In this document: piece after piece, positions 1-33,734 of the stretch
Layout of the letters: every line of letters starts with the position of its first letter
Numbering within the stretch: the first letter of the stretch is position 1
Virus record (IMG/VR): IMGVR_UViG_3300035242_000024
Location: 1 to 33,734 of that record
Length of the DNA: 33,734 nucleotides
Reading direction: 5' to 3' (one strand)
Origin: a virus
Notes under the pieces: generated by a model
Told to the model about the DNA's origin: nothing
What the model saw: the letters and a program-made list of their open reading frames with translations, nothing else
The model's database searches: none
Made by a program: the position numbers and the translations under genes

Positions 1-617
1 TCCCGCCATCCTTCGCCGCCGGCGTACGGCTGGGCGAGCAGCTTGGCGAGGTACGCAGCGTCCACCTGTGCCTTGCCGCCGCCGTACACCATCCATCCGA
101 TCAGCTCGCCCGTCGGACTCGTGAGGCAGTCGAGGATGCGCCGCTTGGCCTCGACCTCGGCCAGCACGCGGGCCGGATCCCAGTTGGCGATGTGCCGCTG
201 GTTCGCGCGCGTGTCCGCCACAAGTCGGGCTTGCGCTTCGCCGCCGTGGAAGTCGTCTGCGCGATACTCGAAGGTGATGCCCTTGTCCTCGGGCAGCCAG
301 CGTCCCGAGTCCGCCTCCCGCGCCACCCGTTCGTCCTCGTCCAGCGCGCGGCGGAGGTAGGCGACCAGCTCGTCCATGCCGGTCACTGCGCGGGGCGGCA
401 GCGGCAGCCGTCCGTGCTCCTCGACCTGCTCGGGCTGCGGCCTGTCCTCCGGTGCGATCGAGAACCGCTTGGCCTGGATGCCGCTCTCGCCGGGGCATGC
501 GCCGAGGTGGCTCGGTCCGCCGTGGGCGAGGCGTGGTTCGCCGCAGCGTCCGCAGATGGCTCCCATGCCGGGGTCGGGCAGGCGCCCACCTTGCCGAGGC
601 TCGTCCATGCCGGTCAC
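1..617 (-). CDS. DUF6221-like protein with Cys-bearing N-terminal extension, 3' end outside window
   Basis: The frame is open from GTG 617 to the left edge, so at least 205 residues are coded and the C-terminus is missing. From residue 81 (ATG 377) it reads MDELVAYLRRALDEDERVAR, then a DPARVLAEVEAKRRIL helix and a late YLAKLLAQPYA stretch. This is the layout of the actinobacterial DUF6221 family, whose function is unknown. The 80 residues in front hold a CGRCG knuckle and one further Cys. GTG 617 is chosen because it overlaps the TGA of the upstream gene in the GTGA manner used throughout this operon. An internal GTG at 386 lies in a nearly identical start context (19-bp repeat), so the DUF6221 part may also be made alone or may once have been a separate gene. 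The family call is by motif memory. Confidence 0.65.
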   Translation of the reverse strand, partial: MTGMDEPRQGGRLPDPGMGAICGRCGEPRLAHGGPSHLGACPGESGIQAKRFSIAPEDRPQPEQVEEHGRLPLPPRAVTGMDELVAYLRRALDEDERVAREADSGRWLPEDKGITFEYRADDFHGGEAQARLVADTRANQRHIANWDPARVLAEVEAKRRILDCLTSPTGELIGWMVYGGGKAQVDAAYLAKLLAQPYAGGEGWR

Positions 618-874
618 GATGGCGGCTGCTCGCGGATCAGCACGGCACGCCATCCGGTCGCCTCGACCTTGAGCGACATTGCCTGCTCCGGGAGGCGGCG
701 GTCGGCGCCGGGGCCGAACGGCGTGATGTCCACGGCCGGCTCGTCCACGCCCGCGTGCAGCTTGAACCTCAGGGCCGAGTCGGGCTCCGCCTTCAGCTCG
801 TAGGCGATGACCTTGCCGCCACTCTCGATCTCGACGCGGATACGGTCGGCGGTGGGTTCCATCATGCCGCTCAT
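614..874 (-). CDS. small hypothetical protein, paralogue of the gene at 1226-1465
   Basis: 86 residues starting MSGMMEPTADRIRVEIESGG. No known family is recognised. The protein looks like a compact beta-rich domain: RVEI...YEL...L, then a C-terminal MSLKVEATGW strand. The same order of strands (KVRVEI...YELQL...ITLEASGE) is seen in the gene at 1226-1465. The ATG at 874 follows a GGGAG ribosome binding site inside a 21-bp stretch (869-889) that recurs at 1467-1487, just before the paralogue. Its TGA overlaps the GTG of the next gene. I infer a gene duplication. Confidence 0.7.
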   Translation of the reverse strand: MSGMMEPTADRIRVEIESGGKVIAYELKAEPDSALRFKLHAGVDEPAVDITPFGPGADRRLPEQAMSLKVEATGWRAVLIREQPPS

Positions 875-890
875 GCTCCCATCTCGGCGT

Positions 891-1226
891 TCACCAGCGT
901 CCCCGTCCGCGCTTGCGCCGGTACGCGGTGTGCATGCGCCGGATGCGCGGATTGCAGCGACGCCACCAGGCACGCCACGCCTTGATGTCGCGCGGCCGGA
1001 TGGTGACGGTGATCGCCCGGTCGATGGCGTCCGGCAGTAGAGACGGCCCGTCCCAGATGCCCGAGAAGGTGAGCGTGGTGTTCTCCAGCTCGGCAAGCCG
1101 TCCGCTGGCCCAGGTCGACTCATCGCTCTCGGTCTCGACGGTCGTGGTGATGGTCGCGTTCGTGTAGTCGACCAGGTGGACGCCGCCGATGCTCAGCGTC
1201 GCGTCGGTCAGCCGCACGGTGGCCAT
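891..1226 (-). CDS. hypothetical protein with basic C-terminus
   Basis: 111 residues from ATG 1226, which overlaps the TGA of the gene before it (ATGA). The first 75 residues alternate in a beta-rich way (RLTDATLSIGGVHLVDYTNATITTTVETE and ENTTLTFSGIW), faintly like phage tail-tube folds, but I cannot assign a family. The last 35 residues are strongly basic with several Trp (AWRAWWRRCNPRIRRMHTAYRRKRGRGRW), which suggests nucleic-acid contact. It sits between two paralogous small genes. Function unknown. Confidence 0.65.
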   Translation of the reverse strand: MATVRLTDATLSIGGVHLVDYTNATITTTVETESDESTWASGRLAELENTTLTFSGIWDGPSLLPDAIDRAITVTIRPRDIKAWRAWWRRCNPRIRRMHTAYRRKRGRGRW

Positions 1227-1465
1227 CAGCCCTGCCGCCTCTCCGACTTGCCCAGCTCGCCAGACGCCTCCAGCGTGATGGTCGCACCGCCGGTCGGCAG
1301 CGTCTCCATCCACATTCCCTCCGCGGATGGCTGGGTCACGGTGTGCGTCTCGATGCCGAGTGTCGCGAGCACGCCGGGCCCGTCGAGCTGCAGCTCGTAC
1401 GTGAAGCCGTCCTCGCCGGTGATCTCGACGCGCACCTTGGCGGCCGTGAGCTTCGCGGATCCCAT
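1226..1465 (-). CDS. small hypothetical protein, paralogue of the gene at 614-874
   Basis: 79 residues from ATG 1465: MGSAKLTAAKVRVEITGEDGFTYELQL, ending ITLEASGELGKSERRQG. It shares strand order and short motifs (RVEI, YEL, a late LEASG/VEATG strand) with the gene at 614-874. The ribosome binding site GGGAG comes from the end of the upstream gene (codons for EMGA), inside the 21-bp repeat 1467-1487 also found before the paralogue. No family recognised. Confidence 0.7.
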   Translation of the reverse strand: MGSAKLTAAKVRVEITGEDGFTYELQLDGPGVLATLGIETHTVTQPSAEGMWMETLPTGGATITLEASGELGKSERRQG

Positions 1466-1468
1466 GGC

Positions 1469-1729
1469 TCATGCTCCCATCTCGGCGGCGCGGCCCTGCT
1501 TGTGGCGCCAGTCCTGGTAGGCGGACAGGCTGTCGAACTCGCCGTTCGACTCGAAGCGCACCGCGCTCGTAAGCATCGCGTTGTGATTGCCGGTGACGAA
1601 CGGGGCGTGTCGCACGCACACCATCTGCCCTCCGATCACGGTGAGCAGCTCGGTTTCGGCGATGGCGTCCTCACTGAGGCCGGGCCGGGTGCGCACGTAG
1701 AGGCACACGTTGCAGACGAACTCGGTCAT
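1469..1729 (-). CDS. small Cys-containing hypothetical protein
   Basis: 86 residues from ATG 1729: MTEFVCNVCLYVRTRPGLSEDAIAETELL, then VCVRHAPFV. The CNVC pair together with the later CxxH could bind one zinc ion. It ends SLSAYQDWRHKQGRAAEMGA. The start overlaps the TGA of the preceding gene by ATGA. The spacing to the following gene is 3 bases. Family and function are not recognised. Confidence 0.7.
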   Translation of the reverse strand: MTEFVCNVCLYVRTRPGLSEDAIAETELLTVIGGQMVCVRHAPFVTGNHNAMLTSAVRFESNGEFDSLSAYQDWRHKQGRAAEMGA

Positions 1730-2268
1730 GCCGCTGCTCCGTTCGTCGCGTGGATTGGGTCGGTCTCCGGCTTCTGGCAGCGTCGTCCGTAGGTCCCGAC
1801 CTTGCACGGCACGTGGTCAGGCATGCGGCCTTCCTGGATGTGATTCACGGTGAACGGCTGCGCGGTGGCCCCGTACTTGACGGTCTGGATGAGTGCGTCG
1901 TACATCTGTGCCACCCTCATTCGGTCGGTCTCACCATCGAAGGCGTGCGGGTACTGCGCCGCGAACTCGTCCGGCGTGCCCTTCTGCGGATCGACGCCGA
2001 TCGCCACGGCGAGAGCGCGGAGGGCTTCCACGTCGTCGCTCTCCAGGAAGCCACTGCCGAAGTCCATAGAGTTGGCAAGGGCGTCGAACAGGCGCTGGGC
2101 GTCCTCGAACCGGAGGGCGACGAGGCCAGGGCGGTCCGCGTAGGCGCGTGCCGCGGCGAGCGCTCCGTCCCATTCGACGGACGGGTAGCTGTAGCCGAGG
2201 ATCCGCAGGTGCTTGCGGATCGCGATGTTCAGGACGTGATCAAGTGGTCCGAGGCTTCCGCCGCTCAT
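1726..2268 (-). CDS. hypothetical protein, about 180 residues
   Basis: Starts MSGGSLGPLDHVLNIAIRKHLRILGYSYPSVEWDGALAA at ATG 2268, after a good AGGAGCAGC ribosome binding site. It is acidic and largely helical; the segment ALANSMDFGSGFLESDDVEALRALAVAIGVDP looks like a regular helical domain. The C-terminal 40 residues contain two Cys (PCKVGTYGRRCQKPE). Both ends overlap neighbours by ATGA. No family recognised. Confidence 0.7.
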   Translation of the reverse strand: MSGGSLGPLDHVLNIAIRKHLRILGYSYPSVEWDGALAAARAYADRPGLVALRFEDAQRLFDALANSMDFGSGFLESDDVEALRALAVAIGVDPQKGTPDEFAAQYPHAFDGETDRMRVAQMYDALIQTVKYGATAQPFTVNHIQEGRMPDHVPCKVGTYGRRCQKPETDPIHATNGAAA

Positions 2269-3221
2269 GCTGCTGCTCCTTCGCGGTTGCGTCGTGGTGT
2301 GCGGGCGAGCCGGTCGGCGACGTCCCCGAACCGGTAGGTGGGCACGGCGACGGGCCCGTGGTTCGGGTCGCGTTCCAGCTCGCCCGTGTTGGGTTCGCGC
2401 CACACCTGCCCGCGGGTGCCGATCTGACCGCGGGCGGCCCACATGCCGATGAGCCGGCGGATCTGGTCGGTGCTGCGGTCTCCGCCGTCGAGCCGTACCG
2501 CCAGGCGCGCAGCTTCCGCCTCGGTGAACAGCTTGTCGTTGAGGTGCCGGCGCAGGATTTCAAGGCCGTCAGCCACGTTCCAGGTGGCACCGCAGGTTCG
2601 CTCGGGACAGCGGATGACCTGCCGGCCGAGCGAGGCGTAGAGCACGCGCCCGCAGTCGCACACTCCCACCAGCACCTTGTCCGCCGGCCGGTCGACAAGC
2701 CGCTCGAGCTGGGCGCAGGCGTCGTGCAGTTCCTTGAATGCCGCGCCCGCGTCCGGGTGCTTGCGCAGCGCCTGGGCGTGCCCGGCGAGCCATCCGCAGG
2801 CCTCCGCCAGGGCCGACGGCGCCTCCTGATCGCGCAGCCCGGCGCACGAGGGGTGCTTGCACCGGTTGCCCTGCCGCAGCTCGTCGCCGGGCCGCACGGG
2901 CGGGCACAGCGGTCCTTCGATCGGCCGCCACGGCTCGGGCTCGGCCGTGTAGCCCTCCTCGATGAGCGCCCTCATCCAGCCGCCCACGGCGAGGCTCACG
3001 CCGGCGTACCGGGTCGAGGCAGTGAGGTCCACGGGCAGGGATTCGCTGTTGCCGCCTCGGGAGCCGGTGCCGTAGCGCGTCTGCCGGGCGAGCACCGTCC
3101 ATGCGTCCTCAGCGTGCCCGGCGGCCTCGGTGAGGGCTTGGGTGAGGTCGTGGGCGCAGTGGTGGCAGGCTACGGCGTCGGTCGGGCGTCCGCATCGCAC
3201 GCAGGTCGGCTTGTCGGTCAC
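2265..3221 (-). CDS. multi-zinc-knuckle protein with C-terminal MerR-like helix-turn-helix
   Basis: 318 residues. The N-terminus holds CVRCG...CHHC, a typical four-Cys knuckle. A CKHPSC pair lies near the middle, and CDCGRVLYASLGRQVIRCPERTCGATW (about residues 188-215) forms a second zinc ribbon. The last 100 residues (LFTEAEAARLAVRLDGGDRSTDQIRRLIGMWAARGQI) look like a MerR-type helix-turn-helix with a following wing. This architecture recurs in actinophage early operons; its role is probably DNA binding, by inference. GTG 3221 is preferred over ATG 3227: a GGAGGG ribosome binding site directly abuts the ATG but is ideally spaced from the GTG, and the GTG gives the usual GTGA overlap. Confidence 0.75.
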   Translation of the reverse strand: MTDKPTCVRCGRPTDAVACHHCAHDLTQALTEAAGHAEDAWTVLARQTRYGTGSRGGNSESLPVDLTASTRYAGVSLAVGGWMRALIEEGYTAEPEPWRPIEGPLCPPVRPGDELRQGNRCKHPSCAGLRDQEAPSALAEACGWLAGHAQALRKHPDAGAAFKELHDACAQLERLVDRPADKVLVGVCDCGRVLYASLGRQVIRCPERTCGATWNVADGLEILRRHLNDKLFTEAEAARLAVRLDGGDRSTDQIRRLIGMWAARGQIGTRGQVWREPNTGELERDPNHGPVAVPTYRFGDVADRLARTPRRNREGAAA

Positions 3222-3520
3222 GGGCATCCCTCCGTGTGCTCGTCGGCGCGCTGCACCAGATCGGTGAGGGTGTCGTCATCGCTGAGCGGCCATTCGGCGC
3301 CGCAGGTGCGGCAGTCGAGCGAGGGTCCTTGGTCCATCCACAGGTTCAGCGAGACCTCGTACCGCTCGCGCGCCTCGGCTGCCGCGCGTAGCCGTCGCAG
3401 CTCGATCAGCTCGTCACGCAGCGCGTTGAGGTCGGTCGACATCATGATCCGGAGATGGCCCGGAATGACGTCGTTGCGCGTCCACGGCCCGTGTTCGATG
3501 ATCTGGTCGGCGAGGGTCAC
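3218..3520 (-). CDS. small hypothetical protein with helix and Cys pair
   Basis: 100 residues from GTG 3520, which overlaps the TGA of the upstream gene. After an N-terminal segment (VTLADQIIEHGPWTRNDVIPGHLRIMM) comes a charged helix (DLNALRDELIELRRLRAAAEARERYEV), then CRTCGAEWPLSDDDTLTDLVQRADEHTEGCP, which can bind zinc with CxxC and the H/C near the end. Function unknown; the end of the protein resembles small zinc-binding phage proteins. Confidence 0.7.
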   Translation of the reverse strand: MTLADQIIEHGPWTRNDVIPGHLRIMMSTDLNALRDELIELRRLRAAAEARERYEVSLNLWMDQGPSLDCRTCGAEWPLSDDDTLTDLVQRADEHTEGCP

Positions 3521-4215
3521 TGGCCTGCCTTCCGTTCGTCGGCGCGCCGGTTGATCTGCTGGCAGGTGCTGGTGCATGGGCAGGCGTAGCCGGGTCCGGT
3601 ACCGATGCAGGATGGCGCGCCTGGGCGGTCTTCGTCGGGGTGCAGGTGCGCCTGGTGGTTGCAGTCGGGGCACCATTTGGCGGGTTCGGCGCGGAATGCG
3701 GGCTTGCAGCAGTGCGCGGCGGTGATCTCCGACGCGTACTCGCTGTTGCAGCGTGGGCAGATGTGGGTCACGTCCGGGTCGAGGCCCGGATCTGCGCGGT
3801 CGTGCTCGTCGACGCCCAGTTCTGCCGCCGCGACCCGGAGCATGCCGCGTACGGTCGCCGAGCCGAGACATTCGCCGTCGCCGTGCAGGCCGATCCAGGC
3901 GTCGAGCTGTCGCCGGACGTGGGCGAGTGCTTCGGCGGCGCCGCCGGTGTGGTCGACGTCGAGGGTGGGCGGCAGCACCGTGAGCACCCGGTTCGGGTTG
4001 TTCATGAACCGCGCCTTGATCTCGTCGTATTCGGCGGGCGTCAGCGGGGTCGGGGGCTGGATGATGATCGGGCGTACCGGGCCGTGGACCCGGTCGATCT
4101 CGTTCAGCGCTTCGACGATCAGCGCGGCGTCGGCGGGGTCGAAGCAGACGCCGATGTACTGGTCGTCGCGGCAGATGGTGACGCCGTGGTGGTTGCCGAC
4201 GCGGTAGGTGGTCAC
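3517..4215 (-). CDS. hypothetical protein with C-terminal zinc-binding region
   Basis: 232 residues, starting VTTYRVGNHHGVTICRDDQYIGVCFDP at GTG 4215. The ribosome binding site and first codons lie in a 21-bp stretch (4204-4224) repeated at 4622-4642, before another gene that also begins VTTY. The C-terminal third is rich in Cys and His (HICPRCNSEY, HCCKPAF, WCPDCNHQAHLH, CPCTSTC), enough ligands for two or three zinc sites. The middle is unremarkable. No family recognised; a nucleic-acid-binding role is only an inference. Confidence 0.7.
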   Translation of the reverse strand: MTTYRVGNHHGVTICRDDQYIGVCFDPADAALIVEALNEIDRVHGPVRPIIIQPPTPLTPAEYDEIKARFMNNPNRVLTVLPPTLDVDHTGGAAEALAHVRRQLDAWIGLHGDGECLGSATVRGMLRVAAAELGVDEHDRADPGLDPDVTHICPRCNSEYASEITAAHCCKPAFRAEPAKWCPDCNHQAHLHPDEDRPGAPSCIGTGPGYACPCTSTCQQINRRADERKAGQ

Positions 4216-4442
4216 GGCTGCTCCAGTTCGGGTCGTGGTGCGACGGTCTCGCCGTCGATGACCTGCCCCAGTCCGCACATCTGGCGGATGCGTGCGTAGT
4301 CCTCGGCGGTCAGGATCGGCTCGTACTTCTCGCGGAGGATGCGCTCGAACTCGGCTGGGCTGGGCAGGTTGGCCTTGAGCGCGTTGACGTCGATCGACGC
4401 GGCGATGACGTCGTGGATCCGGCCGATGTCGGGATGGCTCAC
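4212..4442 (-). CDS. small hypothetical protein
   Basis: 76 residues: VSHPDIGRIHDVIAASIDVNALKANLPSPAEFERILREKYEPIL and so on. It appears soluble and helical, with no Cys cluster and no membrane segment. GTG 4442 overlaps the TGA of the upstream gene, and its own TGA overlaps the GTG of the next gene. Function unknown. Confidence 0.65.
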   Translation of the reverse strand: MSHPDIGRIHDVIAASIDVNALKANLPSPAEFERILREKYEPILTAEDYARIRQMCGLGQVIDGETVAPRPELEQP

Positions 4443-4633
4443 GGCTTGATCGCCTCCCAGTCGGTGACGGTGACGGTGCGTCGGTGCAGGTGGGGGCCGT
4501 CGGTGAAGGTGCCGCAGCAGCGGGCGGCCTCGATGAGTGCGCGCGCTTCGGCTTCGGTCTCGTACTGGCTGGCGTGCGGCTTGCCGGTCTTGCGGAGGGT
4601 TCCGGTGACGCGCCATTCCTCGTAGGTGGTCAC
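4439..4633 (-). CDS. small hypothetical protein beginning VTTY
   Basis: 64 residues: VTTYEEWRVTGTLRKTGKPHASQYETEAEARALIEAARCCGTF, ending HRRTVTVTDWEAIKP. It looks like a small beta-alpha-beta domain. The start region (4622-4642) is identical over 21 bp to that of the gene at 3517-4215, so both have the same ribosome binding site and the same first four residues. GTGA overlaps on both sides. Confidence 0.65.
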   Translation of the reverse strand: MTTYEEWRVTGTLRKTGKPHASQYETEAEARALIEAARCCGTFTDGPHLHRRTVTVTDWEAIKP

Positions 4634-5205
4634 GGCTGCTCCTCGCGCGGGGTCAGGCCGCACGTGACGGCGTCAGGGTTCATGGTCGTCAGTTCACCTG
4701 CGGGTAGCTCGGTCACCTCGCGGTAGCAGCAGCGGGTGGTGTCGCTGTCGTGGATCAGGTGGACGATGTCGCCTCCTGTGCCGTTCTCCGGCCATACCGT
4801 GCCCAGATCCACCGGCGGGACGGTTTCGGCCGCCAGCGTTGAAATGGAAGCGCTTACCTGATCCTCTGCGGGGAAGTCCTCGACCATCGCGGCGACGATT
4901 TGCCGCAGCAGTTCGTCTCCGTCGGCCTGGGACAGGTGCGCGTGGTTGTCGATCGCGGCGTTCGGGCACGCCGGATCGGTACACCGACCGTTGGCCGCAC
5001 GCGGCGCCGGCCCGGCGTCCCGGGGGATGAGCGCCAGGTCGTAGCCGAGGGCGGCGGCCATGCGGGTCAGGTCGTCGATCGGCCTGCCCAGCTCGGCGCG
5101 GCTGATCCGCGCCTGCGGGATGCCGGTGCGGTCGGCGAGCTCGTACTGGGTGAGTCCGGCCTGCTGGCGGAGCTCGGCGAGGGTTGGTCCGTCGATCCGG
5201 ATCAC
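4630..5205 (-). CDS. XRE-family helix-turn-helix protein with C-terminal extension
   Basis: 191 residues from GTG 5205 with a clear CGGAGGA ribosome binding site. Residues about 5-60 (LAELRQQAGLTQYELADRTGIPQARISRAELGRPIDDLTRMAAALGYDLALI) form a standard XRE/Cro-type HTH. A short Cys motif follows (CTDPACPNAAIDNHAH), then about 100 residues of unknown function. Early-operon position suggests a regulator of later phage or host transcription (inference). Confidence 0.8.
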   Translation of the reverse strand: MIRIDGPTLAELRQQAGLTQYELADRTGIPQARISRAELGRPIDDLTRMAAALGYDLALIPRDAGPAPRAANGRCTDPACPNAAIDNHAHLSQADGDELLRQIVAAMVEDFPAEDQVSASISTLAAETVPPVDLGTVWPENGTGGDIVHLIHDSDTTRCCYREVTELPAGELTTMNPDAVTCGLTPREEQP

Positions 5206-5501
5206 GTGGTCCTCCGGTCAGGGGTGGCCGGCCATCCGGTGCCGGTCGGGCGGCAGCCGGGCCGCTGACGGCGGACGGCGTAGACGTCGAAGTCGAGGGC
5301 GTCGAGGTGTTCGATGAGGGCGGCGGCGGGCAGGGCGACGCCGTGGATTTCGCGGCTGCACAGGCCTTTGCGGGTGATGTGGCAGCGCGCGCCGACCTGG
5401 TCGAGGGTGAGTCCTGCGGTGCGGCGGAGGTCGCGCAGGAACAGGCCGAGGCCGGTGCGTGGCAGGCGCAGGGCGCCGCGCTGGTTGTGCAGGTCGGTCA
5501 C
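5202..5501 (-). CDS. small XRE-like helix-turn-helix protein
   Basis: 99 residues: LGLFLRDLRRTAGLTLDQVGARCHITRKGLCSREIHG (about 17-53), followed by AALIEHLDALDFDVYAVRR. The helix pattern matches an XRE HTH, with the recognition helix around ITRKGLCSREI. The last 20 residues are basic. It directly precedes a second XRE gene, with which it overlaps by GTGA, so the two may act together. Confidence 0.7.
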   Translation of the reverse strand: MTDLHNQRGALRLPRTGLGLFLRDLRRTAGLTLDQVGARCHITRKGLCSREIHGVALPAAALIEHLDALDFDVYAVRRQRPGCRPTGTGWPATPDRRTT

Positions 5502-5632
5502 CGGACCACCGCCGCGATGAGGAGCGCCACCAGCGCGAGGACGGGCAGGCTGAACACGAAGAGGGCGTAGGGCGCTGCGATCTCGGCTTCGGTCTTGCCG
5601 TGGCACGGGCACGGTTCGTCGTCGGTGGGCAT
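5498..5632 (-). CDS. 44-residue single-pass membrane protein
   Basis: MPTDDEPCPCHGKTEAEIAAP is followed by one hydrophobic helix (YALFVFSLPVLALVALLIAAVV). ATG 5632 shares one base with the upstream TGA, and its own TGA overlaps GTG 5501, so it fits the operon exactly. A GTG in frame at 5635 is an alternative start. A CPCH motif sits in front of the helix. It is one of several very small membrane proteins scattered along this operon. Confidence 0.7.
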   Translation of the reverse strand: MPTDDEPCPCHGKTEAEIAAPYALFVFSLPVLALVALLIAAVVR

Positions 5633-6078
5633 CACGGTGTCTCCGTTTCGGCGGCGAGGCGGGCTCGGTCGTAGCGCACGCCGTTCTCGCCCCGGCCGCA
5701 GATGTTGCACCAGGCGGGCTGGTGGTCGCGGTGCTGGACGAAGCTGTGCGGTTTGGGGCAGGCGTCGCGGATGGCGTCGGCGAGGTCGAGGCGGGCGTCC
5801 ACCGCCTTGCGCGCCAGCTCGGTGATCCGTTCCTGCGCGGCCGGGAGGCGGGCCTCGGTCTCGACGGCCTCGGCGAGCAGGGCGAGCGGCCCGAGGCGGA
5901 ATTCGATGTTCCCGGCGCGCAGTTCGGCGTAGACGGCCTCGGCGATGCGCTCGCGGGCGCTGAGCGGAAGCCAGAGATCTGCGTCGGCGGGGGCCGATCC
6001 GGCACGGGTGACGCCGTTGAAGATCAGCGAATAGACGCGTTCGGCGAGCGGTGTGCGGCCGGTGCTGGGCTCGGTCAC
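5632..6078 (-). CDS. hypothetical protein with C-terminal Cys/His motif
   Basis: 148 residues from GTG 6078. A helical region (ARERIAEAVYAELRAGNIEFRLGPLALLAEAVETEARLPAAQERITELARKAVDARLDLADAI) is followed by CPKPHSFVQHRDHQPAWCNICGRGENG, which has enough Cys and His for one zinc site. The overall style is that of DUF6221-like actinophage proteins, but I do not assign it. GTGA overlap with the preceding gene. Confidence 0.7.
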   Translation of the reverse strand: MTEPSTGRTPLAERVYSLIFNGVTRAGSAPADADLWLPLSARERIAEAVYAELRAGNIEFRLGPLALLAEAVETEARLPAAQERITELARKAVDARLDLADAIRDACPKPHSFVQHRDHQPAWCNICGRGENGVRYDRARLAAETETP

Positions 6079-6320
6079 GACGCCTCCCGGGCTGCAAGGT
6101 CGATGCCGAACTCCTCAGCCACGATGGCGACGACATACGACGGTGAGACGCCTCGACCGAGGGCTGCGAGGACGGCCGTCAGCGTCTCGCGGCGCGCGGC
6201 TTGCTGATCGGCTCCCCAGCGGTCGACGAAGCGCTGCTCGATGTCCTCCAGGTCGGGATCGCGTTCCTGGATCGCTTCGAAGCTGAGGCGGATGAATTCC
6301 TGCGCGGTCAGCGTGCTCAT
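6075..6320 (-). CDS. small helical hypothetical protein
   Basis: 81 residues: MSTLTAQEFIRLSFEAIQERDPDLEDIEQRFVDRWGADQQAARRETLTAVLAALGRGVSPSYVVAIVAEEFG. It is helical and acidic. The second half could be a small HTH-like unit but lacks a convincing signature. ATG 6320 overlaps an upstream TGA only if the preceding gene is read in the shifted frame described in the next feature. Confidence 0.65.
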   Translation of the reverse strand: MSTLTAQEFIRLSFEAIQERDPDLEDIEQRFVDRWGADQQAARRETLTAVLAALGRGVSPSYVVAIVAEEFGIDLAAREAS

Positions 6321-6767
6321 GTGGTCTCTCCGGTGGTGTGTCGGGCAGGGTGGTCGGCGGTCACGACGGGTCGGCGGCGTGACGGTCGACCGCGAACTTG
6401 CCGCGCCAGTTCGGCGTCGTCGCGCCAGTCGCGGGGTGCGGATCTGCCAGGTGTGGCCGCCGCCGCAGCGTCCGTGTCGGGTAAGGCCCTTCCACTTCGT
6501 GCTGGCCGCCTTGCCTCCGCATTCGGGGCAGCGTCGGCCGTCGGCGACTTCGATGGCTTGGGCGATCTGCTCGGTGACGGCGCGGCGGGCGTCGGCGCGG
6601 GCGACTCGCATGCCGGTGCTGTAGCCGATGTTGAGCAGGTGCCGGACCTGGATGGCGTCGAGCGGGTTGTGTCTGAGGATGGCCTGGTTGAGCATGGCGC
6701 GGGCGACGTCGCGGTCGTACTCGGCTGCGTGGCGTTCGATGTAGTCGGGTAGCTCGGGCGTGCTCAT
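6317..6767 (-). CDS. zinc-ribbon hypothetical protein with apparent single-base frameshift
   Basis: From ATG 6767 the protein reads MSTPELPDYIERHAAEYDRDVARAMLNQAIL, then CPECGGKAASTKWKGLTRHGRC, a zinc ribbon. After HTWQIRTP the frame loses the GC3 pattern and becomes Arg-rich, running on without a stop into the next gene. One frame over, the sequence continues naturally as DWRDDAELARQVRGRPSRR...HTTGETT and stops at 6317, giving the ATGA overlap with 6320 seen at most other junctions. Removing one C from the run of four at 6433-6436 would restore it. This may be a sequencing error, a real mutation or programmed slippage. If it is not a shift, the product is a 230-residue fusion ending at 6075. 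Confidence 0.6.
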
Positions 6768-7621
6768 GAGGCTCTCCGGGATTCGAGGTGGACGACGGGG
6801 GCGAGGTGTTCGGCGGCGCAGACGCGGCACCGGTCCTTGCCGGGCAGTGGCGTGTGATCGCAGCGGCGTGGCCGGTGGGGCGGCGGCTCGGGGTCGGGCG
6901 GTCCGGCGCGGTGTTCGCGGCGGCAGAGCGCGCAGGCCGCTAGGCCGTCGGGGCGGGTTTGGATCTTGATGCCGTGGGCGCATTTCGTCGGGCGAGGAGA
7001 TGAATCAGGGGTTGGATCTTCGAGGGTCACGCGCGGACCAGTTACGTCCGCTGAAACCCCAGCCATCTCTTCTCCTTGATTCAGTCCTACTTCTCCTCCT
7101 TCTTCCTCGGGGTCCCGGTGAGTGGGGTCCGTTTGACCCGGTGAGTGGGGTCCGTTGGTCCGCTGAGTGGGGTCCGTTGTGCCCACTGAGTGGGTCCCAT
7201 TCGGCTCCGTGCGGGGTGCTTCCTGGTCGTAATGGGTCCCACTGAACGGGGTCCATTCGTCGCCGGAATGGGTCCCGGTGAGTGGGGTCCGTCGAGAGGT
7301 GAGATTGAGCGCGTAGACGGCGTTGCGGCCCGGCGCGGCGGGCACCAGGACCGTGATCGCGCCCGCGTCCCGCAGGGCGCCGAGCGCCCGGGTGACGGCC
7401 TTGAAGGCGCGCCGCCGCTCGGCGATCTCCTCGAAGTCCTGGGTGTGCTTGTCGGGCACCATGCGGCCGATCGCGAGGGCAAGTGACTCCCTGCCGCCCC
7501 AGAACGAGGGTCGCTCGCCGTCGTCCTTGGAGGTCACGGCCATGTAGGTCAGCAGGCGGAACGGCGCGTCGTCGAGGTCGTGCCACAGGGCGTAGACCAG
7601 CTTGACGTTTCCGGCACCCAT
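6764..7621 (-). CDS. winged-helix replication-initiator-like protein with internal iteron region and two zinc knuckles
   Basis: 285 residues. The N-terminal 110 (MGAGNVKLVYALWHDLDDAPFRLLTYMAV, ESLALAIGRMVPD, RAFKAVTRALGALRDAGAITVL, NAVYALNL) look like a winged-helix DNA-binding domain of the kind in phage and plasmid replication initiators. A low-complexity linker (about 110-180) of changing GPHS/DPTQ/DPTH peptides follows; its DNA contains six direct repeats. The C-terminus has two Cys/His knuckles (CAHGI...CALC and CDHTPLPGKDRCRVC). ATG 7621 shares a base with the TAA of a 24-codon leader. Replication initiation is inferred from the layout, which parallels lambda O with its internal origin; no catalytic motif is visible. 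Confidence 0.6.
   Translation of the reverse strand: MGAGNVKLVYALWHDLDDAPFRLLTYMAVTSKDDGERPSFWGGRESLALAIGRMVPDKHTQDFEEIAERRRAFKAVTRALGALRDAGAITVLVPAAPGRNAVYALNLTSRRTPLTGTHSGDEWTPFSGTHYDQEAPRTEPNGTHSVGTTDPTQRTNGPHSPGQTDPTHRDPEEEGGEVGLNQGEEMAGVSADVTGPRVTLEDPTPDSSPRPTKCAHGIKIQTRPDGLAACALCRREHRAGPPDPEPPPHRPRRCDHTPLPGKDRCRVCAAEHLAPVVHLESRRAS
7119..7290 (-). repeat. iteron-like direct repeats inside the initiator-like gene (possible origin)
   Basis: On the plus strand the core TGAGTGGGGTCC occurs at 7119-7130, 7142-7153, 7164-7175 and 7279-7290. Close variants lie at 7187-7198 (TGAGTGGGTCCC) and 7243-7254 (TGAACGGGGTCC). The first four copies are spaced 23, 22 and 23 bp, about two helical turns. 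Half copies (AATGGGTCCC) lie at 7231-7240 and 7267-7276. Since 22 and 23 are not multiples of three, successive copies are read in different frames (GPHS against DPTH/DPTQ), so conservation is at DNA level and not of the peptide. This is what iterons for an initiator would look like. Confidence 0.65.
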
Positions 7622-7695
7622 TAGGCGTACGCCTGTTCGGTGACAGATTGCACGGCGTTGCGGGTTGCGTGCGAAGGGGTGACCCATGCGAACAT
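7621..7695 (-). CDS. possible 24-codon leader peptide coupled to the initiator-like gene
   Basis: ATG 7695 opens MFAWVTPSHATRNAVQSVTEQAYA and stops with TAA at 7621-7623. The last A of the stop is the first base of the initiator-like gene's ATG (TAATG). A GGAAGGAGC ribosome binding site lies about ten bases upstream. Codon use is fairly good for this genome. The arrangement would couple translation of the downstream gene to the leader. The frame stays open further upstream, but there it loses third-position GC, so a longer protein is unlikely. Confidence 0.4.
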   Translation of the reverse strand: MFAWVTPSHATRNAVQSVTEQAYA

Positions 7696-7939
7696 ACGCG
7701 CACGGCTCCTTCCGGTTCGTGTGCCTAGCAGTGGGCGAATCGGTGGTTGAGCTAGCGGGACGGGTGTTAGCGCACCCGTTCCGCCCAACCAATTCTCCCA
7801 GCTCACAGCCCATCGCACGCCCGTACGAGGCGCGCCACGCCGGTCATTCTCTGTCGCTTGGATCACCATTTACCGCCCGCGAATCTTGACAACGTTTCAA
7901 TGGGAATGCGGCCCGGCCGCCGAATTGCGCTGGAATGGT
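7696..7939 (-). promoter_or_regulatory. non-coding gap with possible promoter and inverted repeat upstream of initiator operon
   Basis: About 240 bases without a convincing gene and with lower GC than its surroundings. On the minus strand a weak promoter can be drawn: TTGGTT at 7792-7787 and TAACAC at 7769-7764, 17 bases apart. The second box lies in a perfect inverted repeat (CGGGTG, 6-base gap, CACCCG; 7761-7778) that could be an operator. The box scores are poor, so this is only a candidate. It is one of only three sizeable gaps in the early operon. Confidence 0.3.
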
Positions 7940-8179
7940 TCAGCCGGGTGTCAGGCACCCCCTTTCCTTCCCGCTCACCTCTAGTCGAGCGTCAACTGTA
8001 CCCGCGACATCGAACAGGGTCATCTGCCCCTCAGCCACCACCGCCGCCCGAACCGACCACACCAGCACCGACGGACACTCCCGCGACCACACGAGGCCGT
8101 CCTTGCGCGCGCAGGCCGGCCCGATCCGCCGCGCCCGCCACAGAGGCGAACGCAGCGGACGACGACACACGACGGTCAC
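7940..8179 (-). CDS. DUF6011-like small protein with QMTLF motif
   Basis: 79 residues from GTG 8179, which overlaps the upstream TGA. The N-terminus, VCRRPLRSPLWRARRIGPACARKDGL, follows the pattern of the small actinobacterial DUF6011-type zinc knuckles (C..C.RPL.....R..G..C). Residues 52-56 are QMTLF, which fits the loose QxxLF form of a beta-clamp-binding peptide. The C-terminal 20 residues are plain. The family call is moderate; the clamp idea is an inference. Confidence 0.6.
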   Translation of the reverse strand: MTVVCRRPLRSPLWRARRIGPACARKDGLVWSRECPSVLVWSVRAAVVAEGQMTLFDVAGTVDARLEVSGKERGCLTPG

Positions 8180-8436
8180 GACGCCTCGCGCTCCCCGGCC
8201 TGCCGCCGCTGGATGTCCAGCTCCGGCAGCGGCGCCACCAGCGTGAGCGCTGGCATATGCCGGTCGCGATGCGTCCGGCAGTAGAACCGCTTCGGCTCGT
8301 CACACGCCGGGCAGAAGTGCAGCACCAGCCACGTATCCGACGGCGGGCACGGCGTGGACACTTTGTGCCGGTGCGGGCAGCACGGCAACGACGGCCAGCC
8401 GGTTGACTCGTCGACCTTCGGCAGCGCGCTACCCAC
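8176..8436 (-). CDS. small Cys/His-rich hypothetical protein
   Basis: 86 residues from GTG 8436: VGSALPKVDESTGWPSLPCCPHRHKVSTPCPPSDTWLVLHFCPACDEPKRFYCRTHRDRHMPAL. The CCPHRH and CPAC...YCRTHRDRH groups can form two zinc sites. It overlaps the preceding gene by 8 bases and the next by GTGA. Function unknown. Confidence 0.65.
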   Translation of the reverse strand: MGSALPKVDESTGWPSLPCCPHRHKVSTPCPPSDTWLVLHFCPACDEPKRFYCRTHRDRHMPALTLVAPLPELDIQRRQAGEREAS

Positions 8437-8647
8437 GGCCCAGCTCCAGCCGGATCTCGACCGCGCGCCGGTGGTCGACGTACCGGTGCTCCCAGCCCAG
8501 CTCCTCGTCTTCCGGGCTGAGCACGTCCCACGGCCGGGCCTCGCCGGGCGCGTACCGCGGGACGATCTCCTCCAGGCGTTCGGCCCAGGTCTTGCGGCGC
8601 GGCTTGGCGGGCGCGTCGAATAGGGCGCCCTGCTCCGGCGCGGTCAC
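8429..8647 (-). CDS. small hypothetical protein with N-terminal QGALF motif
   Basis: 72 residues: VTAPEQGALFDAPAKPRRKTWAERLEEIVPRYAPGEARPWDVLSPEDEELGWEHRYVDHRRAVEIRLELGRG. It is mostly helical and charged. Residues 6-10 (QGALF) fit a QxxLF clamp-binding pattern. GTG 8647 overlaps the upstream TGA. No family recognised. Confidence 0.65.
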   Translation of the reverse strand: MTAPEQGALFDAPAKPRRKTWAERLEEIVPRYAPGEARPWDVLSPEDEELGWEHRYVDHRRAVEIRLELGRG

Positions 8648-8871
8648 CGCTCACCGACCGGCGGGATGCCCAGATCGTGCGGCCGGTGCGGATAGTCCCG
8701 ACCGCACGGCGCCGGAGAGAACGTGACGACGGTGCCGGAGCAGCTCAGCGGCCGGTCGAGCGCGGCGCAGAGGCGTTGGTACTCGGGGCAGTCGAAGGTG
8801 TGCAGGCCCTGCGGGTCGCCGAACGCGGGCTCGCCCGCGCAGCAGTCCATCTCGTCGGTCGGCTCGATCAC
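8644..8871 (-). CDS. small Cys-rich hypothetical protein
   Basis: 75 residues starting VIEPTDEMDCCAGEPAFGDPQGLHTFDCPEYQRLCAALDRPLSCSG, with six Cys overall. The spacing does not match a familiar zinc motif. GTG 8871 overlaps the upstream TGA, and its own TGA overlaps the next GTG. Function unknown. Confidence 0.6.
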   Translation of the reverse strand: MIEPTDEMDCCAGEPAFGDPQGLHTFDCPEYQRLCAALDRPLSCSGTVVTFSPAPCGRDYPHRPHDLGIPPVGER

Positions 8872-9068
8872 CGGGCACCCCCGACCTCGGCGAGATGGTC
8901 GTCCGCGCGGGCCTGCGCAACCTCCCGCAGCGAGTAGATGCCGTCATAGCTGCCGCGGCGGCCACCACCACACGAGCAGCGCCAGAAGAACCACGGCCAC
9001 GTCGGCGTCAGCTTGACGTCCTCAAAGACCTCGACGACGTGCTCAGCCAGCGTCAGTTGCTCGTTCAC
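8868..9068 (-). CDS. small hypothetical protein
   Basis: 66 residues: VNEQLTLAEHVVEVFEDVKLTPTWPWFFWRCSCGGGRRGSYDGIYSLREVAQARADDHLAEVGGAR. A CSCGG turn follows an aromatic stretch, and the second half is a helix typical of short actinophage proteins ending DDHLAEVG. GTGA overlaps on both sides. Function unknown. Confidence 0.65.
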   Translation of the reverse strand: MNEQLTLAEHVVEVFEDVKLTPTWPWFFWRCSCGGGRRGSYDGIYSLREVAQARADDHLAEVGGAR

Positions 9069-9652
9069 CGGGCATCCCCGACCGAGAACAGGTCGAGCTG
9101 CACCGGCCGCTCCCGAGGCCGCAAGCACTCCCACACGTCCGCGGCGGCGTCCCGGCACCGCCGCTCGACGTTTCCCCACAGCTCCCCGTGCGCGAGGATC
9201 TCCTCCCGGCCCGGCGGCTTGTCGCACCGGATACGCCGGTCGCTGTGCTCCATCGTGATCAGCGACAACCGGCGCCGCTCGACGTGCAGCGTGCGGCACG
9301 CATCGACCAGGCCGGCCGGGACGGCGTCGACGGCGGCCTGGGCCTCGATGGCGCGCGTACGGATGGTGACCGCGACCCGCGTCGGGCCTGCGCCGGTGTA
9401 GTCCTTGATCAGCATGCGGCCGTCGCGGATGTCGTACGCGCGTGTCACCAGGCCGGGGACGTAGATGGTGCCGCCGCCCCCGTACTCGCCGTCGAGTGGG
9501 TGCTGGCCGGCCCAGATCGCGGCGAGGGTGACGGAGTGGTGCAGCAGGTAGACGCCGGACGCCCAGACGACCGTAGGGGTCGGTTCGCTGGCGGTGGCGA
9601 GGACGCCGTTCGCGACGGTCCACAGCGACCAGGCGCGCTGGCCGGCCTTCAC
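9065..9652 (-). CDS. hypothetical protein with C-terminal QLDLF clamp-binding-like motif
   Basis: 195 residues from GTG 9652 (GTGA overlap with the gene before it). The main body (WSLWTVANGVLATASEPTPTVVWASGVYLLHHSVTLAAIWAGQHPLDG, VTIRTRAIEAQAAVDAVPAGLVDACRTL) is not recognised. Residues 185-189 near the C-terminus are QLDLF, an exact match to the known bacterial beta-sliding-clamp-binding consensus QL(S/D)LF, in the exposed position where such peptides usually lie. A link to replication is therefore plausible but unproven. Confidence 0.6.
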   Translation of the reverse strand: MKAGQRAWSLWTVANGVLATASEPTPTVVWASGVYLLHHSVTLAAIWAGQHPLDGEYGGGGTIYVPGLVTRAYDIRDGRMLIKDYTGAGPTRVAVTIRTRAIEAQAAVDAVPAGLVDACRTLHVERRRLSLITMEHSDRRIRCDKPPGREEILAHGELWGNVERRCRDAAADVWECLRPRERPVQLDLFSVGDAR

Positions 9653-9879
9653 GGCGTCCCCCAGGTGGAGATGTCCGGCACGGTGACGACCGGCATCGGC
9701 TCCCACGCATCGCCGTACCCGGCGTCGTCGCCCAGGTCGCCGTACGCCTCGCCGCAGTCGTCGCCGCAGACGTCCTCCTGCTCGCCGCAGTCGGCGCAGG
9801 TGTGCAGGTCGTCGCAGCCGTCCCAGCAGGCGTAGGCGTGCTCGCGGATGCGCCAGGCCTCGTCGTCGACGGGGCTCAC
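9649..9879 (-). CDS. small acidic Cys-rich hypothetical protein
   Basis: 76 residues from GTG 9879. The middle is dense in Cys and acidic residues (YACWDGCDDLHTCADCGEQEDVCGDDCGEAYGDLGDDAGYGD), with six regularly spaced Cys likely to bind metal. The end is VVTVPDISTWGTP. GTGA overlaps at both ends support this frame. Function unknown. Confidence 0.65.
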   Translation of the reverse strand: MSPVDDEAWRIREHAYACWDGCDDLHTCADCGEQEDVCGDDCGEAYGDLGDDAGYGDAWEPMPVVTVPDISTWGTP

Positions 9880-10127
9880 CACGCACACCCGCACAAGCCG
9901 TTGGACGCCGGCACCTGGAAGCACATCCCGCACGCATCCCGCGCGGTCTTCCCGCGCGGCATCACCTGCGGCATCTCACCGGCCGCGGCCGTCCGCTGCG
10001 CGTCGCCGCAGCACTCCAGCACGGTGACTGTGTCCTCGCCGGGCGCGTAGAACACTTCGGCGCCCGCCTCGAAGACCTCATTGCAGTTGCGGCAGCGCCC
10101 GGAATACTGGGCGGTGAAGTGGCTCAT
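9876..10127 (-). CDS. small zinc-ribbon protein
   Basis: 83 residues from ATG 10127: MSHFTAQYSGRCRNCNEVFEAGAEVFYAPGEDTVTVLECC, then ACGMCFQVPASNGLCGCAW. The CRNC pair with the later ECC, and CGMC with CGC, can form two zinc sites. The first half resembles the beta-rich zinc knuckles that read GxCxxCxxxFxxGxxVxY in actinobacterial proteins. Start overlaps the TGA of a 43-residue membrane protein. Function unknown. Confidence 0.7.
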   Translation of the reverse strand: MSHFTAQYSGRCRNCNEVFEAGAEVFYAPGEDTVTVLECCGDAQRTAAAGEMPQVMPRGKTARDACGMCFQVPASNGLCGCAW

Positions 10128-10255
10128 CGGCTGCACCTCCGGCGGTCCCACCGGTCCAGCACATCCGGCAGCGACGACACGGCCAGGGCCACACCGAGCA
10201 GGTAGCCGGCGGCCGGGGCCAGCAGCACCGCCAGCACGCGAACCGGGCGGCTCAC
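10124..10255 (-). CDS. 43-residue membrane protein
   Basis: GTG 10255 opens VSRPVRVLAVLLAPAAGYLLGVALAVSSLPDVLDRWDRRRCSR. One hydrophobic helix (about residues 6-28) is framed by positive charges, most of them at the C-terminal end. The start overlaps the upstream TGA and the stop overlaps the downstream ATG, so it fits the operon exactly. Third codon positions are almost all G or C. Function unknown. Confidence 0.65.
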   Translation of the reverse strand: MSRPVRVLAVLLAPAAGYLLGVALAVSSLPDVLDRWDRRRCSR

Positions 10256-10626
10256 GAGAACTCCCCGTCGTAGAAGCGGAAGCCCTCCGGGTCACGCCAG
10301 TCCCGATCCGTCGGCCAGTAGTACGAGCCCATGTGGCCTCGTTCCCACTGCTGCTGGTCCAGGCTCGGCGCCTCGAGGTCGCAGAGGAACGCAACCGGAT
10401 CGGGTACCTGCCGCCGGTACTCGTCGAAGACTGTCCAGCCGAGGCGGCCGACCGCCTGCACCCACTGGGCGCGCGAGGTGACCACGCCGAGCGGATGGTC
10501 GTCTTCGACGTCCCGGTATCCCCGGAAGCCGAACGACCAGCCGGCCGAGCGCTTGCCGATGTGGTACTCGTCGTACCGGCCGCAGCCGCTGCACTCGGGC
10601 TGCCGGAGGTAGAAGTTGGTGCCCAT
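10252..10626 (-). CDS. MGTNFY-type phage protein
   Basis: 124 residues: MGTNFYLRQPECSGCGRYDEYHIGKRSAGWSFGFRGY, then WVQAVGRLGWTVFDEYRRQV. The MGTN(F/Y)Y start, one CxxC, the HIGK.SAGW.F signature and the DEY motif recur in a family of small tailed-phage proteins of unknown function (recalled, not searched). ATG 10626 shares its A with the stop of the small upstream gene (TGATG). Probably soluble and zinc-binding. Confidence 0.75.
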   Translation of the reverse strand: MGTNFYLRQPECSGCGRYDEYHIGKRSAGWSFGFRGYRDVEDDHPLGVVTSRAQWVQAVGRLGWTVFDEYRRQVPDPVAFLCDLEAPSLDQQQWERGHMGSYYWPTDRDWRDPEGFRFYDGEFS

Positions 10627-10790
10627 CAGCGGCCACCTCCCGCGCACAGCCACGGCGTCGGGGTCGGCGCGACACCGGGGCGGGGCCCGCCGCTGGCCGC
10701 GACGACGACGCCCAGGGCGACGGCGAGCACAGCCAGCAGCAGGCAGGCGACCAGGTTGGCGCGGCGGCGCGTCAAACCGGGCTCGGTCAT
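10626..10790 (-). CDS. 54-residue single-pass membrane protein
   Basis: ATG 10790 opens MTEPGLTRRRANLVACLLLAVLAVALGVVVAASGGPRPGVAPTPTPWLCAGGGR. The layout is a short basic N-terminus, one hydrophobic helix (about 13-32) and a Pro-rich tail that should be outside. The stop overlaps the next ATG (TGATG) and the start overlaps the upstream TGA (ATGA). Function unknown. Confidence 0.65.
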   Translation of the reverse strand: MTEPGLTRRRANLVACLLLAVLAVALGVVVAASGGPRPGVAPTPTPWLCAGGGR

Positions 10791-11212
10791 GAGGAACTCC
10801 CTCGGCTAGAAGGATCAGGCAGGGCGCACTGCGCGTGGGCCCGGACGAGGCGGGCGCGCAGCGTGGCGTTCTCCGCCTCGGCGAGCTGCAGCGCCTCAGC
10901 GCGCTCGGCGACCGCGTCCCGCAGCTCGGCACGGTCCTGGTCGGCGTCGGCGAGGGCCTGCTGGGCGGCGGCCAAGTCGTGACGGAGACCGGACAGCTCG
11001 GCCTCGACGCGGGCCAGCCGCGCCGACGTGGACTCGCCGGACGGTTGCGCATTCGAAATGCGCACCGGCGCAGGCGTCCCGTAGGCGCACGCATAAGTCC
11101 CGGTCGGCCGGAACTCGCGGCAGCCGCATCCCGCCTCGTCGCAGACACCGTCGAGGTGCGACCCGTACTCGTCGCCGCACCGGCACATCGCGTCCATCGG
11201 ATGCTCCATCAC
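10787..11212 (-). CDS. zinc-knuckle protein with C-terminal coiled coil
   Basis: 141 residues; GTG 11212 or the adjoining ATG 11209 is the start. The N-terminal 35 residues hold CRCGDEYGSHLDGVCDEAGCGCREF, a likely metal site of a type common in actinophage proteins. Residues about 62-125 (SARLARVEAELSGLRHDLAAAQQALADADQDRAELRDAVAERAEALQLAEAENATLRARL) form a long heptad coiled coil. It may act as an oligomeric scaffold. Function unknown. Confidence 0.7.
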   Translation of the reverse strand: MMEHPMDAMCRCGDEYGSHLDGVCDEAGCGCREFRPTGTYACAYGTPAPVRISNAQPSGESTSARLARVEAELSGLRHDLAAAQQALADADQDRAELRDAVAERAEALQLAEAENATLRARLVRAHAQCALPDPSSRGSSS

Positions 11213-11331
11213 GGCCTCCCGCGCCAGCAGTCGACCGCGTACCGGATCAGCGCGTACGGCATCAGCAGCAGCGCGAAGACGAGGACGCGCGGGTCGCCGC
11301 AGCGGCGGCCGAGCGGGTGACGGGGACTCAT
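11209..11331 (-). CDS. 40-residue membrane protein
   Basis: ATG 11331 opens MSPRHPLGRRCGDPRVLVFALLLMPYALIRYAVDCWRGRP. A basic head is followed by one hydrophobic helix (about 16-34) and a short basic tail. The TGA lies within the overlap with the downstream start and the ATG overlaps the upstream TGA, so both edges fit. Function unknown. Confidence 0.6.
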   Translation of the reverse strand: MSPRHPLGRRCGDPRVLVFALLLMPYALIRYAVDCWRGRP

Positions 11332-11549
11332 GCGGCCAGCCCCCAACCGCCGACGCTGGCCATCACGTCCGGCGGCCGATGGAACAGCCGCTCGTCCAGC
11401 AGATAGTCAGTCGCCGGATTCGGCCGGTTGATCGCCTGCGACCAAGACTTGAGCTGCCGGTCGATCTCGACGAGCTCGGCGGCGATGACGCGGTCGACGG
11501 CGGCCAGGTCGTAGGCGAGGCTGCTGCGACGGAACAGACGCGCGAACAT
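11328..11549 (-). CDS. small hypothetical protein
   Basis: 73 residues: MFARLFRRSSLAYDLAAVDRVIAAELVEIDRQLKSWSQAINRPNPATDYLLDERLFHRPPDVMASVGGWGLAA. The first half is an amphipathic helix and the second is Pro-rich. ATG 11549 shares a base with the TGA of the upstream gene. No family recognised. Confidence 0.65.
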   Translation of the reverse strand: MFARLFRRSSLAYDLAAVDRVIAAELVEIDRQLKSWSQAINRPNPATDYLLDERLFHRPPDVMASVGGWGLAA

Positions 11550-11761
11550 CAGCTCACCGCCTGATCGCCGACGCCCACCGATGCCGACACGACTTCCCAG
11601 CCGTGCTCGGTCTCGGCCGCCAACTGGTACGCCCGGGCCTGCGCGAGCCGCTCGGTCGCCCAGATCGACTCGGTGACCTCGTACTTGGGCAGGCCGGAGT
11701 CCTTCATCACGACCACCCACACCGTCGGGTAGATGGAGACGTGCAGGTCGATCTTCCCCAT
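11549..11761 (-). CDS. small hypothetical protein
   Basis: 70 residues: MGKIDLHVSIYPTVWVVVMKDSGLPKYEVTESIWATERLAQARAYQLAAETEHGWEVVSASVGVGDQAVS. It reads as a beta-beta-alpha-beta miniprotein. TGATG junctions link it to both neighbours. Function unknown. Confidence 0.65.
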   Translation of the reverse strand: MGKIDLHVSIYPTVWVVVMKDSGLPKYEVTESIWATERLAQARAYQLAAETEHGWEVVSASVGVGDQAVS

Positions 11762-11952
11762 CAGCCGCTCACCGCCTTGGCGTCGACGAACATGCGGCAC
11801 GGGCACGCGCCCGCCGCCGTCGCCGATTCGCACTTCGCTCGCTGGTGCTTGCTGTTGATCGCGTGCAGGGCGTCGCCGTGCCCGCACTCGCACACCCGCC
11901 GCGACGGGTACTTCTGGCGGCCGGACGCGGCGCCGGGATCCTGGCGGCTCAT
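11761..11952 (-). CDS. small zinc-knuckle protein
   Basis: 63 residues: MSRQDPGAASGRQKYPSRRVCECGHGDALHAINSKHQRAKCESATAAGACPCRMFVDAKAVSG. The order CECGHGDALH...C...CPC is a common zinc-binding layout of actinobacterial and actinophage miniproteins (CxCGH..H..C..C.C..F). The ATG overlaps the TGA of the HNH gene. Function unknown. Confidence 0.7.
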   Translation of the reverse strand: MSRQDPGAASGRQKYPSRRVCECGHGDALHAINSKHQRAKCESATAAGACPCRMFVDAKAVSG

Positions 11953-12377
11953 CGGTTGGGTCCTCTCTCCCGCCAGCGCGGCGGGTGTGCGGCGTAGTCG
12001 CCGTCATCGGTCAGGTAGACCCACCGGTCCCGATGGATCAGCACCGCCGTCTCCGCCGGGTCGCCGGACTGCAACACCAGCCAGCCGGCCGACAGCGCCT
12101 CACCGCGCCGGGACTCGATCTCGTCGTGGCAGGGCGGACAGAGCAGCAGCAAGTTGCTCGGCAGGTTGGTGTCCGGCCGCTTCGATCCGCCCGCGGCCCG
12201 CGGCCGGCGGTGGTGCACGTGATGGTCGAGACCTCGCTGAGGGCCGACTGCGCACGTGCACAGCTCGCACGAGTGCCCGGCCCGCTCGTACACGGCATCG
12301 ACCGCATCCCGCGCCGGACCGGTGCCCTTGTGCCGGGACTTCAGCGGTGTACGGCGCAGCGGGCTACGGCGTCGCAT
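11949..12377 (-). CDS. HNH endonuclease
   Basis: 142 residues from ATG 12377. After a basic head (MRRRSPLRRTPLKSRHKG) come the zinc ligands C37 and C40, the HHVHH cluster at 52-56 with catalytic His, N75 in SNLLLLC, and C80-P-P-C83-H84. This is a complete HNH fold with its structural zinc. The remaining 55 residues are plain. In other phages HNH proteins near terminase assist packaging; here the gene lies deep in the early operon, so a homing or recombination role is equally open. It overlaps the upstream gene by 14 bases. Confidence 0.88.
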   Translation of the reverse strand: MRRRSPLRRTPLKSRHKGTGPARDAVDAVYERAGHSCELCTCAVGPQRGLDHHVHHRRPRAAGGSKRPDTNLPSNLLLLCPPCHDEIESRRGEALSAGWLVLQSGDPAETAVLIHRDRWVYLTDDGDYAAHPPRWRERGPNR

Positions 12378-12879
12378 CGGGCGTCTCGATACCCAGCCCG
12401 GCGGCGAGCTCGTCGACGAGCTTCCCGGCCGCCTTCCCGGCCAGCTCCTTCGCGAGCGGGTCAGCCCGGAACGACAGCGTCCCCGGCACGCCTCCGGGCC
12501 GGATCGCCAGGCCGGGCACGATGGTCCCGAGGTCGTCGAAGACCTGCCCGTCTTCGACGCGGACGAGCCGGAGGAGATCGCCGACGTACCAAGGCTTGAG
12601 TCGCTCAACGGTCTCAACGACCTCGCCCAGGTCGCCGCTGTCGGCCTTCACCCATGCCAGCAGGGCGGCTTCGTCGCAGACATAGACGGCCTGCTGGCTG
12701 AGCGGCAGAGTCCACGTCCCGACGTCCTGGAAACGCAACGTCACCGCGCTGCCTTGCTCTTCGTGCTCCCTGCGCGCCCATGCCTCAAGGTCGGCGCGGA
12801 CGGTAGCCGCGCGGGCCTTCAGCTCTTTCGCCGCCGCTTCCAGCAGCAGGACGCGGCGGGTCATCTCGGCCCGGTTCAT
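12364..12879 (-). CDS. hypothetical protein next to the annealing-protein candidate
   Basis: 171 residues from ATG 12879. A long N-terminal helix (MTRRVLLLEAAAKELKARAATVRADLEAWARREHEEQGSAVTL) leads into a beta-rich middle (RFQDVGTWTLPLSQQAVYVCDEAALLAWVKA) and a C-terminal helical tail. The protein resembles small phage recombination-module partners, but I cannot name the family. Its position directly after the annealing-protein candidate, with an ATGA overlap, suggests joint function. Confidence 0.65.
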   Translation of the reverse strand: MNRAEMTRRVLLLEAAAKELKARAATVRADLEAWARREHEEQGSAVTLRFQDVGTWTLPLSQQAVYVCDEAALLAWVKADSGDLGEVVETVERLKPWYVGDLLRLVRVEDGQVFDDLGTIVPGLAIRPGGVPGTLSFRADPLAKELAGKAAGKLVDELAAGLGIETPDATP

Positions 12880-13445
12880 TCGGACGCTCCCTGCAGATGG
12901 TTGAGGTAGTCGGAGAGCAGCCGCGTGTCTTCGGTGACGCCGATGTGGACGCCCTTCGACCACTCCTCGAAGTCCGCGGCGAGCTGGTCGGGCTGCATGC
13001 CCTTGTTCTTGCCGACCTTCGCGATGACGCTGCGGATGGCGGCCGGGTTGACGCCCCACGCCTCGGACGGGCTGGGTTCGTGCTGCGGCTCGTCGCGGTC
13101 GGCCTGCCGGTTGCGGACTTCCTCCGCCGACGCGACGCCCTTGCGGGTGTCCGCGGCGCCGACGGCGAGGATCGCCCGGCCCCACGCGGACGTCTCGGCG
13201 TTCATCAGCTCGCTGTCGCGGGTGAACTGCGTCCGGCCGGGGAACGGCTCCCATGCCGTGCCCACGCCCGGGTTGGGGTCGTCGGCGGTCCGGTAGGCGG
13301 CAGCCTCGAACACGACGAACGCCTTCTCGCCGATCTGCTCCACCCGCCACGGCGCGGCAGGACGGAGACAGCCGTCCGGGTACTTCGCGAAGAACTCCCG
13401 CATCCGCGACGCGACATCGTTGTACGAGCCCAGGTCGATGCTCAC
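12876..13445 (-). CDS. ERF-like single-strand annealing protein (putative)
   Basis: 189 residues from GTG 13445. The core reads AFVVFEAAAYRTADDPNPGVGTAWEPFPG, then QFTRDSELMNAETSAWGRAILAVGAADTRKGVASAEEVRNRQ. A modified-substrate strand followed by an E(N/S)xETSAxGRAxxxLG segment recurs in phage ssDNA-annealing proteins of the ERF-like group (from family knowledge, not searched). The C-terminal 60 residues form a separate helical unit. It would act on replication or recombination intermediates in the cytoplasm. The assignment is likely but not certain. Confidence 0.6.
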   Translation of the reverse strand: MSIDLGSYNDVASRMREFFAKYPDGCLRPAAPWRVEQIGEKAFVVFEAAAYRTADDPNPGVGTAWEPFPGRTQFTRDSELMNAETSAWGRAILAVGAADTRKGVASAEEVRNRQADRDEPQHEPSPSEAWGVNPAAIRSVIAKVGKNKGMQPDQLAADFEEWSKGVHIGVTEDTRLLSDYLNHLQGASE

Positions 13446-13687
13446 CGCGCGCTCCTAGCGAGCGGCCGTGCGGCGTCCCGCGCCCACCGCATCCGCACCA
13501 CCGCGGTCTCCGGGTGATCCCCGAACTCCTGCGCCACCACCGCGGCGCAGCCGGCCACCCCGTGCTCAGCGCGGACCGCGGCGGCGATCGCCGCGCGCAG
13601 CTCGGCCGCGTCGTGCGGCTCGCACGCGGACAGTGTGGAGGCGAACAGCGCTTCGGCGCGGGCGATCTCCACGCTCAGGGCGGTCAC
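13442..13687 (-). CDS. recurrent small actinobacterial phage/mobile-element protein
   Basis: 81 residues: VTALSVEIARAEALFASTLSACEPHDAAELRAAIAAAVRAEHGVAGCAAVVAQEFGDHPETAVVRMRWARDAARPL. The pattern ALFxSxLxxx...VRxAVxxxLRxxGxxGCAxxVAQEFGDHPExAxxRMRWAR recurs in many actinomycete genomes, often beside mobile elements. It has no known function. GTGA overlaps on both sides. Confidence 0.75.
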   Translation of the reverse strand: MTALSVEIARAEALFASTLSACEPHDAAELRAAIAAAVRAEHGVAGCAAVVAQEFGDHPETAVVRMRWARDAARPLARSAR

Positions 13688-14343
13688 GATGCACTCCCGA
13701 TTTCTATGAGGAGTTGCCGGATTCGCTCCCTGGACAGATCCATCGGCTTGCCGATTTCCTCAAGCGTCAGCCCCGCCCCATACGCCTCGCTGAGTACCTC
13801 GACAAAGGCCGTCCGTTCGGCAGTTCCTTTCGGGGGCGTGCGCAAAGACGCGAGCGCTTCGAGCGCCGCAATACGTGCTGTAGCGGCGCACTTCCGGAGA
13901 TCCGCGAATTCGCGGACGCGTGCTTGGGCGCAAGAGGCATGCTCACCGAATCGCGGATCGACCGATTGCGCTGGCTTCTCGTACAGCTTGTCGATGCAGT
14001 AGGAGCAGGTCACCCGGCGAGCGTCACTCGCCGGATAGGTATGGAACCGAGTCCGGCCGCACACGGTGGCCGATCCGTCAGTGAGCACGGCGTGCCATGG
14101 GCCGGGGCCGCTGGCCGAGCCGATGAGGTGTGGATTGACGGAAGACCGGTCGCTGCCGGGCTCCTTCTTCGCCTCCTCGGTATAGATCTCCTGGTATCGC
14201 TCCGGATATTCGCTGACCAGTTGTGTAATCGCTGAGCCGCGCCGACGTCCCCGGGTCTCGCCTGTCGCATCGGCGTAGATGCGGCGGAAACGGTCTCGAT
14301 GCTCGCCGATGAGCCGGGTATGTGCGCGAGACTGCGCGGTCAC
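13684..14343 (-). CDS. sigma-70 region-4-like HTH protein with zinc knuckle
   Basis: 219 residues from GTG 14343. The C-terminus (YGAGLTLEEIGKPMDLSRERIRQLLIEIG) is a textbook sigma-70 region-4 type helix-turn-helix, including the SRERIRQ recognition helix. The middle has WHAVLTDGSATVCGR...RRVTCSYC, a likely zinc site. The N-terminus shows two similar units (HRDRFRRIYADA and YPERYQEIYTEE). Third-position GC is visibly lower than in neighbouring genes, which suggests separate acquisition. There is no region-2 core-binding domain, so it is a DNA-binding regulator and not a complete sigma factor. Candidate activator or promoter-specificity protein. Confidence 0.75.
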   Translation of the reverse strand: MTAQSRAHTRLIGEHRDRFRRIYADATGETRGRRRGSAITQLVSEYPERYQEIYTEEAKKEPGSDRSSVNPHLIGSASGPGPWHAVLTDGSATVCGRTRFHTYPASDARRVTCSYCIDKLYEKPAQSVDPRFGEHASCAQARVREFADLRKCAATARIAALEALASLRTPPKGTAERTAFVEVLSEAYGAGLTLEEIGKPMDLSRERIRQLLIEIGSAS

Positions 14344-14738
14344 GGCGTCACCGCCCACAGCAGCAGCACCGCGGCGGCCAGCACGCCCAGCAGCGTCACG
14401 GACGCCGCCCGCGCGCGCCGGTCCCGGCGGCTCACCGCCCGCCGGTACGCCCGCGTCTGCGACCGCGACGGCTGCGCATGCCGGGGCCCGGCGACGGGCC
14501 GGTACTCGGCGGCAGGGGTATCCCAGGCTGGGCGCGGCGGTGGCCAGATCCCGATCGTCTGCGGCATCTCGATGGCTGCGTGCCGGTCGGTGGATCGCAG
14601 CGGGATCGGGGAGATCGGGGCGGTCGCGAGCATGGGCGGCATGCGCCGGGTGTGGTCCAGGTGGGGGATGACGGCGGTGTCGGCGGTCCGGTGGAAGATC
14701 ACCCGCGTTTCGGCGGCGGGCTCGTACAGGTCGGTCAT
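14340..14738 (-). CDS. tail-anchored membrane protein
   Basis: 132 residues from ATG 14738. About 105 polar, Pro-rich residues are followed by a basic stretch (SRSQTRAYRRAVSRRDRRARAAS) and a C-terminal hydrophobic helix (VTLLGVLAAAVLLLWAV). A soluble cytoplasmic domain anchored at its C-terminus is expected. ATGA and GTGA overlaps at the two ends. Function unknown; a membrane-surface role during infection is possible. Confidence 0.7.
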   Translation of the reverse strand: MTDLYEPAAETRVIFHRTADTAVIPHLDHTRRMPPMLATAPISPIPLRSTDRHAAIEMPQTIGIWPPPRPAWDTPAAEYRPVAGPRHAQPSRSQTRAYRRAVSRRDRRARAASVTLLGVLAAAVLLLWAVTP

Positions 14739-15280
14739 CGGCCCAGGCCCTTCTTCACGGCCTCGGCGACCAGCTCGGCGGCGGACGCCCGGACGGCGTC
14801 GACCACCTTCTGCTTCTCCGCGTCGAAGACGGCCCGCAACTCCTTGTCCAGCTCGGTGCGCACGGCCTTGGTGATGTTGGCCTGCAGCATCGTGGGGCTG
14901 TCGCTGCGGTACTTGTCGGAGCGCTCGTGGATGACCTTGTTGACCTCGGCCATGACCAGCTCGCGCATCGTGGTCGTGCCGCTGGTCGGCTCCCCGTATA
15001 CGTTGGTCTTGGTGATCGGACCGGTGAGCGCGTTCTCGACCAGCGGCCGGACCGCCGCCCGAATCTCCTCGTCGCGCAGCTCCAGGAACCGCTTCCGCAG
15101 ACCGCTCCAGTACTCGTCGGCGGTAAGCCTGGCGGTGATCTTCTCGGCCACGATGTCAGCGAGGGTCTTGCCGCGCGTGTTGTACTCGCCGGTCTCGTCG
15201 TCGTAGTCCCGGATCTCCTCGCCGATCTCGGCGGTGAGGTCGATGGCGTCGAGGCTATCGACGGTGACGTTGATCTGCAT
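14735..15280 (-). CDS. helical hypothetical protein
   Basis: 181 residues: MQINVTVDSLDAIDLTAEIGEEIRDYDDETGEYNTRGKTLADIVAEKITARL. A short beta/acidic head is followed by about 120 mostly helical, charged residues ending ASAAELVAEAVKKGLGR. It starts after the only sizeable gap on its 5' side, so it may have its own transcript start. The family is not recognised; the style is that of phage early proteins with an oligomeric helical body. Confidence 0.7.
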   Translation of the reverse strand: MQINVTVDSLDAIDLTAEIGEEIRDYDDETGEYNTRGKTLADIVAEKITARLTADEYWSGLRKRFLELRDEEIRAAVRPLVENALTGPITKTNVYGEPTSGTTTMRELVMAEVNKVIHERSDKYRSDSPTMLQANITKAVRTELDKELRAVFDAEKQKVVDAVRASAAELVAEAVKKGLGR

Positions 15281-15443
15281 CTCTATGTCCCTCGTGTGCG
15301 ATGTGCGATGTGAAGTGCGAAGTTCGGGGCCCGGGACGCCGAAGGCGGTCAGCGCCCCGGGCCGTTCCCGGACCGGCCGCAGAACCGGCCCGGGGAGCGG
15401 AGCAGCGAGGGCGAGCAGTGGGAGAGCCTCGCCGCACCGCGGG
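15281..15443 (-). promoter_or_regulatory. gap with two GC-rich hairpins and short tandem repeats
   Basis: Two inverted repeats lie next to each other: GGCCCGGG/CCCGGGCC with ends 15328-15363, and CCCGGACCGG/CCGGCCCGGG with ends 15367-15394 (one mismatch). They would form strong hairpins in the leftward transcript. No T tract follows, so they may be attenuators or rho-independent-like terminators of the actinomycete type. Between the hairpins and ATG 15280, at 15296-15322, the plus strand reads GTGCGAT twice and then AGTGCGA, a possible binding-site array. No gene is supported here. Confidence 0.45.
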
Positions 15444-15572
15444 TCAGAGGCCGTCGCGGCGGCCACGGCCCAAGCGGGCCAGGGCACGGCGGAGGCGGCC
15501 GTAGTGGCGGGTGTCCGGCCAGTGCCGCACCCCGCAGCGGGTGCACAGCGGGGCCATGTCGACGGAGGCCAT
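15444..15572 (-). CDS. 42-residue CxxC miniprotein
   Basis: MASVDMAPLCTRCGVRHWPDTRHYGRLRRALARLGRGRRDGL from ATG 15572, which shares a base with the TGA of the preceding gene (TGATG). One CxxC plus two His could bind zinc, and the basic tail suits nucleic-acid contact. It is short, so moderate confidence. Confidence 0.55.
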   Translation of the reverse strand: MASVDMAPLCTRCGVRHWPDTRHYGRLRRALARLGRGRRDGL

Positions 15573-16345
15573 CACTCGGCGCTCGCGGACTCGCCGCGGC
15601 GGCGAGTCCGGTCCTCGCGGACGGCCATGAAGCGCGCCAGGTTCGGGTTGGCGACCCGGCCCTCGTCCGCCGGCGTCATCCACGCCTTGACCCGCGCCGT
15701 CGCCCAGTCGTTGTCCTCCAGCAGCGCCCAGGAGTGGGCGTCGGCCAGCGCGGCCGTCCGGCTGCCGAACGACCCCACGGAGCGCTTCCAGAGCAACTCC
15801 TGGCGCCGGGCGGACGAGAAGATCCCCGCCTCGGTCTCAGCGTCGTAGTGCGCCTCCATCGACGAGTCCGGGTCGATCGAGGCGGCTGGAGTCTCGTCGA
15901 CCAGGCCGTCGTCAGTCACCGCCACCGTGTGCGCCTCCATCCGGGCGCCCGGAGGCGTCGGGTCCTCGTCGGAACGAGAGAAACCCTGCGCGTCGCGGGA
16001 CTCCAGCTCGGCCACGCGGGCGCGGAGCTGGGCGATCTCCTCATCGCGCTCGTCCGGAGCGGGCATCTGGCGGTAGACCGCAACGCCGATCGGGCCGCGC
16101 GAACCGGAAGCGTCACGGTGGTAGACGCCGCTGGTCATCTTCTTCGTCTCGCCCGGCTTGCCCAGCAGGGCTGCGGCGATCACGTCGACGGCGGGCGCTG
16201 CCTCGTCGTTGTTCCATGGGCGCGGCTGGATGCTGATGTCGAAGCAGGACGGCGCGGGCTCACCCACCAAGGCCAGCGCATCGTCGGCGAGCTTGTGCAG
16301 CTCGGTGGCGATGTTCAGCCAGGGGTCGGGCTGTACGGTGGTCAT
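15572..16345 (-). CDS. hypothetical protein with short coiled coil
   Basis: 257 residues from ATG 16345 with an AAAGGA ribosome binding site about 12 bases upstream. Residues 1-95 form an apparent globular unit (WLNIATELHKLADDALALVGEPAPSCFDISIQPRPW, VDVIAAALLGKPGETKKMTSGVYHRD). A short coiled coil (DERDEEIAQLRARVAELES) and an acidic linker follow. The C-terminus (RTAALADAHSWALLEDNDWATARVKAWMTPADEG, RFMAVREDRTRRRG) is probably a second small domain. No family recognised. Confidence 0.7.
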   Translation of the reverse strand: MTTVQPDPWLNIATELHKLADDALALVGEPAPSCFDISIQPRPWNNDEAAPAVDVIAAALLGKPGETKKMTSGVYHRDASGSRGPIGVAVYRQMPAPDERDEEIAQLRARVAELESRDAQGFSRSDEDPTPPGARMEAHTVAVTDDGLVDETPAASIDPDSSMEAHYDAETEAGIFSSARRQELLWKRSVGSFGSRTAALADAHSWALLEDNDWATARVKAWMTPADEGRVANPNLARFMAVREDRTRRRGESASAE

Positions 16346-16426
16346 TGCGGATCGGGTCCTTTCAACGATGGGATGTCTGATCCGTACGGCGGCCGGCCCC
16401 GGGCGTGGGGCGGGCCGCTCCTTGCG
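16346..16426 (-). promoter_or_regulatory. short gap with inverted repeat
   Basis: 81 bases between two minus-strand genes. Near the downstream start a CGGATC/GATCCG inverted repeat spans the AAAGGA ribosome binding site, so the leader RNA could fold over it. Next to it is a GC-rich GCGGCC/GGCCGC pair. Function is speculative. Confidence 0.25.
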
Positions 16427-16612
16427 TCAGGTCGTCGGCAGCCGATCCAGCCAGGCCACCCACGCCGTGTGATCAATCGCCGCGATCAGCACCGCGTACG
16501 GCGCGATCCAGGCAGGCAACGCCCACCAGCTCCAATGCCGCGGGACACGCGGCTGCGGGTGAGGCGGCGGAGGCGGAGGCGTCTGCGGCCACGGAATGCC
16601 CTCGGTACTCAC
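16427..16612 (-). CDS. 61-residue membrane protein with Pro-rich head
   Basis: GTG 16612 opens VSTEGIPWPQTPPPPPPHPQPRVPRHWSWWALPAWIAPYAVLIAAIDHTAWVAWLDRLPTT. A polyproline head precedes one Trp-rich hydrophobic helix (about 29-46). Its start overlaps the TGA of the Pro-rich gene upstream. The helix is short, with aromatic residues at both ends. Function unknown. Confidence 0.65.
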   Translation of the reverse strand: MSTEGIPWPQTPPPPPPHPQPRVPRHWSWWALPAWIAPYAVLIAAIDHTAWVAWLDRLPTT

Positions 16613-17013
16613 GCCCCGCCGCCTTCCAGCAGCGGGACCGCGCTCGGTGGTCGCGGCACCGGAGGCGGCGGCGGCCCGGGCGACGGCTGGGGCCGCGGCA
16701 TCGGCGGATCCGCCGCGAAGCGCGGCACCGCCGGGCGCAGCGGCAGGGAGAACCGGCCGGGGCGGGCCGGCAGGCCGAAGCCGTGGTGCCGGTGCTCACC
16801 GCCCCGGCCGGGGCTTGCGCCCGCGACGGGTGCCACCACAGCTCCGTCGCTTCCGCACGCCGCTGCTAGGCCAGCGACGGCAGGGCCGGGCGTCGGCCCC
16901 TTCCCTGCGGCTACAGGGGCCGAGGCGGAGCCCTTCTTCGGCGGCTTGTTCGGCGGCCGCTTCGGCGGAGGCGGGGCCTTCGGCGGAGGCGGACTCTTGG
17001 GCTTGTTGCTCAC
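16609..17013 (-). CDS. proline-rich low-complexity protein
   Basis: 134 residues from GTG 17013 (GTGA overlap). The N-terminus, VSNKPKSPPPPKAPPPPKRPPNKPPKKGS, is Lys/Pro-rich. A Gly/Ala-rich middle with a possible metal-binding EHRHHGF follows, then a second Pro-rich stretch (PRPQPSPGPPPPPVPRPPS). It is probably disordered and basic. Reading frame is supported by overlaps at both ends, not by homology. Confidence 0.55.
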   Translation of the reverse strand: MSNKPKSPPPPKAPPPPKRPPNKPPKKGSASAPVAAGKGPTPGPAVAGLAAACGSDGAVVAPVAGASPGRGGEHRHHGFGLPARPGRFSLPLRPAVPRFAADPPMPRPQPSPGPPPPPVPRPPSAVPLLEGGGA

Positions 17014-18278
17014 TTGCCCGCCTCCGAGATCAGGTCGTCGAGGGCGGCCAGCGCGTCGTGGGCTCGGTCGAGCAGCCCGACCAGCTCCTCGTCGTACGGG
17101 CCGAGCTGCCGGACCCAGGTCGCGAGGTAGGCCGGGCCGGAGGTCGGCGAAAGCAGCTCGACGACCTGCAGCAGCCGGAACCGCGCGGCCCGACGCTCGG
17201 CCATCTCCACCTCGGTCGGCTCGTCGACCTTCGGCTCGGCCAGCGCCCACCGCGTGCCACCCGGGCCGCCCACGCCAACCACGCGGCCCGCGTCGGCCAG
17301 CTCCCGCAGCGCGGGCTCAACCCACGACGAATGCACGCCCGGCATCGGCAGCTTCGTCCACACCTCGACCCGGGTGAGGCCATGGTCGGCGTCGGCGAGC
17401 ACCGACAGGATCTCGGCGGCCAGCTCGATGCGCTGCGCGGCGGTCGGGACCGGAGCGGCATCCGAAGGCTCGTCCGGCTCCCGCGGCGGGACGGGGGCAT
17501 CCGCCACGGGAGCCAGCTCACCCGCGCCGGCCTGAGCAGCCGACAGGTCGGCGGCCGGTACGGGGGTCGTGCCCGGGACGGCCGAGGGAGCAGTGTCGGC
17601 CTCGACCGGCCCGGGAGTCTGGACGTCGACCAGCTCGGTGAGCGCCCACAGCATGCCGCCGTCGACCTCGCCGACCACGCATGCGCGATCCTCGCCGGCC
17701 AGCCGCTCCAAGATGGGGGCCATCCGCACGGTCAGCTCGGCACGCTCGGCGTCAGGCCCGCCGGAGTCGATGAGGAACGCCAGCTGCCAGGCCGTCATGC
17801 CGGTAGCGCCAGCCGTGGCCAACGCGCGCAGGACGTCCGGCGTGAGATCGGGCTCGGGCTTCGGCTCGGCGCGCTCCTCGACGACCTCGCGAATCTTCTC
17901 GGCGGTCGGCTTGCCCTTGCGTCCGCGCCCGGCAGCCTCGGCTAGCACCTCGGCGCGCTGCTCCTCGGGGACCTTGGCCAGCTCACGAGCCTGAGCCTCG
18001 TTCTCGATAGGAACAGCTGTTCCGATTTCCGCGGCCTGGATCAGCTGGCGACCGCGACGGCCGGTGAAGTTCCACCGGACCGCGCAGTACTCCTCGAAGG
18101 TGTCGCACTGGGCGCGGTAGAGCCGGTTCTGCTGGATCGCGGCGAGCGCCATGCCGACCTCGATGAAGGTCTTCATGCCGCGCTCGATGCGCTCCTCGCA
18201 GTCGGACAGCGCGATGGCCTCGGTCCGACTGAGGACGTCGGCGCCGATGGGGGCGTGGCCGGTAACCGTGGCGGTCAT
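17010..18278 (-). CDS. TFEEYC-motif protein with C-terminal winged-helix-like unit
   Basis: 422 residues from ATG 18278. Residues about 20-85 (LSDCEERIERGMKTFIEVGMALAAIQQNRLYRAQCDTFEEYCAVRWNFTGRRGRQLIQAAEIG) form a domain frequent in phage and plasmid DNA-binding proteins. It is followed by ELAKVPEEQRAEVLAEAAGRGRKGKPTAEKIREVVEE, like the helical part of ParB-type proteins. After an Ala/Pro linker comes EILSVLADADHGLTRVEVWTKLPMPGVHSSWVEPALRELADAGRVVGVGG, which reads as a winged helix. Sequence-specific DNA binding is likely by inference. The next gene shares the first domain. Confidence 0.7.
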   Translation of the reverse strand: MTATVTGHAPIGADVLSRTEAIALSDCEERIERGMKTFIEVGMALAAIQQNRLYRAQCDTFEEYCAVRWNFTGRRGRQLIQAAEIGTAVPIENEAQARELAKVPEEQRAEVLAEAAGRGRKGKPTAEKIREVVEERAEPKPEPDLTPDVLRALATAGATGMTAWQLAFLIDSGGPDAERAELTVRMAPILERLAGEDRACVVGEVDGGMLWALTELVDVQTPGPVEADTAPSAVPGTTPVPAADLSAAQAGAGELAPVADAPVPPREPDEPSDAAPVPTAAQRIELAAEILSVLADADHGLTRVEVWTKLPMPGVHSSWVEPALRELADAGRVVGVGGPGGTRWALAEPKVDEPTEVEMAERRAARFRLLQVVELLSPTSGPAYLATWVRQLGPYDEELVGLLDRAHDALAALDDLISEAGK

Positions 18279-18811
18279 GCCGACACCTCGCGCAGTTGCT
18301 CGGCCGTCAGCTCGAACCACTCGCCGTGGCGACGCTCGGCCGCAAACCGACGATGCAAGGCCGACTCGCCGGCCTGGCCGACGCCCGGCAGTGTCCCGAG
18401 GATCCGCAGCGGGATGGGGCACATGCGCTGGATTTCGGCCAGCCGGGCGACGGGGTCGCCGGCCACGCCGATCTTCACCAGCCCGCCGGTCGCGGCCTGG
18501 ATGAAGTAGACGGACCTCGTATCGGCGGACGAACCCTTGACGGCTGCGACGACGCGGTGGCGCTCGGCCAGACGCAGGCCGCGAGGCCCGAATTCGGTGA
18601 GGCAGTACTCCTCGAAGGTTTCGTAGCCGAGGGTCGCCCACGCGCCGCCCCTGTGCGCCTGCTTCAGGAGCGCGCCCACGGTCATGAAGCTGCGGGTCGC
18701 CGCATTCATCTGCGCAGTCAGCACGCGGGCGTCATCGGCGGAGAGGGGCTTGCCCCAGTCGCGACCGGCGTCGACCAGGGCGGTCGAGCGGGGAAGGGTG
18801 GCGGCGGTCAT
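18275..18811 (-). CDS. TFEEYC-motif protein with T5orf172/MUG113 (GIY-YIG-like) domain
   Basis: 178 residues from ATG 18811. Residues about 28-85 (LTAQMNAATRSFMTVGALLKQAHRGGAWATLGYETFEEYCLTEFGPRGLRLAERHRVV) repeat the domain seen at the start of the neighbouring gene. From about 98 it reads SVYFIQAATGGLVKIGVAGDPVARLAEIQRMCP, then ALHRRFAAERRHGEWFEL. This is the VYF..G.VKIG....R......(C)P pattern of the T5orf172/MUG113 branch of GIY-YIG folds, complete with HRRF and GEWF. DNA nicking or binding is possible. It is the second gene of the early operon and overlaps the first by ATGA. Confidence 0.75.
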   Translation of the reverse strand: MTAATLPRSTALVDAGRDWGKPLSADDARVLTAQMNAATRSFMTVGALLKQAHRGGAWATLGYETFEEYCLTEFGPRGLRLAERHRVVAAVKGSSADTRSVYFIQAATGGLVKIGVAGDPVARLAEIQRMCPIPLRILGTLPGVGQAGESALHRRFAAERRHGEWFELTAEQLREVSA

Positions 18812-19035
18812 GCGGCACCTGCCGGCCGACTGACGGTCACGGTGGTCTCGACCTTGATCCGGTCGGCGAACCAGCTCATGAGCGTCTGGTGCGTGACGTA
18901 CTCGCCGGTCCGCTCGGTCAGGTCGGCCGCCATCGCCCGCCAGCTCGTCGTCGCACGACGCGCGGCGACGTACTCATCCAGCGGCCCACCGAGGCGGGTC
19001 TCGACGAGCTTGTAAAGGGGGGTGGGCTGGGTCAT
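18808..19035 (-). CDS. first early gene: small HTH-like protein
   Basis: 75 residues from ATG 19035: MTQPTPLYKLVETRLGGPLDEYVAARRATTSWRAMAADLTERTGEYVTHQTLMSWFADRIKVETTVTV. The segment SWRAMAADLTERTGEYVTHQTLMSWF is a plausible helix-turn-helix (the form seen in small actinophage Cro-like proteins). It is divergent from the repressor gene and directly behind the palindromic promoter, the expected place for a Cro or early regulator. An in-frame GTG at 19053 is possible, but ATG 19035 places the start about eight bases after the -10 box, as for a leaderless message. Confidence 0.75.
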   Translation of the reverse strand: MTQPTPLYKLVETRLGGPLDEYVAARRATTSWRAMAADLTERTGEYVTHQTLMSWFADRIKVETTVTVSRPAGAA

Positions 19036-19042
19036 GGCGAGA

Positions 19043-19088
19043 AGTATGGTCACCTGGCATCTGACTTGTCAATGGCAAGTCAGATGCC
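19043..19088 (-). promoter_or_regulatory. early leftward promoter with overlapping palindromic operator
   Basis: On the minus strand TTGACA (19072-19067) and CATACT (19048-19043) are separated by 18 bases, with ATG 19035 close behind. The -35 box lies in a perfect inverted repeat, GGCATCTGACTTG (19056-19068) and CAAGTCAGATGCC (19076-19088), with a 7-base centre. Within it the 15-mer CTTGTCAATGGCAAG (19065-19079) differs at only two bases from a second site before the repressor start. Repressor binding here would block the early promoter. Confidence 0.75.
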
Positions 19089-19142
19089 ATTTTGGCCATA
19101 CGGATCGTCATGGATGTGGCACACTAAGCGCTTGCCAAGTAG

Positions 19143-19157
19143 CTTGCCAACGGCAAG
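19143..19157 (+). promoter_or_regulatory. second operator-like palindrome before the repressor gene
   Basis: CTTGCCAACGGCAAG is a perfect 6-3-6 palindrome ending ten bases before the repressor ATG. Extra half sites CTTGCC lie at 19131-19136 and 19161-19166, the last touching the start codon. There is no clear ribosome binding site in front of ATG 19167, so the repressor message may be leaderless. Binding of the repressor here would give autoregulation (inference). I could not fix a plus-strand -35/-10 pair. Confidence 0.6.
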
Positions 19158-19166
19158 ACTCTTGCC

Positions 19167-19622
19167 ATGACGACCGAACCGCAGCCGAGCGCAGACCGGC
19201 AGCTAGGGGCGATCCCGGCGGACTCCTTCGCCAACCGCCTGATGCTCACCCGCGCTCACGCAGGTCACCTGTCGATCCGCGAAGCGGCAGACCTGTGCGA
19301 CCTCGGCCGGGGGGCCTGGACCAACTGGGAGAAGGGAACGCTCCCCGGCGACATCATCGACGTGGCCACGACGGTGGCCAGCCGGCTAGGCGTGGATCGA
19401 GACTGGCTACTCTTCGGCGGCCAGCTCAGCCAGGCCGAAAATCGGCCGGCGCGGAGGCGGGGAACCGCCCCGCGTAGTACCCACGGGTGTGCAACGGTAC
19501 CCGCTGGTAGGGGCCGTGACACGGTCCGCGCGATGGACAACCGGCCACCCGGACGGCCTTCCGCCGCTACCGCCCCGGGCATCATCCGAACGGCCTACCT
19601 GCAGCGGCCCGGACGGTCGTAG
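19167..19622 (+). CDS. phage immunity-repressor-type HTH protein
   Basis: 151 residues. Residues about 20-80 (FANRLMLTRAHAGHLSIREAADLCDLGRGAWTNWEKGTLPGDIIDVATTVASRLGVDRDWLLFG) form an XRE-type HTH with the typical trailing WLLFG. The C-terminal 60 residues are Arg/Pro-rich and look disordered (DNRPPGRPSAATAP). It is divergent from the early operon, flanked by two related palindromes, and lies 16 bases before the integrase gene, so it is very probably the lysogeny repressor. The absence of an LexA-like protease domain means induction works differently from lambda CI. Confidence 0.85.
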   Translation: MTTEPQPSADRQLGAIPADSFANRLMLTRAHAGHLSIREAADLCDLGRGAWTNWEKGTLPGDIIDVATTVASRLGVDRDWLLFGGQLSQAENRPARRRGTAPRSTHGCATVPAGRGRDTVRAMDNRPPGRPSAATAPGIIRTAYLQRPGRS

Positions 19623-19638
19623 AGAGGCTGGACGAACG

Positions 19639-20529
19639 ATGCGTAAGCTTCCCCGCTCGGACGACCCTCAAGCCATGGAACTCATCGACGCCTACTGCGA
19701 GTCGCTCCGCCAGGCCGGCCGCTCCCAGCAGACCATCGACGGCCGCCGGGCCATCCTCGAACGCCTCGACGGCGCCCTGACGTTCGGGGTCGGCGCGGTC
19801 ACCCGCGAGGACCTCGCCGAGTGGCTCTACCGCGACAAGTGGAGCCAGAACGCGAAGGCCACCTACTGGCGGGCCATCCGCAGCTTCTACACCTGGGCGT
19901 GCAACCCGCGGGACCCGTGGCTCGCCGGCGACAACCCCACCGACGACATGCCGCCCGTTCGCACCGCCGACGGCATCGCGCACCCATGCACCGACGAGGA
20001 GCTGCGGCGGATCCTCACCGAGGCGGCCCAGCCCTACCGGCTGTGGGCGCTACTGGCGGCCTACCAGGGCCTGCGGGCTTGTGAGATCTCCGGCCTCGAC
20101 CGCGAGCACGTCGACGCCCGGCAGTTGTTCGTGGTGCGCGGAAAGGGCGGCAGGCCCAGGACGCACGACACGGATGACGCCGTGTGGCGTGCGATCAAGG
20201 ATCTGCCGCCCGGGCCGCTGGCCCGCCGGCCCGACGGGCAGCGCGCCGACCCTCACTACGTCGCGGTGTACACCCGCGACCACTTCCACCGCAAGCTGAA
20301 GATCAAGACCAGCTTGCACTCGCTACGGCACTGGCTCGGCTGCACCGTCCAGCGCGAATTCCGCAATATCCGGGTCACTCAGGAACTGCTCGGACACAAG
20401 CAGCTCTCCTCGACGCAGATCTACACCTGGGCCAGCGACGAGGAGAAGCGGGCTGCCAGGGCTACTCTTCCTCGGCTGGCGGAGGAAGCTCCTCGACCTG
20501 AGAGTGAGGCCGGCGGTCGCGTCGGATGA
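19639..20529 (+). CDS. int: tyrosine recombinase (phage integrase)
   Basis: 296 residues from ATG 19639. The N-terminal core-binding SAM-like domain spans about 13-100 (LIDAYCESLRQAGRSQQTIDGRRAILERL...AKATYWRAIRSFYTWACN). The catalytic set is complete: R146 in YQGLRACEISGL, K169 in VRGKGGRPR, H227-x-x-R230 in LHSLRHWLG, H253 in LLGHKQLSSTQIY and the nucleophile Y262. It is a small integrase without an arm-binding extension of note. It follows the repressor in what looks like one plus-strand unit; the last 68 bases overlap a convergent gene. It should catalyse attP x attB recombination. Confidence 0.95.
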   Translation: MRKLPRSDDPQAMELIDAYCESLRQAGRSQQTIDGRRAILERLDGALTFGVGAVTREDLAEWLYRDKWSQNAKATYWRAIRSFYTWACNPRDPWLAGDNPTDDMPPVRTADGIAHPCTDEELRRILTEAAQPYRLWALLAAYQGLRACEISGLDREHVDARQLFVVRGKGGRPRTHDTDDAVWRAIKDLPPGPLARRPDGQRADPHYVAVYTRDHFHRKLKIKTSLHSLRHWLGCTVQREFRNIRVTQELLGHKQLSSTQIYTWASDEEKRAARATLPRLAEEAPRPESEAGGRVG

Positions 20530-20803
20530 CCCTGGTGCGCGGCACGCATGTCCGGCCGCGCACCGGCATGTGCGCGACGACCTCGACCCGGGGCGTGCGG
20601 TCCGGGTCGAGGGTCTCGTCGGAGGCGGCGATGATGACGCCGGCCTCCCCGGTGTAGAGGTAGTCGACCGCCTTCTGCCAGTCGTCGCGGATGACGCCGC
20701 CCATGACGTAGCCCTGGGCGAGGCAGTAGTCGATGCAGATCTGGGCGTCCGGGAGTAGGCGGTCGGACAGGACGAAGACCATGGCGGTGGTCGGGTGTTT
20801 CAT
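20462..20803 (-). CDS. resolvase-N-terminus-like small protein lacking the catalytic serine
   Basis: 113 residues from ATG 20803 with a GGGGAG ribosome binding site. The part VFVLSDRLLPDAQICIDYCLAQGYVMGGVIRDDWQKAVDYLYTGEAGVIIAASDETLDPDRTPRVEVV follows the layout of a serine-recombinase N-terminal fold (QxxxCxxYCxxxGY...DD...A...AGVI), but the YxRvS catalytic Ser segment is absent (it reads VFVLSD). The C-terminus is Arg-rich then acidic. It runs against the integrase and overlaps its last 68 bases, so the two genes may interfere transcriptionally. Function unknown; homologues next to actinomycete integrases are known to me only vaguely. Confidence 0.6.
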   Translation of the reverse strand: MKHPTTAMVFVLSDRLLPDAQICIDYCLAQGYVMGGVIRDDWQKAVDYLYTGEAGVIIAASDETLDPDRTPRVEVVAHMPVRGRTCVPRTRVIRRDRRPHSQVEELPPPAEEE

Positions 20804-21063
20804 GATCTTTTCTCCCCGTTCATCCTAGATAACGGCGGGTAACAGAAGGATCACTATTTCGGTGATCATGCAAGTTGCACATGGGCCTGTTGGCCACCTC
20901 TGTGCAGGTCAGAGACTTCAAACGTCACTTTCGGTCACACGTGCTCAACCGAACGTACGATATGAATCACGTTCACTTGCCAGCCCCGTCGGGTCCAAGG
21001 TTGGATGGCGCACCTACCTGGCAGATTCACCAGAAAGATCATGTAGCTCTACCCTGGCGGCCC
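20804..21063. other. AT-richer gap next to integrase, candidate attP region
   Basis: About 260 bases with clearly lower GC and no gene. Inverted repeats include GATCAC/GTGATC (around 20850-20868), TGCACA/TGTGCA (around 20877-20905) and GAACGT/ACGTTC (20951-20956 and 20969-20974). GTCAC occurs twice, ten bases apart, near 20923-20938. Such a cluster between int and the excisionase candidate is the expected place of attP with protein arms, but no tRNA 3' end or known core can be recognised, so this is a guess from position. It must also hold the promoters of the two divergent flanking genes. Confidence 0.35.
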
Positions 21064-21264
21064 GTGGGCAAATTGGACCTGATGGGCGTCGCAGAGGTTG
21101 CGGCGCGATTAGGTGTGAGCAGGTCCAGGGCGGCACAAATCGTCCGCGAGCGTGACTTCCCCGAACCCGCAGCCAAACTGATCGGCATGGACGTCTGGGA
21201 GACCGCCGACGTCGAAGAGTGGATCACCCGGCGCCGGCCGCCACCCGCAGAGGGCGAAATCTAG
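21064..21264 (+). CDS. AlpA/MerR-type excisionase candidate
   Basis: 66 residues from GTG 21064, or 60 from ATG 21082. The core, LMGVAEVAARLGVSRSRAAQIVRERDFPEPAAKLIGMDVWETADVEEWI, is a standard winged HTH of the AlpA/excisionase type (helix, recognition helix, then the FP.P...G..W...DV..W wing). Near the integrase this is very probably the directionality factor. The open frame extends back to 20875, but that part is low in GC3 and is not expected to be coding. The stop TAG shares bases with the TAG of the convergent next gene. Confidence 0.75.
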   Translation: MGKLDLMGVAEVAARLGVSRSRAAQIVRERDFPEPAAKLIGMDVWETADVEEWITRRRPPPAEGEI

Positions 21265-21494
21265 GGCTTGAACCACCAGTCGCCGTCGACCGGATCCCGC
21301 CAGCCGCACACCAGCCGGCGCAACGGGAACGGCCCGAACAGCTCGTCCGGCGGCCACGTCGCGCCGAGAACGAGCATGTAGGCCTCGCCGCGCACCTCGG
21401 CCACCCGGGCGTACGGCTGCATGCTGACCACGATCGGGTCGTCGTCGTAGGGCGGCAGGATCGTGACCATCTGCCCGAGCTTGAACGCGTCCAT
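21261..21494 (-). CDS. small hypothetical protein, convergent with excisionase candidate
   Basis: 77 residues: MDAFKLGQMVTILPPYDDDPIVVSMQPYARVAEVRGEAYMLVLGATWPPDELFGPFPLRRLVCGWRDPVDGDWWFKP. It reads as a small beta-barrel (SH3-like) protein. Its stop and that of the plus-strand gene share the palindrome CTAG. Function unknown. Confidence 0.65.
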   Translation of the reverse strand: MDAFKLGQMVTILPPYDDDPIVVSMQPYARVAEVRGEAYMLVLGATWPPDELFGPFPLRRLVCGWRDPVDGDWWFKP

Positions 21495-21516
21495 GTCCCC
21501 TCCGCTGTAGAGGTGA

Positions 21517-21557
21517 GGTGCCGGGCCGCGGCTCAGCGGGTCCAGCGACCCGGCACC
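21517..21557. other. inverted repeat upstream of the 77-residue gene
   Basis: GGTGCCGGG (21517-21525) and CCCGGCACC (21549-21557) are perfect 9-bp arms around a 23-base centre. A smaller CCCGTTCGGGG hairpin follows at about 21557-21567. They lie between two divergent genes. They could form a leader structure of the minus-strand gene or a terminator for stray plus-strand reading. No T tract is present. The rest of the gap 21495-21657 shows nothing else. Confidence 0.4.
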
Positions 21558-21657
21558 CCGTTCGGGGGGCGGCGGCGGGCTAATCGATCAGCCTCCGCTT
21601 CGCGCCAGGACGCGAATATCGCCCACCGCCGCCATCCACATCCGACCAGGCGAAACC

Positions 21658-21705
21658 GTGAACACTCCAGATGTGTTCACGCTGAACACCGGGTAACGTG
21701 AACAC
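21658..21705 (+). promoter_or_regulatory. GTGAACAC operator array before GntR gene
   Basis: GTGAACAC occurs at 21658-21665 and 21698-21705, with its complement GTGTTCAC at 21673-21680. TGTTCACGCTGAACA (21674-21688) is a perfect 6-3-6 palindrome. The array ends three bases before the ATG of the GntR-type regulator. This is what an autoregulated HutC/KorSA-type repressor gene looks like. TAACGT (21694-21699) could be the -10 box of a leaderless transcript; no good -35 is apparent. Confidence 0.65.
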
Positions 21706-21707
21706 AC

Positions 21708-22448
21708 ATGGGTGAACCCGTATACCGAGACGTCGCCAACGCCATCCGCGCCGACATCGAAGCCAGACGCCTCGTCGAAGGCGACCGGCTCCCGACCGTC
21801 CGCGAACTGGCGCAGCGCTTCGGCGTACCCACCGGCACGGTCGCCAAGGCCATCGACATCCTCCGCGCCGACGGCGTGATCGTCGCCAAGCATGGCCGCG
21901 GCCTCTACGTCCGGTCGTTCGGGCGAATCCTGCGCTCATCGCCCGGCCGGCTCTCGCGATCCTGGTGGACCGAGGGCAAGTCGATCCAGGACCACGACAC
22001 CGACGGCCGCCTCCGCGTCGTCCACGTGGTCGTCGGCGAGGTGCCAGCCGTCGAAGAGGTCGCCCAGGCGCTCGCCGTGCCCGCGGGCGCCGCAGTGCTG
22101 TCCCGGGCCCGACGCTTCGCCGTCGAGGACCGCATCGTCCAGGTCGCGACGAGCTACATCCCCCTCGACGTCGTGGCAGTCGCACCAGCGGTCGGCTACA
22201 CCGGGCCGGGCCCGGGCGGCATCTACGCGCGCATGACGGAAGCCGGCGTCGGCCCCGAGACATACCGCGAGGCGCTGGTATGCCGCATGCCGACTCCCGT
22301 CGAGGAGGCGGACTTGGGCCTGCCCAGGGGCACGCCGGTGGTCGCGATCACCCGGTACGCATACACGAACACCAGGCGGTGCGTGGAGGTCAACTTCATG
22401 GTGCTGGACGCCAGCGCCTACGAGCTGGAGTACCTGCTCGGCGCCTAG
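21708..22448 (+). CDS. GntR-family regulator, HutC/UTRA type
   Basis: 246 residues. Residues 5-70 (VYRDVANAIRADIEARRLVEGDRLPTVRELAQRFGVPTGTVAKAIDILRADGVIVAKHGRGLYV) are a complete GntR winged helix. Residues about 95-243 (RVVHVVVGEVPAVEEVAQALAVPAGAAVLSRARRFAVEDRIVQVATSYIPLDVV, ARMTEAGVGPETYREALVCRMPTPVEEADLGLPRGTPVVAITRYAYT, VEVNFMVLDASAYELEY) are the UTRA ligand-binding domain. Similar proteins regulate actinomycete integrative elements (KorSA) as well as metabolism. It sits beside int and the excisionase candidate under its own operator array, and probably controls its own gene and perhaps the gene that follows. The ligand is unknown. Confidence 0.9.
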   Translation: MGEPVYRDVANAIRADIEARRLVEGDRLPTVRELAQRFGVPTGTVAKAIDILRADGVIVAKHGRGLYVRSFGRILRSSPGRLSRSWWTEGKSIQDHDTDGRLRVVHVVVGEVPAVEEVAQALAVPAGAAVLSRARRFAVEDRIVQVATSYIPLDVVAVAPAVGYTGPGPGGIYARMTEAGVGPETYREALVCRMPTPVEEADLGLPRGTPVVAITRYAYTNTRRCVEVNFMVLDASAYELEYLLGA

Positions 22449-22581
22449 ACGCGGATGGGGCGTTACGCCGATCGTCCACTTCGGCGCGCCGATCATCCGA
22501 TTGTGTCGCCCGACCGCTACCGCCTGTTGCGTCGATGCCTCACCCTGTCATGGCCTCGTCACCGTCGATCAGGGGTCCCCC

Positions 22582-23157
22582 ATGAGCTACCCGCCGCAGC
22601 AGCCACCCGTCATGCCCGGCTACACCCCACCACCACAGGGCGACTGGACGCCGCAGGCACCGAAGAAGCGCGGGCCGCTGCCCTGGCTCATCGGCGCACT
22701 CGTCGTGCTGACCGTCGCCGTGGGGACGATGATCGCCGTTCTCGCGAGCGGATCGGGCGGATCGGCGGGCAGCGCAGCGCGGACAACTCCACCGCTGCCG
22801 CAGGATCCGTGCGGCGGCGGCATCTGCCAGACGACCAAACCCGCGATCTCCGCCGGCTACACACCGAAGCCCTCCGACTTCGCGCTCACCACGAAGATCA
22901 CCGACAAGCAGTGCTTCGGGTCGGCAGGCTGCAACATCAGCCTCGAGGTGAAGATGGCCTACGGAGGCCAGGACCTCTCGGCCGGCGATACGTGGCTGAT
23001 CACCTACGAGATCACGGGCGACGAGTCAGGGCCGATCGTTGGCAGCATCGAGGTCAAGGGCGATACCTACGAGGTCAACCGTGAGTCGCTGTCGACGAAG
23101 AACTCCAAGACGAAGATCGACATCAAGGTTACCGACGTGGAGAAGCGCGGCCTCTGA
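22582..23157 (+). CDS. membrane-anchored protein with extracytoplasmic domain (possible lysogenic conversion gene)
   Basis: 191 residues from ATG 22582 with an AGGGG ribosome binding site. The head is Pro/Gln-rich (MSYPPQQPPVMPGYTPPPQGDWTPQAP) and is followed by a transmembrane helix (LPWLIGALVVLTVAVGTMIAVLA, about 33-55). The outside part has two Cys pairs (DPCGGGICQ and KQCFGSAGCN) and a beta-rich domain (EVKMAYGGQDLSAGDTWLITYEITGDESGPIVGSIEVKG). Actinobacterial cell-surface proteins often have this build. It lies between the regulator and the terminator and is unlike structural genes, so a cargo gene expressed in the lysogen is plausible. Confidence 0.75.
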   Translation: MSYPPQQPPVMPGYTPPPQGDWTPQAPKKRGPLPWLIGALVVLTVAVGTMIAVLASGSGGSAGSAARTTPPLPQDPCGGGICQTTKPAISAGYTPKPSDFALTTKITDKQCFGSAGCNISLEVKMAYGGQDLSAGDTWLITYEITGDESGPIVGSIEVKGDTYEVNRESLSTKNSKTKIDIKVTDVEKRGL

Positions 23158-23173
23158 CCCGGGCACGACGAAA

Positions 23174-23208
23174 GCCGCCCTCCCCGGCCAGTGGCCAGGA
23201 AGGGCGGC
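23174..23208. terminator. bidirectional hairpin between convergent operons
   Basis: GCCGCCCT and AGGGCGGC form an outer 8-bp stem. The inner part (CC.GGCC, loop AGT) continues it with two mismatches, giving a 35-base hairpin of very high stability. It lies 16 bases after the stop of the plus-strand membrane protein and 34 bases after the end of the lysis operon on the other strand, so it can end transcription from both sides. A short A run precedes it on the plus strand. Confidence 0.8.
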
Positions 23209-23242
23209 AGGCGTTTCCCCCGAGTCGGAACCCGGGCTGAGT

Positions 23243-23581
23243 CTATGCGGCGGCGATCGTGGACCTCGCCGGCGCCGCCGCGATGCCGAGGGCGCCGAGG
23301 ACGGCCGCGGCGATCAGCATCCAGTCGGTGCCGCTGACGCCGCCGTCGATGACGGTCGCGGCGACCTGCAGCCCGGCCAGCGCCGCACCGACCGCGGTCT
23401 TGGTCCACGGTGCGGACGGGACGAGCGGGACGAGCCACGTGAGGGCCGCCGTGCAGGCGGCCACGGCGATGGCGACGCCTTCGGCGGCGTCCACGTGGTG
23501 ATCGCCGGTGAGCAGCGGCACCGCGGTGGTCGCGACGGCGTACAGGAACGCCACGAGGCTCTTGCCGTAGGTGGCGAGCAT
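23243..23581 (-). CDS. holin-like membrane protein
   Basis: 112 residues from ATG 23581 with a strong GGAGGGG ribosome binding site. Three hydrophobic helices can be seen: LVAFLYAVATTAVPLLT, VAIAVAACTAALTWLVPLV and WTKTAVGAALAGLQVAATVI/WMLIAAAVLGALGIAAA. Size, helix count and position three genes after the endolysin suggest a class I holin. It is the last gene of the late operon before the terminator. The sequence itself does not match a specific holin family that I can name. Confidence 0.65.
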   Translation of the reverse strand: MLATYGKSLVAFLYAVATTAVPLLTGDHHVDAAEGVAIAVAACTAALTWLVPLVPSAPWTKTAVGAALAGLQVAATVIDGGVSGTDWMLIAAAVLGALGIAAAPARSTIAAA

Positions 23582-23594
23582 GATGATCCCCTCC

Positions 23595-23834
23595 TCAGGG
23601 GCGCGATGGGCAGTCGAGTCGTCGCCGAAGGTCGGCGATGTCCCGGGCGAGGTTTCGTCCGGAGTCGGTGGCGGGCGGAGATTCCGCCCACGCGTCGTCG
23701 AGGGTGCTGACCACCGAGCACCATTTGCGGTCGGACTCGGCGTTGGCGTGCAGGGCGACGATCAGGGCGACGCTGGCGGTCACGATCGACGACAGCAGCA
23801 TCGCGGCGACGGTGTACCAGGACGGCCGCCTCAC
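23595..23834 (-). CDS. small membrane-anchored lysis-region protein
   Basis: 79 residues from GTG 23834. MRRPSWY is followed by one hydrophobic helix (TVAAMLLSSIVTASVALIVALHA) and a charged outer part with two Cys (RKWCSVVST...LRRRLDC). The N-in, C-out arrangement resembles spanin-like or holin-accessory proteins, but no family is certain. GTGA overlap with the preceding gene. Confidence 0.65.
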   Translation of the reverse strand: MRRPSWYTVAAMLLSSIVTASVALIVALHANAESDRKWCSVVSTLDDAWAESPPATDSGRNLARDIADLRRRLDCPSRP

Positions 23835-24112
23835 CGGTCAGCCGCCGAGTCGCTGGATGACGACGACGGCGACCGTGGCGAGTCCTCCGGCGGAGATGAT
23901 CCCGACGCCCCACCCGTACGCAGTGCGAGCAGTTGCCCGACGCCGGGGACTCCGACCAGGGCCGCGCCGAGGAGCATGAGGCTGAGGTTGAAATCCGCCG
24001 CCGGCACGATGAGGGCCTGGTGCAGGATCAGGGCCCAGCCACCCAGGAACGAGATCGCGTCCTTGGCGACCATCCAGGTATCGCGGCGCCGCCGGGCGCT
24101 CCGGGCGCTCAT
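23831..24112 (-). CDS. holin-like membrane protein with alternative-frame C-terminus
   Basis: 93 residues from ATG 24112: MSARSARRRRDTWMVAKDAISFLGGWALILHQALIVPAADFNLSLMLLGAALVGVPGVGQLLALRT, then a Ser/Pro tail (GGASGSSPPEDSPRSPSSSSSDSAADR). Two membrane helices are clear. Similar actinophage proteins end in such a tail. However, in the -1 frame the same DNA reads AYGWGVGIISAGGLATVAVVVIQRLGG to a stop at 23838, a strong third helix with better GC3. Which C-terminus is used, or whether both are, cannot be settled here. The GTGA overlap with the next gene favours the tail version. Confidence 0.65.
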   Translation of the reverse strand: MSARSARRRRDTWMVAKDAISFLGGWALILHQALIVPAADFNLSLMLLGAALVGVPGVGQLLALRTGGASGSSPPEDSPRSPSSSSSDSAADR

Positions 24113-24152
24113 GCATGCCTCAGCCTCTCGACGGCGGACCCGCGGGCGGTGG

Positions 24153-24902
24153 TCACGCTGCCGGCGCGGCGAGCTGGCGCAGCGCCCCGACCAGCGCCGC
24201 CTGCAGCGCCTCCGGCGTGACGTCCACGCCGGGCAGCGCGGCGGCGAGCGCGGGCACGAGCGCGGCGGCCAGCGCCTGCTCGTCGACCGGATCCTTGCCG
24301 GCAGCCAGCAGCAGCGCGGGCACCTGCCGGTTCGTCAACGCGTCGGTCCGGGCCCCGACGGTCACAACCTGGCCGCCGGCCGTCGATCCGTTCGAGAGCT
24401 TGTAGGCCCAGACGGCCTTGGCGATGTCCTCGGGAGTCAGCACGAGCTCCTCCAGCTTGTAGTCGAAGGTGGTGTTGTCGTCGGCGCTCTGTGACCAGGC
24501 GCCCTCGAAGTGGACGTGTTCCGTGTGGGCCGACGGACCCGTGTAGTCGGTCGGGGCGAAGTCGTCGCGCTGGTGGTACATGGTCCGGTTGTAGATCATG
24601 TAGCGGATCACGGTCGCCAGTGCGGGCAGGCGCCGGATGTGGTCGACTAGGTCCTGCGCGGACACGTCCGGGTCGCCGAGGTCGGAGTCCATGTCCCAGG
24701 CGCGGGCCTCGGGCAGGTCGTCGGGGTCGCCGTCCCAGGCCGGCCGGGAGCCGGGCGTGTCGTCGGGGTTGTGGCCGCTGGTGCGGGTCTTGTGGGCGGC
24801 GTCGCCGATCGTGCCGTCGGATGTCCGGTCGCGGCCGGGGAACGCGGCGTCGACCTGGGCGCGCAGGTTCTGCAGGCCGCGGGTGAGGGTCCAGTCGCTC
24901 AT
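24153..24902 (-). CDS. endolysin, M15-type peptidase domain
   Basis: 249 residues from ATG 24902. The pattern GDAAHKTRTSGHNPDD with H44, then EARAWDMDSDLG (D70/D72), and SAHTEHVHFEGAW with H129 and H131 is the zinc set of the M15/Hedgehog-type D,D- or L,D-peptidases used by actinophages to cut peptidoglycan cross-links. After about 180 the protein changes to a low-complexity Ala/Leu tail (EQALAAALVPALAAALPGVDVTPEALQAALVGALRQLAA), seen in several actinophage lysins or minor tail proteins and perhaps a wall-binding or oligomer helix. The position at the end of the tail genes and before the membrane proteins supports the lysis role. Confidence 0.85.
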   Translation of the reverse strand: MSDWTLTRGLQNLRAQVDAAFPGRDRTSDGTIGDAAHKTRTSGHNPDDTPGSRPAWDGDPDDLPEARAWDMDSDLGDPDVSAQDLVDHIRRLPALATVIRYMIYNRTMYHQRDDFAPTDYTGPSAHTEHVHFEGAWSQSADDNTTFDYKLEELVLTPEDIAKAVWAYKLSNGSTAGGQVVTVGARTDALTNRQVPALLLAAGKDPVDEQALAAALVPALAAALPGVDVTPEALQAALVGALRQLAAPAA

Positions 24903-26263
24903 CAGTGATCGTTCCTCGCTTCCCAGCGCAGCGGGTAATTGGACGAGGCGAAGATCTTCCCGGCGCCGGGACCCTTGTGCGCGAACGCCCAGACGACGCT
25001 GCCGCTGTCGAGATCGCCGGACACCACCGAGATGCCCATGCGGACCACGCTGCCGATGAACTGGTCGTTGCCCGCGTAGATCGACGGGTCGCCCTCGCCC
25101 GCGGCGGCCGGGGAACTCGTGCCCGTCGAGGCGAACCGGACGATCGTGCCGCCCACCACGACGACCAACTCGTAGAAGTCGGTCCGCGCCGCGTTGTGGT
25201 CGAGCAGGCAGCTCACCCAGATGCTCACGTCATCGCCGGCGGAGGCCGGCAGCGACAGCGTCGGGCCGCCGGAGACGATCGTCCAGCCCGCATCGTTCGG
25301 CATGGTCAGATCGCCGGAGGTGACGTAGGCGCGGGCGAACGTCGCCGCGGTCCCGCCGCCGCCTGCCACGGTGGCCCACTTCGTCCCGGTCGCCTGCGCG
25401 CTGTCGGCGGTGAGGACCTGACCGTCGGAGCCGACCGGGAGCCGCGCCACCGTCGCCGAGGCCGTCGCCACGTACAGGTCGCCCTTGGTCGTCAGCGTGG
25501 AACGCTGCTGCGCGCCGGTGATCCGGGAGTCGTCGCCCGCCGCGACCGTGCCCGTCGTCGTGCCGACCGGCAGCACCGCGGCGCCGCCCAGGCCGAGCGT
25601 CGTCCGGGCCGCCGCCGCATCGGCGGCGGTGATCAGGGCCCGGCCCGTCGCCGTCGAGTCGGAGATCGTGGCCGCGGCCGGCGCGGTCGGCGTGCCGTGG
25701 GTGTGGTTGCCGCGGGAGTAGGCGGTGGCGTTGCCCGCCGACGCGCTCTGTCCGTAGGCGGTTTCGCTGACCACCGTGCCGGACGGGGCCGCACCGCCGC
25801 CGCCACCGCCGGTGATCTTCGCGCCGCTCGCGTCGGTGACGTCCCCGTCGATGTCGAGTGCCGCCACGCCGCCGGCCACGCCGCGGGAGGTGAGCGGAAT
25901 GTACGTCTGGCCCGCCTCGGCGGCGCCGTCCCATTGGATCAGGTCCGCGAGTTCCACCGAGGTGCTCTGGTAGTCGAGTTGCAGGGTGCCGGTGCGTACG
26001 CTGCCCGCGACCTGCGCTTCGACGGTGTAGGCCCAGCCCTGCGGAGTCCACTGCGGGTCGTTGGTGGCTGGGAGCTGGATGCTGGCGGTGCCGTCCTGGG
26101 CGAGGTAGGCGGGCAGCGAGACCGCGGGCACGATCGAGCCGTCGGTGGCACCGTTGAGCGGGCTCGGGACGGTGAAGACGACCTTGCCGGTCGCGCCGCC
26201 GGCGGGTGGCACGTCGAAGCGGATCGCGACCGTGACGAGCTGCAGGGTTGCGGGCCAGGCCAT
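24902..26263 (-). CDS. tail fibre / receptor-binding-type minor tail protein
   Basis: 453 residues from ATG 26263. The N-terminal 120 look like an attachment domain. Then a Gly-rich hinge (ITGGGGGGAAPSGTVVSETAYG) leads to SRGNHTHGTP, a motif typical of phage tail fibres. Repeats of the form TTLGLGGAAVLPVGTTTGTVAAGDDSRITGAQQ and LTTKGDLYVATASATVARLPVGSDGQVLTADS are common shaft modules. The last 140 residues form a beta-rich tip candidate. TGATG overlap with the endolysin gene. This is the best candidate for host-surface binding in the window. Confidence 0.8.
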   Translation of the reverse strand: MAWPATLQLVTVAIRFDVPPAGGATGKVVFTVPSPLNGATDGSIVPAVSLPAYLAQDGTASIQLPATNDPQWTPQGWAYTVEAQVAGSVRTGTLQLDYQSTSVELADLIQWDGAAEAGQTYIPLTSRGVAGGVAALDIDGDVTDASGAKITGGGGGGAAPSGTVVSETAYGQSASAGNATAYSRGNHTHGTPTAPAAATISDSTATGRALITAADAAAARTTLGLGGAAVLPVGTTTGTVAAGDDSRITGAQQRSTLTTKGDLYVATASATVARLPVGSDGQVLTADSAQATGTKWATVAGGGGTAATFARAYVTSGDLTMPNDAGWTIVSGGPTLSLPASAGDDVSIWVSCLLDHNAARTDFYELVVVVGGTIVRFASTGTSSPAAAGEGDPSIYAGNDQFIGSVVRMGISVVSGDLDSGSVVWAFAHKGPGAGKIFASSNYPLRWEARNDH

Positions 26264-26276
26264 CAGCGATTCCTCG

Positions 26277-26714
26277 TCAGCTCGGGATCAGGGTGATCAT
26301 GAGGAAGGCGGGCGCGTTGGCGGAGGCCCGGACCCGGTGCGCCGTGCCGGAGCCGCCGGTCCGCTGACCCGTCAACACGAAGGTCTTCGAGGCTGTCGCC
26401 CCGGCCGTGTACTCGCCGTACGCGACGGTCGTGAAGCCATTGCCGGTGGTGGCGCCGACGTAGACGTTGGTGAAGTTGAGCTGGTTGCCGCTGACCGTGT
26501 CCTCGCGCAGCCGCAGCCCGGACAGATCCGCCGCGACGTCGGCCGACACGCGGCCGTTGAAGTACACGCCGTACGTCAGCCCGTTGATCAGTGTGGCGGC
26601 GATCGTCGCCAGGCTCGTCTCCGTGCCGCCGTATGTGGTGGTGTCCGCCACGATCGTGCTGATCGCCACCCGCGTGGCGATGTACGACCACGGAACGATG
26701 TCACCGGCAGCCAC
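26277..26714 (-). CDS. small distal tail protein
   Basis: 145 residues from GTG 26714 with AGGAG in front: AAGDIVPWSYIATRVAISTIVADTTTYGGTETSLATIAATLINGLTYGVYFNGRVSADVAADL and on to a beta-rich end (FLMITLIPS). It reads as a one-domain beta sandwich of the kind found next to fibres in siphophages. The exact family is not recognised; the location between baseplate and fibre genes indicates a virion part. Confidence 0.6.
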   Translation of the reverse strand: MAAGDIVPWSYIATRVAISTIVADTTTYGGTETSLATIAATLINGLTYGVYFNGRVSADVAADLSGLRLREDTVSGNQLNFTNVYVGATTGNGFTTVAYGEYTAGATASKTFVLTGQRTGGSGTAHRVRASANAPAFLMITLIPS

Positions 26715-26723
26715 GGACGCTCC

Positions 26724-28805
26724 TCACTTGCCGAATCGCTTGGGCTGGAAGATCTGCACGGCGGCATTGGAGAGTTGCGCCTTGACGATGCCGTTGACCG
26801 AGCGGGTGACCGTGGCCGTCTGGGTGTACGGGCCAGTGCCGCTGGCGGAGGTCATGTTGGTGACCGTCATCCGCTCCCCCGCGACCAGCACGTCGTACGG
26901 CTCCGAGGTCGTGGACCAGACGTCCCTGACGCTCACCGTCGAGAAGGTCAGCGAGGTGGCCGTCGACGTCGCGCCGGCGCCGAGCGTGGTGCTCGCCGAC
27001 CCGGCCAGGTAGCCGGCGGTTTCCGCGCGCAGCACCTGGAAGACCTCGGCCGGGACGCATTTGAGCGTCGCCGTGTCCTGCGCCGCGTCGCCGCCGCGCT
27101 GGATCTGCACGACCATCAGGTAGATCGTGTCGGCTTCGAATCCGCTGACCGTGATCCAGTCGCCGGGGCGCATGGCGTTGACGGTGCTGCGGTAGGACGG
27201 GAAGGCGAGCAGGTTGACCACGACGGACTGATACCGCGGCCGGTCGAGCGTGCCCTTGGCCAGTTCCCACGATCCGCGGTCGACCATCTGGTCGACGCTG
27301 AGCAGGTTCACCGCCAGCGGCCGCTTGTACCGGCCCACCCCGCTCGGCGGGGCCGCGGTCGACAGCGCGCCGGACGTCTGCTCAACCCGGACTTCGGTGC
27401 CGTCCCAGTTGGTGACGGTGATGTCGTTGGCGACGTCCACGTCGTCGATGACCTTGGTCAGCGGCGGCGAGACGTCAACACCGTAGGTGAGGTTCAGCAC
27501 CGGGGTGGAGTTGAGCAGGTTGGCGTTCATCCGCATCATCAGCGCGATGCCGGTCGGCTCGTCGTAGAGGATGCCGTCCTCGGATACCACGCATTCGGTG
27601 ATCAGGTCGAGCAACTTGCCCGGCTTCTGCCGGCCCATCGGCACGCTCGTGCCGGTGCTGCCGCCGTTGTAGCCGACCAGCCCGGCCTCGGTCATCAGCC
27701 GCAGGAACCTCAACCCGGCCTTCTCGTTCAGGTAGCCGTTGAACGACAGGAGCGGGGACCCGTTGAGCAGGTCGGTGCTGGTGTCGCTGACGGCGAACAT
27801 GTGGCCGTAGGCGGCGCCGGTCGTCCATGCGTTCCCGGATGCGGTCCAGGCCCGAGGCCGCCCGGTCGTGCTGGACGAGAACGTGGCCGAGGTGCCGGTG
27901 ATGATCGAGCCGTCCTGCACGTACCAGGCCGGCTCGTAGGTGACCGTCGACCCGGACACGGTGACCTTCATCCGGCACCGGACCCACTGGGTGACCGCCA
28001 GCGACCCGTACGAAGTGGCCACGTTCGAAAGGAGGGTGCCGTCGCCGTCGGTGACCTGCCAGTTGAACTGGGTGTTGTTGACGTTCCACACCCAGGTCCG
28101 CCCGGCCGTGTCCGTCCAGCTCATGATCGGCAGGAAGGACGCGCTCGACGGCAACGCCGCCAGTTGGGTCGTCCAGCAGATTTGGAAACCGTTGGCGTGC
28201 GCACCGCGGAACCGGCCACCGATGACTCCGTCGGAGCCGATCGAGACACTGCGGTCCGACCCGCCGGCGCCCTCGTCGCCCTGCAGCGTCACCGTGCCCG
28301 AGTAGGTGCCGGCCGGGATGCCGCTGACGATCTGGGCCAGGTTGGACGCGGTCGACGCGTCCTCGAGCGGGTTGTAGCCGAGCAGCGAGGTGTAGGAGCC
28401 GATCTGCCGCCGCATCGGCGAGTCGAGCGGGTCTTCCCACCGGGACATCCGCTGCAGCAGCCCGGCGCCGGTGACCGCCATCGTCGACAGGCCGCGCACG
28501 CCTGGCGTGTGGTTGATGCTGCGGTCCGGCTTCCATGACGCGGCCTCGGTGGTGACCAGCGTGGTGCCGTTCATCTGCAGCCGGGCCGGCGTGTTCCGGC
28601 CGATCTTGCCGTAGAGGGCCGACGCCGGGTTCGTCGAATCCATCGACAGGTCGTCGTTGTTGAGCGTGAACGCCAGCGCGGACGGCTGGACGCCGGTCTC
28701 CGGGTCCGGGCCGATCTGCACAGACCAGGACTCGCCCTCCAGTGACGTGTACGTGGTCCACGCGCCGTCGACGTAGAGCTGCGTGGTGATGGTCGGCAGC
28801 GCCAT
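26724..28805 (-). CDS. baseplate/minor tail protein with inserted beta-sandwich domain
   Basis: 693 residues from ATG 28805. The start (LPTITTQLYVDGAWTTYTSLEGESWSVQIGPDPETGVQPSALAFTLNNDDLSMDSTNPASALYGKIGRNTPARL) is typical of actinophage minor tail proteins that follow the tape measure. Residues about 165-335 (GTVTLQGDEGAGGSDRSVSI, FQICWTTQLAALPSSASFLPIMSW, WVRCRMKVTVSGSTVTYEPAWYVQDG) look like an inserted ConA/LamG-type carbohydrate-binding sandwich. The rest resumes the tail-hub part (EKAGLRFLRLMTEAGLVGY). The stop/start overlap with the tape measure is TGATG. Confidence 0.8.
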   Translation of the reverse strand: MALPTITTQLYVDGAWTTYTSLEGESWSVQIGPDPETGVQPSALAFTLNNDDLSMDSTNPASALYGKIGRNTPARLQMNGTTLVTTEAASWKPDRSINHTPGVRGLSTMAVTGAGLLQRMSRWEDPLDSPMRRQIGSYTSLLGYNPLEDASTASNLAQIVSGIPAGTYSGTVTLQGDEGAGGSDRSVSIGSDGVIGGRFRGAHANGFQICWTTQLAALPSSASFLPIMSWTDTAGRTWVWNVNNTQFNWQVTDGDGTLLSNVATSYGSLAVTQWVRCRMKVTVSGSTVTYEPAWYVQDGSIITGTSATFSSSTTGRPRAWTASGNAWTTGAAYGHMFAVSDTSTDLLNGSPLLSFNGYLNEKAGLRFLRLMTEAGLVGYNGGSTGTSVPMGRQKPGKLLDLITECVVSEDGILYDEPTGIALMMRMNANLLNSTPVLNLTYGVDVSPPLTKVIDDVDVANDITVTNWDGTEVRVEQTSGALSTAAPPSGVGRYKRPLAVNLLSVDQMVDRGSWELAKGTLDRPRYQSVVVNLLAFPSYRSTVNAMRPGDWITVSGFEADTIYLMVVQIQRGGDAAQDTATLKCVPAEVFQVLRAETAGYLAGSASTTLGAGATSTATSLTFSTVSVRDVWSTTSEPYDVLVAGERMTVTNMTSASGTGPYTQTATVTRSVNGIVKAQLSNAAVQIFQPKRFGK

Positions 28806-30964
28806 CAGGTGAACCGGATTCCAAGCTGCGCGGCCCGGCCGCCCTTCGCCGACACCCGGGACGCGATCGCCTGCACGAGCGCGTCGAGGACCGCATCGCC
28901 GCGGATCGGCACCCAGCCGCCGCCATCGCCCGCGGACGCCATCCCCGCGCCGCCGCCGGAACCGGACCCGGCCCGGCTGATGGACGGGATGATCGTGCCG
29001 TTCTGGTTCGGCACGAACACCTCGGGCCGCTTCTCACCCACGATGTAGGGCATGCCAGCCTTCACCGGGCCGCCAGCGGCCCGGCGACCCAACAGCTTGG
29101 CGACATCGACAGCGGCGCTTGCCCCGGACACGCCGACCGTCACGCTGATGTGCTTGGAGTTGGGCAGCTTCGCGATCAGCGCGGCCGTCTTCCGGATCGG
29201 GCCATCGGCGCCCGAGGTGTTCGCGAAAATGTGCGCTACGGGGCTCAACCGTCCGTACTTTTCGAACTCGCCCCGAGTGCGGTCCAGTTCGGATCGCACG
29301 CTGGCGATCTCACCTTTGGTGAGGCCGGCCTTCTGCAGCGCCCGCTGCAGCGCTGGAGTCAGCTTGCCGTCGGCGCTGACCCCAACCTGGTCGGCCGCGT
29401 CACTCAGGTCCAGCGCCGAATCCGTCAGGGCCCGCAGCTTTTCCCTGGCCTGATCGGAGTCCTTGCCGTACTTGCCGACCGCATCGGTGTAGTCCTTCTG
29501 CGCCTTCGTCACGCTCTTCTGCGCCTCGACGAAGCGGAAGAGCGGGTCGACCCGGGCGCGCTCCTCCTTGCCAAGATCGATCAGCGCCTCCCGCTGGAGA
29601 TCGATCGCGGCTGCAGCCTTCTTCGTCTTGTCGGCAACGATTTCCTGCGCGCCGGAAAACCCGGACGCGGCCGAGTTCGCGGTCTTGGCGCCGGCCGCGT
29701 ACTTGTCGAAGGAGGCCTTCGCCTCCGGACCGAGCAGGCCGAGCTCGGCCAGGCCGCCGTAGACGTTCGTCAGCGTGTCGAGCAGGCCGCCGACGACTAT
29801 GATGCCGCCTTCGATCAGGTGGAAGACCTGCTCCAGCGCGCTGGCTGCTGCGGGCGCATCGTCGGCGAGGGTGTCGAACACGCTGCCGATGACCGCGCCG
29901 AGTTCGGGCAGATTCCGGCGCAGGACGTCGATGACCGGGCCGGCCGCGGCGACCGCTTTGTCGACGCCGCCGATCGCACGCTCGATTAGCCCGGACACGC
30001 CCTCGATCAGCGGCTCGACGTAGCCGGAGGCGTGATTGAAGATGCTCGTCAGGTTGCCGGAGATCTTCTCGAACGAGCCCTTGATCTGCTGGATGCCCTT
30101 GAGGGTGGCCGGGACGAACGCGGCCGCCGATTTGTTCAGGCTTTCCATGACCGTGTCGCCGAGGTCCTTGGCCGCGGCCTTCACCCGCACGTCGCGCTTC
30201 GCCAGCATGAAGCCGCCGATCACGCCACCCGCGGCGGTGCCGCCGAGGACCGCCGCGGAAATGGTGGCGCCGACGGCCGGCGACAGGGCAACGGCGGAAG
30301 CAATGACGCCGCCCATGACGCCAGCGCCGATCGGACCGGAGTATTTGCCGGCGGTCTCGCTGAACGACTGGAAGAAGCCCTGAGCGGCTTCCTCGCCGTA
30401 CTGTTCGAGGTTGGAGAGTTCTTTCTCGGCGGCCTGGATCGACTTGGACAGGTCCGAACGCTGGGATGCCGTGCTGGCTCCGACGTAGGCGACCTTGAGC
30501 CGCTTGAGATCGGCCTCCAGCTCCTTGACGCCCTTGGCCGCCTCGGCGACCGGCTTCGGGTCGGGTGTGGGGATCTCGACCGGCTCGGCCAGGATCTTCT
30601 TCGACGCCTCCAGCTTGCGCAGGTCGCCCTGGGTGCGGCGGATCGCCCTCGACAGATCGAGCCGGTCGGCCGCGGTCTGCGCCTCGGCGAAGTCGGCGGC
30701 AAGCTTCTTCAGCTCCCGCTCAACCGAGTCGATTTCACGGTTGAGACGTTCGACGTGCTCGGCTGCGGTCCGGTTACTCTTACCGAACTTTTCGACCTGC
30801 TCATCGGCATGGTCGGACTCTTTGCCGAGTTTCTCCGTCTCGTGCGCGGCCGCAGCGGCAGATTCGCCGACGCGGTCGAGATTGTCGGCGGCGCTCTTGG
30901 TGGCTTGGCCCGTCTTGTCCCGGGCGAGCAGGTCGAGGGTGAGCTGCCGCTTGTTGTCCGTCAC
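28805..30964 (-). CDS. tail tape measure protein
   Basis: 719 residues from GTG 30964. The first 200 residues are coiled coil (NLDRVGESAAAAAHETEKLGKESDHADEQVEKFGKS, VERLNREIDSVERELKKLAADFAEAQ). A hydrophobic Gly/Ala region (about 215-270) follows, with more helices in the middle. The end carries the signature RAAGGPVKAGMPYIVGEKRPEVFVPNQNGTIIPS found at the C-terminus of tape measures. By the usual rule of about 0.15 nm per residue the tail would be near 108 nm. The gene lies directly behind the chaperone pair, as expected. Confidence 0.95.
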   Translation of the reverse strand: MTDNKRQLTLDLLARDKTGQATKSAADNLDRVGESAAAAAHETEKLGKESDHADEQVEKFGKSNRTAAEHVERLNREIDSVERELKKLAADFAEAQTAADRLDLSRAIRRTQGDLRKLEASKKILAEPVEIPTPDPKPVAEAAKGVKELEADLKRLKVAYVGASTASQRSDLSKSIQAAEKELSNLEQYGEEAAQGFFQSFSETAGKYSGPIGAGVMGGVIASAVALSPAVGATISAAVLGGTAAGGVIGGFMLAKRDVRVKAAAKDLGDTVMESLNKSAAAFVPATLKGIQQIKGSFEKISGNLTSIFNHASGYVEPLIEGVSGLIERAIGGVDKAVAAAGPVIDVLRRNLPELGAVIGSVFDTLADDAPAAASALEQVFHLIEGGIIVVGGLLDTLTNVYGGLAELGLLGPEAKASFDKYAAGAKTANSAASGFSGAQEIVADKTKKAAAAIDLQREALIDLGKEERARVDPLFRFVEAQKSVTKAQKDYTDAVGKYGKDSDQAREKLRALTDSALDLSDAADQVGVSADGKLTPALQRALQKAGLTKGEIASVRSELDRTRGEFEKYGRLSPVAHIFANTSGADGPIRKTAALIAKLPNSKHISVTVGVSGASAAVDVAKLLGRRAAGGPVKAGMPYIVGEKRPEVFVPNQNGTIIPSISRAGSGSGGGAGMASAGDGGGWVPIRGDAVLDALVQAIASRVSAKGGRAAQLGIRFT

Positions 30965-30967
30965 AGG

Positions 30968-31458
30968 TCACCCCTTCTGCTTGCGCCAGTGGTCGAGGTG
31001 TTCGACGACCTGGTCGAGGGTGAGTTCGTGCAGGACCGGCGGCGGGACGCCGTGATCGGTGAAGACCGGTTCGATGCCGATCAGGAGGTGACGGACTCCG
31101 TGCTCGGCGCGGCCGAGGAGTCCGGCTCCGGCGTCTCCGCCGCGCCAGAGTCCAAAGGGACCTCCGGCGCCTCTTCCCAAATCGTGCTGTTGACGACCGG
31201 GTTGAAGTCCTTCCACAGCACTTCGTGGCCGCCGCGGTGCACGGCAATCCACATCGCGGCCATGGTCAAGAGGGTGTTTTCCTCACGCAGCCCCCGAACG
31301 ACCTTGATGACCGGTTGGTCGATCAGCTCTTCCAGTTCGATCAGCTCGCGGCCACGCAGGCGCGCCACGGTGGGCTCATCCCAGAGCCACCATCCATCGC
31401 CGAACGCGGCGATGTCGTCCGGGTCGTTGAAGCGGAACTGCAGGCGCTTCAGGCGCAT
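30968..31458 (-). CDS. tail assembly chaperone, frameshifted long form (G-T)
   Basis: The ribosome starts at ATG 31458, shifts -1 on the slippery site at 31153-31159 and goes on to the stop at 30968. Base 31153 is read twice. After EEAPEVPL the long form continues GLWRGGDAGAGLLGRAEHGVRHLLIGIEPVFTDHGVPPPVLHELTLDQVVEHLDHWRKQKG. The C-terminal helix is characteristic of the T domain of siphophage chaperones. It ends three bases before the tape measure start. The long and short forms together guide tape measure folding. Confidence 0.85.
31081..31458 (-). CDS. tail assembly chaperone, short form (G)
   Basis: 125 residues: MRLKRLQFRFNDPDDIAAFGDGWWLWDEPTVARLRGRELIELEELIDQPVIKVVRGLREENTLLTMAAMWIAVHRGGHEVLWKDFNPVVNSTIWEE, then an acidic tail (PLDSGAAETPEPDSSAAPSTESVTS). 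Compact helical domain and acidic low-complexity end are usual for G-type chaperones. It lies directly before the tape measure gene. The short form is made when no frameshift occurs. Confidence 0.85.
   Translation of the reverse strand: MRLKRLQFRFNDPDDIAAFGDGWWLWDEPTVARLRGRELIELEELIDQPVIKVVRGLREENTLLTMAAMWIAVHRGGHEVLWKDFNPVVNSTIWEEAPEVPLDSGAAETPEPDSSAAPSTESVTS
31153..31159 (-). promoter_or_regulatory. -1 programmed frameshift site
   Basis: The minus strand reads C CCT TTG in the zero frame of the short chaperone (codons at 31158-31156 and 31155-31153). This is a canonical X XXY YYZ heptamer with X = C and Y = T. A slip to CCC TTT puts the ribosome in the frame that is open down to 30968. GC-rich sequence downstream (CTCTGGCGCGGCGGAGACGC and on) could give a stimulatory structure, but I did not fold it. 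Confidence 0.85.
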
Positions 31459-31470
31459 GTCAGCCTTTCG

Positions 31471-31932
31471 TCATTCGGCGAGTCGGTCGGCGAGGTCGGC
31501 GAGCACCACCAGCACCTGGCGCTCGGCGAGGTCGGCGGCGTTGTCCAGCGCCCGCGTGTAGAAGGCCGGCCGGATCTGCTGCGCCACCCACGTCTTGCGG
31601 CGGCCGAACACCGGGTGGCGCAGGACGCCGATGTTCAGTGCGGGCAGGTCGCGGCGTTCCCGCTTGCCGACGGCGTGGGTGGCCAGCCGCACCGACGCCT
31701 CCCGGGCCGACGCCCGGCGGGTACGCCGGTGGCGGATGCTGCGGGCCAGCGTCGGCCCGTACCCGGAGGGCATCGACCGCTCGGCCTCGGCGGCGATCTC
31801 CTTCTCCAGCGGGTCGAGGGCCTTCTCCAGGGCTTTCGCCAGTTCCTTGCCGAGGCCCTTGGCGCCCTCGGCCCGGATGTGCGCGGACAGCTTGCGCAGG
31901 TTGTCGATGCCCGCGATCCGCGGATCGATCAC
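31471..31932 (-). CDS. HK97-gp10-like tail completion protein
   Basis: 153 residues from GTG 31932 (GTGA overlap). The chain IDNLRKLSAHIRAEGAKGLGKELAKALEKALDPLEKEIAAEAERSMPSGYGPTLARSIRHRR is followed by ALNIGVLRHPVFGRRKTWVAQQIRPAFYTRALDNAADLAERQVLVVLADLADRL. The HPVFG..K.W..Q...P.F......N pattern is that of HK97-gp10-like proteins of the head-tail interface. Here it lies after the tail-tube genes and not before them, which is a less common order. Confidence 0.75.
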   Translation of the reverse strand: MIDPRIAGIDNLRKLSAHIRAEGAKGLGKELAKALEKALDPLEKEIAAEAERSMPSGYGPTLARSIRHRRTRRASAREASVRLATHAVGKRERRDLPALNIGVLRHPVFGRRKTWVAQQIRPAFYTRALDNAADLAERQVLVVLADLADRLAE

Positions 31933-32348
31933 GTCGTGTTGCGGGCGATGCCGTCGGAGTCGGACAGCGGCCACGAGATGCTGACGGTGGCCAGCTCGCC
32001 GACGCCGTTGCCGAACGGCTGGTGCTGGTTCGGCAGGTAGGAGCCGACGTACTCCGGATTGGTCGCGGTGATCGTGCCGGCGTCCGGCCGGACCTTGACC
32101 ACCACGGGCGCCTTCGTGGCGTACGCGGTGTACAGGGTGATGTCGGTCGCGCTGGCGGCCCAGTCCTGGTTGAACTCCAACGCGATCGTCGAGTCTTGCA
32201 GGCCGAACACGCGGGACCGGGCGGTATCGCCGAACGCGGTGTCTTCGAGGGCCTCGTACTCCATCGGCAGGGTGACGGAGCGGCCGAAGCCGGACATGAC
32301 CACCGCGTTGATCTCCAACCGGCAGTTGAGTAGTGCCTGGGCGCCCAT
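31929..32348 (-). CDS. second tail-tube-like protein
   Basis: 139 residues from ATG 32348 with an AGGAGGGG ribosome binding site. CRLEINAVVMSGFGRSVTLPMEYEALEDTAFGDTARSRVFGLQDSTIALEFNQDW matches the tail-tube pattern (strand, V.L..E.E.L.DT.FGD..R....GL.D..I.L.F.QDW). The neighbour at 32359-33099 shows the same pattern. It is shorter than usual major tail proteins. A minor tube or tail-tip subunit, or a paralogue that stacks on the tube, is possible. Confidence 0.65.
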   Translation of the reverse strand: MGAQALLNCRLEINAVVMSGFGRSVTLPMEYEALEDTAFGDTARSRVFGLQDSTIALEFNQDWAASATDITLYTAYATKAPVVVKVRPDAGTITATNPEYVGSYLPNQHQPFGNGVGELATVSISWPLSDSDGIARNTT

Positions 32349-32358
32349 CTGGCCCCTC

Positions 32359-33099
32359 CTATTTGAAGCCTGCGACGCAGGCGATGGTGTGGCTGCCGGT
32401 GATGGCCGTGATCCGTAGCCGCCACCAGGTGTCGGTGATCGGCCCGGCGACCCGGGTGCCCCAGGTCCCGCCGACGGTGGTGATCGGCCCGAACGTGATC
32501 CGGGTGGTCGGCGCGCCGAACGTGTTGTCGACGTTCGACTCGATGACGCCGGTGATGGTGGTGCCGACGGCGAACTCGTGGAACGCGGCGTACAGGTACT
32601 GGCTGGCGCCGACCGCACCCAGCTGCTGCGCGGTGCCGGTCGCCCCGGTCGCCGAGACGACCGCCTTGGTCTTGAGGACCTTCCCGCGCACCGCAGCGAC
32701 TGACGCCAGGCCGGTGCCGCGGGCGGACTGCGCGGTCAGCCGAAACGGGATCAGCTCACCGACCGGGCCGAACGGCTCGTACGACGCCTGCTTCGCCCGG
32801 TAGAAGTAGGCCGCCGACGTTTCCAGGCCGTCGAACGAGTTGGTGATCACCTGGGATGCGCCGCCGAGGGCGGTGAACGCCACCGGGTCGACCGCGGCGC
32901 CAGCAGCACCTGACTGCCAGAAACCGGCCTCGTCGAGCTGGCAGTCCTCCAACCCTGCCGCCCGGACGCGGGCGGTGCACCCGTACACGGTGGCGTCCAG
33001 GGCGTCGTACGACAGGTTCAGCACCGTGTTGTTGCCGTCGCCGGTCATGTCGTAGCCGCCGAACCAGGTGGTGACCGCGAGCGCGGCCTGGCTGCCCAC
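32359..33099 (-). CDS. major tail (tube) protein candidate
   Basis: 246 residues from GTG 33099. MTGDGNNTVLNLSYDALDATVYGCTARVRAAGLEDCQLDEAGFWQSG is the typical N-terminal pattern of siphophage tail-tube proteins (D.SG..N.V.L.Y..D.L..T.FG.......AGL.D....GFW). The following part is beta-rich with a second similar unit, and the length fits. Its position between the tail terminator and the chaperones also fits. The gene next to it is a second, shorter tube-like protein. Confidence 0.75.
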   Translation of the reverse strand: MGSQAALAVTTWFGGYDMTGDGNNTVLNLSYDALDATVYGCTARVRAAGLEDCQLDEAGFWQSGAAGAAVDPVAFTALGGASQVITNSFDGLETSAAYFYRAKQASYEPFGPVGELIPFRLTAQSARGTGLASVAAVRGKVLKTKAVVSATGATGTAQQLGAVGASQYLYAAFHEFAVGTTITGVIESNVDNTFGAPTTRITFGPITTVGGTWGTRVAGPITDTWWRLRITAITGSHTIACVAGFK

Positions 33100-33100
33100 G

Positions 33101-33424
33101 TCAGGCCTCGGTGGTCTTCGGCGCCTTCACCGCTACAGCCGGAAGCGGCTTGATGAAGCCGGTGTAGAGCAGTGCCGGGATGTGAGTCTCGACCGGGTCG
33201 AGCCACACCGTGCCGGACGGGATGTCCTCGCCAGTCTTCGCGCAGGCGATGGCCAGTTCCTCTTGGTCAACGCCGAGGTCGCGGTGCGGGATGACGACCT
33301 CGAACGCCTGGAACTGGTCGCCGTAGGCGGCGACGTAGCAGGCCCGGCAGTACTTGATCGGCCGCTTGCCGGTCCCGATCGCCGGCTTGCCGTCGTTGTT
33401 CTCGCACATCTTGAGCAGGTCCAC
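33101..33424 (-). CDS. small hypothetical protein in tail region
   Basis: 107 residues from GTG 33424 (or ATG 33409). VDLLKMCENNDGKPAIGTGKRPIKYCRACYVAAYGDQF has Cys at two places that can form a zinc site (C..KYCRAC). The remaining sequence (FEVVIPHRDLGVDQEELAIACAKTGEDIPSGTVWLDPVETHIPALLYTGFIKPLP) is not recognised. It is located between terminator and tube genes. It may be a minor tail component or an unrelated insert. Confidence 0.65.
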   Translation of the reverse strand: MDLLKMCENNDGKPAIGTGKRPIKYCRACYVAAYGDQFQAFEVVIPHRDLGVDQEELAIACAKTGEDIPSGTVWLDPVETHIPALLYTGFIKPLPAVAVKAPKTTEA

Positions 33425-33435
33425 GGTGCTGCCTT

Positions 33436-33734
33436 TCAGGTCCGGTAGGACATCAGTTCGACGGTCAGGGTCAGCACGGCGCCGGCGCCGTCGTCGTCGA
33501 TCCAGCCGGCCAGGGCGACGGCCGCGACGGTGGCCTTCTTCAGCTCGGCGAGGTCGCCGAGGGTCCAGTTCGCGGCGATGTAGTCGCCGATCACGTCGCC
33601 GATCTCGTCCGCGCGGGCCTCGGCGGTCTCGGTGGTTTCCTGGCCCGGCTTGTAGACCCGGATCACCAGCGGGAAGGACAGCTCCTCGGAGCGCCGCACC
33701 CGGCCACCCCCGGCGAACGCCTGCAGCGTCACCG
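33436..33734 (-). CDS. tail terminator protein, 5' end outside window
   Basis: The frame is open at the right edge; the visible part is about 98 residues: SFPLVIRVYKPGQETTETAEARADEIGDVIGDYIAANWTLGDLAELKKATVAAVALAGWIDDDGAGAVLTLTVELMSYRT. A strand, an ADEIGDVI..Y.A.N.TL.D helix region, and a final G..LTL.V.L...R strand form the pattern of siphophage tail terminator (lambda gpU-like) proteins. It precedes the tail tube gene as usual. The start codon is not in the window. Confidence 0.7.
   Translation of the reverse strand, partial: VTLQAFAGGGRVRRSEELSFPLVIRVYKPGQETTETAEARADEIGDVIGDYIAANWTLGDLAELKKATVAAVALAGWIDDDGAGAVLTLTVELMSYRT

Follow-up and report, generated by a model that had tools for sequence, protein, structure and literature searches.

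A putative lambda O-like replication initiator of actinobacterial phages with a candidate origin inside its own gene

Introduction

In lambda-type phages, the origin is internal to the initiator gene O, with iterons beside an AT-rich tract at mid-gene (PMC7466680). A related placement is known from plasmids of the RepA_N type: pSK41 has its origin within rep, and the iterons of the RepA_N group are semi-palindromic, their arms meeting at an A tract (PMC5703833, PMC7145576). The RepA-like proteins of extrachromosomal mycobacterial prophages are actinobacterial phage initiators, with an origin suspected near or within their genes (PMC7157519).

Here, we describe a gene from a phage of high-GC actinobacteria that carries an iteron array in its middle. 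From its sequence and from those of its relatives, we consider it very likely that this gene encodes a lambda O-like replication initiator and contains the origin.

Results

The window, by which we mean the whole stretch of DNA analysed, is an IMG/VR virus record of 33,734 bp with a GC content of 70%, and its base composition was the basis for assigning the phage to high-GC actinobacterial hosts. Tail genes occupy 24–33 kb, and a tyrosine integrase gene is located at 19,489–20,529. No helicase, primase or polymerase gene was recognised in the record, which is a fragment, and the phage may have a second origin elsewhere. Two pairs of identical 21-bp direct repeats were observed near gene ends or starts (869–889 with 1467–1487, and 4204–4224 with 4622–4642). 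The genes at 17010–18641 and 18275–18811 have a "TFEEYC" type stretch in common and are a possible duplication; a terminal domain of the latter matched several PHROG families of unknown function.

The gene under study is encoded on the minus strand (6764..7621) and its product, P0001, has 285 amino acids. An M-G-A/S/G start conserved in 12 of 13 aligned N-terminal domains supports the ATG at 7621. AlphaFold2 predicted residues 1–110 (7292..7621, minus strand) as a confident winged helix (pLDDT 92), and this domain is the sole part common to the whole family. The C-terminal module (6764..6990, minus strand) is variable; its Cys/His pattern (CAHGIKI...CALCRREH) is also present in the relative L039, and the module is swapped or missing in other relatives.

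P0001 itself showed no match in Pfam, PHROG, INPHARED or PLSDB. There was no match to Pfam RepA_N (PF06970) at E ≤ 1, and none to a KilA-N-like or BstA family. Several relatives matched PHROG 391, "replication initiation O-like" (L041, 6.4e-7; L042, 4.5e-5; L039, 1.3e-3; L032, 2.3e-3), those of L041 and L042 being significant. Fold matches in BFVD included the O protein of Escherichia phage Min27 (E = 4.6e-3, TM = 0.68). The PDB fold matches were weak (E = 0.26–1), and Rep-type initiators were among the top ones; 4pql, one of the PDB matches, is a RepA_N initiator.

Within the gene, the sequence TGAGTGGGGTCC is present in four exact copies (7119..7130, 7142..7153, 7164..7175 and 7279..7290) and in two copies with two mismatches (7187..7198 and 7243..7254), all on the plus strand. 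The copy at 7279 is the first in the gene direction, and that at 7119 is the last and adjoins an A-rich tract. Successive copies are spaced by 23, 22, 23, 56 and 36 bp and occupy different reading frames. The initial annotation had delimited this gene and reported six copies in changing frames, the first four 22–23 bp apart, and it was correct in each respect, with frames mixed both in the window and across the family.

Nowhere else in the record does any 12-mer occur three or more times within 300 bp. Synonymous-codon shuffling (5000 rounds), which kept the protein and the codon counts, gave 0.09 exact copies on average and two at most, compared with the four observed. Copies with up to two mismatches averaged 3.4 with a maximum of eight after shuffling, so that this range overlaps the observed six. 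Across the whole window, matches with up to three mismatches were not above chance (31, compared with a chance mean of 45); the evidence for the window repeats therefore consists of their clustering and their exact copies.

Directly past the last iteron lies a low-GC, A-rich and T-poor tract (7059..7111, minus strand; GAGGAAGAAGGAGGAGAAGTAGGACTGAATCAAGGAGAAGAGATGGCTGG...), a proposed unwinding element. Its composition is A 0.42, T 0.06 and GC 0.52 (0.70 in the record), and no 50-mer elsewhere in the 33.7 kb record has a stronger A bias. Farther on, an alternating CG run (CGCGCG; 7029..7037, minus strand) is positioned about 98 bp past the start of the last iteron.

Relatives were gathered solely through homology to the N-terminal domain at the protein level, none being picked by its repeats. 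The protein served as query for actinobacterial genomes, and N-terminal domain alignments were used for IMG/VR. The actinobacterial searches covered 395 genomes (single sequence) and 299 genomes (alignment), in partly overlapping sets, and yielded three intact members and one relic. The 12 relatives comprise L020, L021 and L032 from bacterial genomes and L038–L046 from viral contigs; L029/L045, L030/L038 and L031/L041 are duplicate loci, and L034–L037 were left out. Searches of INPHARED and PLSDB by tblastn with P0001 and several relatives found no relative. The relic, L033 (1501–1995), is a decayed chromosomal one in which only the first 52 amino acids are recognisable, and no clear repeat array was found in it. 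Matches to FAD-linked oxidases (such as L017, and L022–L028 by open frames) were taken as chance, and DNA-pattern scans for the exact repeat returned only unrelated coding or low-complexity repeats.

The conserved part of the family is the N-terminal domain of about 105 amino acids; the remainder is not conserved. Nevertheless, the window and the 12 relatives all carry their own repeats, three to six at each of the 13 loci, in arrays that begin about 300–550 nt past the start codon. Most steps between repeats are 22 bp (15 times), 23 bp (12 times) or 24 bp (three times), and the in-gene copies use all three frames (23/16/13). Equally good repeat windows outside the gene made up 0 to 0.95% of windows at these loci. 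The repeat sequence differs from phage to phage, being GACGTTCCAC in L045, ACGTAGGACG in L039, CGACGAAAAC in L042, ACGGAAACCG in L043 and GACCCCCCGG in L040. Palindromes of 15–21 bp, imperfect or perfect, were found within the iterons (e.g. CCCTACGGAATCCGTAGGG and GACCCCGGTGACCGGGGTC), which suggests that each site may be bound by one protein dimer. The array of L046, the closest relative of P0001 (53% identity over 211 amino acids), aligns with that of the window, and the inner bases shared by the copies differ between the two (CCCCGGTTA versus CCCCACTCA), as would be expected if the copies of an array change together. In L045, L021 and L020, the frame ends before or at the array and the layout is kept in largely non-coding DNA, which argues against selection on the peptide.

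Iterons, tract and domain follow a fixed order across 14 phages or prophages. The A-rich tract ranks in the top 0.1% of A-biased 50-mers at 11 of 13 loci; that of L044 is unexceptional (3.5% of windows). CG runs occur at +95 to +102 in nine of 14 loci (eight runs of at least 6 nt and one of 5 nt), and 10 of the 14 have runs of at least 6 nt within 170 bp, compared with 3.4 expected. The loci with the run are the window, L046, L038–L043 and L032, and the run of phage Megan, described below, lies at 53–62 bp.

The window and L039 have C-terminal modules of the Cys/His type, those of L046, L041 and L032 look helical on inspection, and L045, L021 and L020 have none. This variety suggests that helicase recruitment may differ between hosts. 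Unrelated modules follow the iteron and A-tract region in P0001, L039, L046, L041, L032 and L044, a layout that looks as if recombination had taken place at the origin.

The fold search gave its best match (E = 3.8e-6) to an uncharacterised protein from the Microbacterium phage Megan; this protein was taken as gp53 by length and position (MN586020, located via PMC12352058). Megan is a cultured, lytic phage of Microbacterium paraoxydans. Its gp53 was found by fold only and the repeats were inspected afterwards: the gene contains four iterons (AAAGGTACACGCTCAGCG...) with steps of 35, 22 and 23 bp, a purine tract and CG runs, arranged as in the family. An hhalign comparison of gp53 with the family gave 95.7%, supporting homology.

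Megan and phage Nicole72 are 84–87% identical on both flanks of the gp53 gene. Over the final ~100 bp before the gene, identity drops to 72%; homology ends at the gene start and returns at the gene end. The occupant of this position in Nicole72 is an unrelated helix-turn-helix protein with a match to a PHROG "replication initiation protein" (3e-13), and the exchange appears as a near-exact, gene-for-gene initiator replacement (Megan L050:39813–40496 versus Nicole72 L051:7410–7976). Judged from these alignments, the swap of gp53 for a recognised initiator provides strong functional evidence for an initiator role. The Nicole72 occupant gene, gene 54, also holds the most A-biased 50-mer of its 17 kb stretch. 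Its extreme A-rich tract is followed by GGCGCGGGCGCGCG (L051:7758–7830), a family-like layout around a different initiator in which the repeats are poor.

With regard to neighbouring genes, ssb is directly downstream of the gene in L045 and L021/L048, exonuclease VIII is upstream of it in L045, and RecE, ERF, HNH and ssDNA-binding genes are found near Megan gp53. No lambda P-like helicase loader was recognised among the genes scanned, loaders being hard to recognise. The GC skew minimum of Megan lies at 41–42 kb, with gp53 at 40 kb; the other loci disagree.

Discussion

Several explanations other than an origin can be considered for the repeats. An autoregulatory operator, at which a transcription regulator would bind the in-gene repeats to repress or roadblock transcription, would suit a small winged-helix protein with palindromic sites, and initiators often autoregulate too. 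However, none of the loci tested has an iteron copy within 400 bp upstream of the gene, four to six phased copies with an A-rich tract and O-like matches exceed the needs of an operator, and Nicole72 carries a replication initiator in place of the gene, which makes the operator improbable. The self-immunity element aba within the defence gene bstA offers another parallel, as it is DNA-based, overlaps its own gene and depends on direct repeats, and each protein variant has its cognate form (PMC8585504). It is a 63 bp element with two terminal 6-bp repeats that overlaps the gene start (PMC8585504), whereas here three to six phased palindromic repeats stand mid-gene beside an A-rich tract. The N-terminal domain looks O-like rather than KilA-N, and the family occurs in the lytic phage Megan. 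We thus regard an element of the aba kind as very unlikely.

Another candidate is a partition centromere, in which the protein would be a ParB/ParR-like binder and the repeats a parS array. Some centromeres are also repeat arrays beside a DNA-binding gene, and mycobacteriophage parS repeats adjoin repA (PMC7157519), but no ParA-type neighbour was seen, both an integrase-bearing and a lytic phage carry the family, and the A-rich tract and the initiator replacement would be left unexplained; its probability is accordingly very small. Finally, the repeats might be a by-product of protein-level selection on a linker peptide, given the recurring peptide motifs TPLTGTH, DPTH and NGPHS. Against this, frames are mixed within one gene, homologous copies of the window and L046 differ in frame, the exact copies do not survive synonymous shuffling, and the largely non-coding arrays contradict it, leaving a negligible chance that the repeats serve the peptide.

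The initial annotation had proposed selection on the DNA rather than on the peptide, and the mixed frames, the codon shuffles and the largely non-coding arrays of L045, L021 and L020 agree with this. It had also proposed to look in relatives for a DNA core conserved amid changed peptides: the layout is indeed kept, but family members do not share one repeat sequence, each phage having its own set, conserved within that phage and located at the same position. The winged-helix N-terminus that it assumed is seen in the AlphaFold2 model, and its comparison with the lambda O arrangement gains from the O-like fold and PHROG 391 matches, the A-rich tract and the Nicole72 replacement. Its view that the family is undescribed stands as far as Pfam and NCBIfam are concerned, where there is no real match, but some members match PHROG 391. 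The initiators would represent a new family of an already known kind.

The proposed lambda O-like initiator shares with lambda O and ori-lambda, and with the O proteins of Stx phages (PMC7466680), four to six mid-gene iterons with an adjacent AT-rich tract, an N-terminal DNA-binding domain (predicted here), the fold match and, for some members, the PHROG 391 matches. It differs in its distant sequence, its steps of 22–24 bp, the extra CG run, a tract rich in A and G, not merely in A and T, within a genome of 70% GC, the lack of an identified lambda P homologue, and a C-terminal part that is variable or absent, the candidate origin then being outside the gene. Compared with the RepA_N initiators (pSK41, pTZ2162 and PLE RepA; PMC5703833, PMC7145576), the likeness to pSK41 is in layout only, with the origin-like region central in the gene. 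Semi-palindromic iteron arms meet at an A tract in L038, L042, L043 and L044, the C-terminal domain of RepA_N proteins varies by host, and Rep initiators are among the top, though weak, PDB matches. The differences are the lack of a Pfam RepA_N match and the occurrence in actinophages, not Firmicutes plasmids. In the mycobacterial prophages with RepA-like proteins, compared here by description only, no repeats were identified (PMC7157519).

From the anatomy and the lambda precedent, initiator dimers would fill the palindromic iterons mid-gene via the N-terminal winged helix, and the protein–DNA complex would open the adjoining A-rich, low-GC tract. The host replicative helicase would then be loaded by the C-terminal module or a partner, and the region would be used as an origin. 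Because the repeats lie within the initiator gene, initiator and origin may form a single DNA piece, so that the two would diverge together and pass together from phage to phage. On balance, we favour an undescribed actinophage family in which initiator and origin are one self-contained, swappable cassette. Its origin would have three parts, namely palindromic iterons cognate to the protein, the A-rich tract and, about 100 bp downstream, the CG run; binding specificity would change fast, and the presumed replisome-recruiting C-terminal module would be exchanged or absent.

To our knowledge, replication origins of actinobacterial phages have rarely been mapped. The signature of iterons, tract and domain would predict initiator and origin together, and the cultured phage Megan gives a laboratory system in which to test it. 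Relatives with their own protein–site pairs form a natural data set on changes of initiator specificity, and small origin cassettes for vectors of high-GC hosts could result.
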